From Streptomyces sp. NBC_01351 (GTDB lineage Bacteria > Actinomycetota > Actinomycetes > Streptomycetales > Streptomycetaceae), in the NCBI RefSeq assembly GCF_036237315.1, contig NZ_CP108356.1, positions 1,922,001 through 1,986,000 on the forward strand: a stretch of 64,000 nucleotides of DNA, given 5' to 3'. The position numbers were made by a program, and so were the translations under genes. Positions within the stretch are counted from its first letter, which is position 1. Each line of letters opens with the position of its first letter. A model generated the notes under the pieces. That model was not told the DNA's origin, ran no database searches, and was given only the letters and a program-made list of their open reading frames with translations. This document shows, in pieces, positions 1 to 64,000 of the stretch.

Positions 1-135
1 GGAGAACTCGAAACTCGACGTCACAGGGTGATTGTCGGCCCGTCGGGGGCGGAGTGTCCAGAACTCCCCCGCCGCGCCGGGAATGATGGGCAGGATACGC
101 ATGCTGGACACCGCCGGAGACGAGGGGACCCGTCC

Positions 136-1884
136 GTGCAGTTCGAGGTGTGGGCACCACTGACAGGTCATGTCGCCTTGCGACTCGACGACGCGACGTA
201 CGACATGGCGCGCGATCCGGGCCGCGAGGGCTGGTGGACGGTGGAGGCACCGGCCGGGGACGGCAGCCGGTACGGGTTCCTGCTGGACGGCGACACCACC
301 CCCCGGCCCGACCCCCGCTCCCGCCGGCTGCCGGACGGCCCCGACGGGCTGTCCGCGGTGGTCGACCTGGAGGCGCTCATTCCGGTACGGACTCCGCCGC
401 CCCGCACCCGCCTCCAGGACGCCGTCCTGTACGAGCTCCACATCGGCACCTTCACCCCCGAGGGCACCTTCGACGCCGCCGCCGCCCGCCTCGGGCACCT
501 CACCTCCCTCGGCGTCACGCACGTGGAGCTGATGCCGGTCTGCTCCTTCCCCGGCCGGCACGGCTGGGGGTACGACGGGGTCGCCCCCTGGTCGGTGCAC
601 GAGCCGTACGGGGGCCCCGCCGGGCTGGCCCGGTTCACGGAGGCCGCGCACGCGGCCGGGCTGGGCGTGGTGCTGGACGTGGTCCACAACCACCTCGGCC
701 CCTCCGGCAACCACCTCCCCGCCTTCGGCCCGTACTTCACCGACACCCACCACACCCCGTGGGGCGCGGCGGTGAACCTGGACGCGCCCGGCTCCGACGA
801 GGTGCGCGCGTACCTCCTGGGCAGTGCGCTGGTCTGGCTGCGCGACTACGGGATCGACGGACTGCGGCTGGACGCCGTGCACGCGCTGGCCGACGACCGG
901 GCGCTGACCTTCCTGGAGGAACTGAGCGCCGCCGTGGACGAGTTGGCGGCGGACACCGGCCGGCCGCTGTTCCTGATCGCCGAGTCGGACCGGTGCGACC
1001 CGCGCACCGTCACCGTGCGCGCCGACGGGGGGCTGGGGCTGCACGCCCAGTGGAACGACGACTTCCACCACGCCCTGCACTGCGCGCTGACCGGCGAATC
1101 CCAGGCGTACTACGCCGACTTCGCCACCGCCCCGCTCGGCGCCCTCGCCAAGACCATGACCCGGGCCTTCTTCCACGACGGAACCTGGTCCTCCTTCCGG
1201 GCCCGCACCCACGGCCGCCCGGTGGACCGGCGCCGCACCCCGGCCCACCGCTTCCTCGGCTACACCCAGACCCACGACCAGATCGGCAACCGGGCGCTCG
1301 GCGACCGGCTCTCCGCCTCGCTCCCCCCCGGGCTGCTGGCGTGCGCGGCGACGGTGGCACTGACCGGGCCGTTCGTGCCGATGCTGTTCATGGGCGAGGA
1401 GTGGGGGGCCGGGACGCCCTGGCAGTACTTCACGGACCACCCCGACCCGGAGCTCGCCGAGGCCGTACGGGCCGGGCGGCGCCGGGAGTTCGCGGCGCAC
1501 GGCTGGAAGCCGGAAGAGATCCCGGACCCGCAGGACCCGGCCACCCGGGACCGCTCCTGCCTTGACTGGGCCGAACCCGAACGGGCAGCGCACGCACGCC
1601 TGTTGGACTGGTACCGCGCCCTCGTGGCGCTGCGCCGCAGCCACCCGGACCTGCGCGACCCGGACCTTGCGGCGGTCCGGGTCGCCCACGACGAGGAACG
1701 GCGCTGGCTCACCTTCCGGCGCGGCGACGTCCGGGTGTGCGTGAACCTCTCCCCGGAGCCGGTGACGATCGCGCTGGGCCGCAACGGGGTCCGGGTGCTG
1801 GCCGCCTGGGAGCCGGTCGAACACCCCGGCCCGGACGGGCGGGTCCACGTACCGGGTGAATCGGCGGTCGTGCTCGGCCCGTGA
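136..1884 (+). CDS. treZ: Malto-oligosyltrehalose trehalohydrolase
   Basis: Hydrolyses maltooligosyl-trehalose to trehalose in the TreY-TreZ pathway from glycogen or maltodextrin (cytoplasmic GH13 enzyme). The 582-residue product has an N-terminal beta-sandwich beginning QFEVWAP. The GH13 motifs follow in order: DVVHNH near residue 181, GLRLDAV with the nucleophile Asp near 246, the acid/base Glu in LIAESD near 283, and THDQIGN with the third Asp near 381. The frame is open from position 28, but the GTG at 136 lies 8 bases after a GAGGGG Shine-Dalgarno sequence and starts exactly at the family N-terminus. Length is normal. treY and treX are not in the window and may lie to the left. It is convergent with the peptidase gene that follows. 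Confidence 0.93.
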   Translation: MQFEVWAPLTGHVALRLDDATYDMARDPGREGWWTVEAPAGDGSRYGFLLDGDTTPRPDPRSRRLPDGPDGLSAVVDLEALIPVRTPPPRTRLQDAVLYELHIGTFTPEGTFDAAAARLGHLTSLGVTHVELMPVCSFPGRHGWGYDGVAPWSVHEPYGGPAGLARFTEAAHAAGLGVVLDVVHNHLGPSGNHLPAFGPYFTDTHHTPWGAAVNLDAPGSDEVRAYLLGSALVWLRDYGIDGLRLDAVHALADDRALTFLEELSAAVDELAADTGRPLFLIAESDRCDPRTVTVRADGGLGLHAQWNDDFHHALHCALTGESQAYYADFATAPLGALAKTMTRAFFHDGTWSSFRARTHGRPVDRRRTPAHRFLGYTQTHDQIGNRALGDRLSASLPPGLLACAATVALTGPFVPMLFMGEEWGAGTPWQYFTDHPDPELAEAVRAGRRREFAAHGWKPEEIPDPQDPATRDRSCLDWAEPERAAHARLLDWYRALVALRRSHPDLRDPDLAAVRVAHDEERRWLTFRRGDVRVCVNLSPEPVTIALGRNGVRVLAAWEPVEHPGPDGRVHVPGESAVVLGP

Positions 1885-1929
1885 GCGGGCACCGCCGCTG
1901 TTCGGCCTTCCGACCTTTCGGCTACTCGG

Positions 1930-3069
1930 CTATTCGACGACGGCGAGCTCGCGCGGGGCGTTGTTGAGGCGGCGCCCCCCGTCCTCGGTGACGGTCACGA
2001 TGTCCTCGATGCGGACGCCGAACCGGCCCGGCAGGTAGATGCCCGGCTCCACGGAGAAGCACATGCCGGGGACGAGCGGCCGCTCCTCGCCCTCGACCAT
2101 GTACGGGGGCTCGTGGGTGGTGACGCCGATGCCGTGGCCGGTGCGGTGGATGAAGCGGTCCCCGTAGCCGAACTCGGTGATCACCGCGCGGGCCGCCCGG
2201 TCCACCTCCTGGCAGGAGACCCCCGGGCGGACCGCCGCCACGCCGGCCTGCTGGGCCTCGCGGACGATGTCGTGGACGCGCTGCTCCTCGGCGGTCGGCT
2301 CGCCCACGTGCACGGTGCGGGAGATGTCGGAGCCGTAGCCGTACCGGAGACCGCCGAAGTCGAGGACGACCATGTCCCCGTGCGCGATGACCCGTTCACC
2401 GGCCTCGTGGTGCGGGTTGGCGCCGTTGGGGCCGGAGCCGACGACCGTGAAGTCGACCTGGGAGTGGCCGTGCGCGCGCAGCAGGGCGGCCAGGTCCTCG
2501 GCGACGTCGGTCTCCCGGCGGCCCGCGAACGGGACGTGGAGGATCTGCTCGTAGGCGGCGTCGGCGGCCTCTCCGGCCGCGGCGAGGCGCTCCAGTTCCC
2601 GTTCGTCCTTGACCGCGCGGAGCATGGGCAGGGAGTCGGTGAGGGGCACGTAGGAGGTGGCGGGCAACTCCCGCTGGAGGCCGAGGAGGTGCAGGGCCCA
2701 GGTGTTGTCGCTGACCCCGAAGCGGCCGGCGACGTCCAGCAGCGGGGCGGTCACGGCGTACGGGTTCTTCCCGTCGGTCCAGTCCCGCAGGGTCAGCGCG
2801 GAGGCGCCGGCGGCCTTGGCGGCGTCGGGAGCCTCCAGCGCGGGGACGACGAGCACCGGCTCCTGCCCGGCGGCCAGGACGAGCAGGGTCAGCCGCTCGG
2901 TCTCGGCGGTGGGCCGGTAGCCGGTGAGGTGGGCGAGGTCGGGCCCGGGGGCGATGAGCAGCCCGGCGAGTCCCGCGTCGGCGGCGGTCTGCGCCGCGGC
3001 GGCCATCCGGGCGGCGTAGTCGTCGGCCGTGAAGGGTGCCGGGCCTTGGGACGTGGCGTCACGTGTCAT
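1930..3069 (-). CDS. M24-family Xaa-Pro aminopeptidase
   Basis: Probable cytoplasmic metallopeptidase that removes an N-terminal residue before proline. The 379-residue product has a creatinase-like N-terminal domain (LIAPGPDLAHLTGYRP) and a pita-bread catalytic domain. The five metal ligands are visible: Asp in VVLDFGG, Asp in GSDISRT, His in GHGIGVTTHE, Glu in SVEPGIYL and Glu in VRIEDIV. The open frame extends far upstream, but the ATG at 3069 overlaps the stop of the preceding LysR gene as ATGA, which fixes the start and indicates translational coupling. The regulator gene is transcribed first. Substrate preference (proline versus other residues) cannot be read from the sequence. Confidence 0.9.
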   Translation of the reverse strand: MTRDATSQGPAPFTADDYAARMAAAAQTAADAGLAGLLIAPGPDLAHLTGYRPTAETERLTLLVLAAGQEPVLVVPALEAPDAAKAAGASALTLRDWTDGKNPYAVTAPLLDVAGRFGVSDNTWALHLLGLQRELPATSYVPLTDSLPMLRAVKDERELERLAAAGEAADAAYEQILHVPFAGRRETDVAEDLAALLRAHGHSQVDFTVVGSGPNGANPHHEAGERVIAHGDMVVLDFGGLRYGYGSDISRTVHVGEPTAEEQRVHDIVREAQQAGVAAVRPGVSCQEVDRAARAVITEFGYGDRFIHRTGHGIGVTTHEPPYMVEGEERPLVPGMCFSVEPGIYLPGRFGVRIEDIVTVTEDGGRRLNNAPRELAVVE

Positions 3070-3914
3070 GCGGGTGATCCTGCCGTGAGGCGCGCGGCGA
3101 GGGCAGCGGCCGCGCCGGTCGGGCTGCCGGGCGAGAGGAGCTCCGTACGGTGCACCAGGCGCGGCGCGGACAGGGGTACGGCGACCCCCGCGACGGCGGT
3201 TTCGGCGACGCGGCGGGGCAGCAGGACCAGGCCGTGACCGGCTGCGGCGAGGGCGCAGAGGCCGTGGAGGTCGGTGCCGTCGTAGCGCAGGGCCGAGCGG
3301 GCCGCGGCGAGCGGCGGGGAGCACAGGCCGGGGGCGTCGAGCCAGCGCGCGTCGGCGAGGTCGTCCAGCCGGAGGGAGGCCCGGTGTGCGAAGGGGTGCC
3401 GGGCGGGCAGCAGTACGACGATCTCCTCCTCCCCCACACCCGTCACGGTGAGCGGGGCCACGTCGGGCAGCCGCAGCGGGTCGCTCGGCGCGGCCGGCCC
3501 GTCGACGAGACCGAGGTCGCAGCCGCCGGTGGCGACGGCGGCGGGCACCTCCGCCGGGGGCAGGACCCGCAGGGTGACGCCGGTGGCGGGCAGGGCCGCG
3601 AGCAGCCGGGGCCCCATCGCGAGCGGGGACACGGCGAGCGTGACCCGCCCGGGCGGGGCGGCGGCCAGCCGCAGCACGTCGGCCCGGGCCGCGTCGAGCC
3701 GCAGCAGCAGCGGCCCGGCGTGCTCCAGCAGCCGGGTCCCCGCCGGGGTCGGCGCCACGGGCCGCCGCGTGAGCAGCTCGGCCCGCAGGTCCGCCTCCAG
3801 GGCGGCGATGTGCTGGGAGACGGCGGACTGCGTGTAGCCCAGCTCGCGCGCGGCGGCGGAGAAGGAGGAGAGCCGTGCCACGGCGACGAAGCTGCGGAGG
3901 AGGTGCGGATCCAT
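3066..3914 (-). CDS. LysR-family transcriptional regulator
   Basis: DNA-binding regulator of 282 residues. The N-terminal winged helix-turn-helix reads RSFVAVARLSSFSAAARELG followed by TQSAVSQHIAALEADL, the canonical LysR pattern. The rest is a periplasmic-binding-protein-like effector domain. The frame continues upstream without a stop, but MDPHLLRSF is the normal LysR N-terminus, so the ATG at 3914 is chosen. Its stop overlaps the start of the M24 peptidase gene, so it probably controls the peptidase, itself, or both. LysR genes are usually divergent from their targets; here the regulator leads the same transcript. The 700-bp upstream spacer is full of repeats. Confidence 0.9.
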   Translation of the reverse strand: MDPHLLRSFVAVARLSSFSAAARELGYTQSAVSQHIAALEADLRAELLTRRPVAPTPAGTRLLEHAGPLLLRLDAARADVLRLAAAPPGRVTLAVSPLAMGPRLLAALPATGVTLRVLPPAEVPAAVATGGCDLGLVDGPAAPSDPLRLPDVAPLTVTGVGEEEIVVLLPARHPFAHRASLRLDDLADARWLDAPGLCSPPLAAARSALRYDGTDLHGLCALAAAGHGLVLLPRRVAETAVAGVAVPLSAPRLVHRTELLSPGSPTGAAAALAARLTAGSPA

Positions 3915-3930
3915 CCACCCAGCATGCCGG

Positions 3931-4061
3931 GCGCCCTGCGGGCAGCTCACCACCCAACCCCGCCGGCGCCCTGCGGGCGGCCCGCCGACCCACACCCCGC
4001 ACCCCCGGCCCTGCGGGCAACCCCAGCCCGGGCCCGGCACGCCCGGCGGGCTGCCCGCAGG
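3931..4061. repeat. Cluster of GCCCTGCGGGC repeats
   Basis: The core GCCCTGCGGGC occurs three times (about 3933, 3968 and 4008), and an inverted form, GCCCGCAGG, lies near 4053. Spacing is roughly 35-45 bp. Each core is nearly self-complementary and could form a small hairpin. The cluster sits just upstream of the LysR start codon, in the leader of the LysR-peptidase operon. No gene is seen here on either strand. Confidence 0.5.
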
Positions 4062-4132
4062 ACGCGGCGGGCCTGGACCGGACCGGCACGACTGCCCCCC
4101 GGTACCGCAGGCCCGGACGGGGCCGGGTGTGC

Positions 4133-4222
4133 GGTGGGGCGTCCCCGCAGGGCGTCGAACCGGGCCCCCTCGGCCCACCGACCCCTCGAACCGTTCGACG
4201 CCCGAGGAGACGCCCCGGCGCG
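4133..4222. repeat. Long palindromic repeat, copy 1
   Basis: An imperfect inverted repeat with arms of about 24 bases: the left arm begins GGGGCGTCCCCGCAGGGCG and the right arm ends GACGCCCGAGGAGACGCCCC, around a G/C-rich centre. The reverse complement of this unit closely matches 54003-54093 inside the MNIO gene, so it is a dispersed element, not a local terminator. No ORF of its own is visible, which fits a REP- or MITE-like non-autonomous palindrome. Confidence 0.7.
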
Positions 4223-4261
4223 CGCCCGGCCACGGCCGGGCCGACCCCACACCGGAGGGGG

Positions 4262-4560
4262 CCGGCTCGCAGGGGCCCGCTCAGGGGGCCCGGCGCAGGG
4301 GACCACGCAGGGGGACCGCGCAGGGGAACCGCGCAGGGGCGGGCCGGGGGGAACCGTGCAGGGACCGGCGCAGGGGGACCACGCAGGGGGACCGCGCAGT
4401 CCCCCGCGCGGGGGAACCGCTCAGGGGGACCGGCGCAGGGGCGGGCCGGGGGGAACCGTGCAGGGACCGGCGCAGGGGCCCGCGCAAGAGCCACAGGCAG
4501 GGGCACGCCCAGGAGGCCCGCACAAGAGGTACGCCGAGTGCCTGCGCAGGGGGCATCAGG
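4262..4560. repeat. Degenerate tandem repeat of a CGCAGGGGGACC unit
   Basis: About 20 imperfect copies of a 12-15 bp unit of the form CGCAGGGG(G/A)CC run head to tail. A 45-bp block at 4332-4376 recurs exactly at 4434-4478, so there was a larger secondary duplication of about 102 bp. Both strands are open over long stretches here, but the translations are low-complexity and resemble nothing known. The run ends about 60 bp before the start of the amidotransferase gene. Confidence 0.75.
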
Positions 4561-4627
4561 GGTGCTTATCGAGCGTGCACGAACGATCGTTGGTGCTGAA
4601 GTCGACCCCCGCCGCAAGATGATCCGC

Positions 4628-5377
4628 ATGACCACCGCACAGACCGCGCGGATCGCCCTCGTCGGCGACCGCTCCCCGCACGTGAAGTCCCACACCCGGG
4701 TTCCGCTGCTCCTCGACGCCCTGGCCTCGCGCGAGGGCCTCGTGCTGGACGCCTACTGGATCCCCACCGGCGACGCCGCGGCCGAGGCCGCCGCCGGGAC
4801 GCTGGGGCGGTTCGACGCCGTGTGGGTGCTGCCCGGCAGCCCGTACGCCAGCGAGGCCGGGGCGCTGGCCGCGATCCGGGTGGCCCGCGAGCAGGGCATC
4901 CCGTTCCTCGGGACCTGCGGCGGCTTCCAGCACGCCCTGCTGGAGTACGCCCGGACGGTGTGCGGGCTGGCCGGTGCCGCGCACGCCGAGAACGACCCCG
5001 CGGCGGCGGACCCGGTGATCGCGCCGCTCGCCTGCTCGCTCGTGGGGCACGAGGGCCTCGTACGGGCCGAGCCCGGCTCGCTCGCCGAGTCCGCGCTCGG
5101 CGCGGAGCGGTCGACGGAGCGCTACCACTGCGGCTACGGGCCCGCGCCCCGGCACCTTCCGGCCCTCGCCGCGCACGGGCTGCTCCTGTCGGGCCACGAC
5201 GAGGACGGGCAGGTGCGCATCGCCGAGCTGCCCGGGCACCCCTTCTTCCTGGCCACCCTCTTCCAGCCGGAGCTGCACGGGGACGGGACGGTGCCGCACC
5301 CGATCGTCCGGGCCCTCGCCGTGGCGGCTGTGACCCACGCCACCGCCGCACGCCAGGCCGCCCCCGAAGCGGAATAA
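4628..5377 (+). CDS. CTP synthase C-terminal-region-like glutamine amidotransferase
   Basis: Stand-alone class I glutamine amidotransferase domain of 249 residues, matching the family named CTP synthase C-terminal region-related (seleno)protein. The nucleophile elbow is FLGTCGGFQHALLEY with a cysteine (some relatives carry selenocysteine there). The usual HPE of the triad appears as QPE in LFQPELHG. IALVGDRSPHVKSHTR at the N-terminus matches the start of the CTP synthase glutaminase domain. There is no synthetase domain, so it cannot make CTP itself and its acceptor is unknown. The ATG at 4619 (MIRM) is an alternative start. It stands alone, downstream of the repeat-rich spacer and upstream of tRNA-His. 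Confidence 0.82.
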   Translation: MTTAQTARIALVGDRSPHVKSHTRVPLLLDALASREGLVLDAYWIPTGDAAAEAAAGTLGRFDAVWVLPGSPYASEAGALAAIRVAREQGIPFLGTCGGFQHALLEYARTVCGLAGAAHAENDPAAADPVIAPLACSLVGHEGLVRAEPGSLAESALGAERSTERYHCGYGPAPRHLPALAAHGLLLSGHDEDGQVRIAELPGHPFFLATLFQPELHGDGTVPHPIVRALAVAAVTHATAARQAAPEAE

Positions 5378-5451
5378 CGCGTCGCGGGACCACCCCGCTG
5401 ATCGGCTATGCTGTGCATGCACATCGAACGGGTGGTCCGCCGCCCTTCGTG

Positions 5452-5524
5452 GTGGGTGTAGCTCAGTTGGTAGAGCACCTGGTTGTGGTCCAGGTGGCCG
5501 CGGGTTCAAGTCCCGTCACTCACC
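5452..5524 (+). tRNA. tRNA-His (GTG anticodon)
   Basis: A full cloverleaf can be folded by hand: acceptor GTGGGTG pairs with CACTCAC, the D-arm is in GCTCAGTTGGTAGAGC, the anticodon stem CCTGG/CCAGG encloses TTGTGGT with anticodon GTG, and the T-arm contains GGTTCAAGTCC. The base before position 1 is G (5451) and the discriminator is C (5524), giving the G-1:C73 pair characteristic of tRNA-His. The CCA end is not encoded. Confidence 0.97.
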
Positions 5525-5529
5525 CTGAT

Positions 5530-5571
5530 CCCGTGGGGTACGAGGTTTCCTCGTACCCCACGGGCTTTTTT
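5530..5571 (+). terminator. Rho-independent terminator of tRNA-His
   Basis: A perfect 16-bp stem (CCCGTGGGGTACGAGG and its complement) with a TTT loop is followed by CTTTTTTCG. It lies 5 bp after the tRNA. The hairpin could also stop transcription of the convergent hydrolase gene, although no T-tract is present on that strand. Confidence 0.93.
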
Positions 5572-5575
5572 CGTT

Positions 5576-6331
5576 CTAGGCGCGGAGGAAGGCCTCCACT
5601 TCGGTGGCGAAGGCCACCGGGGTCTCGTGCGGCGGGTAGTGGCCGGAACCCGGAATCGTGACGATCCGGCAGTTCGGGTACCAGGCGGCCCAGGTGGCCC
5701 GCATCACGTCGGCGGTGAGCGCGAGGTCGTACTCCCCGACCAGGACCAGCACCGGGACGGTGTTCCCCTTCACCGCGGAGGACAGGTCGAGCGGCTGCCA
5801 GCTCGCGAGGTAGCCGGCGAAGGCCTCGGGGCGGGAGACGCTCAGGGAGTGCTCGACCATGCCGTCCAGCCAGTGGCGGCTCGCGCGGTTGCCGGTGACC
5901 AGGTCGAGGATGATCCGGCGCTTGGCCGGGTCCTCGGCGGCGCCGTAGAAGAGGGCGTGGGTCGCGTCGTCCATCTCGTACGGGGCGGCCGGCACGGGTG
6001 TGAGCCCGATCAGCTTCTCCACCCGCTCGGGGGCGCGCACGAGGACCTGCTGGACCGCCTTGCCGCCCATGGAGTGGCCAAGGAGGGAGAAGGTGTCCCA
6101 GCCGAGCCGGTCGGCCAGTTCGAGGACGTCGTCGGCGATCTCGGGGAGGGTGTAGCGGCCGGGGACGTCCCGGCGGTCGCCGTAGCCGCGGTAGTCGAGG
6201 AAGGCGTACGAGAACTCGTCCGGGTCCAGGTGGTCCAGTACGGAACCCCAGTTGGCGGAGGTGCCGAACCAGTCGTGCAGCACGATGACGCGGGCGGGTC
6301 CGGTGCCGATCCTGCGGTGGGCGATGGCCAT
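5576..6331 (-). CDS. Alpha/beta hydrolase
   Basis: Cytoplasmic alpha/beta-hydrolase of 251 residues with no signal peptide. The oxyanion region is VIVLHDWFGT, the nucleophile elbow GHSMGG (Ser near residue 95), the acid is probably the Asp in LVGEYDLAL, and the catalytic His lies in IPGSGHYPPHE near the C-terminus. Fold and length match small esterases or C-C hydrolases. The substrate cannot be inferred from the neighbours. The ATG at 6331 is the first in frame and gives the normal N-terminus MAIAHRRIGTGPARVIVLH. Confidence 0.87.
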   Translation of the reverse strand: MAIAHRRIGTGPARVIVLHDWFGTSANWGSVLDHLDPDEFSYAFLDYRGYGDRRDVPGRYTLPEIADDVLELADRLGWDTFSLLGHSMGGKAVQQVLVRAPERVEKLIGLTPVPAAPYEMDDATHALFYGAAEDPAKRRIILDLVTGNRASRHWLDGMVEHSLSVSRPEAFAGYLASWQPLDLSSAVKGNTVPVLVLVGEYDLALTADVMRATWAAWYPNCRIVTIPGSGHYPPHETPVAFATEVEAFLRA

Positions 6332-6404
6332 GCGTTCTCCCTCGGTGACGGGGGCGGAGGAAACCGACGCCGTACCTTCTGCCCAGCGGGCCTACCATCA
6401 CACC

Positions 6405-7115
6405 GTGAATCCGATACCGGGGGCCGAGCCGCTGCACATGGGGGACTTCTCGCCGGGCGACGGGGCGCGCCACCCCCATCACCCCCGGAGCTACGAGATC
6501 ACCGACCCGGCGGAGATCGCCGAGGTGCGGGCCGTGCTTCCGCCCGAACGGCACACCGACGCCGCCGGAAGCGGCGGCATCGAATGCATGTGCCACGAGG
6601 GGTGGGATCCCGCTCCCGTCACCCCCGAACTGAAGCGCCTGGTCGACCCGCTGTCCCCCGACGGGATCCCGGCCCGCCACCGCGCGCGGTGGGTGGCGCG
6701 GGCTCCCGACGGGCTGCGGGAGTACGCCGAGGCGCTGGCCGGGGGCGAAGAGGAGCCCGATCCGCCGAGCGCGGTCCCGCTGGGCGTGGTGTTCGGCTGG
6801 CTGGGCGCCGTGCGCGCGGAGCCCCGCGACGCCGCGTGGCTGCTCGCCGAGCGGGGGCCCTGGCGGCTGCTGGCCGGGGCGTCGACGGAGGAACTGGCCT
6901 GGGCGGTGCGGGAGACGGACCGGGCGGGCCTGGAGGGCGCCGTACGGTTCTTCGCGAGCGAGGAGTTCACCACCCGCCACCCCAAGCGCCGCCGGGTCCC
7001 GGAAACCGCCCGCGAGCTGCTGCTCCGGCACGCGCGCGGCCACCGCCCCAAGGACCTCCCGGTCCTGGAGCGGCGGCTGCTGCGAGCGGCGGAGGACCGG
7101 GTCAGACGGTCTTGA
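6405..7115 (+). CDS. Conserved hypothetical protein
   Basis: Soluble, charged 236-residue protein of unknown function. The start is taken as the GTG at 6405 (VNPIPGAEPLHMGDF), 73 bp from the divergent hydrolase start; the frame is open from 6252. A short Cys-containing segment, GGIECMCHEGWDP (residues about 60-75), is the only notable motif and could bind a ligand. The C-terminal half is helical and Arg-rich. Its last 14 bases overlap the 3' end of the convergent phospholipase gene. No family was recognised. Confidence 0.72.
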   Translation: MNPIPGAEPLHMGDFSPGDGARHPHHPRSYEITDPAEIAEVRAVLPPERHTDAAGSGGIECMCHEGWDPAPVTPELKRLVDPLSPDGIPARHRARWVARAPDGLREYAEALAGGEEEPDPPSAVPLGVVFGWLGAVRAEPRDAAWLLAERGPWRLLAGASTEELAWAVRETDRAGLEGAVRFFASEEFTTRHPKRRRVPETARELLLRHARGHRPKDLPVLERRLLRAAEDRVRRS

Positions 7116-9165
7116 TCGCCGGGTCGGAGATGCCCGCGGCGCCCGTTTCCACGTGGCCGGCGAAGCGGCGCAGGAAGGTGGTGTCCGCGTCGGAGACCAC
7201 CGTGACGTCGTACCAGCGACCGGTCGCGCTCAGGTCCGCCGTGTACGTGGCCGTGCCGCCCGCCGCGACCCGCAGGGTCTGGGCCGCGCCGCCGTAGGAG
7301 TTGGTCACCGTGAGGTTGACCGCCGCCGAGCCCGAGTTGGTCAGGGTCAGCTTGAGGTTGCCGGTGGTCCCGTCGTGGCGGGCCGTGACCTCGGGGCCGG
7401 TCTTCTTCGCCGGGCCCTTCCAGGTGCGCAGGAAGCCGTTCGGGCCCCAGACCGAGAGGTTGATCTGGTTGCCGGTGGAGCCGTACGTGGACCAGGTGTC
7501 CGAGAGGGTCTTGCCCGGCTCGACCGTGTAGGGCCAGGGGCCGTCCGTGCGGTTGCCCGAGGTGCTGTGGAAGTGGGCGCCGAGGGTGGGGCCGGAGTGG
7601 AAGGTCAGGGTGAACTTGCCGGTGGAGGTGGTGGCCCGGCCGTCCACGTACGGGCTGTAGCCCAGCGCGCGGGTCGGCTTGGAGCCGGCCTCCTGCTTCG
7701 GCATCGTGCCCGTGGCGGGCACGGTCGGGTAGTAGGACGGGTGGCGGTCCTTGTCCGGCGGGACGTACCCGGCCGTGGACGGCAGCGCGGCGGGCGCGGC
7801 GTCGGCCCGGGTGAAGTCGAAGGCGGAGGTCAGGTCACCGCAGACGGCACGGCGCCACGGCGAGATGTTGGGCTCCTGCACGCCGAAGCGCTTCTCCATG
7901 AAGCGGATCACCGAGGTGTGGTCGAAGGTCTCGGAGCAGACGTAGCCGCCCTTGCTCCACGGGGAGACCACGATCATCGGGACGCGCGGGCCGAGGCCGT
8001 ACGGGCCGGCGGCGTAGCCGGAGACGCCCCCGGTGTACAGGTCGCCGGTGACGCTCGCCGTGGACAGGCCCCAGGACGCGGACTCCGGCGGGTACGGCGG
8101 GACGACGTGGTCGAAGAACCCGTCGTTCTCGTCGTAGGTGATGAACAGGGCCGTCTTCGCCCACACCGCCGGGTTCGCGGTCAGCGAGTCCAGGACCTGC
8201 GAGATGTACCAGGCGCCGAAGTTCGTCGGCCAGTTGGAGTGCTCGCTGAACGCCTCGGGGGCGGCGATCCACGAGACCTGCGGGAGGGTGCCGTTCACCA
8301 CGTCCGCGCGCAGCTTGTCGAAGTACCCTTCGCCCGCCTTGACGTTGGTGCCGGTGCGGGCCTTCTCGTAGAGGGCGCTGCCGGGCTGGGCGTTGCGGTA
8401 GTTGTTGAAGTACAGCAGCGAGTTGTCGCCGTAGTTGCCGCGGAAGGCGTCGTTGATCCAGCCCCAGTGGCCGGCCGCGTTCAGACCGTCGCCGATGTCC
8501 TGGTAGACCTTCCAGGAGACCCCGGCCGACTCCAGGCGCTCCGGGTAGGTCTTCCAGCCGTAGCCCAGCTCCTGGTTGCCGAGGACGGGGCCACCGCCCA
8601 CGCCGTCGTTGCCCGTGTAACCCGACCACATGTAGTAGCGGTTGGGGTCCGTGGCGCCGATGAAGGAGCAGTGGTAGGCGTCGCACACGGTGAAGGCGTC
8701 GGCGAGGGCGTAGTGGAACGGGATGTCGTTCCGGGTCATGTACGACATGGTCGTGGCCGTCTTGGCCGGAACCCACTTGTCGTACTTGCCCTTGTTGTAG
8801 GCCTTCTGGCCGCCCGCCCAGTCGTGGTTGAGGCCCGTCAGGAACTGCATCCCGAGGTCCTCGATCTGCGGGTTGAAGGGCAGGATGTCCTTCGTCCCGT
8901 TGGACTGGTGGAAGACGGACTTGCCGTTGTCCTGGAGGACGGGACGCGGGTCGCCGAAGCCCCGGACCCCCTTCATCGCGCCGAAGTAGTGGTCGAAGGA
9001 CCGGTTCTCCTGCATGAGGACGACGATGTGCTCGATGTCCTGGATCGTGCCGGTCGTGCCCTGCGCCGAGATGGCGGCCGCGCGCGCGATGCTCTCGTTC
9101 AGCATCGCGACGGCGGCGGTACCGCCGGCTATCTGCAGGAACCTGCGCCGATTGAATTCGGTCAT
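7102..9165 (-). CDS. Tat-exported phosphocholine-specific phospholipase C
   Basis: Secreted 687-residue enzyme of the acid-phosphatase-like phospholipase C family, cleaving phosphatidylcholine outside the cell. The N-terminus is a twin-arginine signal (NRRRFLQIAGGTAAVAML). The catalytic domain begins DIEHIVVLMQENRSFDHYFG, where Asn, Glu and Asp are the usual ligands; YDENDGFFDHVVPP is the second signature and HSNWP the third. Two C-terminal beta-sandwich domains (residues about 490-687), typical of actinobacterial members, follow. The start at 9165 puts the Tat motif at residue 6. The long plus-strand ORF across this gene is an antisense shadow. Expression in the genus is often phosphate-controlled, but no PHO box was identified here. 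Confidence 0.93.
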   Translation of the reverse strand: MTEFNRRRFLQIAGGTAAVAMLNESIARAAAISAQGTTGTIQDIEHIVVLMQENRSFDHYFGAMKGVRGFGDPRPVLQDNGKSVFHQSNGTKDILPFNPQIEDLGMQFLTGLNHDWAGGQKAYNKGKYDKWVPAKTATTMSYMTRNDIPFHYALADAFTVCDAYHCSFIGATDPNRYYMWSGYTGNDGVGGGPVLGNQELGYGWKTYPERLESAGVSWKVYQDIGDGLNAAGHWGWINDAFRGNYGDNSLLYFNNYRNAQPGSALYEKARTGTNVKAGEGYFDKLRADVVNGTLPQVSWIAAPEAFSEHSNWPTNFGAWYISQVLDSLTANPAVWAKTALFITYDENDGFFDHVVPPYPPESASWGLSTASVTGDLYTGGVSGYAAGPYGLGPRVPMIVVSPWSKGGYVCSETFDHTSVIRFMEKRFGVQEPNISPWRRAVCGDLTSAFDFTRADAAPAALPSTAGYVPPDKDRHPSYYPTVPATGTMPKQEAGSKPTRALGYSPYVDGRATTSTGKFTLTFHSGPTLGAHFHSTSGNRTDGPWPYTVEPGKTLSDTWSTYGSTGNQINLSVWGPNGFLRTWKGPAKKTGPEVTARHDGTTGNLKLTLTNSGSAAVNLTVTNSYGGAAQTLRVAAGGTATYTADLSATGRWYDVTVVSDADTTFLRRFAGHVETGAAGISDPAIKTV

Positions 9166-9349
9166 GGAGTGACGTCCTCTGCGGGTGAGGGGGGTGTCGG
9201 GGGGCGCCCCAAGGACAGCGCCCCCGGGGTACCGGACGGAGATCACTTCGTGACGGTGCGCGGTACACCTGGAGAACGAAAGCCCTCCCGAACGGCCCGC
9301 GTATCTGCTGGAATGACCTCCCACACACTGCACGGGGGGCGCAGAACGG

Positions 9350-11767
9350 ATGGCCGGGACCGACTTCGGGCATGCCCTCGGGCCGTCCCGCGCGCTCTCC
9401 GGTCTGCCGCTCTCGCCGCTCGTGGGAGGGTACGGGGAACTCGTCTCCGCGCAACAGACCCTCGGCTTAAGCCACTTGGGCGAACTCCTGACTCCCTCGG
9501 GCGGTCATTTGCGCATGCTCGACGGGGTCTTCCGCGTCGAGCGGCCCGGGCGGCGCACCCATGTGAACGCTGCGGTGCTGCGCGCGCTGCGCGTGGACCG
9601 GCCCGAGGCTGCGTGGCTGTTGGACCGGCTGGCGGGGATCCAGGAGGGGAACCCGGCGGCGCTGCGGCGGATCCTGCTCTACCAGCTCGTCCACCTGCTG
9701 CACGACCATCCCGCGGGCCACCTGCCCGCCACCGCGGCCGGCTTCGGCGTGGACCCGGTGGAGACCGCCGTGCTGGTCCACGCCGCCGCGGCGCGGGCCC
9801 GGCTGGACGCGGGGCAGCGGGCCGCCGCCGAGGGCCTGGAGGACGACTGGCTGGGCCGGCGGGTGCGCGCGGCCGAGCGGAAGGCCGCGGTGCTGCCGAC
9901 GGGAGGGGCCCGGGCGCCGGCGGCGGGTGGGGACCGGGCACTGGAGGCGGGTGGGGACCGGGCACTGGAGGCCCGGCTCGCCGAGCTGGCCGCCCGCGCC
10001 GGGGCCGCCGACACCGCGCTCGACGCGGCCCGGCGCCTGGAGGAGCGGGACGATGCGGACCGCGCCTCCGTGCAGTACGAGGAGGCGGCGTGGCTGGCGG
10101 GAGACTGCCCGCGGGCGGTGCGCGGGCTGGTCCGCACGTACCGGCCGGAGCCGGGCGATCCCGGCCCGCTGGAAGCCTCGCTCGTACCCGAAGGGGTTGA
10201 ACTGCGGTGGCCGCCGGGCGGGTTCGAGGGACGCGGCTGGCGGGTGGTGCGGCTCACCCAGGGCGAACCGGCGGGCTTGCCCCTCGCCGAGGTGGCGGGG
10301 CGGCCGCGCGGAGGCGTCCTGCTGGACCGGGACACGGGGATCGGCGTACGCGTCCGCCATGTCGCCCTGCCGCTCGGGGACGACGGCGCGGTGGACGGAC
10401 CGCCGCTGATCGGGGCCCCCGTGGCCGTCGCCCCGGCGGTGACGCGGCTGCGCGTGACCGACGGCAACGGCTGGATCCGGGCCTCGTGGACCGCCCCGGC
10501 GGGCGCGGCCGGCGCCGAGGTGATCCTCACCGGGCCGCGGGGACCCGTGGCGGGCCTCGCGGCGGACCGGGAAGGGCTGCGCGCGGAGGGCCTGGAGCCC
10601 GGCGCGTACGCATTCACGGTCCGGGCCCGCTTCACCGCGCCGGGCCGCTCCACCCACGCGATCCTCTCGACCCCGCAGACGGCCGCGGCCACCGTCCACC
10701 CCTGGCCGACACCCGTACACACCCTGACGGCGACTCCGCGGGCTTCGGGCGGGCTGGACTTCCACGCGGCCGGAGCCCGGTGCGTCGAGGCTGCCGCCGA
10801 CACCGAGTTGCGCCTGGTGGAATGGCCCACCACCCCGCCGGCTCCGGGCACCGAACTGAAAACCGCCGACCTGCCGCCCCCACTGGTCTGGATCGCCCCG
10901 CCCCCGCTCGGCCCCGAGGCACACGGCACCCACGCGGCCGACCCCGAGACGGCCGCCGCCGGGACGGACACGGCCGACGGCGCGGGCGGCAGCGCCGCGC
11001 CGTGTGTCGGCGGGGCCCGGACCGGCGGGTGTCTCCTGGTCGGGCGGCCGCCGCAGGGGGCGCTCCTGACCGTGGCCGCCGTCGCCGTGCTCGGGGAGCG
11101 GGCCGTGGCCGGGCCCGGGTTGCTGGTCGAGGCGCCGCTCCCCGTCACCGGGCTCGCGGTGCGGCGGACCTCCCCCGAGGAGGTGCAGGTCACCTTCGAC
11201 TGGCCCGGCAGCACCGGCACCGTGACGGTCGCCGTCACCCAGGACGGCCGGGTCGCCGAGCACGCCGTCGCCCGCAGCGTGTTCCTGCGCGAGGGGCTCC
11301 GGCTGCCCGTGACTCCCGCCGCGTTGCGCGTCGAGGCCCACGCGGCGCCCCGCAGCGCCCGCTCCGTGCTCGCCGCCGCCTCCGGGGACGCGCGCGCCGA
11401 GCTGCCCGCCGACGTGGCCATCGCCTACGAACTGCTGCCCGGCGCCCGGCGCGGCCTGCGCCGCGGGCCCGCCGTCCTGCGGGTGACCGTGCGGCCGCCC
11501 GGGGCGGCGGCGGAGCTGCCCGGCTTTGTACTGGTCGCCCGTGGCGACGGCGGCCGCAACCCGCAGCGCCCGCCCGGCCCCACCGGCGGTACGACCCTGT
11601 GCCGGCTGACCGGCGACGAGCTCGCCTCCGCCGGGACGCTGGAGCGCGAACTCGACCCCGCCACCGCGCCCGGCCGCCCCTACGCCGTCCGCGGTTTCCT
11701 CCTCGGCGGCCGCGCCGCCTCCGTCCGGCTCGAAGAGCCCCCGATCCAGTCCCTGGTGGTCCGCTGA
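9350..11767 (+). CDS. Large FN3-like protein of the GTPase locus
   Basis: A cytoplasmic 805-residue protein without a signal peptide. The first ~190 residues are helical and may form an adaptor domain. After a charged linker, at least four beta-rich modules follow that read like fibronectin type III repeats (VTRLRVTDGNGWIRASWTAP, then PVTGLAVRRTSPEEVQVTFDW). A perfect 24-bp tandem duplication at 9922-9969 adds eight residues (GGDRALEA twice). Its position upstream of the GTPase operon, separated only by the TnpB element, suggests it is a scaffold of that system, but no direct evidence of function exists. Confidence 0.78.
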   Translation: MAGTDFGHALGPSRALSGLPLSPLVGGYGELVSAQQTLGLSHLGELLTPSGGHLRMLDGVFRVERPGRRTHVNAAVLRALRVDRPEAAWLLDRLAGIQEGNPAALRRILLYQLVHLLHDHPAGHLPATAAGFGVDPVETAVLVHAAAARARLDAGQRAAAEGLEDDWLGRRVRAAERKAAVLPTGGARAPAAGGDRALEAGGDRALEARLAELAARAGAADTALDAARRLEERDDADRASVQYEEAAWLAGDCPRAVRGLVRTYRPEPGDPGPLEASLVPEGVELRWPPGGFEGRGWRVVRLTQGEPAGLPLAEVAGRPRGGVLLDRDTGIGVRVRHVALPLGDDGAVDGPPLIGAPVAVAPAVTRLRVTDGNGWIRASWTAPAGAAGAEVILTGPRGPVAGLAADREGLRAEGLEPGAYAFTVRARFTAPGRSTHAILSTPQTAAATVHPWPTPVHTLTATPRASGGLDFHAAGARCVEAAADTELRLVEWPTTPPAPGTELKTADLPPPLVWIAPPPLGPEAHGTHAADPETAAAGTDTADGAGGSAAPCVGGARTGGCLLVGRPPQGALLTVAAVAVLGERAVAGPGLLVEAPLPVTGLAVRRTSPEEVQVTFDWPGSTGTVTVAVTQDGRVAEHAVARSVFLREGLRLPVTPAALRVEAHAAPRSARSVLAAASGDARAELPADVAIAYELLPGARRGLRRGPAVLRVTVRPPGAAAELPGFVLVARGDGGRNPQRPPGPTGGTTLCRLTGDELASAGTLERELDPATAPGRPYAVRGFLLGGRAASVRLEEPPIQSLVVR

Positions 11768-11768
11768 G

Positions 11769-11905
11769 TTGGCCTCACTCCCTCCCTAGCGGGAGGGAAC
11801 CCCCGCCCTCACGGGTGGGACTTCCTGCTTCACCACGAACCGCCCCGACCGAGAGGAGGACTCCCGATGAGGTCTTACACCCGCTCCACAGGCAGCAACC
11901 GCCAG
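11769..11905 (-). ncRNA. Candidate omega RNA of the TnpB element
   Basis: TnpB nucleases use an RNA made from the 3' end of tnpB and the right end of the element, with the guide taken from the flanking DNA. Here the two right-end hairpins and the coding tail VVKQEVPPVRAGVPSR (typical where coding and scaffold overlap) make this the expected position. The guide would start at the element edge and read into the 3' end of the FN3-like gene. Neither RNA boundary can be fixed by eye. Confidence 0.4.
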
Positions 11906-12988
11906 CCCGGCGGCCAGAAGATTCACAGCTGCGTTCCCGTCCCGATCGTGGGTCGTCCCGCAGGTGACGCACGTCCACGCGCGGACGTTCAGGGGCATCT
12001 CATCGACGATCGCACCACAGGCCGAGCACAGCTTGGAGCTCGGGAACCATCGGTCGACGACAATCAGCTCGCGCCCGTACCAGGCCGCCTTGTACTCAAG
12101 CATCGCCCGCAGCTCACGCCATGCCGCATCCGAGATGGCGCGCGCCAGTTTGTGGTTCCTCAGCATGTTGCGCACGATGAGGTCCTCGATCACGAGCGTT
12201 TGGTTTTCGCGCACGAGTCGAGTGGTCAGTCTATGCAGGTGATCCCGGCGGGAGTCCGCGATCCGCGCGTGGATCCTGGCCACGCGGATGCCGGCCTTGG
12301 ACCGGTTCTTGCTGCCCTTGTCCTTCCTCGAAAGCTCCTTCTGGGCACGTGCCAGACGCTCTCGGTTCTTGCTCCCGTGCTTGGGGTTGGCGATCTTCTC
12401 CCCAGTGGAGAGCACGACCAGGTCCCTCAGCCCGGCATCGATGCCCACTGCGTCCGCGGAGGCGGGCATCGGGGAGGGGATGTCCTCACACAACAGGGAC
12501 ACGAACCAGCGTCCGGCGCTGTCGCGGGATACCGTGACCGTGGTCGGATCCACGCCGGTGGGCAGCGGACGGGACCACACGATGGCCAGGGGCTCGGCCA
12601 TCTTCGCCAAGATCAGTCGGCCGTCCTTGTAGCCGAACGCGCTTCGTGTGTACTCAGCCGAGGCGCGCGACTTCCTCTTCGACTTGAAGCGGGGATACTG
12701 CGACCGCTTCGTCCAAAACCCCACGAAAGCCGACTGCAAGTGCCGCAACGACTGCTGGAGCGGAACCGAGGACACCTCGGCCAGGTAGGCCAGCTCCTCG
12801 GTCTTCTTCCACTGCGTGAGCATGGCCGACGTCTGCCCATAGTTCACCCGCTCGCGGCCGGCCGTCCAGGCCTCGGTACGGGCAGCAAGAGCAAGGTTGT
12901 ACGCCTTCCGCACGCAGCCGAAAGTCCGCGCCAGCGGAACCGCCTGCGCATCGGTCGGATAGAAGCGGTACTTGAACGCCCGCTTCAC
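11786..12988 (-). CDS. tnpB: RNA-guided nuclease TnpB
   Basis: TnpB of about 400 residues. It starts VKRAFKYRFYPTDAQ, the usual N-terminus. The RuvC-like catalytic residues all appear intact: Asp in VGIDAGLRDLV, Glu in LVIEDL and Asp in HDRDGNAAVNLL. The zinc finger is CSACG...CVTCG between the last two. The GTG at 12988 is taken as start; an in-frame ATG at 13057 would add 23 residues. The stop TAG sits in the loop of the right-end hairpin. Nothing suggests decay, so it may be active as a nuclease. It belongs to the element, not to the surrounding operon. Confidence 0.9.
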   Translation of the reverse strand: MKRAFKYRFYPTDAQAVPLARTFGCVRKAYNLALAARTEAWTAGRERVNYGQTSAMLTQWKKTEELAYLAEVSSVPLQQSLRHLQSAFVGFWTKRSQYPRFKSKRKSRASAEYTRSAFGYKDGRLILAKMAEPLAIVWSRPLPTGVDPTTVTVSRDSAGRWFVSLLCEDIPSPMPASADAVGIDAGLRDLVVLSTGEKIANPKHGSKNRERLARAQKELSRKDKGSKNRSKAGIRVARIHARIADSRRDHLHRLTTRLVRENQTLVIEDLIVRNMLRNHKLARAISDAAWRELRAMLEYKAAWYGRELIVVDRWFPSSKLCSACGAIVDEMPLNVRAWTCVTCGTTHDRDGNAAVNLLAAGLAVAACGAGVRPHRESSSRSGRFVVKQEVPPVRAGVPSR

Positions 12989-13138
12989 GGAAGAGACACC
13001 CACGCCCACGCCCTGGACGCTAGAGGCAGTCGAGATCCGAACACAAAGCCAGGCCATGGAATGACCCAGCGGCACAGGGCCAGGCATGCACTTCCTTCCC
13101 CGACGGGAGCTGGACGGCTCCCACGCAAGGAGACTGGG

Positions 13139-14443
13139 ATGACTTCCGTCGTCTGCCCCTACTGCTTCGACCGGTCCCCCGCCGCCAAGCTGCCCTACCG
13201 CTGCCAGATGTCCCCCACCGGCGTCCGCGGCGGCAAGCCGTGCACCGCGGAACTCGACACGGTGTGGGCCGAGTTCATCGGCCCCGCCGTGCCGCCCGCG
13301 TTGAAGATGCGCGGGCCCGTCTTCGCCGCCGCGCGCGGTATCGGTTCGCGGATCCCGCGTCAACTGCCGCTCGGCGGAAGCGGGGTCGGAGGCGGTGGAG
13401 GGTCGCGGGCGGACTGTCCCGCGTGCGGGGTGTCCACCCCGGTGCGGGTCTGCCGGCGCTGTCACAGCGACTTCCCGAGCGACTACTGCGACCAGGACAC
13501 CCGGATCATCGCCCTGCTCGGCCCCAAGGGCTCGGGCAAGAGCACGTACGTGTCCGTGCTGGTCAACGAGTTGCGCGGGCGGGTGGGCCGGGCCTACGGG
13601 GCCTCGCTGACCCCGATGGGCGGCGAGACGCAGCGCCGGGACCGGGAAATGGCCGAGGACCTCTACGACCGGCTGCGGCTGCCCGAGGCCACCAGACCGG
13701 CCGCGCTCGGCTTCAACGACCCGCTGCTGTACCGGCTGAGCCTGCCGCTGCGCCGCCGGCTGCGCGGGGACGGCAGCCGGCACACCGCGCTGGTGTTCTT
13801 CGACGCGGCGGGCGAGGACCTGAGCAGCGCCGAGGCCATGGACCGGTACACGACCTACCTGGCCGCCGCCGACGGGATCATCATGCTCGTGGACCCCTTG
13901 CAGATGCGGGCGGTGCGCGACCGGCTGCCGGTCGACTCGGAGCTGCCGCTGCCGGTCGTGGAGACCCCGCCGCAGCAGATCGCCGGTGATCTCGCCGCGC
14001 AGCTGCGGGCCCGCGGCCGGGGCTCCTCGCGGGGCCGGGTCACCACCCCGGTGGCGGTGGCCGTGACCAAGACGGACTCCCTCTCCCCGCTGCTGGACCC
14101 GCACTCCCCGCTGCTGCGCAACGCCGACCACTCGGCCGGGGCGCTGGACGGGGAGGACCGGCTCGCGGTGCACGAGGAGCTGCGTTCGCTGCTGGACGGC
14201 TGGGACTCGGGCTCCCTGCTGCGGCAGCTGGAGCGGGACTTCGCGCAACTGTCGCTGTTCGGGCTGTCGGCGCTCGGCTCACCGCCGCCCGCGCACGCGC
14301 CCGCCGACGCGCCGAAGTCGGGTCCGCAGCCGCTGCGCGTGGAGGATCCGCTGCTGTGGCTGCTGGGCCTCGGCGGGCTGCTGCCGCAGGCACCCGGCCC
14401 GGCGCGCGCGGGCCGTCGTACCGGCGCGGGGGGAGAGGCGTGA
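13139..14443 (+). CDS. TRAFAC-type GTPase, first of a pair (double-GTPase family)
   Basis: Soluble 434-residue P-loop GTPase. Cysteine pairs at the N-terminus (VCPYCFDRS, then CPACGVSTP and CRRCHSDFPSDYC at residues about 92-118) form zinc ribbons. The G domain follows: Walker A GPKGSGKS near residue 128, FFDAAGEDL (G3) near 222, and the base-specificity motif TKTD near 308. Paired GTPases of this kind with a GAP1-type partner have been described in predicted actinobacterial conflict systems. AAGGAG lies 6 bp before the ATG. The GTG of the next gene overlaps its stop, so the two are translationally coupled. Confidence 0.8.
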   Translation: MTSVVCPYCFDRSPAAKLPYRCQMSPTGVRGGKPCTAELDTVWAEFIGPAVPPALKMRGPVFAAARGIGSRIPRQLPLGGSGVGGGGGSRADCPACGVSTPVRVCRRCHSDFPSDYCDQDTRIIALLGPKGSGKSTYVSVLVNELRGRVGRAYGASLTPMGGETQRRDREMAEDLYDRLRLPEATRPAALGFNDPLLYRLSLPLRRRLRGDGSRHTALVFFDAAGEDLSSAEAMDRYTTYLAAADGIIMLVDPLQMRAVRDRLPVDSELPLPVVETPPQQIAGDLAAQLRARGRGSSRGRVTTPVAVAVTKTDSLSPLLDPHSPLLRNADHSAGALDGEDRLAVHEELRSLLDGWDSGSLLRQLERDFAQLSLFGLSALGSPPPAHAPADAPKSGPQPLRVEDPLLWLLGLGGLLPQAPGPARAGRRTGAGGEA

Positions 14444-16854
14444 AGCTCGCCCAACTGCACTACACCTCGGCGCCGCCCGGCCCCGACGGCTCCGGGTTCC
14501 GGTTCACGGCCGTCACCCCCGGGGTACCGGCCGGGCTGCTGCGCGAGGCGGAGCAGCTGATCGGCTACGAGCCGCCCCGGGAGGCGCCGCCGCGTCCGGG
14601 GCCGGAGCAACTGGCCGGCTTCCCTCAGGCGTTGAGTCTGAGCGTGCTCGCCGACGGGAGTCGGCTGCTGGCCCGGTCGGTGTACACGGGCGCCGACTAC
14701 AGCGGCCGTTGGGGCAATTTCCACGCCCACGCGGTGCACCTGCCGCAGCCGGCCGACTCCGGTCCGGCCGTCGGCGCGCTGCCGATCACCTCCTGGGGCT
14801 CGCCGCAGTGGGCCTTCGACACCCCGGCGGACGGGGCTCCCCCGCTGGCGGCGGTGCCCGTACCGCGCCCGCACGACCCGGCCGGGCTGGCCGGGTTCGT
14901 CACCGCGCGGGGGCCGTGGCTGGCGGGGTTCTTCGCCGATGTGCGCAGGCTCGGCGAGGACCCGGCGGCCCCGCAGATCGTGCTCGTGGAGGCGGACAGC
15001 GAGGCCGTGGCCCGCTGGATCATGCTGGCGTGCAGTGTGCTGCCGCACCAGCGGGGCCAGTGGCTCACCTTCACCACCTACACCCGGCGCCCCCAGCTGG
15101 CCCGGCAGCAGATCATCGGCGTGGTCCCCGAGGACGGCCTCGGACTGGCCGGGCAGGAGAGCCGCTACCGGGTGTACGACGTCACGCGCGCGGCCGCCCC
15201 CGCCCCCGGGGCCCCCGACGCGTGGGCGGACACCGCGTCGCGGATCTGGCAGGCGCGGCGGCAGGAGCTGTTCGCGGAGGTCCGGCGGCTCGGCGCCGAC
15301 CCGTACGACGCGGGCCCCCTGGCCGCGCTCGCCCTGGCCGCGGACATCCCGCTGCCCGCCCCCGGCCGGACCTCCGCCGCGGACTGGGCCGCCGGTCACC
15401 GGGAGGCCCTGGACGCGGCCCGGCTGCACGCGCTGGCCGTGGCGCTGGCCGGCCCCGGGGCGTCGCAGGGGGACCGGGACGCGGCCGAGGTCGCCGCGTG
15501 CGGGCGGCTGCTGGCGGCCCTGGACGGCTGGGCCCCGCCCGCCGTGTGCGAGCCCCTCGCCGAGCTGGCCCTCGCCGAGGCGGTGCGCGGCGCGGCCGTG
15601 CCCGCCGCGCTGCCCTCCGCCGGGGCGCTGGGCGGGCCGGCCAGAGCCCGGCTCGCCGCGCGGCTGGAGCCGGAGCTGCGGGCGGCCCTCGGCGCCGCCG
15701 GGACCGAACCGGGGGACCGGGCCGGGCTGTTGCGGGTCGCCTCGGTGCTGGGGGCGGACACCGCCGACCTGCTGCCCGGGGTGGCCCGGCAGCTGGCGCG
15801 GGCGCTGCTCGCCGATCCGGAGCGGGCGTACGGCGAGGGGGTGCGGGCCGCCCTCGCGGAGCTGCCGGCGCTGCGGGCCCTCGTACTCGATCAGCTGGAC
15901 TCCCTCGCGGCGGGCGATCCGGCCGCGGCACGGATCCTGTTCGCCCGGACCGGGCTGCGGCTGACGGCCTCCGACGCCCGGCCGCACCTGCGGATGTGCG
16001 CCTCGGCCGCGGGGGTGGTCGGGGCCGCTCCGGACCGGGTGGCGGCACTGCACGCGCTGCTCGGCGAATCCGGGGTCTCGCTCTACGCGGAGCCGCTGGT
16101 GCTGCGTACCGCGATGCGGCTGGTGTGGGACGGGGAGGCGCCGGGTGCGGGCGAGGCCGCGCTGGTGCTCGGTGCGACGGGGGCGAAGGTCCACCGGGAC
16201 GCCGGGACCTGGGAGTTGCTCGCCCGGGCGGCGGCCCTGGCCCCGGCCGGGGACCCGGACGCGGCGGAGCTGGCGCCCGAGGTCCTGGCTCACTTCCACG
16301 AGCTGCTCCCCGCCCCGCTGCGGCCCTCGCTGCTGATCCTGGAGCTGGCCCGGAACCTGCGGGCGGGCACGACGGGCCCCGGCTGGGTCCGCCAGGCGCT
16401 GGACCTGGGGTCCACGGGCCCGGAGCCGGGTGCGCGGGCACAGGCGTACGAGGCGCTGTCCGCGCGGCTGCTGCTGGCCGAGGACCGGCCGGAGACCGAG
16501 CTGCGGGCGCTGATCGAGAGCAACGACGCGGAGCTGCTGGCCGCCTACCGGCAGGCCGCGCGGGAGCCTGAGGTCACGGCCCGGCTGCGGCTGGCTCCCG
16601 GCTTCGTCGCGGACTGCTTCACGGTGTGGTCCTCGCAGCCGCAGGCCGGCCCGGTCTGGCAGGAGGCCCGTACCGACCTGCTCGACGGGGTGCTGCGGCC
16701 GGTGGTGCGGGGGCTGGAGCCGGCCGAGCTGTCCTCGGTGGAGGAGGCCCTGGCCCGGCTGGGCGGCCGCTGGGCCGAGGATTTCCGGACCTGGCAGAGG
16801 CCCGGCGCGATGGGCCGCCTGCGCGGCCGCTTCAAGTGGGGAGGGGGCTCGTGA
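14440..16854 (+). CDS. GTPase-associated protein (GAP1-like)
   Basis: Large 804-residue, Ala/Leu-rich soluble protein. The N-terminal region (KLAQLHYTSAPPGPDGSGF, then DYSGRWGNFHAHAVHLP) resembles the GAP1 N-terminal domain that accompanies double GTPases; the rest is a long helical array probably corresponding to the GAP1 middle and C-terminal domains. It lies between the two GTPase genes, joined by GTGA overlaps at both ends, so all three are likely made in fixed ratio as one complex. No enzymatic motif is visible. Assignment rests on the first 130 residues and on context. Confidence 0.72.
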   Translation: MKLAQLHYTSAPPGPDGSGFRFTAVTPGVPAGLLREAEQLIGYEPPREAPPRPGPEQLAGFPQALSLSVLADGSRLLARSVYTGADYSGRWGNFHAHAVHLPQPADSGPAVGALPITSWGSPQWAFDTPADGAPPLAAVPVPRPHDPAGLAGFVTARGPWLAGFFADVRRLGEDPAAPQIVLVEADSEAVARWIMLACSVLPHQRGQWLTFTTYTRRPQLARQQIIGVVPEDGLGLAGQESRYRVYDVTRAAAPAPGAPDAWADTASRIWQARRQELFAEVRRLGADPYDAGPLAALALAADIPLPAPGRTSAADWAAGHREALDAARLHALAVALAGPGASQGDRDAAEVAACGRLLAALDGWAPPAVCEPLAELALAEAVRGAAVPAALPSAGALGGPARARLAARLEPELRAALGAAGTEPGDRAGLLRVASVLGADTADLLPGVARQLARALLADPERAYGEGVRAALAELPALRALVLDQLDSLAAGDPAAARILFARTGLRLTASDARPHLRMCASAAGVVGAAPDRVAALHALLGESGVSLYAEPLVLRTAMRLVWDGEAPGAGEAALVLGATGAKVHRDAGTWELLARAAALAPAGDPDAAELAPEVLAHFHELLPAPLRPSLLILELARNLRAGTTGPGWVRQALDLGSTGPEPGARAQAYEALSARLLLAEDRPETELRALIESNDAELLAAYRQAAREPEVTARLRLAPGFVADCFTVWSSQPQAGPVWQEARTDLLDGVLRPVVRGLEPAELSSVEEALARLGGRWAEDFRTWQRPGAMGRLRGRFKWGGGS

Positions 16855-18473
16855 CGGCCGACCTCGTCCTGCGCGGTCTCGTGTACGGCACGGGGATCGT
16901 CGCCGTCGGCGTGTGCCTCTTCTACGGGCTGTGGCGGTTCCTCGCGCTGGCCCTGGTGGCCGCCTGGCGGGCGTTCGGGCCGCGGGGGCCCGGGGCCGCC
17001 GACGACCGGATCCCCCCGTACGCGGGCGGCGAGCCGGCCCGGCGCGCGTACTGGGCCCGGCAGATGTGGCAGGACTCCGGGTACGCCGTGCTGTACGCCT
17101 CGCGCACGGTCCGGTACCTGCTGACCCGGCACTGGCTCGGCAGAGTGGTGCGGGACCGGCTGTTACAGGGCCGCAGCGGCCGGACCGGCATCCGCGCCAA
17201 GGGCGGCTTCGGCCGGCTGCTGCGGCGCGCGCTCGCGCCCGGCACGGCCCTGGCCGCGGTGCTGTCGGCGCTGCTCGCCTCGGCCCTGCTGCTGTGCGTG
17301 GCGGTGGTGTTCGCCGTCCAGCTCGTGCTGGTCTCCCTCGGGGCGCTCGCCGCCGTCGCGGCCGGGCGGGCCGCCGACCGACTGTGGGAGCTGGCCCGGG
17401 GCGTGCGCATGAAGTGCCCGTACCCGCGCTGCTACCTGCCGTTCCCGCTGGCCGTGTACCTGTGCCCGGGCTGCGGGAAGGCCCACCGCGAGCTGCGGCC
17501 CGGCGGCTTCGGCGCCTGGCGGCACGTGTGCCGGTGCGGCCGGGCGCTGCCGACCACGGCCCTGGCCGGGCGGCGGGGGCTCACCGCACGGTGCCCGCAC
17601 TGCGATCAGCAGCTGCCCTCTGCCGTCGGCAGCGTCCGGGTCGTGCACCTGCCGTTGATCGGCGGCACCTCCGCCGGGAAGACCATGCTGTTGGCGGCCG
17701 TGCTCGACGGGCTGCAGTCCCTGTCCCACCAGTCGGCGCTGACCGTCGAGTTCGCCTCCACGGACGACCTGCGCGATGCCCGCGCCCTGGACAGGCAGCT
17801 GAGGAGCGAGTCGGGCTGGGCCCTCAAGACCCAGGGTGGCCAGCCCCGGGCGATGATGCTGCTGGTCGGGCGCGGCCGCCGGCGCAGGCTGCTCTACCTG
17901 TACGACCCGATGGGCGAGTCCCTGCGCGACGCCGACAGCACCCGCCTGCAGGGTTATCTGGCGCACGCCGACGGGATCCTGCTGGTCGCCGACGTGCTCG
18001 CCTCGCCCGTCGTACGCCGCTCCCTGCGGGAGGGCGACCCCGAGCTGGCGGCGGCAGCCCGGCCTGCGGACCTCGGGCCCGTGGAGACGTACGCGGTGTT
18101 CGCCGGGGAGCTGCAGGGGCTGAGCGGCCGCCGCCGGCGGCTGGCCGTGGCCACGGTGGTGACCAAGCGGGACACCCTGGACCGGCTGACCTCGCTGCCG
18201 CGGCCCGCGGAGCCGGTCGACGGCTGGCTGGGCGAGATAGGCCTCGACGACCTGGTGCGCAGCCTGGGCCACGATTTCGCGGCGGCCCGCTACTGGGCGG
18301 TGAGTGCCCGCGCCGCGACCGGGGCGGGCGCCCTGGATTCCGAGCGGCTGCGGGCGGCCGAGCCGGTGCTGTGGCTGCTGTCGCGGACCGGGCTGCGTGT
18401 CGGTGGGCTCGTGCCGGAGAGGAGGCTCGTGTCGGAGGAGAGGCTCGTGTCGGATGGGAGCAAGGCCCCATGA
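16851..18473 (+). CDS. Membrane-anchored TRAFAC-type GTPase, second of the pair
   Basis: A 540-residue protein with one hydrophobic segment near residues 5-30 and a second hairpin-like hydrophobic stretch near 130-175. Zinc-ribbon cysteines (CPYPRCYLPF, CPGCGKAH, CRCG, CPHCDQQ) lie between residues about 188 and 260. The GTPase domain has Walker A GGTSAGKT near 271, YDPMGES as the G3 motif and TKRD as G4. It is therefore the membrane-bound partner of the soluble GTPase encoded upstream. GTGA overlaps the GAP1-like gene and ATGA the next small gene. Confidence 0.8.
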   Translation: MTADLVLRGLVYGTGIVAVGVCLFYGLWRFLALALVAAWRAFGPRGPGAADDRIPPYAGGEPARRAYWARQMWQDSGYAVLYASRTVRYLLTRHWLGRVVRDRLLQGRSGRTGIRAKGGFGRLLRRALAPGTALAAVLSALLASALLLCVAVVFAVQLVLVSLGALAAVAAGRAADRLWELARGVRMKCPYPRCYLPFPLAVYLCPGCGKAHRELRPGGFGAWRHVCRCGRALPTTALAGRRGLTARCPHCDQQLPSAVGSVRVVHLPLIGGTSAGKTMLLAAVLDGLQSLSHQSALTVEFASTDDLRDARALDRQLRSESGWALKTQGGQPRAMMLLVGRGRRRRLLYLYDPMGESLRDADSTRLQGYLAHADGILLVADVLASPVVRRSLREGDPELAAAARPADLGPVETYAVFAGELQGLSGRRRRLAVATVVTKRDTLDRLTSLPRPAEPVDGWLGEIGLDDLVRSLGHDFAAARYWAVSARAATGAGALDSERLRAAEPVLWLLSRTGLRVGGLVPERRLVSEERLVSDGSKAP

Positions 18474-18598
18474 TTACCCCGCAGATCGCGCGGGGCCGGC
18501 GGTTGATGCTGGCCCTGTTCGTGGTGGCGGTCGTGGTGACGGCGGCCGCCGTGGTGGTGGCGCTGGTGCGGTTCGTGCCGCAATGGACCGGGAGTTGA
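18470..18598 (+). CDS. 42-residue single-pass membrane protein
   Basis: Small protein starting with an ATG that overlaps the preceding GTPase stop (ATGA). A short basic N-terminus (RGRR) precedes one strongly hydrophobic helix (LMLALFVVAVVVTAAAVVVA), then a short tail VRFVPQWTGS. The overlap, plus a good AAGGAG at its end serving the next gene, supports it as a real coupled gene. It may anchor or modulate the GTPase complex at the membrane; no homologue was recognised. Confidence 0.72.
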   Translation: MITPQIARGRRLMLALFVVAVVVTAAAVVVALVRFVPQWTGS

Positions 18599-18610
18599 AG
18601 GAGACATGCG

Positions 18611-19297
18611 GTGAGTGACATCCCCGGCGGGCCGATGGCGAACAGGCCCGTCCATTTCATCTGGCTGCTCGACTGCTCGTACTCGATGCAGGGCGAGAAG
18701 ATCGGCCAGCTCAACTACGCGATCAGAGAGGCCGTTCCGGCCATGCGCTCGGTCGCGCAGGACAATCCGGCGGCCCAACTGCTGCTGCGTACCATGACGT
18801 TCTCCACGACGGCGCGCTGGCACCACCAGGACCCGGTGCCGGTCGAGCAGTTCACCTGGCAGGACGTGCAGGTGGACGGTATGACGAACCTGGGCGACGC
18901 CCTCCACCTCGTCTCGCGCGAGCTGGACACGCCCCCGATGCCGCAGCGGGCCCTGAAGCCGGTGCTGGCGCTGGTCTCCGACGGGGTGCCGACGGACGAC
19001 TGGAAGGCGGGGCTGCGGGCGGTGGACGCGACCCCGTGGGGCCGGAAGGCGGTGCGGGTGGCCATCGCGATCGGCGCGGACGCGGACCGGACGGTGCTCC
19101 AGGAGTTCCTCGGCAATCCCGAGTTCCAGCCGCTGGACGCGAACAGCCCCAAGCAGCTGGCCGCGGCGATCCGCTGGGCCTCGACGGCGGCCGTCAAGGC
19201 GGCCTCCCAGCCGGTGGCGGGAGGCGGGGACACGATCGCGAAGCAGCCCCCGTACGCCCCTCCGGTGCTCGCCGACGACGATGACGACGTGTGGTGA
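18611..19297 (+). CDS. TerY-like VWA-domain protein
   Basis: Single von Willebrand factor A domain of 228 residues with an intact MIDAS motif (LLDCSYSMQG, residues about 23-32) and the conserved Thr in MTNLGDAL. It closely matches the TerY type, which acts as a metal-dependent interaction module alongside PP2C phosphatases and kinases in ternary systems. The GTG at 18611 is preceded by AAGGAG. The phosphatase gene starts on its stop codon (GTGA), so the two are coupled. The C-terminus ends in an acidic DDDDDVW tail. Confidence 0.88.
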   Translation: MSDIPGGPMANRPVHFIWLLDCSYSMQGEKIGQLNYAIREAVPAMRSVAQDNPAAQLLLRTMTFSTTARWHHQDPVPVEQFTWQDVQVDGMTNLGDALHLVSRELDTPPMPQRALKPVLALVSDGVPTDDWKAGLRAVDATPWGRKAVRVAIAIGADADRTVLQEFLGNPEFQPLDANSPKQLAAAIRWASTAAVKAASQPVAGGGDTIAKQPPYAPPVLADDDDDVW

Positions 19298-20313
19298 GCG
19301 GGCCCTTGCCGACCGACGGATCCGAACGGCCGCTCTGGGAATCGCTGCACGGCAGCGTCCAGGGCGTGAACAAGGCGCGCAACCAGGACAACTTCGAGGT
19401 GGAGGGGCTGGGCACGGCCGGCGCCCCGCTGATCATGGCGGTGGCCGACGGGCACGGCTCGGCGGTGCACGCGCGCAGCCACCTGGGGTCCCGGTACGCC
19501 GTGGACCTGTTCGTCCAGGAGGCCCGGCTGTTCGCCTCGCTCGCCCAGCCCCGGGGCGAGCGGAAGCCGCCGAGCCTGGCCTGGCTGATGCGCTACGCCG
19601 AGTACGCCTTCCCCCGCCAACTGGTGAGCGCCTGGCGGGAGAAGGTGCTGGGGAACTGGGAGCGCAACAGCACGCCCGGGGAGCCGGCGCTGCCCCCGGA
19701 GGAGAAGCTGCTGCTGTACGGGAGCACGTTCGTCGGCGCCGTGCTGACGCCCCGGGTCTTCGCGGCCTGGCAGCTCGGCGACGGGGAGCTGACGGTGGTG
19801 GGCGAGGACGGGCGGGTGGGCGTACCGCTCGCGCCGAAGGAAGCGGACCTGGGTGACGAGACGGAGTCGCTGTGCACGCCGAAGGCGTGGCTGCGGGTGC
19901 GGACGCACTGGGCGCCGGTGACCGCGCCCTCGCGGGCGCCCCGTCTGGTCGCACTGTCCACGGACGGGCTGTCCAAGAGCTTCGCCTCCGACAAGGGGTT
20001 CCGGGACTTCATGGCCGGGCTGGACGAGCGGCTGTCGGCGGAGGGCACGGAGTGCGTGCGGGCGGCCCTGCCGGAGTGGCTGGCCAAGGCCTCGCAGCAC
20101 TCGGGGGACGACACCACGCTGGTGGCGGCCCGGCACGCGGGTGACGGGCCTGGGGGGCCGGTGGAGCCGTTCGTGGCGGAGGAACGGCCGGCGCCTGAGG
20201 AACGGTCGGTGCCGGAGGGGTCGTTCGGGCCGGGGGAACGGCACGTGCCGGAGGGGTCGCCCGTGGCCCCGGTAGACATGGAAGACCTGCGAGACCCGTA
20301 CAGGAGCGAATGA
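19294..20313 (+). CDS. PP2C-family protein phosphatase
   Basis: Metal-dependent Ser/Thr phosphatase, about 339 residues. NKARNQDNFEVE and VADGHGSAVH supply the first metal-binding aspartates, and SGDDTTLVAARH is the last conserved motif. Residues beyond about 285 form a Pro/Glu-rich tail of short repeats (PEERSVPEGSFGPGERHVPEG) with no predicted fold. The start is the GTG overlapping the VWA stop (another GTG lies one codon earlier). It probably dephosphorylates targets of the kinase encoded next, since a VWA-PP2C-kinase trio is a known functional unit in TerY-type ternary systems. Confidence 0.86.
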   Translation: MSGPLPTDGSERPLWESLHGSVQGVNKARNQDNFEVEGLGTAGAPLIMAVADGHGSAVHARSHLGSRYAVDLFVQEARLFASLAQPRGERKPPSLAWLMRYAEYAFPRQLVSAWREKVLGNWERNSTPGEPALPPEEKLLLYGSTFVGAVLTPRVFAAWQLGDGELTVVGEDGRVGVPLAPKEADLGDETESLCTPKAWLRVRTHWAPVTAPSRAPRLVALSTDGLSKSFASDKGFRDFMAGLDERLSAEGTECVRAALPEWLAKASQHSGDDTTLVAARHAGDGPGGPVEPFVAEERPAPEERSVPEGSFGPGERHVPEGSPVAPVDMEDLRDPYRSE

Positions 20314-21644
20314 TGAGCGGCATGCTCGACAGCGGTACCCGGCTGACGGCCGACAGCGGTACGAGCGTGGAGGTCTGCGACCTGCTGGGCGCGGGCGGCC
20401 AGGGGGAGGTGTACCGGGTCCGGACCCCGGCCGGGGAGCGGGCGCTGAAGTGGTACTACCCGGCGTGCGCGACTCCGGCGCAGGAGGACATCGTCCGGCA
20501 GCTGGTGGACCGGGACTTCGACGACGACCGCTTCCTGTGGCCGCGGGACTTCGTGGCCGACGCGCGCGGTGGTTTCGGCTATCTGATGGACATCCGGCCG
20601 GACCGGTTCAAGGGGCTGCCCGCGCTCTTCCGCCGCCAGTTGCAGACGTCGATCCGGGCGCTGCTCACGGCCTGCCTGTACACCGTCGAGGCGTACCAGG
20701 CGCTGCACTCGCGGGGGATCGCCTACCGGGACATCTCCTGGGGCAACATCTTCTTCGACCCGGCCACCGGGGAGGTGCTGGTCTGCGACAACGACAACGC
20801 GGTGGTGGAGGGCGACAGCACCGGCATCTCGGGGACCATGGAGTTCATGGCGCCCGAGCTGGTGCGCGGGGACCCCGGGGTCTCCCCCGGCACCCAGAGC
20901 GACCTGCACTCCCTGTCGGTGCTGCTGTTCATGTTGCTGATGAACCATCACCCACTCAAGGGCCAGCTGGAGTTGGCGATCCGGTGCCTGGACGAGGCCG
21001 CCGAGCGCAAGCTGTACGGGAAGCAGCCGCTGTTCGTCTTCGACCCGGTGGACCGTTCCAACGCACCGGATCCCGTCGAGCACGCGACGGTGCTGGCGAC
21101 GTGGGGGGTGGCGCCGGCCTCCCTGAAGGACCTGTTCGTCAAGAACTTCACGACGGGACTGCTCGATCCGGCGGCCCGGGTGCGCGAATCGCAGTGGCGG
21201 GACACCCTGCGGGCGGTGCTCGACGCGGTGGTGGACTGCGCGCACTGCGGCAAGCAGAACATGACCGAGCCGCTGTCCGCCGTGCCGGGGACCTGCTGGG
21301 CCTGCCGCAGCACGCTGGTGCTGCCGCCCCGGCTGGTGCTGACCACTCCCCCGCCGCGCACCGAGCACCACATCCTGCTGCACCGCACCTCGCGGGTGCA
21401 GGCGCACCACCTCGCGCCGGAGCCGGCCCGGCACGACTACGGCGACGGCACGCTGGTGGCGCAGCTGACCGAACATCCGCAGCGGCCCGGCAAGTTCGGG
21501 CTCGCCAACCGGTCCGGGGGATCCTGGACGGGCACCCGGGCGGACGGCACCACGCAGGAGATCGCCCCGGGGCAGACCGTTCCCCTGCGTGCGGGCCTGG
21601 AGCTGGACTTCGGCGGGGCGCGGGCCGTCGTACGGTCGAGGTGA
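20310..21644 (+). CDS. Ser/Thr protein kinase with C-terminal zinc ribbon and beta-rich domain
   Basis: A 444-residue kinase with Gly-rich loop LLGAGGQGEVYRV, ATP-binding Lys in ALKWYYP (near residue 45), and catalytic loop AYRDISWGN (YRD in place of HRD). DND replaces the DFG motif, and an APE-like MAPEL is present. These variants are usual in the kinases of VWA/PP2C systems. Residues about 310-335 hold a zinc ribbon (CAHCG...CWACR), and the C-terminus is beta-rich and may be an FHA-like domain. ATGA overlaps the PP2C gene. It is the last gene of the GTPase-VWA-PP2C-kinase operon. Confidence 0.88.
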   Translation: MMSGMLDSGTRLTADSGTSVEVCDLLGAGGQGEVYRVRTPAGERALKWYYPACATPAQEDIVRQLVDRDFDDDRFLWPRDFVADARGGFGYLMDIRPDRFKGLPALFRRQLQTSIRALLTACLYTVEAYQALHSRGIAYRDISWGNIFFDPATGEVLVCDNDNAVVEGDSTGISGTMEFMAPELVRGDPGVSPGTQSDLHSLSVLLFMLLMNHHPLKGQLELAIRCLDEAAERKLYGKQPLFVFDPVDRSNAPDPVEHATVLATWGVAPASLKDLFVKNFTTGLLDPAARVRESQWRDTLRAVLDAVVDCAHCGKQNMTEPLSAVPGTCWACRSTLVLPPRLVLTTPPPRTEHHILLHRTSRVQAHHLAPEPARHDYGDGTLVAQLTEHPQRPGKFGLANRSGGSWTGTRADGTTQEIAPGQTVPLRAGLELDFGGARAVVRSR

Positions 21645-21675
21645 GACGGCCCGCGCCCTGAGGGGTTCCGGCGGG

Positions 21676-22002
21676 TCAGCCCAGCAGGCGGGTGATCTCC
21701 TGGGCGAGGGCCAGCCCGGTGCTGCCCGCGCCGAGGCCGAGGGTGATGGTCTCCAGCGCCCGCCGGACCACTCCCGGTTCGGCGGCGCGCTGTTCCCGCC
21801 CGGCCTGCTCCAGCTCGCCGTGCAGGGTCTGCGCGGCGGCGAGCCGGTCCTGCCCGGCGCCTTCGGCGCGCAGCCACTGGGCGAGTTCGGCGGCGAGGCG
21901 CAGGGTCCGCTCGGCGCCGTCCTGCTGCCCGATGTTGATGGTGCCGTTGTCCCCGAAGTTGCCGGGGCCGTTGATGTTCCCGTTGAAGTTGTACGTGGCC
22001 AT
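21676..22002 (-). CDS. 108-residue protein with N-terminal amyloid-like motif
   Basis: Small protein whose first 25 residues are a Gly/Asn-rich pattern, TYNFNGNINGPGNFGD followed by NGTINIGQ, that alternates polar and hydrophobic residues. The rest is two amphipathic helices and a C-terminal Gly/Ala/Leu helix (LGLGAGSTGLALAQEITRLLG). The motif recurs at the C-terminus of the protein encoded just upstream on the same strand. A good AGGAGG precedes the ATG at 22002. This N-to-C pairing resembles bacterial amyloid signalling motifs, which is an inference. It is convergent with the kinase gene. Confidence 0.75.
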   Translation of the reverse strand: MATYNFNGNINGPGNFGDNGTINIGQQDGAERTLRLAAELAQWLRAEGAGQDRLAAAQTLHGELEQAGREQRAAEPGVVRRALETITLGLGAGSTGLALAQEITRLLG

Positions 22003-22043
22003 CTCGGTCCTCCTGATGGGTCGTGCGGGTGGGGGCGCTGCGG

Positions 22044-23534
22044 TCAGGGACGTGCGGGGCCGTGGCCCTGGTGCCCCTGCTGCGCCGACCCGTGCTGGTT
22101 GACGGTGCCGCCGGCGCCGTAGTTGCCGGGGCCGTGGATGTCGCCCTGGAAGGTGTAGGTGGTGGTGTTGATGACCTGCTGCGCCTGGTCGTAGGAGGCG
22201 GTGTCCACGTTGTGGTCCTGCAGGAAGCGTTCGGTGGCGATCAGTACGCCCTGCTGGAGCCGCTGCAGGAAGTCCTGGGAGTCGGTGCGCTCGGAGAAGC
22301 CCAACTGCTGCCAGTCCGCGACCCGTTCCCGGATGCTGTCCACGGCTCCGTAGTCGTACAGGAGGTGCTTGCGGTCGATCTCGCGCCGCAGCCGCTCCAG
22401 GTGGCGGGCGCGGCGGCGCCGGTCGGAGCCCCGCCGCGAGAGCCGGGAAGGCGCGCGCAGCAGCAGGGACGCGGTGGCGGTGGTGGCGAACCGGAAGAGG
22501 TCCCACCAGCGTTCGAACCCGCCCGCCGGCAGCCGGTGCACGCGGTAGAAGCGGTCCTGGAGCGGCGGGATCCCGTACGCCGCGACCTCCCAGGTGAGGC
22601 TGGGGTGCTGGAGGCGGGCCCGCAGGTGCATGGAGACGATGACGCGGCCGCCCTCGCCGGCCCGTTCCAGGCTGAGGTAGGTGCGCATGCCGGCGCCGGA
22701 CTGGACCAGGCCCGCCTGTACGAGCTGCTTGGGGATCTGGGCGCGCGGCCGGCGCAGCCGGTCGGGCAGCAGGTCGGCCCCGACGTACGCGACGTGATCG
22801 CCCCTGACGTACAGCCGGTTGCGGGCGCGCAGCCCCTTCAGGCCGGCGATGTGTTCCATCTCGCGGGCGATGAAGCTGTGCAGGTCGACGGCGTCGAAGG
22901 GGCGGATCTGCAGTTTGCCGCCGCCCGCCGGGTCGTCGGCGGGCCGGCTGACGTCGATGGGCTGCCAGACCATCTCCTTGATCTTCTGGCCGCTGCCGAC
23001 GAAGGGGTTGGTGCGCTCGGCGCGCGCCGCGTAGGGGACCACGTTGGCCCGCTTCTGCTCCAGCAGCCGGTCTTCCGCTTCCGGGGCGACGCCCGGGGCC
23101 AGGTCCATCGGCCGGCCGGTGCCGTGGGCGACGGCCAGGGCGGCCGCCCGGGCCTCGCTCTCCGCCCGGTGGACCAGCCCCCAGGCCGTCCCGTACGTGA
23201 GGAGGAGCGCCCCGCCGGCTGCGTAGGCCAGGCCTGTGACTCCACCCGCCAGCCCGTAGATCCCGGCCGGGACGGCGGCCCATACGCCGACCGCGCAGAG
23301 CCAGGCCAGGCGCCGGTCCCGTACGTCGATGCGCCGGGCGGCGGCCCGCGCGTGGCGGGCCAAAGCGATCAGGTCGATGCCGAGGGTGAGCCCGGTGGCG
23401 TTCATCCGGTCCTCGGTGAGCTCGACGTCCACCTCGCGGGCGTAGCCCTCGTCGAGGTGCGCTCCCGCGCACAGCAGGCGCGTCACCGCGTCGTCGCGGT
23501 ACTGGGCAAGCTCCGGTAATCGGCGCGTCGTCAT
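22044..23534 (-). CDS. Membrane protein with C-terminal amyloid-like motif
   Basis: A 496-residue protein with two adjacent hydrophobic segments at residues about 75-120 (AWLCAVGVWAAVPAGIYGL then a second helix), a large cytoplasmic region, and a C-terminal motif TYTFQGDIHGPGNYGAGGTV ending about 20 residues from the stop. That motif matches the start of the 108-residue protein encoded 41 bp downstream. No enzyme signature was recognised in the central region. It is divergent from the oleA-like gene. The likely role is a membrane-linked executor or sensor partnering the small motif protein, possibly downstream of the adjoining kinase locus. Confidence 0.7.
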   Translation of the reverse strand: MTTRRLPELAQYRDDAVTRLLCAGAHLDEGYAREVDVELTEDRMNATGLTLGIDLIALARHARAAARRIDVRDRRLAWLCAVGVWAAVPAGIYGLAGGVTGLAYAAGGALLLTYGTAWGLVHRAESEARAAALAVAHGTGRPMDLAPGVAPEAEDRLLEQKRANVVPYAARAERTNPFVGSGQKIKEMVWQPIDVSRPADDPAGGGKLQIRPFDAVDLHSFIAREMEHIAGLKGLRARNRLYVRGDHVAYVGADLLPDRLRRPRAQIPKQLVQAGLVQSGAGMRTYLSLERAGEGGRVIVSMHLRARLQHPSLTWEVAAYGIPPLQDRFYRVHRLPAGGFERWWDLFRFATTATASLLLRAPSRLSRRGSDRRRRARHLERLRREIDRKHLLYDYGAVDSIRERVADWQQLGFSERTDSQDFLQRLQQGVLIATERFLQDHNVDTASYDQAQQVINTTTYTFQGDIHGPGNYGAGGTVNQHGSAQQGHQGHGPARP

Positions 23535-23574
23535 CGCCGCCTCCTCCCCCGTGGTTCTCGTCTCCTCACCCTAT

Positions 23575-23628
23575 GTACTCAGGCGGCCCGTGCGGGAGCG
23601 TGTGGGGAACTGAGCATCCGTACTCAGG
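23575..23628. promoter_or_regulatory. Candidate operator with repeated GTACTCAGG
   Basis: The 9-mer GTACTCAGG occurs at 23575-23583 and again at 23620-23628. The second copy is part of an imperfect palindrome TGAGCATCCGTACTCA (23611-23626). Both lie in the 126-bp divergent space between the membrane-protein gene and the oleA-like gene, where a regulator could control either. This is a sequence pattern only; no protein is assigned. Confidence 0.4.
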
Positions 23629-23660
23629 CTCGGGAGAAGGCGAGTTGTCATCGTGGGGGC

Positions 23661-24683
23661 ATGTTCATTCAGCCGTGTGATCCGCCGTCGCGTGCCGGGA
23701 TAACCGCCGTGGCCAGTCTGCTGCCCGAGGACGTGCTGTCCTCGGACGACCTCCAGCGCGAGGTGGCGCTGTGCGCGGGCCTGACGCTGCCGCCAAGGCT
23801 GCTGACGCAGGCCACGGGGATCGTCTCCCGCCGCGTCGCGGGCGCGGGGGTGTACGCGTCCACGCTCGCGGTGGGCGCGGCCCGGCGGGCACTGGCCGCG
23901 GCCGGGCTCGGTCCGCTCGACGTGGACCTGCTGGTCTTCGCCTCCGCCTCGCGGGACCTGGTCGAGCCGGCCACCGCGCACATCGTGCAGGCGGAGCTCG
24001 GTTCGCGGGCGCACGCACTGGACGTCACCAACGCGTGCAACAGCTTCGTCAACGGGATCGACCTGGCCCGGTCGGTGATCCTGGCCGGGCGGGCCCGGCG
24101 GGCCCTGGTGGTGACCGGGGAGACCCCGAGCCGGGCGGTGCGCAAGGATCCCGCCTCCCTCGCGGAGTTCCGCGAGGCCTTCGCCGGCTACACCTTCGGC
24201 GACGCGGGCGCGGCGGTGGTCGTGGAGGCGGTGGAGCGGGGCGGGATCCTCGACGTGGACAGCGAGACCCACTCCGAGCACTGGGAGGTCGGGGGCATCC
24301 CGGGCGGCGGGTCACGGCACCCGCGCGGGGACGCGTACACCTACTTCCGCGGGGACGGGCACGAACTGCGGGGCGTCTTCGAGAAGGTGGGCACGGCCGT
24401 CATCGACCGGACGCTGCACCGGACGGGGATGGGCTGGGACGGTTTCGCCAAGGTGCTGGTGCACCAGGTGACGGTGCCGTACCTGGAGCGGTTCGCGGAG
24501 CTGACGGGGGTGCCGGCGGGAAAGCTGGTGGTGACCGTGCCCGAGCTCGGCAATGTCGCGAGCGCGAGCATCGGGGTGCAGCTGGACCGGGTGTTCGGGG
24601 AACTGGAGCCGGGGGAAAGGGTGTTGTTCGTCGGGCTGGGCGGCGGCATCAGCATCATGACCATGGTCTGGGAGAAGTCGTGA
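23661..24683 (+). CDS. Beta-ketoacyl synthase III-like condensing enzyme (OleA-like)
   Basis: Thiolase-fold condensing enzyme of 340 residues. The catalytic triad is visible: Cys in TNACNSF (near residue 121), His in VHQVT (near 271) and Asn in ELGNVAS (near 301). In FabH-type enzymes it condenses acyl thioesters; in OleA it joins two acyl-CoAs to a 2-alkyl-3-ketoacid. The downstream AMP-ligase and NAD-dependent reductase favour the OleA type. It is the first gene of an operon and its stop overlaps the next start (GTGA). Substrate chain length cannot be told from sequence. Confidence 0.85.
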   Translation: MFIQPCDPPSRAGITAVASLLPEDVLSSDDLQREVALCAGLTLPPRLLTQATGIVSRRVAGAGVYASTLAVGAARRALAAAGLGPLDVDLLVFASASRDLVEPATAHIVQAELGSRAHALDVTNACNSFVNGIDLARSVILAGRARRALVVTGETPSRAVRKDPASLAEFREAFAGYTFGDAGAAVVVEAVERGGILDVDSETHSEHWEVGGIPGGGSRHPRGDAYTYFRGDGHELRGVFEKVGTAVIDRTLHRTGMGWDGFAKVLVHQVTVPYLERFAELTGVPAGKLVVTVPELGNVASASIGVQLDRVFGELEPGERVLFVGLGGGISIMTMVWEKS

Positions 24684-25423
24684 GCGGGGCCCTGTGGGTG
24701 GTGGTGCCCGCGCACGAGGAGGAGGCCCGGCTCGCGGACACCCTGCGGGCGCTGGCCGCCCAGCGGGACCGGGACTTCACGCTGCTGGTCGTCGACAACG
24801 CCTCGGCGGACGGCACGGGGGCGATAGCCCGGGAGTTCGCGGCGGGCGCGCCCTTCCCGGTGGAGGTGATCGAGGAGCCAGAGAAGGGGGTGGGCTCGGC
24901 CGTGGACACCGGCTTCCGGCACGCGATCGGGCGGGGCGCGACCCTGCTCGCCCGCACGGACGCCGACTGCCTGCCCCGGCCCGGCTGGACCGGCGCCGCG
25001 CGGACCGCGCTCGCGCACAGCCCGGGGCTGGTGTGCGGACGGATCGTGGCCCGGCGCGACGAGCACGGGCCGCTCGGCCGGGCCGGTTTCGGGATGCTCG
25101 TGCGCCTCGCGGCGCTGTTCGGGCGGCTGCGGCCGGAGCACTCCCGCCGCAGGGGCTACCGGGCGCCGTACCGGATGCACGCCGGGAACAACATGGCGAT
25201 CACCGCCAAGCTGTACCTGGAGGTCGGCGGCATGCCGCGGCGGCCCTCGCCCACCGACCGGCTCTTCCTCAACGCCGTACGCCGCCACACCGACCGGATC
25301 TCGCACTGCCGGGCGATGGTCGTGGAGAACTCGACGCGCCGCCTGCGGGCCTACGGGATCGCGGGCACCGCCCGCTGGTACCTCGACCAGGGCAGCGGCC
25401 GCCACGGAACGGACCCCCGCTGA
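24680..25423 (+). CDS. Family 2 glycosyltransferase
   Basis: GT-A fold glycosyltransferase of 247 residues with no membrane segment. The nucleotide-sugar-binding start is WVVVPAHEEEARLADTLRAL, followed by LLVVDNASADGTGAI; the metal-binding DxD is ARTDADCLPRP; the acceptor loop includes HAGNNMAITAKLYLEVGG. It belongs to the operon (GTGA overlap upstream, TGATG junction downstream). It suggests that the product of this pathway, or a carrier lipid, is glycosylated. Sugar and acceptor are unknown. Confidence 0.85.
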   Translation: MSGALWVVVPAHEEEARLADTLRALAAQRDRDFTLLVVDNASADGTGAIAREFAAGAPFPVEVIEEPEKGVGSAVDTGFRHAIGRGATLLARTDADCLPRPGWTGAARTALAHSPGLVCGRIVARRDEHGPLGRAGFGMLVRLAALFGRLRPEHSRRRGYRAPYRMHAGNNMAITAKLYLEVGGMPRRPSPTDRLFLNAVRRHTDRISHCRAMVVENSTRRLRAYGIAGTARWYLDQGSGRHGTDPR

Positions 25424-26904
25424 TGCTCGACCGACTCGACCACGCGCTGCGCGCCCGCCCCGAGCGGCCCGCCGTACTCACCGCCGGCCGTACGGGCGCC
25501 CCTCGGGTGCGCGCCACCGGCGGTGAACTCGCCGAGCTGTCCGACGCGTTCGCCGCCGCGCTGCACGCCCGCGGACTGCGCGCCGGGGACATCGTCGGCG
25601 TCGCCGTGCGGCCCGGCCCCCGGGCGCTGGCCGTGCTGCTCGCCCTGTGGCGGCTCGGGCTGCGCGGCGCCGTACTGGACCCCGGCGCGGGGCCCGACGT
25701 ACTGCGGGCCCGCCTCGCGCTGGCCCGGCCGGCGCTGGTGCTCGCCGACGCGGCCGCGCAGGCGGTGGCGGGCTGGGCCCGGCCGCTGGCCCGCCGGGCC
25801 GGGCTGGCGCTGCCGGACCTGGCCGGGCTGGGGCCGGTCGCGACGGTGGGGCCCCGACTGCCGGGGTGCGCGCCCGCGTTGGAGCTCGGGGCGCCGCGGG
25901 TCGGGGTGCCGGTACGCGGGGACTCGTACGGGGACGCCGACGCGGTGATCGTGTTCACCTCCGGAACCACCTCCACGCCCCGGGCGGTGGTGCACACCCG
26001 GGCGAGCCTCGCCGCGGGGATGGCCGCGGTGTCCTCCCTCTTCGACGCGGTCCCGGACGCACCCGTGCTCGGCGGCACCTTCTTCGTGCTCGTACCCGCC
26101 CTCACGCGCGGCGCGCCCGTCGCCCTCCCCGCCCGCGATCCCCGGATCCTGGCCCGCCAGTTGAAACGGCTGCGCCCGCAGCACACGTACCTCACCCCGC
26201 CCCAGCTGCGGGACGCGCTGGACGCCGGCGCCCGCTTCCACGGCCGGGTGTGGACGGGCTCGGCCCCGGCGGGCGCCGGGCTGCTGGAGCGCGTGCGCGG
26301 TGCGGGCGCGGCGCAGGCCTGGGGGGTGTACGCGCTCACCGAACTGTTCCCGGCCGCGGCGGTCGAGGCACGGGAGAAGTCCGCCTTCGAGGGGCCGGGC
26401 GACCTGGTCGGCGCCCCGCTGCCGGGCGTCCTGGCCGAGCGCGACGCGGACGGCGAGCTGCTGCTCTCCGGGGCCGCGGCCCGCCACCGCTACCTCGGGG
26501 AGCAGCCCGACGCGTGGGTGCGTACGGGGGACCGGGCGCGGCTGGACGGCGCGGGCCGGATCGTCCTCGAAGGCAGGGCCAAGGACATGGTGCTGCGCCG
26601 GGCCGAGAACATCTACCCGGGCCTGTACGAACCCGCCCTGCACGTGCCGGGCGTGGAGCTGGCCGTGCTCGTCGGGGTCCCGGCGGGCGACGGCGACGAA
26701 CGCCTCGTCGCCGTGGTCCAGCCGCGCCGCGGCGCGGCCGAGGCCACCCTGCGCGCGGCCCTCGCGGAGCCTGTGCGGCGGATGGGAACGGCCCGCCCGG
26801 ACGCGCTCCTGTTCGCCCGCATCCCGCTGTCGGGCCGCTCCCGCAAACCGGACCGCGCGGCGGCCTCCGCGCTGGCGGCCCGCCGCCTGGAGGCATCGGC
26901 ATGA
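25423..26904 (+). CDS. AMP-dependent acyl ligase (OleC-like)
   Basis: ANL-superfamily adenylating enzyme of 493 residues. The P-loop motif is VIVFTSGTTSTPRAVVHTR, the ATP-binding YALTELFP lies near residue 300, RTGDRARLDGAGRIVLEGR is the hinge region, and the C-terminal catalytic Lys is in GRSRKPDR. In Ole pathways OleC activates a beta-hydroxy acid and closes it to a beta-lactone. Next to an OleA-like synthase and OleD-like reductase this is the favoured role; ordinary acyl-CoA ligase activity is the alternative. It shares one base with the glycosyltransferase stop and overlaps the next ORF as ATGA. Confidence 0.84.
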   Translation: MLDRLDHALRARPERPAVLTAGRTGAPRVRATGGELAELSDAFAAALHARGLRAGDIVGVAVRPGPRALAVLLALWRLGLRGAVLDPGAGPDVLRARLALARPALVLADAAAQAVAGWARPLARRAGLALPDLAGLGPVATVGPRLPGCAPALELGAPRVGVPVRGDSYGDADAVIVFTSGTTSTPRAVVHTRASLAAGMAAVSSLFDAVPDAPVLGGTFFVLVPALTRGAPVALPARDPRILARQLKRLRPQHTYLTPPQLRDALDAGARFHGRVWTGSAPAGAGLLERVRGAGAAQAWGVYALTELFPAAAVEAREKSAFEGPGDLVGAPLPGVLAERDADGELLLSGAAARHRYLGEQPDAWVRTGDRARLDGAGRIVLEGRAKDMVLRRAENIYPGLYEPALHVPGVELAVLVGVPAGDGDERLVAVVQPRRGAAEATLRAALAEPVRRMGTARPDALLFARIPLSGRSRKPDRAAASALAARRLEASA

Positions 26905-27275
26905 CCACCAGACCCACCCGAACCCGACCCCGGTCCGGCCCCCCGGCCACCGCACACGCCGTACGGACGACCGGGCCCACCGGGCCGAGCGGCGGCCGTG
27001 TGTGCACCCCCCGGGACCTCCCCTTCCCCCTGCCCGCCGCCCGCGCCCCCTGCCCGGCCGGGCCCGAGATGCCGCCCGACTGCGGCGCGCACACGCTGCG
27101 GACGATCGGGACCAGGTGGCCGACCGGCCGCCGCACACACACGCCTACCCGGATCGGCTCCGGTTCTCCGGCCGCCTCCGTACACGGCCTGCCGACGGCC
27201 GGGCCCACCGGGCCGAGCGGCCGCTGCACGCACCGTCCAGCGGCGCCCGGCTCCACAGGGAGGAACACCCGATGA
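26901..27275 (+). CDS. Coupled ORF made of palindromic repeats, uncertain gene
   Basis: A 124-codon frame whose ATG overlaps the ligase stop (ATGA) and whose stop overlaps the P450 start (ATGA), so it fits the operon exactly. The translation is Pro/Thr/Arg-rich with no recognisable domain. It contains three related ~60-bp units at about 26946-27006, 27080-27142 and 27174-27235; the shared part codes for GPTGPSG in the outer two, and the DNA of each unit can fold on itself (CACACG...CGTGTG). It may be a real small protein, or a spacer colonised by repeats that kept the frame open so ribosomes reach the P450. Confidence 0.4.
   Translation: MTTRPTRTRPRSGPPATAHAVRTTGPTGPSGGRVCTPRDLPFPLPAARAPCPAGPEMPPDCGAHTLRTIGTRWPTGRRTHTPTRIGSGSPAASVHGLPTAGPTGPSGRCTHRPAAPGSTGRNTR
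26946..27235. repeat. Three dispersed ~60-bp palindromic units
   Basis: The outer units share GGGCCCACCGGGCCGAGCGG exactly and are flanked by CACACG/CGTGTG-type arms. The middle unit is more diverged but keeps the order of arms and core. Spacing is about 135 and 94 bp. They resemble REP-type palindromes. They lie between the ligase and P450 genes. Confidence 0.6.
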
Positions 27276-28696
27276 GCACCGACCCGTCCCAGGCGGCGGC
27301 CCGGCGGCGCGACCGCCGGGTCTACCTGCGCAGCCATCCCGTCCTCTTCACGCTGCTCGCCGCCACGCGCGGACGGCCCGTGCGCCGCCTCGGGCGGACC
27401 CTCCTCGTGCACGACGCGGCCGCCTACCGGGAGGCGCTGACCCGTCTCCCGCTCGACCGTACGGCGGCCGGAACCACGGGCGCCGCCGCGCGGGCCGCCG
27501 GCGCCGGCGGCGTGCTCTTCGACCAGGAGGGCGGCGCCCACCGGGCGGAGCGCCGCGGGCTCGCGATCGGCCTCGGCGCGGCCGGGGTCGAGGAACTGCG
27601 CGCGGTGTGGCGGCCATTGCTGGTACGCCGCCTCGCGCCGCTGGCCCGGGGCGGCGAGGTGGACCTCGTGGAGCTGGCGCGGGAGCTGTCGGGGTCGGTG
27701 GTGTGCGCCCTGCTGGGCTCGCAGGCCGATTCCCGGGCCGTCGCCGAGGCCGCCGCGGAAGCCGCCGCCGCCTCCGTACGCAGCCACCTCCCGGGCCCGC
27801 CCAGACCCCGCGCGGAGGCGGCCGCGAGGCAAGCCGCGGAGCGCCTTCAGCAGCTGCTGAGCCCCGTCACGAACCCGGCGACCGCCCCAGACCCCTGCCC
27901 CCGTACACACCGGGGCAACGGCAACACCACCCCTACGGACTCCAACTCCGGCCCGGGCACCGGCCCCGGCGCGGGCACCGGGGGATCCGGCACGGGCCCC
28001 GGCCCCGGCGCGGGCGCGGGCTCAGGCGCGGGCACCTCCGCGGGTTCCGCGGCCGCCACCGACTCCAGCACGGGCACCGGCCCCGGCACGGGCGCGGGCT
28101 CAGGCGCGGGCGCGGGCTCAGGCGCCGGCGCCTCCGCGGGTTCCGCGGCCGCCACCGGCCCCGGCACGGGCACCCGGTCCCTGGGCGGGGTCGCCGCCGG
28201 CGATGCGGCGCTGCGCGCGATGCTCGCCGTGGCCGCCGTCAACACCACCGTGGCCGCGCTGCCCCGGGCCGTGGCCTGGTGCGCCGACGCGGGGCTCTGG
28301 GGGCAGGCCGCCGATGCCCGGCTGCGCCCGGTGCTCGCCGAGGAGTTGCTGCGGGTCACCGCGGCCTCGCCGGTGCTGCCCCGGGTGGCCGCGGCGGACG
28401 GGGTCGTCGGTGGCTGCCCCGTGCGCGGCGGCGACCGGCTGCTGCTGGTGGCCCGGCACGCCGCCGAGGCGCACCGGCGCGAGCCGGACGCGCACCGGCC
28501 GGCCGGGCCCGGTACCGCCCACCTGGTGTTCGGGGCCGGGGCGCACGCCTGCCCGGGGGCCCGGCTGGCGCGAGCCCAGCTGGCCGACGTACTGGAGGAA
28601 CTGGCCCCGTACCGGCCCGTGGTGGCGCGGGCCCGGGTGGACCGGCGGGCCGCACTGCCCGGCTGGCGCGAGCTCACGGTGAGGGCGGGCGCATGA
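27272..28696 (+). CDS. Cytochrome P450 with large low-complexity insertion
   Basis: Soluble bacterial P450, 474 residues. The haem-binding loop FGAGAHACPGARLARAQL (Cys near residue 425) and the ExxR motif EELLR are present. The I-helix reads AAVNTTVAAL, so the usual acidic residue before the conserved Thr is missing. Residues about 227-305 are a Gly/Ala/Ser/Thr insertion (repeats such as GTGPGAG and GAGSGAG) coded by 27950-28172; without it the length is near a normal 390-400. The RBS AGGGAGG precedes the ATG. It probably oxidises the product of the OleA/C/D-like enzymes. An off-path function, or even impaired catalysis, is possible given the I-helix. Confidence 0.82.
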   Translation: MSTDPSQAAARRRDRRVYLRSHPVLFTLLAATRGRPVRRLGRTLLVHDAAAYREALTRLPLDRTAAGTTGAAARAAGAGGVLFDQEGGAHRAERRGLAIGLGAAGVEELRAVWRPLLVRRLAPLARGGEVDLVELARELSGSVVCALLGSQADSRAVAEAAAEAAAASVRSHLPGPPRPRAEAAARQAAERLQQLLSPVTNPATAPDPCPRTHRGNGNTTPTDSNSGPGTGPGAGTGGSGTGPGPGAGAGSGAGTSAGSAAATDSSTGTGPGTGAGSGAGAGSGAGASAGSAAATGPGTGTRSLGGVAAGDAALRAMLAVAAVNTTVAALPRAVAWCADAGLWGQAADARLRPVLAEELLRVTAASPVLPRVAAADGVVGGCPVRGGDRLLLVARHAAEAHRREPDAHRPAGPGTAHLVFGAGAHACPGARLARAQLADVLEELAPYRPVVARARVDRRAALPGWRELTVRAGA

Positions 28697-29631
28697 GCAT
28701 CCGTATCGCGGTCACCGGGGCGAGCGGCTTCTGCGGCGGGCACGTGGCCCGGGCGGCCGCCGAGAGCGGGGCGGAGGTGGTGTGCGTGGGCCGCCGGCCG
28801 GGGCCGGTGGGGGAACACCGCCATTGGGACGCCTCCCAGGGCGATCCGGACCTCGGCGGCGCGGACCTGGTGGTGCACTGCGCGGCGGCGGTCGGCGATC
28901 CGGCCCCCGGCTCCCGGGCCGAGGCCGAGATGCGCGCGGTCAACGTGGACGGCACGGAGCGGCTGCTGCGGGCGGCGGCCGGTCGGCCCGTGGTGTGGGT
29001 GAGCAGCGCCAGCGTGTACGACCCGCGCACGGACCGGACCCTGGTCGGCGAGGACCATCCGCGTGCCGGCCACCTCAACGCCTACGGCCGTACCAAGGCG
29101 GCGGGCGAGGCCCTCGCCCTGGCGGCGGGCGCGGTGGTGCTGCGGCCGCGGGCCGTCTACGGCCCCGGGGACACCCAGCTGCTGCCCCGGCTGCTGTCCC
29201 GGGTCCGGGCCGGGACCCTGCTGCTGCCGGGTCCGGACGTGCGGCTCAGCCTCACCGCGGTGGAGAACCTCGCCGACGCCTGCCTGGCGGCGGCGACCGC
29301 CGGCTGGCCCCCGGGCGCGTACAACGTGGCGGACGCGCGGCCCTACGACCGCGACGCGGCCGTGCGGGAGGTCCTGCGGGCCCACGGCGTACGGGCCCGG
29401 ATCCGTCACCTGCCGCTGCCCTTGGCCCGTACGGCGGCCCGGCTCGCGGAGGCCCTGCCGACCGCCGAACCGCCCCTCAGCCGCTACGCGGTGGACCAGC
29501 TGGCGCACCCGGTGGTGCTGGACCTGACCCGGGCCCGCGCCCAGGGCTGGACCCCGCGCCGGACCCTCGCGGACTACGCGGCCGGGCTGGTGGCCGTCAG
29601 CCGCCGACGGCCGCCGGGGCCTGCGCGTTGA
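28693..29631 (+). CDS. NAD-dependent epimerase/dehydratase-type reductase (OleD-like)
   Basis: Extended short-chain dehydrogenase of 312 residues. The Rossmann motif is VTGASGFCGGH near residue 7; the catalytic triad is Ser in VSSASVY, Tyr and Lys in YGRTK. In the Ole pathway OleD reduces the 2-alkyl-3-ketoacid made by OleA to the beta-hydroxy acid used by OleC; it could instead act on a nucleotide sugar for the glycosyltransferase. ATGA overlaps the P450 stop, so it ends the operon. Its last 35 bases overlap the 3' end of the convergent cvnD-like gene. Confidence 0.83.
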   Translation: MSIRIAVTGASGFCGGHVARAAAESGAEVVCVGRRPGPVGEHRHWDASQGDPDLGGADLVVHCAAAVGDPAPGSRAEAEMRAVNVDGTERLLRAAAGRPVVWVSSASVYDPRTDRTLVGEDHPRAGHLNAYGRTKAAGEALALAAGAVVLRPRAVYGPGDTQLLPRLLSRVRAGTLLLPGPDVRLSLTAVENLADACLAAATAGWPPGAYNVADARPYDRDAAVREVLRAHGVRARIRHLPLPLARTAARLAEALPTAEPPLSRYAVDQLAHPVVLDLTRARAQGWTPRRTLADYAAGLVAVSRRRPPGPAR

Positions 29632-30211
29632 CGATGAGGAGGTCGAGGAGCGCGAGCAGGGAGGCGCGGACGTCCGCGCGGGAGCGGGCGTCGAGCATCA
29701 GGACGGGCGTGTTCGGGTCGCGCAGGTGCAGGGCCGCCGCGATCTCCTCGGCGGTGTAAGGCTGTTCGCCGTGGAAGCAGTTCGCGCCGACCACGAACGG
29801 CAGTCCGCGGCTCTCGAAGAAGTCGACGGCCGGGAAGCTGCGGTCGAGGCGCCGGGTGTCGACCAGCACGATCGCCCCGAGCGCCCCGGCCAGCAGGTCG
29901 TCCCACATGAACCAGAAGCGCTCCTGGCCCGGTGTGCCGAACAGGTAGAGGACGACTCCGGCGTCGGTGAGGGTGATCCGGCCGAAGTCCATCGCCACGG
30001 TGGTGACCGTCTTGGACTCGATGCCGTCGAGGTCGTCGACGCCGACGCCCGCGGCCGTCAGCCGCTCCTCCGTGCGCAGCGGCTCGATCTCGGAGATCGT
30101 CTCCACCAGGGTGGTCTTGCCGACTCCGAACCCACCGGCGACGAGGATCTTCACCGGGGCCGGTTCCCGGGAGGCGGGCACGTCGTATACGGGCAGGCTA
30201 TATCCGGGCAA
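29597..30211 (-). CDS. cvnD: Conservon small GTPase CvnD
   Basis: Ras-like GTP-binding protein of the conservon family, 204 residues. The P-loop is VAGGFGVGKTTLVETI; FGTPGQERFWFMW takes the place of the DxxG region, as is usual in CvnD. The TTG at 30211 overlaps cvnC by 14 bases; the GTG at 30181 is an alternative start that would remove 10 residues. In the conservon it forms a membrane-proximal complex with CvnA, CvnB and CvnC, acting like a G-protein coupled to a sensor kinase. Confidence 0.9.
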   Translation of the reverse strand: MPGYSLPVYDVPASREPAPVKILVAGGFGVGKTTLVETISEIEPLRTEERLTAAGVGVDDLDGIESKTVTTVAMDFGRITLTDAGVVLYLFGTPGQERFWFMWDDLLAGALGAIVLVDTRRLDRSFPAVDFFESRGLPFVVGANCFHGEQPYTAEEIAAALHLRDPNTPVLMLDARSRADVRASLLALLDLLIVNAQAPAAVGG

Positions 30212-30572
30212 GGCTGTCCCTGATTCTCATGAGCAGGTCGACGTCGGTGGTCTCGGCCGCCGCGAGCGGCGACCGGTGGTGGATCAGCCCGCGGTCGGCG
30301 AGTTCGCCGAGGAGCAGGGTCATCGGGGTGAGGCGGATGTGCATCCGCGCCGCTATCTCGGCGACCGCCCGCCCGCCCGGCTCCGCGCACATGGCGAGGA
30401 TCTCCCGCCACTCCGTGGGCAGTCCGAGTCCGGCGAGCGCGTCCTCGGCCACCGCCGCCGTGATCGTGGTGTCCATGGTGAGGACGGTGTGCGCAGCGGC
30501 CGTACGCCCGTCGGTGAGGGCGTACAGCCGCGTCCGGCGCCGGCTCGCGGGCTGTGGCTCGTCCTGCGGCAT
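30198..30572 (-). CDS. cvnC: Conservon DUF742 protein CvnC
   Basis: DUF742 protein, 124 residues. It has the family pattern RRRTRLYALTDGRT at residues 12-25 and a helix-turn-helix-like C-terminal half (AEIAARMHIRLTPMTLLLGELADRGLIHHR). It is the third member of the operon; its ATG shares a base with the cvnB stop and its end overlaps cvnD. In conservons this protein links the sensor kinase and the GTPase. DNA binding is not shown. Confidence 0.92.
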   Translation of the reverse strand: MPQDEPQPASRRRTRLYALTDGRTAAAHTVLTMDTTITAAVAEDALAGLGLPTEWREILAMCAEPGGRAVAEIAARMHIRLTPMTLLLGELADRGLIHHRSPLAAAETTDVDLLMRIRDSLARI

Positions 30573-30976
30573 TACGCGGTCGGCACCTGGCCGCGCTCGG
30601 GGGTGCCGAGCCACTCGCCGAGTGCCTGGGCGGTCCGGACGGCCTCGCCGCCCAGCTCCCCGAGCCTCGCCTTGCGGGAGGTCACCACGATGAGCGTGCT
30701 GCCCTCGCCGCAACCGACGATGCAGAGGTACCGGTCGTCCATCTCGACGAGCTGGCGGATGACGCGGCCGCCGTCGACCTCCCGGGAGATCGCCTTCATG
30801 GTGGCCGCGATGCCGGAGGCGGCGGCCGCCATGCGGTCGGCCTGGTCCTCGTCCAGCAGGTACGCGCTGAGTTTGATGCCGTCGTTGGACAGGAGCACCG
30901 CTCCCTGGATGCCGGCGATCCTGCTCAGGTTGTTGTCCAGGACGCTGTAGATCATTTCGTGTGCTGAGGTAGTCAT
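30572..30976 (-). CDS. cvnB: Conservon roadblock/LC7 protein CvnB
   Basis: Roadblock/LC7-domain protein, 134 residues, the type that acts as a GTPase-activating or dimerising partner of CvnD. The family pattern is GIQGAVLLSNDGIKLSAYL in the N-terminal half and YLCIVGCGEGSTLIVV in the second half. The ATG at 30976 overlaps the cvnA stop (ATGA), fixing the start. A longer open frame upstream is the shadow of cvnA. Confidence 0.93.
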   Translation of the reverse strand: MTTSAHEMIYSVLDNNLSRIAGIQGAVLLSNDGIKLSAYLLDEDQADRMAAAASGIAATMKAISREVDGGRVIRQLVEMDDRYLCIVGCGEGSTLIVVTSRKARLGELGGEAVRTAQALGEWLGTPERGQVPTA

Positions 30977-33354
30977 GGCCGATCCCGTCGGAGCTCTTCT
31001 TCCACTGTCTGGGTCCCGCGTTCGTAGTCCGCCCAGGCGTCCGCCACCTCTTCCGGTGTCGCCGTGTCCTGCCGGACTGCCGTCTCCGGGGTGCGGGGCG
31101 CGCGCAGCTGCTCGGCGATGTGCGTTTGCGGGACGCGCTCGGGCAGCGCCGGCCGGGCGGGGGCGGCCGCGAGGGCCGGCCGGACGGCCGGCGCGGGGGC
31201 CGGGGCCTTCGTACGGCGGCTCGGCAGACCGGCGGCCGTGAGCGGGGCCGGCTCGGGCACCCGTTCCTCGGCGGTCCGCGGCGCCGGGACGGCGGCGGAC
31301 GGTCGCGGGTCGGGTTCCGGCTCGGGCGAGAGGGCCACGGGTACGGGCCCGGTCGCGCGCGGGAGCTCGCGCGGTGCGTCCGCCACGGTCGCCGGGAGCG
31401 CCGGGGTCGTCGGGGTCCTCAGGGTCGTCGGGGTGGCCATCAGCAGCTCTCCGGGGACGACGACCACCGCCGAGGTCCCTCCGTACACCGACCGCCGCAG
31501 GGTGACGGTCGCCCGGAGCTGGTCGGCGAGGTGTCCGACCACGAAGAGGCCGAGCCGGTGCGCGTTCTGCGCCAGGACGGAGTACGGCGGGGCCTCGTGC
31601 AGGCGCCCGTTCATCTCCTCGTACCGCTCGGGGGACACCCGCGGACCGCGGTCCTCGATCTCGATCGACAGCCCGTCCGCGACCAGTTCGGCGCGGATGA
31701 CCACCTTCGACCGGGGCGGGGAGAAACGGGTGGCGTTGTCCAGCAGCTCCGCGAGCAGATGGCTGATCTGGCTGATCGCCTGCGGTTCCACGCTTGTCTC
31801 GTCCAGGGCCTGCCGCTCGATGCGCCGGAAGTCCTCGACCTCCGCGGCGGCTTCGCGCAGCAGGTCGGCGATGCGCATGGGCTCGGTGTGCGGGTCGGGG
31901 ACCTCGCCGCCGGCCAGGATGAGGAGGTTCTCGATCTGCCGCCGCATGCCCACCGTCAGCTGGTCGGCCCGCATCAACTGGGCGAGCAGTGCTTCGTCGT
32001 GGCCGAAGGTGTCCTGGAGGTCCTCGGTGAGGCTGAGCTGGCGGCTGACCAGGTTTCCGGTGCGCGAGGCGATGCCCGTGGCGAACATGCCGAAGCCGTG
32101 GCGCTCGGCCGCGAGCTGCCGGTGCCCGTCGACGGATACGGCGACGGTCCGGGCGAAGGCGTCGCTGATGCGTCCGACCTCGTCCCGGTCGCCGCGCACC
32201 GCGGGCAGGACGCCGTCGTCGACGGACTGCCCGCGCTGGAGCCGGGCGACGACGTCGGGGAGGGTCTCCTCGGCGACGGTCACCGTGCGCTCGTGCAGAT
32301 CGCGCAGCCGGCGGAGCACCGAGCGCGTGGTGAACACCACGATCACCACGACGACCAGCAGCCCGCCGCCGCTCACCCCGATCAGCCAGGCGACCTCGGT
32401 CTCCAGCTCGGCGGCCTTGGCCTCGCCGCGCATGAGGACCTTCCGCGCGCGGTCGATGTTGAGCGTGGCCATCTGCACCGAGAAGTTCGCGTGCGCGGCC
32501 CGCCAGCCGCCGACCTCGGCGGGCAGCTTGACGCCGGAGTCGACGTCCGCGTGCTTGGAGATGATCGCGTTCTCGATGCGGAGCTTCGTCTGCCACTCCG
32601 AGGAGGCGACGATCCGCTCGTAGAACCGCAGGTCGCCTTCCGGCAGGTACGGCACGATCCAGGTCTCGTACAGGTGCCGGTGGGCTCCGACGGCACTGAT
32701 GAACTGGTCGAAGCCGGCGGCGTTCAGCTGCCTCGACGGCCCGGCCAGGGACAGGAGGGTGTCCTCGCGGGCCACCATCTCGGTGGCCACGAGCATGGCC
32801 ACCACGGGCCGGCTCTCCTGGACGATGTCGGCGTCGTCCGCGTGGCTGAACTCCCGCTGGTACGCCTGGATGACCGCGTCGATCACCCCGGTGTAGTAGG
32901 CGAGCGTGGCGTCGGCGCCGCCGGTGTGGGCGTCCGCGCGCTGGCGGTACGCGGCCAGCCCGTCGAGCCGTTGGGTCACTTCCTCGAACGATCCGTTCGA
33001 GGAGTCCGCCAGCCGACGGAATTCGGCCGCGCCCCGGTCCGTGGCCTCCCGCCGGTTCCGCAGCTCGTCCTCGGCCCCGGCGGCGCCCGCCCAGAGGGCG
33101 GCGGTCATCGTGCGCTCGGACTGCATGTCGACCATGAGCGTGTACAGCGGTGCGCCGACCTTCTCGGCGGCCGCGACATCGGCCCGCAGGTGCTCCGACT
33201 GCGTCAGCAACCGCTCGGCGGTCAGCGTCACTTGGGCGCCCATCGCCACGGTGGGGACCACTGCCAGCCAGACGAGCAGGGTGCGCAGGCGCACGACGCG
33301 CCGCCGGCGGGCCGGCGACTTCCCTCGTACGCCTTCGGGTTCTATGGGAGACAT
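30973..33354 (-). CDS. cvnA: Conservon sensor histidine-kinase-like protein CvnA
   Basis: Membrane sensor of 793 residues. A transmembrane helix near residues 25-43 precedes an extracellular nitrate/nitrite-sensing (NIT)-like domain (about 45-315), a second helix (LIGVSGGGLLVVVVIVVF) and a HAMP-like segment. The ATPase domain follows: N box ELLDNATRFSPP near residue 535, then the G1 box IEIEDRGPRVS. No clear phosphoacceptor His box is seen, which is common in CvnA. The C-terminal ~200 residues are a Pro/Ala-rich disordered tail. It heads the cvnABCD operon; the 249-bp upstream region is AT-richer around 33410-33445 and probably holds the promoter. Confidence 0.9.
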   Translation of the reverse strand: MSPIEPEGVRGKSPARRRRVVRLRTLLVWLAVVPTVAMGAQVTLTAERLLTQSEHLRADVAAAEKVGAPLYTLMVDMQSERTMTAALWAGAAGAEDELRNRREATDRGAAEFRRLADSSNGSFEEVTQRLDGLAAYRQRADAHTGGADATLAYYTGVIDAVIQAYQREFSHADDADIVQESRPVVAMLVATEMVAREDTLLSLAGPSRQLNAAGFDQFISAVGAHRHLYETWIVPYLPEGDLRFYERIVASSEWQTKLRIENAIISKHADVDSGVKLPAEVGGWRAAHANFSVQMATLNIDRARKVLMRGEAKAAELETEVAWLIGVSGGGLLVVVVIVVFTTRSVLRRLRDLHERTVTVAEETLPDVVARLQRGQSVDDGVLPAVRGDRDEVGRISDAFARTVAVSVDGHRQLAAERHGFGMFATGIASRTGNLVSRQLSLTEDLQDTFGHDEALLAQLMRADQLTVGMRRQIENLLILAGGEVPDPHTEPMRIADLLREAAAEVEDFRRIERQALDETSVEPQAISQISHLLAELLDNATRFSPPRSKVVIRAELVADGLSIEIEDRGPRVSPERYEEMNGRLHEAPPYSVLAQNAHRLGLFVVGHLADQLRATVTLRRSVYGGTSAVVVVPGELLMATPTTLRTPTTPALPATVADAPRELPRATGPVPVALSPEPEPDPRPSAAVPAPRTAEERVPEPAPLTAAGLPSRRTKAPAPAPAVRPALAAAPARPALPERVPQTHIAEQLRAPRTPETAVRQDTATPEEVADAWADYERGTQTVEEELRRDRP

Positions 33355-33603
33355 CGGACCTCGGGAACAGGGGCGGGAGGGGCAGCCCGACAGCCGGACC
33401 GGGCCCGATCATATCCAGCCACAATGAAGAAACAGATAGGTGTCTTCCGCGACCAAAGCGTGCTATCGGCGACGGATCATCGCAGGCGAGAGACAAGATC
33501 GGAACCCAACCGCGACGTCTCCGACACCGGGGCGGCGGGCCCTCCCGACCGGCAGGGGGTCGAAAGGGCCCGCGGCGCGCGGGTGTCGCGGCTCGTCAGC
33601 CGC

Positions 33604-35238
33604 TCAGGACCTGCCCCACCAGGACCGGCCCTGGGCGGTGCGGATGTCGGTCACGCTCGCCATGCCGTCGTCGTTCGACGGCCCGCTGTGGGGCTGCAGC
33701 CCCTTCAACCGGGCCCGCCACGGCCCGTCCGCGTACTCCAGCTGCACGAGGACCGGGCCCTCGGGCAGGGGCACGGCCTCCCGCCGCTTGCCGACTTCGC
33801 TGACGACGTTCTCTTCCTCCGGAAGCCCGGTGGGGTCGTCGTGCCCCGCCAGTTCATAGAAGTTGACCTTGAGGTAATCGTCGCCGCGGTACTGGATGAC
33901 GAGGTCTGCCGTTCCGCCGGTGTGCAGCAGGACGTCGGGGCCGCCGCCCTCCAGCTCCTCCTCCGTGAGGTGCGTCGCCGCGGCCACCGGCAGTACCCGC
34001 AGCTGCCACGGGCCTTCCGCCTTCAGCTTCAGCCGCAGCCGCCCGCTCCCGGGGACTTGGGTGAGCACCCGGCCCCGGTAGTTCTCCTCACAGCTGCTGA
34101 TGAGGTTGTCACCCTCCTTGTTGAACCGGGTGAGGGGCCACAGGCCCGTGTATCCGTCGCCCCGGATGGCGAGTTCGACGATGACCGGCCCGGGCGGCAG
34201 CCCGTCCACCGTGATCACGTCGTTGTCCCGGCCGGTCTGCGCGTACGGCTCGAAGACGCCACCGAACGACCAGTGCGGCGCGGGCACCTCCGGCGCGGGT
34301 TGCGGAGCCACCACCGCGGGCACCGGGACCGGAGCCGGAACCGGAGGGTAGACGGGGACCGGAGCCGGAACCGGAGGGTAGACCGGGACGGGAGCCTGAG
34401 CCGGGGCGAAGCCCGGAGGCGGGACCGGAGCCGGGGCCGGAGGCGGAGCGAAGACCGGAGCCGGAGCCGGGACCGGGCCGGGGGCCGGGGCGAAGGCCGG
34501 AGGCGGGGCCGGGGCCGGGGGCGGGGGCGGGGGCGGAGCGAACACCGGAGGCGGGACCGGAGCCGGGGCCGGGGCGAAGACCGGAGCCGAGACCGGGGCC
34601 GGGGCCGAGGGCGGAGCGAAGACCGGGGCGGGGACCTGGAACGGCACCGGGGCCGGGACCGGAGGCGGGGCCTGGACCGGAGGCGGGGCCTGGACCGGAG
34701 CCGGAACCGGAGCGGCAGTCGGAACCGGAGCGGCGGTCGGCGCCGGTCCCGCGTCCGCCACGTCCACTCCGTGGTCCGCCACCAGCCCCGCGAGGCCGTT
34801 CAGGTATCCCTGGCCCACCGCACGGAACTTCCAGCCCCCGGCCCGCCGGTACAGCTCCGCGAGGACCATCGCCGTCTCCCCGCCGGCGTCGGTCACGTCG
34901 TACCGCGCGACCGACGTACCGTCCGGCGCGAACGACTCCACGGACAGCCCGTGGACGTCCCGCATCGCGCCGCTCTCCGTCGACCCGACGACGACGACGC
35001 GGACGATCTCCCCCTCGATCGCGGTGAGCGCGGCCTCCAGCCACGCCGTGCCGTTGTCGTCCCCGAGCAGCCGCACCGCGCCCGACGGGTGGACCGGCGC
35101 ACCGTGGAACACGATGTCCCCGTCCCCCCGGACCCTGCCCTGCTCCGTCAACAACAGCGCCGATACGTCCAGCCCGTTCCGCACGGCGACCCGCAGCGGC
35201 ACGGTCGGAACGAAGGCATTGCCCCCCTTGAGCATCAT
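33604..35238 (-). CDS. TerD-family protein with long Pro/Ala linker
   Basis: A 544-residue protein. Residues 1-160 form a TerD-like domain (LKGGNAFVPTVPLRVAVRN, then VVVVGSTESGAMRDV and YDVTDAGGETAMVLAELYRR). Residues about 165-310 are a low-complexity linker of VPAPV and APAPV repeats coded by 34310-34745. Residues about 320-544 hold two beta-sandwich domains, each ending in a run such as GPVIVELAIRGDGYTGLW and GPVLVQLEYADGPWRA. TerD domains bind calcium and occur in stress or surface systems. The start has a GGGGAGG RBS. No other ter genes adjoin it, so its role is open. Confidence 0.82.
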   Translation of the reverse strand: MMLKGGNAFVPTVPLRVAVRNGLDVSALLLTEQGRVRGDGDIVFHGAPVHPSGAVRLLGDDNGTAWLEAALTAIEGEIVRVVVVGSTESGAMRDVHGLSVESFAPDGTSVARYDVTDAGGETAMVLAELYRRAGGWKFRAVGQGYLNGLAGLVADHGVDVADAGPAPTAAPVPTAAPVPAPVQAPPPVQAPPPVPAPVPFQVPAPVFAPPSAPAPVSAPVFAPAPAPVPPPVFAPPPPPPPAPAPPPAFAPAPGPVPAPAPVFAPPPAPAPVPPPGFAPAQAPVPVYPPVPAPVPVYPPVPAPVPVPAVVAPQPAPEVPAPHWSFGGVFEPYAQTGRDNDVITVDGLPPGPVIVELAIRGDGYTGLWPLTRFNKEGDNLISSCEENYRGRVLTQVPGSGRLRLKLKAEGPWQLRVLPVAAATHLTEEELEGGGPDVLLHTGGTADLVIQYRGDDYLKVNFYELAGHDDPTGLPEEENVVSEVGKRREAVPLPEGPVLVQLEYADGPWRARLKGLQPHSGPSNDDGMASVTDIRTAQGRSWWGRS

Positions 35239-35324
35239 GTCCCCTCCCCTGAATCGATCACTCGATGATCTTCGGCCTTCCCGGCCCGGGCGACAAGACG
35301 CGGGGGCAGGGCCGGAATCACCCC

Positions 35325-35353
35325 TTGCGTACCACGAGTAACGGCCTTTAAGG
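35325..35353 (+). promoter_or_regulatory. Weak candidate promoter for the RiPP cluster
   Basis: TTGCGT at 35325-35330 and TTAAGG at 35348-35353 are 17 bp apart in the 143-bp divergent gap between the TerD-family gene and the small peptide gene. The -35 is acceptable for a vegetative sigma factor; the -10 is poor. Location, 28 bp before the peptide ATG, is the main support. Confidence 0.22.
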
Positions 35354-35381
35354 TCACCGGACTTGAAGAACGGGAGGAACC

Positions 35382-35507
35382 ATGGAAAGCGACAAGGCAC
35401 CAGAGGACGACACCCGAATCAAGCCAGAGATCAAAAAGGTGGCGGTCCGCGACGAGGACAGGAAGCGCGACCGGATCACCATCGACAAGCGACCGGCGTC
35501 GTCCTGA
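35382..35507 (+). CDS. 41-residue candidate RiPP precursor peptide
   Basis: A short ORF with a good GGGAGGA RBS just before the ATG. The peptide is highly charged, with an acidic N-terminus (MESDKAPEDD), a basic middle (RIKPEIKKVAVRD) and an end RDRITIDKRPASS. It lies directly upstream of a B12-type radical SAM RiPP-maturation enzyme, in the same direction, and is separated from it by a strong hairpin. Precursor genes commonly sit in that place. The peptide does not match a known class and has no Cys; the C-terminal RITIDKRP segment contains plausible Ile/Thr methylation sites. Function is inferred from position. Confidence 0.6.
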   Translation: MESDKAPEDDTRIKPEIKKVAVRDEDRKRDRITIDKRPASS

Positions 35508-35517
35508 CCGGGCGGGA

Positions 35518-35557
35518 GTCGGCGCCCGGCGTGGCAGTGCGGACGCCGGGCGCCGAC
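35518..35557 (+). promoter_or_regulatory. 15-bp perfect hairpin between precursor and enzyme genes
   Basis: GTCGGCGCCCGGCGT (35518-35532) pairs with the complementary arm at 35543-35557 around a 10-base loop. No T-run follows, so it is not a classical terminator. It starts 11 bp after the peptide stop and ends 50 bp before the enzyme start. It probably stabilises the upstream message or attenuates read-through, giving more precursor than enzyme. Confidence 0.65.
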
Positions 35558-35607
35558 GCCCCGTACCGGGCTGCCGTTCGGGCGACCCGCCAGGCGGGAA
35601 GGACCGC

Positions 35608-37503
35608 ATGCGCGTTCATCTGGTGACCATGCCCTGGCAGCCGATCGACCTGCCCTCGCTCCAGATCGGCCTGCTGCACGCCCTGCTGACCCGCACCCGG
35701 CCCTCGGACGAGGTCCGCGAGTTCCACGGTTCGCTGCGCTGGGCGGAATTCCTGCTGGAGCGGACGGACGGACTGCTGCGCCCGGCCGACCACGCCGAGG
35801 TGGGCAGCGACTCGATCTTCGACGGGCTCGGCGACTGGGTCTTCTCGGGCGTGCTCTACGAGGACGCCGACTGGGGTGTCGCGCGGCTCGGTGCGTACGC
35901 GGAGCGGCGCGGGATCCCGGTGGACAAGGCGCGCGCCATGCGGGTCCACGCGGCGGAGTTCGTCTCCCGCAGTGCGTCGGAGATCCTCGCGGAGGACCCG
36001 GACGTCGTCGGGTTCACCAGCACGTTCATGCAGAACGTGTCCTCGCTCGCGCTCGCCGCCGAGCTCAAGCGCCGCCGCCCGGGCCTCACCGTGGTCTTCG
36101 GCGGCAGCAACTGCGACGGGCCGATGGGCCATGCCCTGCACCGCAACCACCCCTTCGTCGACCATGTGGTGCGGGGGGAGGGCGAGTACGCGTTCCCCGC
36201 CCTGCTGGCCCATCTGGACGCCGGGACCCCGCCCGTCGACGTACCGGGCCTGTGCTGGTGGGACGGCGGGACCTCGCGGGCGAACGAGGAGTCGCGCCGT
36301 ACCGTGGCGCCGCGTGACATCGCCTCGCCCGACTACGACATCTGGCAGGCGGAGCTCGACGCCTCCCCGGTGGCCGAGTACGTACGCCCGAAACTGGTCG
36401 TGGAGGGCGCGCGCGGCTGCTGGTGGGGCGAGAAGCACCACTGCACGTTCTGCGGTCTCAACGGCTCGGCGATGGCGTTCCGCGCCAAGCCCGGCGAACA
36501 GTTGTGGGCCGAGGTCGACCGGCTCGTGCGGCGGCACCGGATCCTCGACATCGTCACGGTCGACAACATCATCGACATGGCGTACTTCACGGACTTCCTG
36601 CCGCTCGCCGCCGACAGCGGCTGGGACCTCCTGATGCATTACGAGGTGAAGTCCAACCTCACCACGGACCAACTGGCGCTCCTGGCCCGCTCGGGCGCGG
36701 TGCACATCCAGCCGGGGATCGAGAGCCTCAACAACCGCGTCCTCGACCTCATGGACAAGGGCGTCACCGGCTCCCGCAACGTCCGCACGCTCCGGGAATG
36801 CGCCGACCAGTCGCTCACCTGCACGTGGAACTACCTGTACGGGTTCCCGGGCGAGACGGCGGACGACTACGACGCGGTCGTCGACCAGTTCCCCGCGCTC
36901 GTCCACCTGCAGCCGCCGGGCGGCGCGTTCCGCATCCAACTGGAGCGGTTCAGCCCACACTTCGCCGATCCCGCCCTCGGTTTCGCCGAGCGGACCCCTG
37001 CCGAGATGTACGGCCACGTGTACGACCTCCCCGAGGAGGAACTGGCCGATCTGGTCTACCTCTTCGACACCCCGCCCCGCGGGATCGGCGGGAGCACGGA
37101 GCAGCGGCTCGCACGGGCCGTCGAGAACTGGCGCTCCGCGCACGCCGGTTCGACGCTGCTGATGGAATCCGGCACCGACGGGGACGATGAGCTGCTGGTG
37201 CACGACCGGCGCCGCGGATGGCCGGCCCGCACGCACCGGCTGACCGGCTGGGAGGCCTCCGCGTTCCGGCACCTCGGACACGGCCGCTCCGAGCCCGCCC
37301 TGCACCGGCTCCTCACCGAGGAGGGACATCCGGTCGCCCCGGGACGGCTCGCGGAGTGGCTCGGCGAGTGCGTGTCCCTGGGCCTGCTGTTCTCCGACGG
37401 ACGGTCGTACGTGTCGCTGCCACTGCGGAACGCTCCGGTCCGCACCCTCACCGAGGACGCCGAGGCCGGGGCCGGGGCCGACGCCGAGGCGGTGACCATA
37501 TGA
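35608..37503 (+). CDS. B12-binding radical SAM RiPP maturation enzyme
   Basis: A 631-residue radical SAM protein. Residues 1-200 form a cobalamin-binding-like domain (VVFGGSNCDGPMG, HVVRGEGEYAFP). The radical SAM core begins with RGCWWGEKHHCTFCGLNG, where the last two Cys are CxxC but the first is eight residues before them (CX7CX2C, unusual). The C-terminal ~150 residues resemble the peptide-binding region of ribosomal-peptide maturation radical SAM protein 1. Members carry out C-methylation or related changes on precursor peptides. The upstream peptide is the likely substrate. ATGA overlaps the next gene. Confidence 0.88.
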   Translation: MRVHLVTMPWQPIDLPSLQIGLLHALLTRTRPSDEVREFHGSLRWAEFLLERTDGLLRPADHAEVGSDSIFDGLGDWVFSGVLYEDADWGVARLGAYAERRGIPVDKARAMRVHAAEFVSRSASEILAEDPDVVGFTSTFMQNVSSLALAAELKRRRPGLTVVFGGSNCDGPMGHALHRNHPFVDHVVRGEGEYAFPALLAHLDAGTPPVDVPGLCWWDGGTSRANEESRRTVAPRDIASPDYDIWQAELDASPVAEYVRPKLVVEGARGCWWGEKHHCTFCGLNGSAMAFRAKPGEQLWAEVDRLVRRHRILDIVTVDNIIDMAYFTDFLPLAADSGWDLLMHYEVKSNLTTDQLALLARSGAVHIQPGIESLNNRVLDLMDKGVTGSRNVRTLRECADQSLTCTWNYLYGFPGETADDYDAVVDQFPALVHLQPPGGAFRIQLERFSPHFADPALGFAERTPAEMYGHVYDLPEEELADLVYLFDTPPRGIGGSTEQRLARAVENWRSAHAGSTLLMESGTDGDDELLVHDRRRGWPARTHRLTGWEASAFRHLGHGRSEPALHRLLTEEGHPVAPGRLAEWLGECVSLGLLFSDGRSYVSLPLRNAPVRTLTEDAEAGAGADAEAVTI

Positions 37504-38018
37504 CCGGCGGGCAGCTCGTCATGGACGAGCCGCTGTCACTGGGCGCGGGCGGACGCGGCACGGCGGACGCCGTGCGTTTCCTGCGCGAGTGCCAGAGCGA
37601 GGCGCGCACGGTGCGCTGGGTCCCGGACACCGACGCCCTGCCCTTCGACACGGGGCTGCTGCACCACCTCCCGCCACCGGCTCCCCCGCCCGGCGCCCCG
37701 GTCGGGTCCGACGAGGCGGCCGTATGGCGGTCCCGGTACGCGTACGGCCTGCTCTACCACCGCCGCGGGCCGGATTTCGTGACGGTCATGGACCGCCGGG
37801 ATCCCTCGGCCGCGGCCCGGTTCACCATCGACCAGCCCGTACTGCTCGCCGCTTTCCTCGCCGTGCAGGAACCCACGGCCCTCGGCGAGCTCGACGCGGC
37901 GCACCGCGAGGCCCTGTCCCTGCTGGCGGGCGAGCGTCTCGTCCTGGTCACGCAGGGATGGGCGGTGGCACTGCCGCCGCGCCTGCGCCGCTGGCCCGTC
38001 CCCTGCACGAGCGTCTGA
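37500..38018 (+). CDS. DUF5825-like protein of the RiPP cluster
   Basis: A 172-residue soluble protein, coupled by ATGA overlap to the radical SAM gene. It matches the DUF5825 type that accompanies such enzymes (FLRECQSEARTVRWVPDTD, GLLYHRRGPDFVTVMDRRDP). It has no recognised catalytic motif; the partner role could be precursor recognition or delivery. Family assignment is from memory of neighbourhood and pattern. Confidence 0.68.
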   Translation: MTGGQLVMDEPLSLGAGGRGTADAVRFLRECQSEARTVRWVPDTDALPFDTGLLHHLPPPAPPPGAPVGSDEAAVWRSRYAYGLLYHRRGPDFVTVMDRRDPSAAARFTIDQPVLLAAFLAVQEPTALGELDAAHREALSLLAGERLVLVTQGWAVALPPRLRRWPVPCTSV

Positions 38019-38021
38019 CCC

Positions 38022-39314
38022 GTGACCTCGTCGCCGCCCCGGCCCTCGTCCACGGCCGCCGACCCCGGTGTCACGCCGTGGGGTGTGCTGCGCCGGCACC
38101 GCCCGTTCCTGCTGCTCTGCGGCGAACAGGCGGCCAGTTCCGTCGGCCGGCAGATCACCGCGCTGGCACTGGCGCTGCTGGCCGTGACCCGGCTGGACGC
38201 GGGCCCGTTCGGGGCGTCGGTGCTGCTGGCCCTGACCTATCTCCCCGGCGCCGTGCTCAGCCCCCTCGCCGGTGTGCTCGCCGACCGGGCCCGGCTGCGC
38301 AGCCTGGCCGTCACGCTCACCTCGCTACAGGTGGTGGTCGTCGGCTCGGTCCCGCTCGCCGGGGCGCTCGGGAGCCTGCGCCTGTCGCACCTGTACGCGG
38401 TGGCCGCCCTGTCGGGCACGCTGACGTGGACGCTCTCGGTGGCACTGCAGGCGGCGCTGCCCCGGGTGGTCCGGCCCGAGCAGCTCCTGGCCGGCAACTC
38501 GGCTCTGACCGGCGCCCGCACGATGGGCCAGATCGGCGGGCCCGCCCTGGGCGGCGTCCTCGTCGGCTTCGCCGGGGCGGCCCCGGCCCTGCTGGCGGGC
38601 AGCGCCGCCTACGCCGTCGAGGCCCTGCTGCTGTTCGCCCTGCCCGCGTCGCTGAACCGACCGGCCGAGTCCACCGGACGCCGGGGCCCCCGGCTCGCCG
38701 CGCTCCGCGAGGGGCTCGCGGTGGTCCGGGCGGAACCGGTGCTGCGCCGGCAGGTGCTCGCGGGCGCCGGGTTCAACCTCGGCAGCGGCGCCGCGGACGC
38801 GCTCTTCGTCGTCTACGCCACCCGGGAACTCAACCTCCCCGCATGGCAGTTGGGGCTCGTCTACGCCTCGTTCAGCGTCGCCACCGTCGCCGGAGTCCTC
38901 TTCGCGGGCCGGTTCGCGACCTCCATGGAGCTGTACCGGGCGACACGGATCTGCGCGGTGGTGGCAGCCCTCGCGATCTTCCTGGTCCCGGCGGCCTCGC
39001 TGGGGCTCGCCTTCCCGGCGCTGCTCGCGTACCAACTGCTCTTCGGCATCACGGCGACGGTGTGGGCGATCTCCATGACGACCACCCAGCAACTGATCGC
39101 CCCGCCCCACCTCCAGGGCCGCGTCGCCGGTTTCGCCCAGGCGGCGCTCCTGACGACCGTCCCGGTCGGGGCCCTGTCCGGAGGCGCGCTGGCGGCCTGG
39201 CTGGGCAACGTCCCGGTCCTGACCGCCGCGGCGACGACGGCCCTCCTGGCCGCGTCCTGCTTCTGGCTGCCCCACCGCACCGCCACCACCGCACGACCGC
39301 CCGCCCCACGTTGA
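38022..39314 (+). CDS. MFS transporter of the RiPP cluster
   Basis: Major facilitator of 430 residues with about 12 hydrophobic helices. The first is preceded by PWGVLRRHRPFLLLCGEQAAS and the loop after helix 2 is GVLADRARLRS, a typical MFS motif A. It starts with a GTG 3 bp after the DUF5825-like gene. It may export the modified peptide and provide self-protection. The following hairpin ends the transcript. Confidence 0.87.
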   Translation: MTSSPPRPSSTAADPGVTPWGVLRRHRPFLLLCGEQAASSVGRQITALALALLAVTRLDAGPFGASVLLALTYLPGAVLSPLAGVLADRARLRSLAVTLTSLQVVVVGSVPLAGALGSLRLSHLYAVAALSGTLTWTLSVALQAALPRVVRPEQLLAGNSALTGARTMGQIGGPALGGVLVGFAGAAPALLAGSAAYAVEALLLFALPASLNRPAESTGRRGPRLAALREGLAVVRAEPVLRRQVLAGAGFNLGSGAADALFVVYATRELNLPAWQLGLVYASFSVATVAGVLFAGRFATSMELYRATRICAVVAALAIFLVPAASLGLAFPALLAYQLLFGITATVWAISMTTTQQLIAPPHLQGRVAGFAQAALLTTVPVGALSGGALAAWLGNVPVLTAAATTALLAASCFWLPHRTATTARPPAPR

Positions 39315-39351
39315 CCGGCTCCCGACGGGCCTTGGGCCCGGCGGGAACCGG
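39315..39351. terminator. Bidirectional hairpin between MFS and msrB genes
   Basis: The sequence right after the MFS stop folds into CCGG-TCCCG-CGGGCC paired with GGCCCG-CGGGA-CCGG, with two mismatches and a tiny loop. Two convergent genes end here. There is no T-run, as is common for Streptomyces terminators. Confidence 0.65.
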
Positions 39352-39357
39352 AACGGT

Positions 39358-39771
39358 TCAGCTCGCCCCGCCGCCCGGGGTCAGCCGCAGGGAGATCGAG
39401 TTGATGCAGTACCGCTGGTCCGTGGGGGTCGGGTAGCCCTCGCCCTCGAAGACGTGGCCCAAGTGCGAGCCGCACTTCGCGCAGCGGACCTCCGTGCGGA
39501 CCATGCCGTGCGAGGTGTCGGCGATCAGCTCGACGGCCTCGGTGTCCTTCGGGTCGTAGAAGGACGGCCAGCCGCAGTGCGACTCGAACTTCTCCGTGGA
39601 ACGGAACAGCTCGGAGCCGCAGCCGCGACAGGAGTAGACGCCCTCCGTCTTGGTGTCGGTGTACTCACCCCGGAAGGCCGGCTCGGTGCCCGCGAGTCGG
39701 AGCACCTGGTACTCGGACGGGGTCAGCTCGGCCTGCCACTGCTCGTCCGTCTTCTGGACCTCGTACGACAT
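39358..39771 (-). CDS. msrB: Peptide methionine-R-sulfoxide reductase
   Basis: MsrB of 137 residues. Four zinc cysteines (CRGCG and CAKCG), the catalytic region GTEPAFRGEY and RYCINSISL with the resolving/active Cys are all present. The substrate is methionine R-sulfoxide in damaged proteins. It ends the murC operon, 24 bp downstream of murC. Confidence 0.95.
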   Translation of the reverse strand: MSYEVQKTDEQWQAELTPSEYQVLRLAGTEPAFRGEYTDTKTEGVYSCRGCGSELFRSTEKFESHCGWPSFYDPKDTEAVELIADTSHGMVRTEVRCAKCGSHLGHVFEGEGYPTPTDQRYCINSISLRLTPGGGAS

Positions 39772-39795
39772 GACGTTCCCGCTCCCTCGGTTCCC

Positions 39796-41190
39796 TCAGT
39801 TCGACAGACGGGCGAGGATCTGGGGTCCCAGATCCGTGACGTCGCCCGCGCCCATCGTGAGAACGAGATCACCGGGCTTGGCCATTCCCGCGATGACGTC
39901 GGCGACGGCCTCCTTGGAGTGCTCGGCGGTGACGTCGGCCCCGGCGGCGCGGGCCGCGGCGATGATGATCTCGCTGGTGATGCCCGGGATCGGGTCTTCG
40001 CGGGCCGGGTAGATGTCCAGGACCACGGAGGCGTCGGCCAGGGAGAGGGACTGGCCCATCTCCTTGCCCAGTTCCTGGGTGCGGGAGAAGAGGTGGGGCT
40101 GGAAGACGACGAGGATCCGGGAGTCCCCGGCGGCGCCGCGGATGGCCTCCAGGTCGGCGGTCATCTCGGTCGGGTGGTGCGCGTACGAGTCGATGACCTG
40201 CACTCCGGCGGCCTCGCCCTTGAGCTGGAGGCGGCGCTTGACGCCGGTGTACTTGCCGAGCGCGGAGGCCAGGTTGTGCGCCGGGATGCCGAGGGCGACA
40301 CCGGCGGCGAGGGCGGCCACCGCGTTGTGCGCGTAGTGGCGGCCGGGGACGGAGACGGTGAAGGTGAGCATGCGGCCGTCGATGACGACGGTGACCTCGC
40401 TGGTCAGACCACGCGGGGTGATCTTGGTGATGCGGACGTCGGCCTCGGGCTCCTCGCCGTACGTGACGACGTTCAGGCCCTCGCGGCCGGCGACGCGGCG
40501 GGCGATCTCGGCGGCGCCCTCCTGGCCGTGGGCGACGACCAGGGTGCCGCCCGGCACGACCTTGCCGACGAAGGTCTCGAAGGACTCGTGGATCTCGTCC
40601 ATCGACGCGTAGTTCGCGTGGTGGTCGAGCTCCGCGTTGAGGATGATCGCGACCTGCGGGGTGTACTTGTGGAAGCTGCGGTCGCTCTCGTCCGCCTCGG
40701 CGACGAAGATGTCGCCCTCGCCGTGGTGGGCGTTGGAGCCGGGGGCGTCCAGGTCGCCGCCGATGGCGTACGAGGGGTCCAGGCCCAGGGCCGAGAGGGA
40801 CACCGCCAGCATCGAGGTGGTGGTGGTCTTGCCGTGCGTACCGGCGACCGCGATCGGCCGCAGCCCGTCCATCAGGGCGGCGAGGGCGTCGGAGCGGTGC
40901 ACGACGGGGATGCCGAGCTCGGCGGCGCGGGCCAGCTCCGGGTTGTCGGCGCGGATGGCGCTGGAGACGACCACGCAGGTGGAGTCGGGGTCCAGGTGAC
41001 CGGCGGCGTGCCCGATGTGGACCGTGGCTCCGTGGGCGCGCAGCGCCTGGGCGGTCTCGGAGTCACGGGAGTCGCTGCCGGCCACCTTCGCGCCGCGCTG
41101 GGCGAGGATCTTCGCGATGCCGGACATGCCGGCGCCGCCGATGCCGATGAAGTGGGGCCGTTCCATGGCGGTCGGCAGGCCGGGCTTCAT
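39796..41190 (-). CDS. murC: UDP-N-acetylmuramate-L-alanine ligase
   Basis: Mur ligase of 464 residues. It adds the first amino acid of the peptidoglycan stem peptide. The N-terminal nucleotide motif is HFIGIGGAGMSGIAKI, the P-loop GTHGKTTTTSML (near residue 117), and the C-terminal region includes YAHHPTEM and QPHLFSRTQ. The start ATG at 41190 is the first in frame and gives a normal short lead peptide. Unusually it stands next to msrB, not in the division cluster. This location is common in Streptomyces. Confidence 0.96.
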   Translation of the reverse strand: MKPGLPTAMERPHFIGIGGAGMSGIAKILAQRGAKVAGSDSRDSETAQALRAHGATVHIGHAAGHLDPDSTCVVVSSAIRADNPELARAAELGIPVVHRSDALAALMDGLRPIAVAGTHGKTTTTSMLAVSLSALGLDPSYAIGGDLDAPGSNAHHGEGDIFVAEADESDRSFHKYTPQVAIILNAELDHHANYASMDEIHESFETFVGKVVPGGTLVVAHGQEGAAEIARRVAGREGLNVVTYGEEPEADVRITKITPRGLTSEVTVVIDGRMLTFTVSVPGRHYAHNAVAALAAGVALGIPAHNLASALGKYTGVKRRLQLKGEAAGVQVIDSYAHHPTEMTADLEAIRGAAGDSRILVVFQPHLFSRTQELGKEMGQSLSLADASVVLDIYPAREDPIPGITSEIIIAAARAAGADVTAEHSKEAVADVIAGMAKPGDLVLTMGAGDVTDLGPQILARLSN

Positions 41191-41240
41191 TCAGGTCGCT
41201 CCAGGATCGAGTGCGGTGTGCGTCGTACGTCCGCCCCAGC

Positions 41241-41726
41241 CTATTCGTTGTGGGCGAAGAGCTTGAGCACCGGAACGCCGACCTTGTGGCGGGCCCGGGA
41301 GGCCCAGTCCCGGTGGAAGAACTCCTCCACGAAGTGCGGGGCGGTCAGGACGATCACCTCGTCGGCGCCGGTCTCCTCGACGACGGACTTCAGCTTGTCG
41401 AGCGGATGGTCCTCGATGATCTGTCCGATGACGTTGGCGCCCTTCTTCCGCAGGGCCTCCATGGAGTACTCGAGTGCCTGCTCGGCGGGGCCCCGGGCGG
41501 CCGCGCCCTCGGGTTCGTCGCCCTCGTGAATGGCCTCGGGGAGCTCACCGAGCGCTACGTCGTCGATGGCCCGCAGCAGCCGGTCCTGGTCGCCGCGGGG
41601 TTGCATGAGGACGACGAAGGAGACCGAGTCGTCTCCGTGCAGGGTGGTGACGAAGTCCACGTCCACCGCGGTCAGGGGCTGCTCGATCATCAATACGCTC
41701 GTGAACACGGACGCCCTCTCCTTCAT
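41241..41726 (-). CDS. Small conserved protein, often mislabelled indole-3-glycerol phosphate synthase
   Basis: A 161-residue soluble protein with an alternating beta-alpha pattern. The segment VIGQIIEDHPLDKLKSVVEETGADEVIVLTAP looks like a universal-stress-protein or Rossmann-type fold. It is upstream of murC on the same strand, with 50 bp between. It lacks the TIM-barrel length of a true indole-3-glycerol phosphate synthase, a name given to relatives in some genomes. Function is unknown. The start ATG at 41726 is chosen as first in frame; a GTG inside would also work. Confidence 0.75.
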   Translation of the reverse strand: MKERASVFTSVLMIEQPLTAVDVDFVTTLHGDDSVSFVVLMQPRGDQDRLLRAIDDVALGELPEAIHEGDEPEGAAARGPAEQALEYSMEALRKKGANVIGQIIEDHPLDKLKSVVEETGADEVIVLTAPHFVEEFFHRDWASRARHKVGVPVLKLFAHNE

Positions 41727-41856
41727 GGGCCGAGGCCGGCTGGCCGGCCCCCTGCGGAAACCATCCTGCCCCGCTCTCGCGCGGGGCCATGCGCAGATAT
41801 ATGTGCCCAGGTTCGTACCCTGCGGAAGCTAACCGGAACGAGAAATTCCGCCTTTG

Positions 41857-42639
41857 TCAGATCCGACGGTAACGCGTGAAGAGGAACCCGGCCTCTTCCA
41901 GCAGACAGGCGGGCGCGAGCCGGTGCGGAACCGTGACGGACGGTCCTCCGGCGATCCGCTGGGCGCCACCCGCCGTGAGCATCGGGGAGATCGTCAGGCA
42001 CAGCTCGTCCAGGGCGTCGGCGGCCACGAACTGGCCCAGCAGCCGGGGACCGCCCTCCGTGAGCTGGCGGCGCAGCCCCCGCGCGGCGAGCTCCCGGACG
42101 ACCCGGGCCGCGTCCACGCCCTCGCCTTCACCGGCCACCACGACCTCGGCCCCGGCCTTGAGGGCCTGCGCCACCCGCCCGGCGGGCGCGGCGGCGCCGG
42201 TGACCACCAGGGTGGGCACCAGGGGGGAGGTGAAGAGGGGGAGGGTGAAGTCCAGGTCCATGCTCGCGGTGACCACCGCGATGGCCGGGGCCGGGCCCTG
42301 GCCGGCGGCCGCGCGGCGGGCCGCGAAGGCCTCCCGGGCCCGGGCCGGACGGTAGCCCTCCTGGCGAACCGTTTCCGCTCCGACGACCACCACATCGGCC
42401 AGCGCCCGCAGGGTGCCGAAGATCCGCATGTCGGTCTCGTCGGAGATGGGCTGTGAGCGGCCCTCGTGCTGGGCCGCGCCGTCCAGGGTGGAGACCATGT
42501 TCGCCCGCAGCCAGTGGTCTCCGGGGCCGAGCGCGGGGTAGGCGTAGGCCTCCGCGAGCTCGTCCAGGGACCACTCCCGGTCGGCCGGGGCCTGGGGGGA
42601 AGCGGGTGTCTGATCGGTCACAGGGAACAGGCGTCGCAT
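41857..42639 (-). CDS. RibD C-terminal-like pyrimidine reductase
   Basis: A 260-residue dihydrofolate-reductase-fold protein. It has RANMVSTLDGAAQHEGRSQPIS and DVVVVGAETVRQEGYRPAR, characteristic of the RibD reductase domain, and LTEGGPRLLGQFVAADALDELCLTISP near the C-terminus. It reduces the ribosyl side chain in riboflavin synthesis or a related step. It lacks the deaminase half of RibD and lies outside a riboflavin operon. It is divergent from zapE, with 36 bp between starts. Confidence 0.86.
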   Translation of the reverse strand: MRRLFPVTDQTPASPQAPADREWSLDELAEAYAYPALGPGDHWLRANMVSTLDGAAQHEGRSQPISDETDMRIFGTLRALADVVVVGAETVRQEGYRPARAREAFAARRAAAGQGPAPAIAVVTASMDLDFTLPLFTSPLVPTLVVTGAAAPAGRVAQALKAGAEVVVAGEGEGVDAARVVRELAARGLRRQLTEGGPRLLGQFVAADALDELCLTISPMLTAGGAQRIAGGPSVTVPHRLAPACLLEEAGFLFTRYRRI

Positions 42640-42675
42640 CGGTGCAGTCTGACACGCCCCGTAGAGTTAAGGGCT

Positions 42676-43779
42676 GTGCCGACATCACTCTCCGCCCCCG
42701 GTTCCGCCTCCGGCCGGCCCCCGATAGCCGACGCGGGCCCGCAGGCACTGTGCGCCCGCGAGCCGCGCGTGCCCGCCGAACGGCTGGTGGCCGAGATGGT
42801 CCCGCCGCCGCGTTTCGACTCGGTGCGCTTCGATACGTACAACCCGGACCCGACGCAGCCCAGCCAGTCCGAGGCCGTCACCGTGCTCAGCGGCTTCGCC
42901 GCGGGCCTCGGCGGGGCGCACGCGAGCGGCGCCGCGAAGAAGCGGTGGTTCTCCAAGAAGCCGGCCGCCCCCACCGCCCCGCGCGGGGTCTACCTCGACG
43001 GCGGCTACGGCGTCGGCAAGACCCACCTGCTGGCCTCGTTGTGGCACGCCACCCCGGCCGAACCCGCGCTCAAGGCCTTCGGCACCTTCGTGGAGCTGAC
43101 GAACCTGGTCGGCGCGCTCGGCTTCCAGCAGACCGTGCAGACCCTGGGCGGGCACCGCCTCCTGTGCATCGACGAGTTCGAGCTGGACGACCCGGGCGAC
43201 ACCGTCCTGGTGTCCTCCCTGCTCAGCCGCCTCGTCGAGCAGGGCGTGGCACTGGCCGCGACCTCCAACACCCTGCCCGGCAAGCTCGGCGAGGGCCGCT
43301 TCGCCGCCGTCGACTTCCTGCGGGAGATCCAGGGCCTGTCGGCGCACTTCCGGCCGCTGCGCATCGACGGCCAGGACTACCGCCACCGCGGCCTGCCGGA
43401 GGCCCCGGCGCCGTTCTCCGACGAGCAGGTCGCCAAGGCCGCGTACGCGACCCCGGGCGCGAGCCTGGACGACTTCCCCCACCTCCTGGACCACCTCGCC
43501 AAGGTCCACCCGAGCCGCTACGGCGCGCTGACCGACGGGATCACGGCGGTCTGCCTGACCGACGTGGGCGCGGTGCCGGACCAGTCGACCGCGCTGCGGC
43601 TGGTGGTCCTGGCCGACCGGCTGTACGACCGCGAGATACCCGTGCTCGCCTCGGGGGTCCCCTTCGATCACCTGTTCAGTGAAGAGATGCTGAACGGCGG
43701 ATACCGCAAGAAGTACTTCCGCGCCATCTCGCGGCTCACCGCGCTGGCACGCGACGCGAAGCCCCTGGTGTCCCAGTAG
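42676..43779 (+). CDS. zapE: Cell division-associated ATPase ZapE
   Basis: AFG1/ZapE-type AAA-like ATPase of 367 residues. Walker A is GGYGVGKTHLLASLWH near residue 113, Walker B LLCIDEFELDDPGD near 165, and sensor-like AATSNTLPGKLGEGRF follows. The GTG at 42676 lies 36 bp from the divergent reductase gene; the frame is open further upstream, but VPTSLSAPGS starts after the promoter gap. It is thought to act on the division ring and mitochondrial-type protein turnover in its relatives. Confidence 0.9.
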   Translation: MPTSLSAPGSASGRPPIADAGPQALCAREPRVPAERLVAEMVPPPRFDSVRFDTYNPDPTQPSQSEAVTVLSGFAAGLGGAHASGAAKKRWFSKKPAAPTAPRGVYLDGGYGVGKTHLLASLWHATPAEPALKAFGTFVELTNLVGALGFQQTVQTLGGHRLLCIDEFELDDPGDTVLVSSLLSRLVEQGVALAATSNTLPGKLGEGRFAAVDFLREIQGLSAHFRPLRIDGQDYRHRGLPEAPAPFSDEQVAKAAYATPGASLDDFPHLLDHLAKVHPSRYGALTDGITAVCLTDVGAVPDQSTALRLVVLADRLYDREIPVLASGVPFDHLFSEEMLNGGYRKKYFRAISRLTALARDAKPLVSQ

Positions 43780-43789
43780 GTTTGGCAAC

Positions 43790-43813
43790 GCCGGGCCCTT
43801 CCGGGGGCCCGGC
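43790..43813 (+). terminator. Hairpin between zapE and osmC-like genes
   Basis: Nine-bp perfect stem GCCGGGCCC/GGGCCCGGC with a 6-base loop, followed by CGTTTCC. It lies 10 bp after the zapE stop. It probably separates the two genes' transcripts or attenuates read-through. Confidence 0.6.
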
Positions 43814-43841
43814 CGTTTCCGCTTCTACGAAGGGATCCACC

Positions 43842-44270
43842 ATGGCCGCCACACGCAACGCCCATGCCGTCTGGGAGGGCGACCTGCTCACGGGCAAGGG
43901 CGTCGTCACCCTCGACTCCTCCGGCCTCGGCAGCTACCCGGTCTCCTGGCCCGCGCGCACCGACGAGGCCGCGAACGGGCGGACCAGCCCGGAGGAGCTC
44001 ATCGCCGCCGCGCACTCCAGCTGCTACAACATGGCCTTCTCGAACATCCTGGCGAAGGCGGGCAACCCCCCGGCCAAGCTGACCACTTCGGCCGCCGTCA
44101 CCTTCGTGCCGGGCCAGGGCATCACCGGCATCCACCTCACCACCGAGGGCGAGGTGCCGGGCCTCGACAACGAAGCCTTCGTCGCCGCGGCCGAGGACGC
44201 CAAGAAGAACTGCCCGGTCAGCCAGGCCCTGACCGGCACCACGATCACCCTGAGCGCCAAGCTCGTCTGA
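43842..44270 (+). CDS. OsmC-family peroxiredoxin
   Basis: OsmC/Ohr protein of 142 residues that reduces organic peroxides. The two reactive cysteines are in HSSCYNMAFS (near residue 61) and KKNCPVSQAL (near 124); the pattern matches the OsmC subgroup rather than Ohr. The RBS AAGGGA precedes the ATG. It stands alone after the zapE terminator. Confidence 0.93.
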   Translation: MAATRNAHAVWEGDLLTGKGVVTLDSSGLGSYPVSWPARTDEAANGRTSPEELIAAAHSSCYNMAFSNILAKAGNPPAKLTTSAAVTFVPGQGITGIHLTTEGEVPGLDNEAFVAAAEDAKKNCPVSQALTGTTITLSAKLV

Positions 44271-44295
44271 CGCGCTCCCCGCTCCCGGCTCCTCC

Positions 44296-44331
44296 CGCCC
44301 GTCGCCGGCGCCCGTGCTCCGGCGGCGGGCG
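44296..44331. terminator. Bidirectional hairpin between convergent genes
   Basis: CGCCCGTCGCCGG pairs with CCGGCGGCGGGCG over 13 bp (one G-T) around a 10-base loop. It lies between the osmC-like gene and the convergent methyltransferase-like gene. Confidence 0.6.
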
Positions 44332-44368
44332 TTCCGGCAGGGCCGGAGGTGTCACCCGCCGCGGGGTG

Positions 44369-45310
44369 TCACCCGCCGGGGGCGGGGCCGCTGCGGAAGC
44401 AGAGCACGCCGCCCGTCAGTCGCGAACCGTCGGCCACGGGGATCGCGGACACGTCCTGCTCCCATGCGGTGCCGCGGAGCGAGGCGGTGAGCCCGACGAT
44501 CGCCCGGTAGATCCACCAGTGCAGCTCCAGCTGTGCGCGTATGCCGTTGACCAGCGCGAAGGTGGCGGGGTACTCCCTGAGGACGAGGACGGCGCCGGGG
44601 TCCATCGTGGAGATGAGCCGGGCGAAGAGCCGCGTCACCTCCGGGATGACGGAAGCGCTGTCGCCGCTGGCATGGAAGTTCCGCCAGAGGAGGGCCGATT
44701 CCTCGGCCCTGCCGAAGGAGAGCCGGTACCCGTGGCTGTCCCAGACGCCGATGATCAGATCGTCCAGTACGTGGTTCCCGATCACGAAGTCGTACCCGGC
44801 CCAGGAATGCTCCGGACTGAACAGGTCGAGTTCCAGCAGCCGCAGGGCCACCTTCCCGCCGACGGACCGGGGAGCCGCCCACGAGGTGTCCCTGTCGATC
44901 CGGGTCAGCCGGCACGCGACGCCGCTTCCGCACAGCGCGAAGGGAATGGTCCGGGAGAAGCCCGGAAGCAGCTCGAGCAGGCTGCTGCCGGGGCGCAGGC
45001 CGGTCTCTTCGAGGATCCGCCGCCACACGTAGCTGTCCTGGACCAGCTTCAGGTCCACGGGCGGGTCCACACCGCGCGAACGCCTCATCCAGTGGCGCCG
45101 GTCCATGCCGGGGAGATGGGGGTGGAGCAGGGCGGCGTGCTCGGCAAGGCCGCCCGCCCCGTCCGCGGGCGCGCCCTCGGGTTGCCGGCCGTACGAGAAC
45201 AGCCGGTCCCGCACCACCTCGTCCAGAGTCCGCCCGCCGAGCCACGGGCCGAGCCGGTCCTCGTCAGCGCGGGCGGTCGACGATGCCGAGGACGGCTTCC
45301 CGTCCGGCAT
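44369..45310 (-). CDS. Methyltransferase-like protein of the TIR operon
   Basis: A protein of about 313 residues. The middle section, SSLLELLPGFSRTIPFALCG then CRLTRIDRD and DFVIGNHVLDDLIIGVWD, follows a Rossmann-like methyltransferase plan, but the glycine-rich SAM loop is weak. So it could be an inactive or divergent methyltransferase. The start is uncertain: the ATG at 45310 overlaps the end of the HAD gene by 47 bp, and other starts upstream or downstream are possible. It is the last gene of a TIR-HAD-methyltransferase transcript. Its role is unknown. Confidence 0.62.
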   Translation of the reverse strand: MPDGKPSSASSTARADEDRLGPWLGGRTLDEVVRDRLFSYGRQPEGAPADGAGGLAEHAALLHPHLPGMDRRHWMRRSRGVDPPVDLKLVQDSYVWRRILEETGLRPGSSLLELLPGFSRTIPFALCGSGVACRLTRIDRDTSWAAPRSVGGKVALRLLELDLFSPEHSWAGYDFVIGNHVLDDLIIGVWDSHGYRLSFGRAEESALLWRNFHASGDSASVIPEVTRLFARLISTMDPGAVLVLREYPATFALVNGIRAQLELHWWIYRAIVGLTASLRGTAWEQDVSAIPVADGSRLTGGVLCFRSGPAPGG

Positions 45311-46028
45311 CGAGCGAGCCGACCCTGATGATCCGCCGGTCTTCTCCCGGCTCTGCTCCGCGGCGGGCACTGTAACGCGATCCTCCCTCCAGCAGTACGA
45401 CGCTCCTGAGCCCCGCGGCCAACGCCGCGACCGCGTCGGTCTGGGCCTGGTCACCGACGTGCAGTGCGTGCGAGGGGTCGAGTCCGAGGTCCCGCAGCGC
45501 GAGCGCGAACATCTCCGGGCTCGGCTTGGGCCGGTATCCGTCACCCGAGAAGTAGCACGTGCGGAAGTAGGGCAGCAGGGCCTGCCGGTCGAGGGCGCCG
45601 GTGACCGCGTCCGTAGAGGTCCATCCCGTGTTGGACACCACGCACATGACCAGCCCCGCGGAGCGGAGGTCCCGCAGCATCTCGTGGGCACCGGGGACGA
45701 CTTCGGGGGGCACGTGCCGGATCGCGTCGTCCACCGCGGCCAGCGTGCGGGCGACGAGTTCCTCGTGGCGCGCGGCGGTGCCGGGACCGGCCAGGGCGTC
45801 GAGGACGGACCCCAGGCGCATCGCGGGCGTCACCACCGTGCGTCCGTCGCGGATCCTCGCGGAGAACTCCTCGCCTTCCCCGCGCACGGCCCGCTCGACC
45901 GGCTCGCGTTCCACGCGCAGACCGGCGGACACCAGCTCCGCGATGCGCGCGTCGATCTCCTCGCTCAGCTCCACGGCATCCTGCAGGAGGGTGTCCCAGC
46001 AGTCGAAGAAAACGGCTTTGATGCTCAT
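45264..46028 (-). CDS. HAD-superfamily hydrolase
   Basis: A 254-residue haloacid-dehalogenase-like hydrolase. The nucleophile motif is FFDCWDTLLQ (Asp near residue 9), motif II VVSNTGWTST, motif III KPSPEMF and motif IV HVGDQAQTD. The cap domain between motifs I and II suggests a small-molecule phosphatase. The ATG overlaps the stop of the TIR-like gene (ATGA), so they are coupled. It could modify or remove a nucleotide product made by the TIR domain; this is inference. Confidence 0.87.
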   Translation of the reverse strand: MSIKAVFFDCWDTLLQDAVELSEEIDARIAELVSAGLRVEREPVERAVRGEGEEFSARIRDGRTVVTPAMRLGSVLDALAGPGTAARHEELVARTLAAVDDAIRHVPPEVVPGAHEMLRDLRSAGLVMCVVSNTGWTSTDAVTGALDRQALLPYFRTCYFSGDGYRPKPSPEMFALALRDLGLDPSHALHVGDQAQTDAVAALAAGLRSVVLLEGGSRYSARRGAEPGEDRRIIRVGSLDAGREAVLGIVDRPR

Positions 46029-47062
46029 GCACTCCGGTCCGTCTGCTCGAGCAGGGTCTGGATGACGGTCTCGGTGCGGTCTCCCGCCGTCCTGACACCG
46101 GCTCTCAGGTGCGTGCCGATGTCGGTCAGGTAGGCACGGTACGCATCGAAGTCCGCATCGATGCGGAAACTGGGGAGTTCCTGCGAATCCAGTCCGGCGC
46201 AGAAGGAATTGACGTACATCGCACCGTCGTAGACACCAATGGAGTGCGTCAGCAGCAGCGGGGTCTGGGTGACGCTCAGCCGGGACCTCTGGTCGTCACC
46301 GAGGCTCTGCGCGAACTCCCTCCAGCGGGCGACGGCGAGCGGGAACTCCTCCCGGACATAGGACTTGTGCCGGTCGTAGTGACCGTTCTCCACCGACTCG
46401 TTCGACGGCAGCAGGACATCGACCGTGGTACCGGAGGCGAGCGCCTCGCGGAGCTGGTTGGAGCACAGGTGCACCAGGTACCTCAGCGAGATGCCGGAGA
46501 CGAAGACGGACTCCTGCGCGTCCTCCACCAGGCTCCGCAGATCCAGGCCGGCCCGGTGGCGCTCCTGCACGTTGTTCCAGAAGGCGACGGTGGAGAAGGG
46601 ATTGCGGCCTCTGCTGCGGGCGGTGAGGCTGTCGGAGATCCTCCGGCAGGCCGTGGCGACGCTCGCGACGAGGTTCCCGTCCTGCCGCTGCGCGTAACCG
46701 AGCAGGGAGACGCCCGAGATGTCGCTCGGCAGGCCGGTGTCCTTGCCCTGCGGGGTGACCATGAAGACCTTGTTGCGGCCGAGCTTGCCGACCAGCAGGC
46801 CCATCTCGAAGATCACGTTGTCGCGCGGCACGGACGAACTGGTTCCGCGCATCACCCGCAGGTCGTCCGGCGACAGGACGGCCACCGCGTAGTCCGTGCT
46901 GGTGACGATGCGCTCCAGGCTCTCCACGAACGTCTCGCTCGGCTTGAACATGTCGTGGGTCCACAGACTCGGCTCGGTCGTCCGCTCCAACTGCGAGAAA
47001 ATGGCCTCGGCGTAGGGAAGCCCCTCCGACGACGACGCGATGAACAGTCGTGGTTTGCGCAC
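46025..47062 (-). CDS. TIR-like nucleotide-binding effector with PLD-like C-terminal domain
   Basis: A 345-residue protein. Residues 1-150 match the predicted nucleotide-binding TIR-like domain found in CBASS and Pycsar effectors: RLFIASSSEGLPYAEAIFSQ, WTHDMFKPSETFVESLE, and RDNVIFEMGLLVGKLG carrying the likely catalytic Glu. The C-terminal half (VFVSGISLRYLVHLCSNQL, then VDVLLPSNES and THSIGVYDG) looks like a degraded phospholipase-D-type fold without an intact HKD motif, so it may sense a ligand. The GTG at 47062 follows a purine-rich RBS. It heads the three-gene operon. It may cleave NAD or a related nucleotide when triggered. Confidence 0.78.
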   Translation of the reverse strand: MRKPRLFIASSSEGLPYAEAIFSQLERTTEPSLWTHDMFKPSETFVESLERIVTSTDYAVAVLSPDDLRVMRGTSSSVPRDNVIFEMGLLVGKLGRNKVFMVTPQGKDTGLPSDISGVSLLGYAQRQDGNLVASVATACRRISDSLTARSRGRNPFSTVAFWNNVQERHRAGLDLRSLVEDAQESVFVSGISLRYLVHLCSNQLREALASGTTVDVLLPSNESVENGHYDRHKSYVREEFPLAVARWREFAQSLGDDQRSRLSVTQTPLLLTHSIGVYDGAMYVNSFCAGLDSQELPSFRIDADFDAYRAYLTDIGTHLRAGVRTAGDRTETVIQTLLEQTDRSA

Positions 47063-47294
47063 GATCCCGCCCCCTTGTGACGATCCCCATCCCCATCCCC
47101 GCCCCGCACACAACAGCAGGGATCCCCACCGGGCACCGAACGGCAAACCTCGGCGCCCCGGCCGGTCCCGCGCCGGTCCCCCGCCACCACCCGGGTGACC
47201 CGACCGCCCCCCGCCTCGCGGCGGCGGCCCCGTCAACGGGCTGCATGGTAGGACGAATCGGTCACATGTCACGTGCCACCGCCGGGAGTTGCCG

Positions 47295-48656
47295 ATGTCC
47301 GTCACCCGACGCAGCCTGCTCGCCGCCGGCTCGATCGCCTTCGGCGGGGCGCTCGGAGCCCTGTTCGCCGGCTCCCCCGGTTCCGCCCGGGCCGCGAAGC
47401 GGGGGTACGGGCCGCTGCTGCCCGATCCGCGCGGGCTCCTCGACCTGCCGGCCGGCTTCTCGTACCGGGTGCTCTCCCGCGCGGGCGACCCGCTGCGCTC
47501 CGGCGAGGGCGCCGTCCCCGCCAACTGCGACGGCATGGCCGCCTTCGGCGCCGGTGGCGGACGCGTGCGGCTGGTGCGCAACCACGAGAACCGGGCCACC
47601 GCCGCGCTGCGGGTGCCCGCCGTTCCGGGGCTGACGTACGACCCCCGGGCGCTCGGCGGCTGCACGGTCCTGGAGCTCGGCCCGGATGGACGGGTCACCG
47701 CCGAGCGGGTCGCCCTCGCCGGCACCGCCGTCAACTGCGCGGGCGGCCGCACCCCCTGGAACACCTGGCTGAGCTGCGAGGAGACCGAGGACCGGGCGGG
47801 CACCGCCGGGTACGCGCGGGACCACGGGTACGTCTTCGAGGTGGACCCCGCCGACCCGTACCGCTCGGGAGCCGTACCGCTCACCGCGCTGGGCCGCTTC
47901 GCGCACGAGGCCGTCGCCGTGGACCCGTACCGGGGGGTGGTCTACGAGACCGAGGACGCCTTCGTCCGGCCGTTCGGACTGTTCTACCGCTTCCTGCCGT
48001 CGGTGCCGCTCGGGGGGCTCGGCTCGCTGCGGGCGGGGGGCCGGCTGGAGGCGCTGCGCGTGCCGGGGCTGGCGGACCTGTCGGTGGTGGACGAGCCCGG
48101 GGCGGAGTTCCCCGTGGAGTGGGTGCCGGTCCCGGACCCCTCGGCGGCCGGTACCCCGATCCGGCACCAGGACTTCGGGCCGGGCGGGATCACCCACGCG
48201 CAGAAGCTGGAGGGCTGTTACTGGGGCGGCAGCGCCGGCGGGGGGATCTACTTCGTGTCCAGCTTCGCGCGCCGCGGCGAGGGTGCGGCGGCCGACCACC
48301 ACGGCCAGGTGTGGTTCTACGACCCGCTGCGCGGCAGGCTCCGGCTGGACGTGCGGTTCGGGCCGGCCGCGGACGTGGCGCTGCCCGGGGACTCCCCGGA
48401 CAACATCTGCCTCGCCCCGGACGGCGGCCTGATGGTGTGCGAGGACGGCGGCGGGGTGCAGTACGTCTTCGGCGTGACGGTGGACGGCGAGGTCTACCCG
48501 GTGGCCCGCAACGCGGACGACGTCGGACGGCCGGGCGCGGCGGAGTTCGGGGAGTTCGCCGGGGTCACGTTCTCCCCCGACGGGCGGACGATGTACGTCA
48601 ACGCGTACGCGCCGGGGACGACGTTCGCGGTCACGGGGCCGTGGCAACGCCGTTGA
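47295..48656 (+). CDS. PhoX-family alkaline phosphatase
   Basis: Secreted phosphatase of 453 residues. The Tat signal is TRRSLLAAGSIAFGGALGAL. The DUF839/PhoX signatures include RNHENRATAA, GGCTVLELG, NTWLSCEETED (the calcium/iron site) and GRFAHEAVAVDP. It releases phosphate from organic esters outside the cell. The ATG at 47295 follows a GGGAG RBS; a TTG at 47289 is an alternative. It is divergent from the TIR operon. Confidence 0.9.
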   Translation: MSVTRRSLLAAGSIAFGGALGALFAGSPGSARAAKRGYGPLLPDPRGLLDLPAGFSYRVLSRAGDPLRSGEGAVPANCDGMAAFGAGGGRVRLVRNHENRATAALRVPAVPGLTYDPRALGGCTVLELGPDGRVTAERVALAGTAVNCAGGRTPWNTWLSCEETEDRAGTAGYARDHGYVFEVDPADPYRSGAVPLTALGRFAHEAVAVDPYRGVVYETEDAFVRPFGLFYRFLPSVPLGGLGSLRAGGRLEALRVPGLADLSVVDEPGAEFPVEWVPVPDPSAAGTPIRHQDFGPGGITHAQKLEGCYWGGSAGGGIYFVSSFARRGEGAAADHHGQVWFYDPLRGRLRLDVRFGPAADVALPGDSPDNICLAPDGGLMVCEDGGGVQYVFGVTVDGEVYPVARNADDVGRPGAAEFGEFAGVTFSPDGRTMYVNAYAPGTTFAVTGPWQRR

Positions 48657-48719
48657 CCTCGCGATCCGGTCCGATTTACTGCAAGATCGGACGGAATCAA
48701 CGGGATTGGGGCAACAGCG

Positions 48720-49775
48720 GTGGCCAAGGGCAAGCACAAGGAGCGCACGGAGTCGGCCGACGGGCCCGCGGGCCCGAAGAAGACGAAGGCGGGCGGTACG
48801 GCGGGCACGAAGAAGGACGAGTCCGGGCCGGAGGGCGAGCGCAAGGCGGGCCGGGACGGCGGCGGGAGGAAGGGTGCGGCACCCGCGGCGGCCGGGGCAC
48901 CCGCGGCGGCCGCAGCGGCCAAGGGCGGGGGCGGGGTGGTCTCCGTGCGGGAGGCGCTGCGGGCTCCCCTCGGGACGGGGATCGATCTGGCCGGCTTCGA
49001 TCCCGGCGCGATCCCCCTCGGCCCGGCCGACAAGGCGGCCGGACTGGCGGCCACCGCCCAGCTGGCCGGGCGGCTGGCCTCACTCCAGGAGCGGCTCTAC
49101 GCGGCGAGCACCGCCGGCGACCGGCGCCGTGTCCTGCTGGTGCTCCAAGGCATGGACACCAGCGGCAAGGGCGGCACCGTCAAGCACGTCATCGGCCTGT
49201 TCAACCCCTCCGGCTGCCGCATCCGGGCCTTCAAGGCACCCACGCCCGAGGAACAACGACACCCCTTCCTCTGGCGCATCAAGAAGGCGCTCCCCCAGCC
49301 GGGCGAGATCGGCATCTTCGACCGTTCGCACTACGAGGACGTCCTCATCGCCCGCGTCCGCGAACTGGTGCCGAGCAGTCAGGTCGGCCGCCGGTACGCC
49401 CAGATCAACCGCTTCGAGGAGGCCCTCGCCGAGGACGGCGTCACCCTCGTGAAGGTCTTCCTCCACATCGGTTACGAGGAGCAGCGCAAGCGGCTCCTGG
49501 AGCGGCTCGACAACCCGGACAAGCACTGGAAGTTCAACCCCGGCGACATCGAGGAGCGCGGCGCGTGGCCCGCCTACCAGACGGCGTACGAGCTGGCGCT
49601 GGAGCGGTGCGCCGGCGAGGCCGCGCCCTGGTACATCGTCCCCGCGGACCGCAAGTGGTACCGCAACTGGGCGATCAGCAAGCTGCTGCTGGAGCATTTG
49701 GAGGACATCGGTCCGCAGTACCCGAAGGGTGACTTCGACGTGGAGGAGTGCCGCAAACGGCTACTCACCACATAG
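48720..49775 (+). CDS. ppk2: Polyphosphate kinase 2
   Basis: PPK2-family enzyme of 351 residues. It has a ~75-residue charged, Lys/Ala/Gly-rich N-terminal extension, then LVLQGMDTSGKGGTVKHVIG (Walker A, near residue 144) and IFDRSHYEDVLIARV (Walker B region), with the lid RYAQINRFEE. It transfers phosphate between polyphosphate and nucleotides. The extension is unusual and may be disordered. The GTG start lies after a GCAACAGCG region with a poor RBS. The next gene begins 18 bp after it. Confidence 0.9.
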   Translation: MAKGKHKERTESADGPAGPKKTKAGGTAGTKKDESGPEGERKAGRDGGGRKGAAPAAAGAPAAAAAAKGGGGVVSVREALRAPLGTGIDLAGFDPGAIPLGPADKAAGLAATAQLAGRLASLQERLYAASTAGDRRRVLLVLQGMDTSGKGGTVKHVIGLFNPSGCRIRAFKAPTPEEQRHPFLWRIKKALPQPGEIGIFDRSHYEDVLIARVRELVPSSQVGRRYAQINRFEEALAEDGVTLVKVFLHIGYEEQRKRLLERLDNPDKHWKFNPGDIEERGAWPAYQTAYELALERCAGEAAPWYIVPADRKWYRNWAISKLLLEHLEDIGPQYPKGDFDVEECRKRLLTT

Positions 49776-49792
49776 TCATATATTTTGCCTGC

Positions 49793-50715
49793 GTGACCAT
49801 TTCTGTACGCAAAGCGGCGGCCGTGGCCGCCCTCGGTGCCGCCCTCGGTGTCTGCCTTTCGGGTTGCGGCGGCGGGGGCGGCACCGGCACCCCGGGCGCC
49901 GGCCCCGAGGCCCGCCTGGGCAGCCCCGCGGCGTCCGCCGCGTCCGCCGCCCCGGGCTCGGCCCCTCCGCCTCCCCCTCTTCCTCCGCCTCCCCCCAGCC
50001 CGGCGCCCCCGCCAAGCCCCCCACCATGGCACCCGGCCCGAACGGCCTGACCCCGGTGTTCGAACGGGCCCGGCAGCAGAGCGAGAAGACCGTCGCGCTG
50101 ACCTTCGACGCCGACATGACCTCCGACCAGGGGCCGCGCGCCGCCGCCGGGGAGCGCTTCGACAACCCGCAGCTGATCTCGACCCTGCGCACCCTCCAGG
50201 TGCCGTCGACGATCTTCATGACGGGCCGCTGGGCCGAGGAGTACCCGGACCAGACGAAGTCCATCGGCACGGACCCGAACTTCGAGATCGCGAACCACTC
50301 CTACAGCCACCACGCCTTCACGTCCCCTTGCTACGGGCTGCCCGCGCTCGACGGCGCCGCCGCCCGGGCCGACGTGGACCGGGCCTTCGACGCCTTCCGC
50401 AAGGCGGGCGCGGTCAACAGCGTCCCGTACTTCCGCTTCCCCGGCGGCTGCTACGACGACGACGCGCTGCGGGCCCTGTCCACGGCGAAGGTCACGGCCG
50501 TCCAGTGGGACGTGGTCAGCGGGGACGCCTTCGCGAAGGACCCCGACGCGGTGGCCGAGCAGGTGCTCGCCGGGGTGAAGCCGGGCTCGGTGGTGGTCAT
50601 GCACTGCACGCGCAGCGCGGCCCCGGTCACCGAGGAGGCCATCCGGAAGATCGTCCCGGAGCTGCGCAAGCGCGGCTACCGGTTCGTGAAGGTGTCCGAG
50701 CTGATGGGCACGTAG
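49793..50715 (+). pseudogene. Lipoprotein polysaccharide deacetylase, interrupted by a one-base frameshift
   Basis: The N-terminal part (frame starting GTG at 49793) is a lipoprotein signal, RKAAAVAALGAALGVCLSGC, then a Ser/Pro-rich linker. The catalytic part is in the next frame: ALTFDADMTSDQG, NHSYSHHAF, RFPGGCYDDDAL and DVVSGDAF, a NodB-type chitooligosaccharide/peptidoglycan deacetylase with intact motifs. Reading straight across gives the wrong linker; adding one C to the four-C run at 49962-49965 would join the two frames as SAPSASPSSSASPQ. So one base seems lost, by mutation or error. If real, translation could restart at 50024 and give a cytoplasmic, mislocated enzyme. Confidence 0.72.
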
Positions 50716-50722
50716 CCCGCGA

Positions 50723-50920
50723 CTAACCGGAGCAGGCGGTGCGCTGCGCCTCCTGCCATTCGCACACCGGGCACAGCACCACGCCCGGGGTCGCGACCCC
50801 GTACTCGGTGGGCTTGCCGCACTGTAGGCAGTCCGCGTAGGGCGGCCCCTCGGCACGGGCCGGGGCCGCCGGGGCGGGGCAGTACGACTCGCTCGCGTCC
50901 TGCTCGTCCAACTGGTCCAT
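50723..50920 (-). CDS. Small zinc-ribbon protein
   Basis: A 65-residue protein with two CXXC pairs (CLQCGKPTEYG and CPVCEWQ). The N-terminal half is acidic and unstructured. It lies 3' of the ABC remnants on the same strand. The ATG at 50920 is the first in frame with an in-context start; the open frame upstream is non-coding. Function is unknown. Confidence 0.7.
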   Translation of the reverse strand: MDQLDEQDASESYCPAPAAPARAEGPPYADCLQCGKPTEYGVATPGVVLCPVCEWQEAQRTACSG

Positions 50921-50934
50921 GTGTACGAGCCTAC

Positions 50935-51296
50935 TCAGCCCCGCCGCGCGGCGACGAGGCACGCCGCCGCGCCCGCGCCGCCCGCCAGCAGCAGCGCGCC
51001 CGCCAGCGCCGGCAGGGGCAGCGGTACGTGGCCCGAGCGCGCCGCGGTGACCAGCGCGGACACCGCGCCGCGGGCCGGGGAGCCCGCGAGGACCCAGGCG
51101 AGCAGCGAGCCGATGCCCCCGGCGAGCACCGCGTAGCCGCGCCGCCGGACCAGCGGCCGGCTGCACAGGGCCCCGACGGCCGCGCCGGTCAGCGCGCAGG
51201 CCGCCACCGCGAGCGCCCCGGCGAGGGCGACGAGGGTGACGGCGCGGTCCAGCTCGGTCCGGGCGGGGGCGTCGAGCCCGCTCCAGGCTCCCCCAG
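50935..51296 (-). pseudogene. Membrane-protein remnant of an ABC transporter locus
   Basis: The frame 50935-51207 encodes about 90 residues with three hydrophobic helices (GYAVLAGGIGSLLAWVLAG, LPALAGALLLAGGAGAAACL). The coding frame continues upstream of the GTG at 51207 (reading LDRAVTLVALAGALA) without a start, up to a palindromic repeat at 51287. So the N-terminal part of a membrane protein has been lost. An ABC ATPase fragment lies on the other side of the repeat. It could still be expressed from the GTG as a short protein. Confidence 0.55.
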
Positions 51297-51319
51297 CTAC
51301 CGCTGGGAGGTGCCCCCAG
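51287..51319. repeat. Streptomyces-type palindromic repeat at a deletion junction
   Basis: CTCCCCCAGC and GCTGGGAGG form a hairpin around TACC, continuing TGCCCCCAG. The form CTCCCCCAGC...GCTGGGAGGTGCCCCC resembles a repeat common between Streptomyces genes. Here it sits exactly between two gene fragments. Confidence 0.55.
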
Positions 51320-51518
51320 CCGTGCGGCGCGGGCGCCCGCTGATGCGTCCCTCGGTCGGCCTGTCGATCCCGGCGACGATGCGCAGCAGGGTGGACTTGC
51401 CTCCGCCGTTGCCGCCTTCGACCCGGACGAGGGCGCCGGGCGGCAGCTCCAGGCAGACCCCGCGCAGCACCCAGGGCCGGCGGCGCCCGTAGCGCCGGCC
51501 CACGGTGGCGAGTTTCAT
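51297..51518 (-). pseudogene. ABC transporter ATPase fragment
   Basis: Only the first ~60 residues of an ABC ATPase remain: WVLRGVCLELPPGALVRVEG and the Walker A region GGNGGGKSTLLRIVAG, then the frame runs into the repeat and stops. The Q-loop, signature and Walker B are missing, so it cannot be active. It is 11 bp from the AIM24 gene on the same strand, suggesting the original operon AIM24-ATPase-membrane protein-zinc ribbon. Confidence 0.75.
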
Positions 51519-51529
51519 CGCGGTGGGGT

Positions 51530-52204
51530 TCAGTGCGCGGCCGCCGACTCGGTGAGCTCGCTCGGGCGGACGATGACGAAGCCCTCGCCGCTCAGCTTCA
51601 GCTGGACGGCCTCGCCGGAGCCGCCGCGGATCATCGAGCCGACCGACTGGGATCGGTGCAGCCCGGTGTCGAGCCGGGCGCTCCAGCCGACCACCGCGTC
51701 CGTGTCCACGTACACCGGGGCCTGGGGGGTGACCGGGATGATGATCGGGTGGCCGTCGCAGACCACGGCGAGCATTCCGGTGCCGGTGAAGAGGCTGTTG
51801 AAGAGGCCGCCGCCGGTCATGCCGGCGCCCTTCAGCATCTTGATCTCGTAGGAGAGGGTCGGGTCGAAGCAGAGCACGTTGCGGCCGTTGACGGTCAGGG
51901 CGTCGCCGGGCTCGAACTCGATGATGAAGCAGTGGCCGGCCTGGTGCGCGAACCAGGCCTCGCCCTGGCCGCGTACGGACATCAGCGCCAGGCCCTCCCC
52001 GGTGACGGCGCGCTTGAGCATGCCGCCGATGCCCTGCCCCTTGCGTTCGAACTGGAGGTTGCCGCGGAAGGCGACCATCGAGCCCTGGCGGGCCAGCATT
52101 TCACCGTTGACGGTGTACTTCACCGACTTCGCGTTCTGCAGGATCATGCCGGGCGCGGCAGCCGGCCCGGCCAGGTTCTCGGAGGCGAAAAGGTCACTCT
52201 TCAT
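51530..52204 (-). CDS. AIM24-family protein
   Basis: A 224-residue beta-rich protein of the AIM24 (DUF124) family: GEMLARQGSMVAFRGNL, GLALMSVRGQGEAWFAHQAG and HRSQSVGSMIRGGSGEAVQLKLSG are typical. Family function is unknown. The ATG at 52204 is chosen; an earlier ATG at 52219 adds MRIEG. It is divergent from the Pth2-like gene, with 71 bp between. Confidence 0.85.
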   Translation of the reverse strand: MKSDLFASENLAGPAAAPGMILQNAKSVKYTVNGEMLARQGSMVAFRGNLQFERKGQGIGGMLKRAVTGEGLALMSVRGQGEAWFAHQAGHCFIIEFEPGDALTVNGRNVLCFDPTLSYEIKMLKGAGMTGGGLFNSLFTGTGMLAVVCDGHPIIIPVTPQAPVYVDTDAVVGWSARLDTGLHRSQSVGSMIRGGSGEAVQLKLSGEGFVIVRPSELTESAAAH

Positions 52205-52275
52205 GCCCTCGATCCTCACCCGGCCCAGACCCCCTCGGCATCATCCTGCAGAGGGAGCCTGGCATGCTTGGCAGG

Positions 52276-53040
52276 ATGAGCAGCCAGCACGCGAACGACA
52301 CTTCAGAGGTACCCGCGGCCGTCCCGGCGGTGGGGGCGGACAGCCCGTTCCGGCAGGAGCACGTCCTGCGCGACGAGGCCCCGCAGTTCGTCCTCCCGCT
52401 GGTGGTGCGGATCGAGAAGGCCGAGCCGCCCGCCCGGACGGACGCCCTGGAGACGGCGGCCCGCGCGGTGCTGGTCCTGCTGAGCGACGAGCGGGCGCGG
52501 GGCGAGGGCGAGTGGGCCGAGGCCGTGCGGGACTGGCAGGACGCCCGCATCCGCAAGGTGGTCCGGCGGGCGCGCGGGGCGGAGTGGCGCAAGGCCGAGA
52601 CCCTGCCGGGGGTCACGGTGCACGGTGACGCCTCGCAGGTGCGGGTCTTCCCTCCGGTACCGCTCGACGGCTGGCCGAAGGAACTGGCCAAGCTCCAGGT
52701 GTCGGGCACCGACCTCGACGACCCCGAGCCGGTCGGCCCGGACACCGAGCCCGGAGTGCCCGTGCTGTGGCTCAATCCCGACCTCGACATGTCGGCCGGC
52801 AAGGCGATGGCCCAGGCCGGGCACGGCGCGCAGCTGGCGTGGTGGGAGCTGACGCGGGCCGAGCGGGGGCTGTGGCAGGCGTCCGGTTTCCGCCTGGCGG
52901 TGCGGACGGCCCCGCGCGAGCGGTGGGCGGAGCTGAGCGGGAGCGGGCTGCCCGTGGTCCGGGACGCCGGTTTCACGGAGATCGCGCCCGGCTCCTGCAC
53001 GGTGGTCGCGGACCATCCGGCGCTCCGGTCCCGCCTGTAG
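52276..53040 (+). CDS. Peptidyl-tRNA hydrolase 2-like protein
   Basis: A 254-residue protein whose C-terminal ~120 residues match the PTH2 fold: LWLNPDLDMSAGKAMAQAGHG is the GKxxAQ(x)xH motif, and FTEIAPGSCTVVADHP is near the end. The N-terminal half (charged, helical, VLLSDERARGEGEWAEAVRDWQ) is an unknown extension. It may recycle peptidyl-tRNA or act on another bond. The ATG at 52276 is preferred over 52264. Confidence 0.8.
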   Translation: MSSQHANDTSEVPAAVPAVGADSPFRQEHVLRDEAPQFVLPLVVRIEKAEPPARTDALETAARAVLVLLSDERARGEGEWAEAVRDWQDARIRKVVRRARGAEWRKAETLPGVTVHGDASQVRVFPPVPLDGWPKELAKLQVSGTDLDDPEPVGPDTEPGVPVLWLNPDLDMSAGKAMAQAGHGAQLAWWELTRAERGLWQASGFRLAVRTAPRERWAELSGSGLPVVRDAGFTEIAPGSCTVVADHPALRSRL

Positions 53041-53172
53041 CGCGTCGCGGGCCGGGGAACCTCAAATGTTGCTCTGAACGTCCCTCCCGGCGGGTTGGCC
53101 CGGCTCCGGCGGGGCCATCACCCGTGTGAACGGGGACATCGGCACACGGCCGGACCGAAGGGGGCGGGGGAC

Positions 53173-54564
53173 ATGAAGCCCATGGAACAGTTGGGGGTCG
53201 GCATCGGCTGGCGGCCGGAGATCGCGGACGCCGTCGAGCGACTGCCCGGCCTGGACTGGGTCGAGGTGGTGGCCGAGAACATCTGCGCGGACCACCTGCC
53301 CGATTCCCTGGTACGGCTGCGCGAGCGCGGCGTCCGCGTCGTGCCGCACGGGGTCTCGCTCGGCATCGGCGGCGCCGACCGGCCCGACCCGGCGAAGCTC
53401 GCGGCGCTCGCCGAGCGGGCGGTGGCGCTGGGGACGCCGCTGATCACCGAGCACATCGCCTTCGTACGGACCTCCTCGCCCGCGCTGGAGGCCGGCCACC
53501 TGCTGCCGGTGCCGCGCACGCGCGACGCGTTGGACGTGCTGTGCGAGAACGTACGGATCGCGCAGGACGCCCTGCCGGTGCCGCTGGCGCTGGAGAACAT
53601 CGCCGCGCTGATCTCCTGGCCGGACGAGGAGCTGACCGAGGGGCAGTTCCTGACGGAGCTGGTCGAGCGGACCGGCGTCCGGCTGCTGATCGACGTGGCC
53701 AACCTGCACACCAACCGCGTCAACCGGGGCGAGGACCCGGCCGCCGTGCTCGACGCGATCCCGCTGGAGGCGCTGGCGTACGTGCACGTGGCGGGCGGCG
53801 TGGAGAAGGGCGGCGTGTGGCACGACACCCACGCGCACCCGGTACCGCCCGTGGTGCTCGACCTGCTGGCCGGGCTCCGCGACCGGGTGGACCCGCCGGG
53901 GGTGCTCCTGGAACGGGACGACGACTTCCCGCCGGAGCCGGAACTCGCCGCCGAACTGACCGCGATCCGCGCGGTGCTGGTGGCTCCGCCGGGGCCGGGG
54001 GCGCGCCGGGGCGTCTCCTCGGGCGCCGAACGTGTCGGGGGGTCGGAGGGCCGGGCGGAGGGTGCGTTCGGCGCCCTGCGGGGACGCCCCGGCACACCCC
54101 CGTCCCCGGCGGAACCGGGCGTCGCGGACCCCACCGGGCCGCGCCCCGTCTCCGAGGCCGCCCGGACCCGGGTGGGGCTCGGGCAGGCCGCGCTGCTGTC
54201 GGCGCTGGTGGCCGGGACGCCCGTGCCCGAGGGGTTCGACCTGCCGCGGATCCGGGTGCAGGCCCGGGCCCTGGCCGCCAAGCGGGCCGGGGTGGTGGCC
54301 AAGGTGGCGCCCGAACTGCCGGGCATCCTCGGCGGCTCCGACCCGTACCGCCAGGCCTTCCTCTCGTACGCCAAGGGCCGGCCGATGACCGGCGGCTACC
54401 GCCGCGACGCGCTCGACTTCGCCGAGCACCTGCTGATCCGGGACCTGCCGGCCGACCCGGCCGCCCGCCGCCGGCTCACCGCCTGGTGGCGGGAGCGGGC
54501 CGGGGTCAGGCCGCCCCGCCGGATCGTGCGCTGGGCCCGGACGCTCGTGGGGAGGGCGGCATGA
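53173..54564 (+). CDS. DUF692/MNIO-type multinuclear iron oxidase with C-terminal extension
   Basis: A 463-residue protein. Residues 1-275 are the TIM-barrel MNIO domain: [43 protein letters not shown] and HDTHAHPVP supply the expected His, Asp and Glu iron ligands. Residues about 277-307 are coded by a dispersed palindromic repeat (54003-54093) that keeps the frame. Residues 310-463 are a helical domain possibly binding the partner. MNIOs oxidise cysteines in peptide substrates. The next gene overlaps its stop (ATGA) and encodes a Cys-rich-tailed membrane protein, its probable substrate. Confidence 0.87.
54003..54093. repeat. Long palindromic repeat, copy 2, inside the MNIO gene
   Basis: The left arm CCGGGGCGTCTCCTCGGGCG and the right arm ending CCCTGCGGGGACGCCCCGG form an inverted repeat, matching copy 1 at 4133-4222 in reverse. 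It is read through in frame ([12 protein letters not shown]... and [11 protein letters not shown]) in a linker between two domains. Confidence 0.72.
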
Positions 54565-55592
54565 GCTTCCTCGGCTTCCTCGCACTCGCGGTCTGGACCG
54601 CCGTCGTCGTCTCCTCCGTCCTGCTGCTGCGCGGCCTGCGCCGCTCCCGGCCGCCGTCCGCGGGGGCGGCCGCCGGGGTGCACGACCTGTCGGAGGCGGC
54701 GTTCCTGGCGGGCGGGCCCGCCAACGTCGTTGACGCCGCACTCGCCACGATGCTCACGGACCAGCGCCTCGTCGGCGGCGGCCCCGGCATCATCCAGGTG
54801 TGGCCGGGGGCCCGGGGGAGCGACCCCGCCGAGCGGGCCGTCCTCCAGGCGCACGCGGCGGCGCCCTCGGGGTGGCTGTACCAGGTGCGGTACGCCGCCA
54901 TGCGCGACCCGGCCGTCCAGGAGATCGGCGACTCCCTCTCCGCCCGCGGGCTGCTCTCCCCTCCCGGATCCGGCGCGACCTGGCGGCGCTGGGGGGTGAC
55001 CCAGGCCGTGGTGTGCGCGGTCCTCCTCCCGCTGTCGCTGCCGCTGACCTTCCTGGGGCTGGCCCTCGATCCCGACGCCCCGGCGCCGTTCATCGCGCTG
55101 GTGCTGCCCGTGGTGCTGGCCGGACTGGTCGTGGGCGTGGTCTGCGCGGCCCGGGCCAAGAGCCGGCTCACCCCGGCGGGGACGCGGGCGCTGTTCGCGA
55201 TGCGTCGCGCGTACATGCAGGACCAGAGCCCGTACGTGCGGACTGCCCTGTACGGGCTGCGCGGGCTGCGGGACCCCTACCTGCGGCAGCAGCTGATCCC
55301 GGCCGCCCGCGGCACCCGGCTGGCCGCGGCCCAGTCGCGGACCCGGCCGTACAGCCCGGACGGTTCCTCCTGGTCCTCCGCCGAGGCCGTCCCGATCGTC
55401 TGGTGCGCGGGGAGCGACGGCGGCGGGGGCCGAGGCGGATCGAGCTGTGGATCGGGCTGCGGATCGGGATCCGGCTGCGGCTCCTCGGGCAGCGGGTCCA
55501 GTTGTGGCGGTGGCAGCAGCGGCGGAGGCAGCAGTTCGAGTTGCAGTAGTTCGTCCGGATCCAGCTGCTCCAGCAGCTCAAGCAGCTCCTGA
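54561..55592 (+). CDS. TIGR04222-type membrane protein with Cys/Ser/Gly-rich tail
   Basis: A 343-residue protein. An N-terminal hydrophobic helix (residues 3-23) and two more at about 150-195 anchor it; the domain around [20 protein letters not shown] resembles the TIGR04222 type seen near DUF692 genes. The last ~45 residues are [20 protein letters not shown] and continue with further Ser/Gly and three more Cys, six in the tail in all. Such tails are plausible targets of cysteine-modifying MNIOs. It is coupled to the MNIO gene by ATGA. The tail might bind a metal such as copper after modification. Confidence 0.82.
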
Positions 55593-55765
55593 CGCCCCAT
55601 CACGGTCGGATCACAAAGCTGGTCGCGCTGGACCGGGAGCGCGGCGGAGCGGAGTCGCTGACCGCGGTGGCCGTACGGGGCGTGCGCGCGGTCGGCGATC
55701 CCGGGCTGCGGGCGGCCCTCGGGTACGGCAACCGGGGGCGGATCCCGAGGCAACGGGGCCAATGA
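55593..55765 (+). pseudogene. Possible remnant of a second TIGR04222-type protein
   Basis: A short open frame right after the Cys-tail gene reads RITKLVALDRERGGAESL then TAVAVRGVRAVGDPGLRAALG and ends at 55765. It has no start codon in frame. The part AVRGVRAVGDPGLRAAL resembles [18 protein letters not shown] in the protein just before, so it may be the tail of a decayed duplicate. Evidence is slight. Confidence 0.3.
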
Positions 55766-55849
55766 GGCCGACACCGCCCGCCGATCCTTTACACGGGCAC
55801 CGCCCGGCCCTTTAGTCGCCTCATCGGATGACCCGAAGGGCCGACCCCC

Positions 55850-57697
55850 ATGCGCCACACCGCTGCCGCGGCGGCACTCACCCTCTCCGCCGCCCTCTGT
55901 GTCCCCACGGCCGCCGCGGCCCGTTCGGGGCCCGAGTCGGCGAGCGCCCATCTCGCCGCCGCCCGCCTCACGGCCGAGTCGGCCGGGGCCGAGCTGGTGG
56001 CCCGCCGCGCCGCCGCAGCAGCCGGCACGGCCGGTGCCCGGTCCGGGGCCGGGGCAGGGGCCGGGGCAGGGGCAGGGGCCGGGGCAGGGAGCGGGGCCGG
56101 GGCAGGGGCAGGGGCCGGGGCCGGGGCAGGGAGCGGGGCAGGGAGCGGGGCCGGGCAGCCGGCCGGGGCCGACTCGGCCCGCGAGCGGCCCGCCGCAGGC
56201 GAACAGGCCGGGCTGGACTTCGGGGCGTGTCCGCAGGACGAAGGGCTGCCCGGGCACGTGCAGTGCGCCGCACTCCGCGTGCCGCTCGACTACGCGCGGC
56301 CCGACGGGCCTCAGATCCGCCTCACCGTCAGCCGGGTGCCGGCGACCGGGGAGCACGGCGCGCGCCGGCAGGGGGCGCTCGTGAACAACCCCGGCGGGCC
56401 CGGGGCCTCCGGGATGCACTTCCCGCTCGCCGCCGGGCTCCCCGAGTGGCGGCGCGTCGCCGCCGCCTACGACTTCGTCGGGTACGCCCCGCGCGGCGTC
56501 GGCCGCTCCGCCCCGCTGTCCTGCCAGGACCCCGGCGCGCGCAAGGGCCCGACCCAGGTCCCGGCCGACCCCTCCCCCGGGTACAAGCGGCAACGCGTCG
56601 CCGCGGCCCAGGAGTACTCCCGCGGCTGCGCCCGGCGGGCCGGCGCCGCGCTGCCGTACTACACGACGCTGAACAACGCCCGCGATCTGCACGTGCTGCG
56701 CGCCGCCCTCGGCGAGCGGCGGCTGACCTTCATGGGCGGCTCCTACGGCACGTACCTCGGCGCCGTCTACGCCACGCTCCACCCGGGGCACGTCCGCCGC
56801 ATGGTGCTCGACTCGGCGGTCGATCCCGATCCGGGACGGGTCTGGTACCGCGCCCAACTCGGCCAGGCCGCCGCCTTCGAGCGCCGCTGGTACGACTTCC
56901 GCTCCTGGGTCGCCCGCCACCACCGCACCTACCGCCTCGGCGAAACCCCCGCCGCCGTGCAGGCCTCCTACGAGCGCGTCCGGGCCGCGCTGGCCCGTAC
57001 CCCCGCCGCCGCAACCGTCGGCACCGGGGAGCTCCAGGCCGCGTACCTGCAGGCCGCGTACTACGACGACGTGTGGCCGGACCGGGCGGCGGCCCTCTCG
57101 GCGTTCCTGCGCGGCGATCCGGCGGAGCTGGTCCGTCAGGCGGCCCCCGACCCGGCGTCGGCCGCCGAGGCCGAGAACGCGACGGCCGTCTACACGGCGG
57201 TGCTGTGCAACGACGCCCCCTGGCCGGCGGACTGGGCGACCTGGGACCGGGACAACACCGAACTGGCCCGCACGGCCCCCTTCGAGACCTGGCCCAACGC
57301 CTTCCTGAACCTCCCGTGCGCCTACTGGCCGGTGCGCGAGCGGCAGCGGCCGGTCCAGGTCGGAGCCCCACCGGAGGCGCCGCTCCCCCGCACCCTGATC
57401 GTGGCGGCCGAACGCGACGGGGCGACCCCGTACCGGGGCGCACTGGAGCTCCAGCGGCGGCTCGGGAGCGAGGCGGCACTGGTCACGGAGGTGGGGTCCG
57501 GCTCGCACGGAGTGGTCGGTGGACGCAACGGCTGCGTGGACCGACACGTGGAGCGGTATCTGCTGACAGGTGACACCTCGGGGTGGCGCGTCACGTGTGC
57601 GCCGCATCCGGAGCCCGCACCGGTGTCGCTGGACGACCGGGCAGCGAGCATCCCCGGGGCAGCAACCCCCGGGACACCACTGCCGCCAGTCGTCTGA
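55850..57697 (+). CDS. Secreted alpha/beta-hydrolase peptidase (TAP-like)
   Basis: Secreted tripeptidyl-aminopeptidase-like hydrolase of 615 residues. The signal peptide is RHTAAAAALTLSAALCVPTAAAA. Residues about 65-102 are a GAGAG repeat coded by 56041-56155. The mature domain shows NNPGGPGASG (oxyanion), nucleophile GGSYGT near residue 300, and a C-terminal TAP-like region with ERDGATPYRGAL and the His in SGSHGVV. It releases short peptides from proteins outside the cell. The low-complexity insert lies between signal and catalytic part and is likely a flexible linker. Confidence 0.88.
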   Translation: MRHTAAAAALTLSAALCVPTAAAARSGPESASAHLAAARLTAESAGAELVARRAAAAAGTAGARSGAGAGAGAGAGAGAGSGAGAGAGAGAGAGSGAGSGAGQPAGADSARERPAAGEQAGLDFGACPQDEGLPGHVQCAALRVPLDYARPDGPQIRLTVSRVPATGEHGARRQGALVNNPGGPGASGMHFPLAAGLPEWRRVAAAYDFVGYAPRGVGRSAPLSCQDPGARKGPTQVPADPSPGYKRQRVAAAQEYSRGCARRAGAALPYYTTLNNARDLHVLRAALGERRLTFMGGSYGTYLGAVYATLHPGHVRRMVLDSAVDPDPGRVWYRAQLGQAAAFERRWYDFRSWVARHHRTYRLGETPAAVQASYERVRAALARTPAAATVGTGELQAAYLQAAYYDDVWPDRAAALSAFLRGDPAELVRQAAPDPASAAEAENATAVYTAVLCNDAPWPADWATWDRDNTELARTAPFETWPNAFLNLPCAYWPVRERQRPVQVGAPPEAPLPRTLIVAAERDGATPYRGALELQRRLGSEAALVTEVGSGSHGVVGGRNGCVDRHVERYLLTGDTSGWRVTCAPHPEPAPVSLDDRAASIPGAATPGTPLPPVV

Positions 57698-57810
57698 ACT
57701 TCCGGGCGGGATCTCCGGCTGCGTCGTTTCGGGGGCATGGCCTCCCGATCCACCGGAGGAGTGCACCTGACGGTGTGGTCGTCCTCCGGTCCTTCCCCCC
57801 AGGGGAGGTA

Positions 57811-58524
57811 TCAGGCGAGCCCGGCCACCAGATCGGCGACGGACTTGCGGCGTCCGGTGTAGAAGGGCACCTCTTCACGGACGTGCATACGGGCCTCGGA
57901 GGCGCGCAGGTGACGCATCAGGTCGACGATGCGGTACAGCTCGTCGGCCTCGAAGGCCAGCAGCCACTCGTAGTCGCCGAGCGAGAAGGAGGCGACGGTG
58001 TTGGCGCGCACGTCCGGGTAGCCGCGGGCCATCAGGCCGTGGTCCTTGAGCATGCGGCGACGGTCCTCGTCGGGCAGCAGGTACCAGTCGTAGCTGCGTA
58101 CGAAGGGGTACACGCTGACGTAGTCGCGGGGGGTCTCGTCGGCCAGGAAGGCCGGGATGTGCGACTTGTTGAACTCGGCCGGACGGTGCAGGGCCATGTT
58201 CGACCACACCGGCTCCAGCGCGCGGCCCAGCTTGGTGCGGCGGAACAGGTTGTAGGCGGTCTGCAGCTCGTCGGAGGTCTCCGCGTGCCACCAGATCATG
58301 ATGTCCGCGTCGGCGCGCAGGCCGGAGACGTCATAGCTGCCGCGGACGGTGATGTCCTTGGCGGCCAGCTGGTCGAAGAGCTCCTGGACCTCGTCGGCGT
58401 AGCCGGTGCGGTCCTCCGGAAGAACGTCCTTCAGCTTGAAGACGGACCACAGGGTGTAGCGGATGACCTCGTTGAGGTCCTTCGCCTTCTTCCCCGCGTT
58501 GGGAATCTTCTCTGGTGCAGTCAT
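57811..58524 (-). CDS. hemQ: Coproheme decarboxylase HemQ
   Basis: Chlorite-dismutase-family protein of 237 residues that converts coproheme to haem b in the actinobacterial pathway. The heme-pocket segment is [22 protein letters not shown], followed by [12 protein letters not shown] with the functional Tyr and [13 protein letters not shown]. The ATG at 58524 starts the normal N-terminus. It lies 23 bp downstream of hemY on the same strand; the two form an operon. Confidence 0.95.
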
Positions 58525-58547
58525 GTGCCTATTGTCCCGTGTGCCGA

Positions 58548-60023
58548 TCAGTGGTCTGTGCCAGGGGGTACCGAACGCGTCCCGAGGGAGGCGAGCACCG
58601 CGTCCGCGGCCTTGCCGGCACTGGCGACGCAGGCCGGAATGCCCACTCCGTCGTAGAGCGCCCCGCACACCGCGAGGCCCGGGAGGGCCGCGACGGCACC
58701 GCGGATCCGCTCGACACGGGCCAGGTGGCCGACCGGGTACTGGGGCAGTCCGCCGTCCCAGCGGGTGACGGTGGAGGCGACCGGCCGGGCCGCGAGTCCG
58801 ACGGCCTCGCCCAGGTCGGCGAGGGAGACGTCGACGAGCTCCCCGTCCTCGCGTTTGAGATCGGCCTCGTCGGCGTACCGGCCGACCGAGGTCCGCAGCA
58901 GGAAGAGCTCCGGATCGGCCCCGGCCCAGGCCCACTTGTTGCTGGAGAAGGTGGAGGCCTTGATGGTCCGGCCGTCGACCGGCGGTACGAGGAACCCGCT
59001 GGCGCCGCCCCCGGTGACGGCGGCCGGCAGGTCGGAGCGGCGGAAGGCCATCGTGACGAGGGCCATGGAGGCGTATTCGACCCCGCGCAGCTCGGCCGCG
59101 GCGGCCGGCGCGAGGGTGTCGAGCAGCCGGGCGGCGGGCCCGGCCGGGGTGGCGACGATCACCCCGTCCGCCTCGATGACCTCGGTGGCCTCTCCGTCGG
59201 CCACGATCCGCCAGCCTCCCGCCGTACGCGTGACCTCGCGCACGGGGGTGCCGGTACGCAGGTCCGCCCCGGCGGCCCGGCAGGCCTCGGCCACCGCGAG
59301 CGGGAGCCGTCCGATGCCGCCGTCGATGCCGGCGAAGACCGGGCCGGCCTGCTGGGGCGCGGCTTCCGCCCGGCGCTGCAGTTCGCGGACGCCGTCGCCG
59401 AGCAGGCGGTGGGTGCGGGCGGCCTCGAAGAGCTGGGGCACGGCGGCACGCATGGAGATGCGGTAGGCGTTGCCGGCGTAGACCCCGCCGAGGAGGGGTT
59501 CGACGAGCCGGTCGACGACCTCGCGGCCGAGGCGGGCGGCGACGTACTCGCCGACGGCGACGTCCTCGCCGATCTCGGCGGCCGGCAGCTCGCGCTCGGC
59601 CTCGATCCGGGCCAGCCCCTCCGGGGAGAGCACGCCGGAGGCGGCGAGCGGTGCCAGGTCGCCGGGGACGCCCATGACGTGCCCGCGCGGCATCGGCCGC
59701 AGGGCGCCGCGGGTCCACAGGTGGGCGGTGGCGGTGGCGGGCGGCTGCAGGGCTTCGCCGAGGCCGACGGCGCGGGCGAGTTCCAGGGCTTCGGGGCGGC
59801 GGGCGAGCACGGATTCGGCGCCGAGGTCGACGCGGGCCCCGGCGAGCTCACCGGCGTACAGCTTGCCGCCGAGCCGCTCCCCGGCTTCCAGCAGCGTGAC
59901 GCGGGCGCCGTCGGCGAGCAGCCGGTGGGCTGCCGCGAGGCCCGAGATGCCGCCGCCGATGACGACGACGTGCCGGGTCCGGCCTGGGCGATCCGTACGC
60001 ATGTCCGCTTCGTGCATGGACAC
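58548..60023 (-). CDS. hemY: Coproporphyrinogen/protoporphyrinogen oxidase HemY
   Basis: FAD-dependent oxidase of 491 residues. The dinucleotide motif is [16 protein letters not shown] near residue 20, then [12 protein letters not shown]; the C-terminal region includes [16 protein letters not shown]. It oxidises coproporphyrinogen III (in the HemQ-type route) to coproporphyrin. The first ATG at 60023 is used; ATG at 60017 or 60002 would work. The gene precedes hemQ and, further along the strand, hemE lies upstream. Confidence 0.94.
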
Positions 60024-60155
60024 ATCGTCTCAGATCGATCTCCGAGGCCGGAACGTGACCGCATCGGGATCGGCCCGGAACCGCGGAGGCGAAACCCGCG
60101 ACGGGACTCTGAACGTCGAAACGGCAACACCAGCCGAACCTCGGGGATTTACACG

Positions 60156-61184
60156 ATGAGCACTCTGCAGAGACACCGTTCCGCGGCGGCCCTGGCCGCC
60201 CTCTCCCTCGCCGGGGCGCTCGCGCTGACCGGCTGCGGCTCCGGCGCGGACAGCGGTACGTCGGCCACCGCCGACAAGGCCGCCGTCGCGCCGCAGGAGG
60301 GTGCGACCCAGGCGCCGGCGCCGGCCCAGGGCAAGGCCGGTGCCTCCGCGGCGGCGCCGCAGCCGGCCGACAAGAACGGACAGCAGCCGCCCGTCGCGGT
60401 CCGCCCGAACGTCATCCGTACGGCGACGCTCGGCATCGAGACGGCGGACGCCCAGAAGACCCTCGCGGCGGCCCGCACCGCGGCGGACGGCGCGGGCGGC
60501 TACGTGGGCAACGAGTCCACCCGGCGCGGCGGGGACGGCCGGATGACGTCCACCGTGACCCTGCGGGTGCCCGGCGAGCGGTACGACGCGGTGCTGGGCG
60601 CGCTGGAGGGGAGCGGAAAGCTCCTGCACCGCAAGGTCGAGGCGCAGGACGTCACCGAGAAGGTGGCCGACATCGGCAGCCGGGTCGCCTCGCAGCAGGC
60701 CAGTGTGGCGCGGGTGCGGGAGATGATGGGCAAGGCCTCGGCGCTGAGCGAGGTGGTGATGCTGGAGAGCGAGCTGAGCCGGCGCCAGTCGGACCTGGAG
60801 TCGCTGCTCGCGCAGCAGACGGCGCTGAAGGACCAGACCTCGCTGGGCACGATCACCCTGGAGGTCTCCGAGCCTGCCGAGAAGCAGGTCGTGGAGAAGA
60901 AGAAGGAGAAGGAACCCACCTTCCTGGGCGCCCTGCAGGGCGGCTGGGACGTCTTCACGAAGATCGTGCGCTACCTGATGGTGGCGATCGGCGCGCTGCT
61001 CCCGTTCGCGGCGGTGGCCGCGGTGCTGGGGCTCGGGTTCCGGTTCTACCGGCGACTGCGCCCGGCCGCGCCGAAGCAGGCACCGGCGCCGACGGCCGCC
61101 CCGGAGGCGGCCCCGGAGCGGGTCCCGGTGCCGGCGGCCCGCCCGGCGGGGACTTCCGAAACCGGAGCCGACGTCCAGGACTGA
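60156..61184 (+). CDS. DUF4349 lipoprotein
   Basis: A 342-residue secreted lipoprotein. The lipobox is in LAGALALTGCGSG (Cys near residue 26). After a disordered Ala/Pro linker, the DUF4349 domain has IRTATLGIETADAQKTLAAA, GYVGNESTRRGG, a coiled-coil region VASQQASVARVREMMGKA, and a C-terminal transmembrane helix FTKIVRYLMVAIGALLPFA. It is divergent from hemY. The family is found in envelope proteins; no enzyme role is known. Confidence 0.88.
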   Translation: MSTLQRHRSAAALAALSLAGALALTGCGSGADSGTSATADKAAVAPQEGATQAPAPAQGKAGASAAAPQPADKNGQQPPVAVRPNVIRTATLGIETADAQKTLAAARTAADGAGGYVGNESTRRGGDGRMTSTVTLRVPGERYDAVLGALEGSGKLLHRKVEAQDVTEKVADIGSRVASQQASVARVREMMGKASALSEVVMLESELSRRQSDLESLLAQQTALKDQTSLGTITLEVSEPAEKQVVEKKKEKEPTFLGALQGGWDVFTKIVRYLMVAIGALLPFAAVAAVLGLGFRFYRRLRPAAPKQAPAPTAAPEAAPERVPVPAARPAGTSETGADVQD

Positions 61185-61247
61185 ACGCGCGTTCGCCCGT
61201 AGCGTGTTCACCATCCGGTGAGCGGCGCTGAAGGGGCGGTAGGAACC

Positions 61248-62630
61248 ATGGGGACGGAACGACTGGTGGTGGTCGGCGGTGACGCGGCGGGGATGTCCGC
61301 CGCGTCACAGGCCCGCCGGCTCAAGGGCCCGGCGGAGCTGGAGATCGTCGCCTTCGAGCGCGGGCACTTCACCTCGTACTCCGCGTGCGGGATCCCGTAC
61401 TGGATCGGCGGCCAGGTGGCCGAGCGGGACGACCTGATCGCCCGCACACCCGAGGAGCACCGCGCCCGGGACATCGACCTGCGCACCCGCACGGAGGTCG
61501 TGGAGCTGGACCTCGCCGGATCGCGGGTGCGCGCCCGGGATCTGGACACCGGATCCGAATCCTGGACGGGCTACGACAAGCTCGTCCTGGCGACGGGCGC
61601 CCGCCCGGTCCGCCCGCGGCTCCCCGGCATCGGCGCGCACGGGGTCCACGGCATCCAGACCCTGGACGACGGCCAGCGCCTCATGACCACTCTGGAACGT
61701 ACGGAGGGCCGCCGGGCGGTCGTCGTCGGCGCGGGCTACATCGGCGTGGAGATGGCGGAGGCCCTGGTCGGGCGGGGCTACGAGGTCACCGTCCTGCACC
61801 GCGGGGAGCAGCCGATGGCCACCCTGGACCCGGACATGGGCGGCCTGGTGCACAGCGCGATGAACGGCATGGGGATCCGTACGGTCTCCCGCGCCGAGGT
61901 GACCAAGATCCTCACCGACGAGGAGGGCCGGGCCCGCGCGGTGGCCACGGCGGCGGGCGAGGAGTACGAGGCGGACGTGGTCGTCCTCGGCATCGGCGTG
62001 GAGCCCCGCACGGCCCTCGCCCGCGCCGCCGGCCTCCCCCTCGGCCCCTCGGGCGGCATCCTCACGGACCTCTCGATGCGGGTCCGGGGCCACGAGGACA
62101 TCTGGGCGGGCGGGGACTGCGTGGAGGTCCTGGACCTGGTCGCGGGCCGCACCCGGCACATCCCGCTGGGCACGCACGCGAACAAGCACGGCCAGGTCAT
62201 CGGCTCGGGCGTCGGCGGCGGCTACGCCACGTTCCCGGGCGTCGTCGGTACGGCGGTGAGCAAGGTCTGCGACCTGGAGATCGCCCGTACGGGGCTGCGC
62301 GAGCGGGACGCGCTGGAGGCGGGACTGCGGTTCGTGACGGCCACGATCACCTCGACCAACACGGCGGGCTACTACCCGGGCGCGACGGAGATGACGGTCA
62401 AGATGCTGGCGGAACGCCGCACGGGCCGGCTCCTGGGCGTCCAGATCGTCGGCGGCGCGGGCTCCGCGAAACGGGTCGACATCGCGGCGGTCGCCCTCAC
62501 CGCCGGGATGACGGTGGAACAGGTGGTCTCGCTTGACCTGGGCTACGCGCCCCCGTTCTCCCCGGTCTGGGACCCCATCCTGGTCGCCGCCCGCAAGGCG
62601 GTCACTGCGGTGCGGGCGGCGGGGGTCTAG
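61248..62630 (+). CDS. CoA-disulfide-reductase-like flavoprotein
   Basis: FAD- and NAD(P)H-dependent oxidoreductase of 460 residues. FAD motif GGDAAGMSAASQARR, the single redox cysteine in SACGIPYWIGG (near residue 45), NADH motif VGAGYIGVEMAEAL near 160, and GGDCVEVLDL near 290. The single Cys is typical of CoA-disulfide reductase or NADH oxidase. The ATG at 61248 is chosen; GTG at 61218 would add ten residues. It has no obvious partner. Confidence 0.87.
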   Translation: MGTERLVVVGGDAAGMSAASQARRLKGPAELEIVAFERGHFTSYSACGIPYWIGGQVAERDDLIARTPEEHRARDIDLRTRTEVVELDLAGSRVRARDLDTGSESWTGYDKLVLATGARPVRPRLPGIGAHGVHGIQTLDDGQRLMTTLERTEGRRAVVVGAGYIGVEMAEALVGRGYEVTVLHRGEQPMATLDPDMGGLVHSAMNGMGIRTVSRAEVTKILTDEEGRARAVATAAGEEYEADVVVLGIGVEPRTALARAAGLPLGPSGGILTDLSMRVRGHEDIWAGGDCVEVLDLVAGRTRHIPLGTHANKHGQVIGSGVGGGYATFPGVVGTAVSKVCDLEIARTGLRERDALEAGLRFVTATITSTNTAGYYPGATEMTVKMLAERRTGRLLGVQIVGGAGSAKRVDIAAVALTAGMTVEQVVSLDLGYAPPFSPVWDPILVAARKAVTAVRAAGV

Positions 62631-62681
62631 TGCCGCGCCTACGCTGGAAGGGACCTCCGCCTCGGGGACGTTTCGGATGAG

Positions 62682-63668
62682 GTGACGTCATTGCCCCGAC
62701 GCAAGGGGATCCCCGCCTTCGCCGCTGCCGCCGCCCTCACCGCCGCGTGCCTGGTCACAGGGCCGGCGCTCGCCGCTCCCGCCGCGCCGGGGGACGACCC
62801 GTGCGTGACCTCACTGCCGGACAGTTTCTGGCGTGCCCCCGTGGACACGCTGCCCGTGCACCCGTCCTCCGCCCGGTACGTCTCCTCGATCGGGGCCGCG
62901 GATCCCCTGCACCCGGACTTCGGGTCGGGCCTCAGCAGGGGTCAGCCCTTCGGCATTCCGGTCACCGTCTCGGACTCGCCGGTTCCGGAAACGAAGGTCA
63001 CCCTGGACTACCCCGAGGAGAGCGAGACGTCCGGGTACCGGATCCCGCGGGACGCCAGGATCGAGAACGGACCGGCGAGCGACGGGGACCGGCACGTCAT
63101 CGTCTGGGACCGCGACCTGTGCAAGGCCTACGAGCTCTTCGACGCGCAGCAGGAGGACGTCGACGCCTGGCACGCCGGTTCGGGCGCGATCTTCGATCTG
63201 CGGTCGAACGACCTGCGCCCCGACGGGTGGACCTCGGCCGATGCCGCCGGCCTGGCCATCCTCCCGGGCCTGGTGCGCTACGAGGAGGCGGCGGCCGGGC
63301 GGATCGACCACGCCATCCGCATCACCGTGCCCCGCTCGGACCAGAGCTACGTCTGGCCGGCGCGGCACCAAGCGGGCGCCGCGGCGGACGAGTCACTGCC
63401 CCCGATGGGGCTGCGGCTGCGGCTCAAGGGCTCGGTGGACACCTCGGAGCTGGCGCCGCAGGCGAAGGCCGTGGCCGAGGCGCTCAAGAAGTACGGCGCC
63501 ATCGTCGCGGACAACGGCTCGGCCTGGTTCATCTCCGGCGAGGAGCACCCCGGCTGGGACAACTCCCAGCTCGACGGGCTCAAGGACTTCAAGGGATCGG
63601 ACTTCGAAGCGGTCGACGCGTCCGGGCTCCAGCAGTCGCCGGATTCGGGAGCCGTCGCCCCGAGGTGA
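62682..63668 (+). CDS. Secreted protein of unknown function
   Basis: A 328-residue exported protein. The signal is RRKGIPAFAAAAALTAACLVTGPALA. The mature part has an aromatic-rich repeated layout (VIVWDRDLCKAYELFDAQQ, YEEAAAGRIDHAIRITVPRS, AIVADNGSAWFISGEEHP) and two Cys (DDPCVTSL, RDLCKAY) that may pair. No family was recognised; it may bind carbohydrate. GTG at 62682 or TTG at 62691 could be the start. It is convergent with hemE. Confidence 0.75.
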   Translation: MTSLPRRKGIPAFAAAAALTAACLVTGPALAAPAAPGDDPCVTSLPDSFWRAPVDTLPVHPSSARYVSSIGAADPLHPDFGSGLSRGQPFGIPVTVSDSPVPETKVTLDYPEESETSGYRIPRDARIENGPASDGDRHVIVWDRDLCKAYELFDAQQEDVDAWHAGSGAIFDLRSNDLRPDGWTSADAAGLAILPGLVRYEEAAAGRIDHAIRITVPRSDQSYVWPARHQAGAAADESLPPMGLRLRLKGSVDTSELAPQAKAVAEALKKYGAIVADNGSAWFISGEEHPGWDNSQLDGLKDFKGSDFEAVDASGLQQSPDSGAVAPR

Positions 63669-63704
63669 TCCCCGGGACGCGGCGACCGTACGGAACGCTT
63701 CGGC

Positions 63705-64000
63705 TCAGCGGGCCGTCTTGGTGTGGACGTAGTCCACCAGGCGGGTCAGGGCTTCCGGGTCGGTCGTCGGCAGGACTCCGTGGCCCAGGTTGAAGACGTG
63801 GCCCTCCAGGCCGGCCGCGGCCGCGAGGACCTCGTCCGTCTTGGCCTCGACGGCCTCCGTGGTGGAGAAGAGGACGGCCGGGTCCAGGTTGCCCTGGAGC
63901 GCCTTGCCCGGTCCGACGCGACGCACGGCTTCGTCCAGCGAGACCCGGTAGTCGACGCCCATGACGTCCGCGCCGGCCTCGCCCATCAGGCCGAGGAGCT
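63705..64000 (-). CDS. hemE: Uroporphyrinogen decarboxylase, 3' part
   Basis: The last ~98 residues of HemE are present; the gene runs off the right edge of the window. Visible are GEAGADVMGVDYRVSLDEA, GNLDPAVLF and FNLGHGVLPTTDPEAL, all typical of its C-terminal half. It converts uroporphyrinogen III to coproporphyrinogen III, the substrate chain of HemY and HemQ nearby. The start and N-terminal catalytic Arg/Asp are outside the window. Confidence 0.94.
   Translation of the reverse strand, partial: LLGLMGEAGADVMGVDYRVSLDEAVRRVGPGKALQGNLDPAVLFSTTEAVEAKTDEVLAAAAGLEGHVFNLGHGVLPTTDPEALTRLVDYVHTKTAR

Follow-up and report, generated by a model that had tools for sequence, protein, structure and literature searches.

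The window, a stretch of 64,000 nucleotides from Streptomyces sp. NBC_01351, carries a gene for a DUF692-type oxidase (MNIO) and, directly behind it, a gene for a TIGR04222 membrane protein (T1), with a 4-nt ATGA at 54561-54564 on the forward strand common to the stop of the first and the ATG of the second (Table 1). The initial annotation had described both this overlap and the two families, and all of it was borne out: the enzyme matched PF05114 over residues 8-268 with 261 bits against a cut-off of 25, and the TIGR04222 profile spanned T1 residues 10-236 with 126.3 bits. A gene for a peptidyl-tRNA-hydrolase-like protein lies upstream of the MNIO gene, and a homologue was found at 34 of the 84 loci searched, a set that includes 60 MNIO loci extending no more than 2.5 kb upstream. 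Downstream, the end of the T1 gene overlaps what is left of another TIGR04222 gene without a tail (T2), at the place where the relatives L074 and L107 have a complete T2 gene. Also downstream are a TAP-like hydrolase and, encoded in the opposite direction, one member each of the chlorite-dismutase and amine-oxidase families. Elsewhere on the reverse strand (50726-50920) is a gene for a 65-aa protein with six Cys, including two CxxC pairs, which looks like a small zinc ribbon and has homologues in 9 of the 84 loci stretches.

The pairing of MNIO and TIGR04222 genes and the substrate hypothesis that goes with it have been predicted in print before (PMC12452194, Antoine et al. 2025). According to that report, TIGR04222 proteins make up 40% of more than 1,000 signal-peptide-less Cys proteins encoded before MNIO genes; Ser/Gly tails with Cys are described, C-proximal Cys are said to be missing in more than a quarter of cases, and subsets of the family are proposed as MNIO substrates. 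A TIGR04222 peptide has also been noted in a Pseudonocardia cluster (PMC5183585). The window pair shows the published pattern, a MNIO adjoining a TIGR04222 gene with C-terminal Cys, and is like the clusters of PMC12452194 in its families, its Ser/Gly/Cys tail and its gene order, listed there as 'Adjamnio-II (peptidyl-tRNA hydrolase) - MNIO - TIGR04222' (Table 2, cluster II); the gene upstream occupies the 'adjamnio-II' position, although the hydrolase is assigned to PF01195 in that report and to PF01981 (PTH2) here. What the present analysis adds is a covariation test, the spacing of the Cys residues, a fused domain at nearly every locus, an argument on topology and a clade of loci without the tail.

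Table 1. Genes and protein features at the MNIO-TIGR04222 locus (positions in the window)
Feature	Position	Strand	Remarks
Peptidyl-tRNA-hydrolase-like protein	52264..53040	+	C-terminal PTH2 domain (PF01981, E=6.6e-10, residues 167-255); upstream of MNIO
MNIO gene (DUF692) with fused C-terminal domain	53173..54564	+	463 aa
Catalytic TIM-barrel domain, MNIO residues 8-268	53194..53976	+	PF05114 match
All-helical domain fused to MNIO, residues 328-443	54154..54501	+	PF26136 (precomputed); helices in structure model; DUF2063-like
ATGA overlap, MNIO stop / TIGR04222 start	54561..54564	+	
TIGR04222 membrane protein (T1)	54561..55592	+	343 aa; TIGR04222 126.3 bits, cut-off 43
TM1, T1 residues 3-28	54567..54644	+	Model helix; predicted N-out, C-in; K/R: 0 before, 4 in next 15 residues
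Soluble domain, T1 residues 43-133	54687..54959	+	Helix-helix-strand-strand-helix-helix-helix (model); predicted cytosolic (positive-inside counts)
TM2-TM3 hairpin, T1 residues 139-169 and 177-200	54975..55160	+	Predicted from model and charge counts
C-terminal helices, T1 residues 205-260	55173..55340	+	Model; predicted cytosolic
Trp-Cys-Ala motif and disordered Ser/Gly/Cys tail, T1 residues 281-343	55401..55589	+	7 Cys; pLDDT mostly <50
T2 remnant (second, tailless TIGR04222 gene)	55553..55723	+	Profile positions 193-238 only; overlaps end of Cys-tailed gene
Chlorite-dismutase-family gene	57814-58524	-	Near the locus in 45/84 loci stretches, many Streptomyces
Amine-oxidase-family gene	58551-60023	-	Near the locus in 28/84 loci stretches, many Streptomyces

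The MNIO and its fused helical domain

The window MNIO has a TIM-barrel fold like that of MbnB and TglH, with fold-search rows spanning residues 5-276. Ten residues (E31, H59, H94, E141, D174, N177, H205, D218, H220 and E247) are invariant in all 85 aligned MNIO domains, and judging by MbnB and TglH we take the metal ligands of the iron site to be among them. MbnB/MbnC of methanobactin synthesis and TglH/TglI act on peptides and use separate partner chains, whereas the candidate substrate here is a protein and the enzyme a fused chain; the MbnB match of the window MNIO was weak (31.6 bits, cut-off 325). The bufferin system (BufA-BufB-BufC) is alike in combining a MNIO, a DUF2063-type partner and Cys targets, but the window MNIO scored 180.4 bits with the BufB equivalog, under its cut-off of 310, and bufferin precursors carry Sec signal peptides (PMC12452194), in contrast to a 343-aa three-helix membrane protein. 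A PF05114 match was found in 59 of 61 Streptomyces genomes, one of them a piece at a contig end, and a TIGR04222 match in 55 of 61.

An all-helical, DUF2063-like domain is present, fused or separate, at 82 of 85 MNIO loci; among the 59 Streptomyces loci it is joined to the MNIO in 52 and has its own gene in 6, while outside the genus it is a separate gene at most of the loci listed. As to a structural relation with the DUF2063 domain of NGO1945 (3dee) or with TglI (8hi7), the DUF2063 profile weakly matched 5 of 25 members (best 9.4e-5), the window member not being one of them, and a PDB profile search with the domain returned a single match at chance level; the fold-search rows covered the barrel part of the chain only. 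We read the fused domain as the putative partner domain of the MNIO. The PME-type 2 MNIO partners of PMC12452194 are likewise short helical DUF2063-like domains, with a separate gene in some relatives, in contrast to the prevailing fusion in Streptomyces. The same report describes many TIGR04222-MNIO clusters as appearing without a partner gene, whereas here the DUF2063-like domain is part of the enzyme; 12 of its 14 passages matching fusion-type and related terms were covered, and in these no MNIO-partner fusion is mentioned. Such a fusion would offer a one-chain enzyme for reconstitution. At one locus (L219, in genome G093) a TIGR04222 protein with a Cys/Gly stretch continues in frame into a segment similar to the partner domain of MNIOs, an arrangement that perhaps arose by deletion of a MNIO between the two.

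The Cys tail and its co-occurrence with the MNIO

The initial annotation had counted six Cys in the last 45 residues of T1. The Ser/Gly-spaced Cys tail is present as described, but the last 45 residues hold five Cys, the last 48 six and the last 63 seven. The Cys are spaced more evenly than chance would have it. For the 82 distinct Streptomyces tails with enough gaps, the coefficient of variation of the spacing was 0.300, compared with 0.747 in shuffled tails, and only 3 gaps between Cys were 2 or shorter where 115.2 were expected. An earlier count on 88 tails had the same outcome (89 were counted, and with 6 repeats removed 83 distinct tails remained). In those 88 tails the gap was 6-8 residues long in 363 of 547 cases, and most tail Cys had Ser before them and Gly or Ser after them. 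Trp-Cys was found in 76 of the 83 distinct tails with at least 4 Cys, and the WCA motif was invariant in all 32 aligned close relatives. Since a single base change separates Cys TGY codons from certain codons of Ser and Gly, and the window tail contains short tandem repeats (three rows of 1.9-3.3 copies), the Cys might be thought a by-product of GC-rich low-complexity DNA. However, its Ser codons come from both families (14 TCN and 16 AGY), which together with the shortness of the repeats means that slippage of a single DNA unit is no explanation for the tail; the even spacing and the Gly-rich ends without Cys in MNIO-free genomes also go against this explanation, which was already disfavoured and can practically be set aside.

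The suggestion that TIGR04222 tails covary with the presence of a MNIO was followed up in 82 TIGR04222 matches from 69 genomes of the class outside Streptomyces, a Cys tail being called where a stretch of 40 residues had three or more Cys and a Gly+Ser+Cys content of 60% or higher. Of 42 genomes with a MNIO, 39 had a Cys-tailed TIGR04222 protein, against 0 of the 27 without. For these counts TIGR04222 was scored in the 7 best candidates per genome, so that a Cys-tailed paralogue could escape, as can a MNIO at a contig end. An instance of the latter is G125, counted as a MNIO genome from a 38-bit MNIO piece at a contig end; G105 and G119 were counted although below the TIGR04222 family cut-off. 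Streptomyces, matches weaker than those listed and G145 stand outside this contrast, and both G145 (no MNIO match; two Cys after the domain but no Cys tail) and the Streptomyces genome G559 (no MNIO match; no Cys after the domain) are in line with the rule. A smaller first test under a stricter rule gave 15/16 versus 0/9, or 14/15 versus 1/10 with G125 taken as MNIO-free.

Three genomes depart from the rule. G421 has an adjacent MNIO and a tail with no Cys; G093 has a partial MNIO elsewhere and a Cys-rich stretch followed by the partner-domain-like piece; and the MNIO of G491 is probably from another subgroup, as it is not adjacent and scores 366.5 bits. A Gly-rich end closing with Asp or Glu was kept in 12 of 29 MNIO-free matches (counted by eye), and unlinked TIGR04222 proteins with Cys tails occur at L213 and L215, in genomes whose MNIO lies elsewhere. 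The genomes are not independent, and phylogenetically independent pairs were few: an earlier pairing gave 2 contrasts, and the 4 pairs on supported branches split into a mean of 1.7 in the same direction, 0 opposite and 2.3 without difference, which is not significant.

The association outside Streptomyces supports the earlier claim that the MNIO is coupled to the Cys-tailed protein, and the two genes very probably form a functionally coupled pair. The tail thiols might instead stay unmodified, binding zinc or copper or forming disulfides, with the MNIO a mere syntenic neighbour. Our literature search found no report of modification for the TIGR04222 family, and the window's genome encodes a protein (L003) with a 5-Cys tail and no adjoining MNIO, although the genome's MNIO could act on it in trans. 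With no Cys tail in any MNIO-free genome outside Streptomyces, and with the MNIO and T1 genes overlapping, we consider this explanation very improbable.

Membrane topology of T1 and a working model

The structure model of T1 (mean pLDDT 77.5) places three transmembrane helices around a soluble domain and ahead of the tail; a GPP34 (GOLPH3-like) fold is one candidate for the soluble part. Positive-inside counts came to 76:0 and 66:3, and to 37:0 and 33:1 in the set outside Streptomyces, the second count of each set favouring a C-terminus inside. PMC12452194 calls the TIGR04222 proteins signal-peptide-less, and with respect to a bufferin-type Sec signal T1 has no K/R before its first hydrophobic helix (residues 3-28 in the model); the mean over the proteins counted was 0.04 K/R before TM1, unlike a signal peptide. 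Some MNIO-adjacent Cys-tailed homologues do without the usual three helices: L226 has none, and L211 and L212 have one marginal stretch each, that of L211 (27-45) falling within the soluble domain. By hydropathy scan, the N-terminal hydrophobic segment is absent from L226, L003, L211 and L212.

The charge bias and the Cys-tailed homologues lacking the usual helices suggest that the tail of T1 is cytosolic, so the surface brush proposed in the initial annotation was not supported. PMC12452194, in contrast, predicts a periplasmic or extracytoplasmic tail. Under that topology the MNIO would act in the cytosol before insertion, and the modified tail would form a surface metal-binding brush. Two points speak for this arrangement: the published prediction of a periplasmic low-complexity region, and a fourth hydrophobic stretch that 7 of the 27 resolved Cys-tailed proteins from outside Streptomyces have and that could place their tail outside; against it stand the charge bias, the start of the protein and the four homologues without an N-terminal hydrophobic segment, and we regard it as rather unlikely. 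The charge analysis turns a published assumption into a testable question. Three further TIGR04222 paralogues are encoded in the window's genome with no MNIO adjoining; L003 has no transmembrane segment by scan and ends in a 5-Cys Gly tail, and L002 and L004 have one Cys at the end.

These features can be combined in a model, the most likely of those considered, in which the fused MNIO oxidises Cys of a cytosolic, membrane-anchored T1 tail. The substrate would be a protein, not a free peptide, and would be bound by the MNIO with the partner domain in the same chain. The Cys of the disordered tail would be oxidised starting at or after the conserved Trp-Cys, and the products would probably be a series of groups resembling thiooxazole or oxazolone/thioamide, spaced 6-8 residues apart. 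Three transmembrane helices would anchor T1 with its N-terminus outside, while the soluble domain and the tail stay cytosolic; as tail and enzyme would then both be in the cytosol, export would not be needed. The modified tail may serve as a membrane-tethered metal or redox buffer facing the cytosol. The fusion, the gene overlap, the intact catalytic residues, the even spacing, the association of tail and MNIO and the charge bias are observed features of the sequences, and to these the model adds a putative modification with a proposed chemistry, a partner function for the fused domain, a presumed metal or redox role and a predicted side of the membrane; taken as a whole, we consider it evenly balanced between right and wrong. 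If it is true, MNIO chemistry extends beyond peptides and exported precursors to resident membrane proteins inside the cell, with a reach in Streptomyces indicated by a MNIO match in nearly all of the 61 sampled genomes.

Streptomyces loci without the Cys tail

The initial annotation had held that homologues keeping the MNIO but losing the Cys tail would speak against the coupling. Such a separation was found in part: of the 57 Streptomyces MNIO loci not cut by a contig end, 23 lack the Cys-tailed protein, and almost all of these belong to a single clade, while outside the genus the tail is kept in all but three of the MNIO genomes. The 59 Streptomyces loci comprise 34 with a Cys-tailed protein, 20 with tailless TIGR04222 only and 5 with none, 2 of the 5 being cut by contig ends. 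Among the best 80 named loci, which partly overlap the other set, 57 had a Cys tail, 9 a tailless or cut protein only and 14 no such protein, in several of these because the locus runs into a contig end. On a MNIO tree with 63 genus rows, built without L120, L123 and the two loci that contig ends cut (L076 and L093), the no-tail state required 2 changes against a mean of 21 after shuffling, the rows concerned being one group of 28 (SH-aLRT 92, not starred) and L085.

The enzyme is constrained at these loci. Median dN/dS of the MNIO was 0.120 in no-tail and 0.187 in tailed species (27 of 29 and 23 of 34 rows used), indicating purifying selection, and the ten candidate ligands are kept in the no-tail MNIOs. 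Therefore, the tail is not the sole reason for the enzyme there, and since the enzyme outlasts the tail, the MNIO of this clade has another substrate or always had one. This raises the possibility that the main MNIO substrate is another protein generally, and that the Cys-tailed protein is modified only secondarily or has a scaffolding or accessory role. A MNIO nearly universal in the genus, a tail so often missing and an enzyme kept under constraint fit this explanation, as does the presence of other recurrent neighbours (the PTH2-like protein, a DUF4142-cluster protein and the tailless T2). However, the tail Cys go with MNIO presence outside Streptomyces, and no neighbour is constant at the no-tail loci, the DUF4142-cluster gene being absent at L066, L079, L088 and L089 and TIGR04222 at L106; we judge the explanation unlikely. 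Returning to the cytosolic-tail model, a fuller version of it, with a never-exported substrate bearing periodic oxidised Cys on a cytosolic tail and a Streptomyces clade that re-targeted the enzyme after losing T1, is less likely than not, and we put it forward tentatively. The no-tail clade would serve as a natural control in a search for the actual MNIO substrates.

Members of the protein cluster that includes the DUF4142 protein of L073 (PF13628; L073:3924-4769) recur beside MNIO and TIGR04222 genes at 29 of 84 loci, 18 of the 29 without a Cys-tailed protein. Most of the 25 tailless T2 proteins at no-tail loci, for example those of L070, L078 and L109, carry a C-terminal HR[DE]-like extension, which is mostly missing from the 16 T2 proteins of the other loci.

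As to function, none of the known metal-regulator boxes looked for stood out. We read the chlorite-dismutase-family and amine-oxidase-family neighbours as HemQ and HemY, and the pair are probably heme synthesis genes. SCO6045 is presumably the S. coelicolor orthologue of the window MNIO, which fits the SCO6041/SCO6042 neighbourhood. In that species SCO6041 is listed as a protoporphyrinogen oxidase and SCO6042 as a chlorite dismutase (PMC5069765). SCO6045, given as a 'hypothetical protein', was 3.01-fold up after H2O2 in the wild type, whereas its regulation was disturbed in the HbpS-SenS-SenR mutant; the table that lists it (PMC4991794) also contains many genes of cysteine synthesis. We treat its H2O2 response only as a lead to the function of the MNIO.
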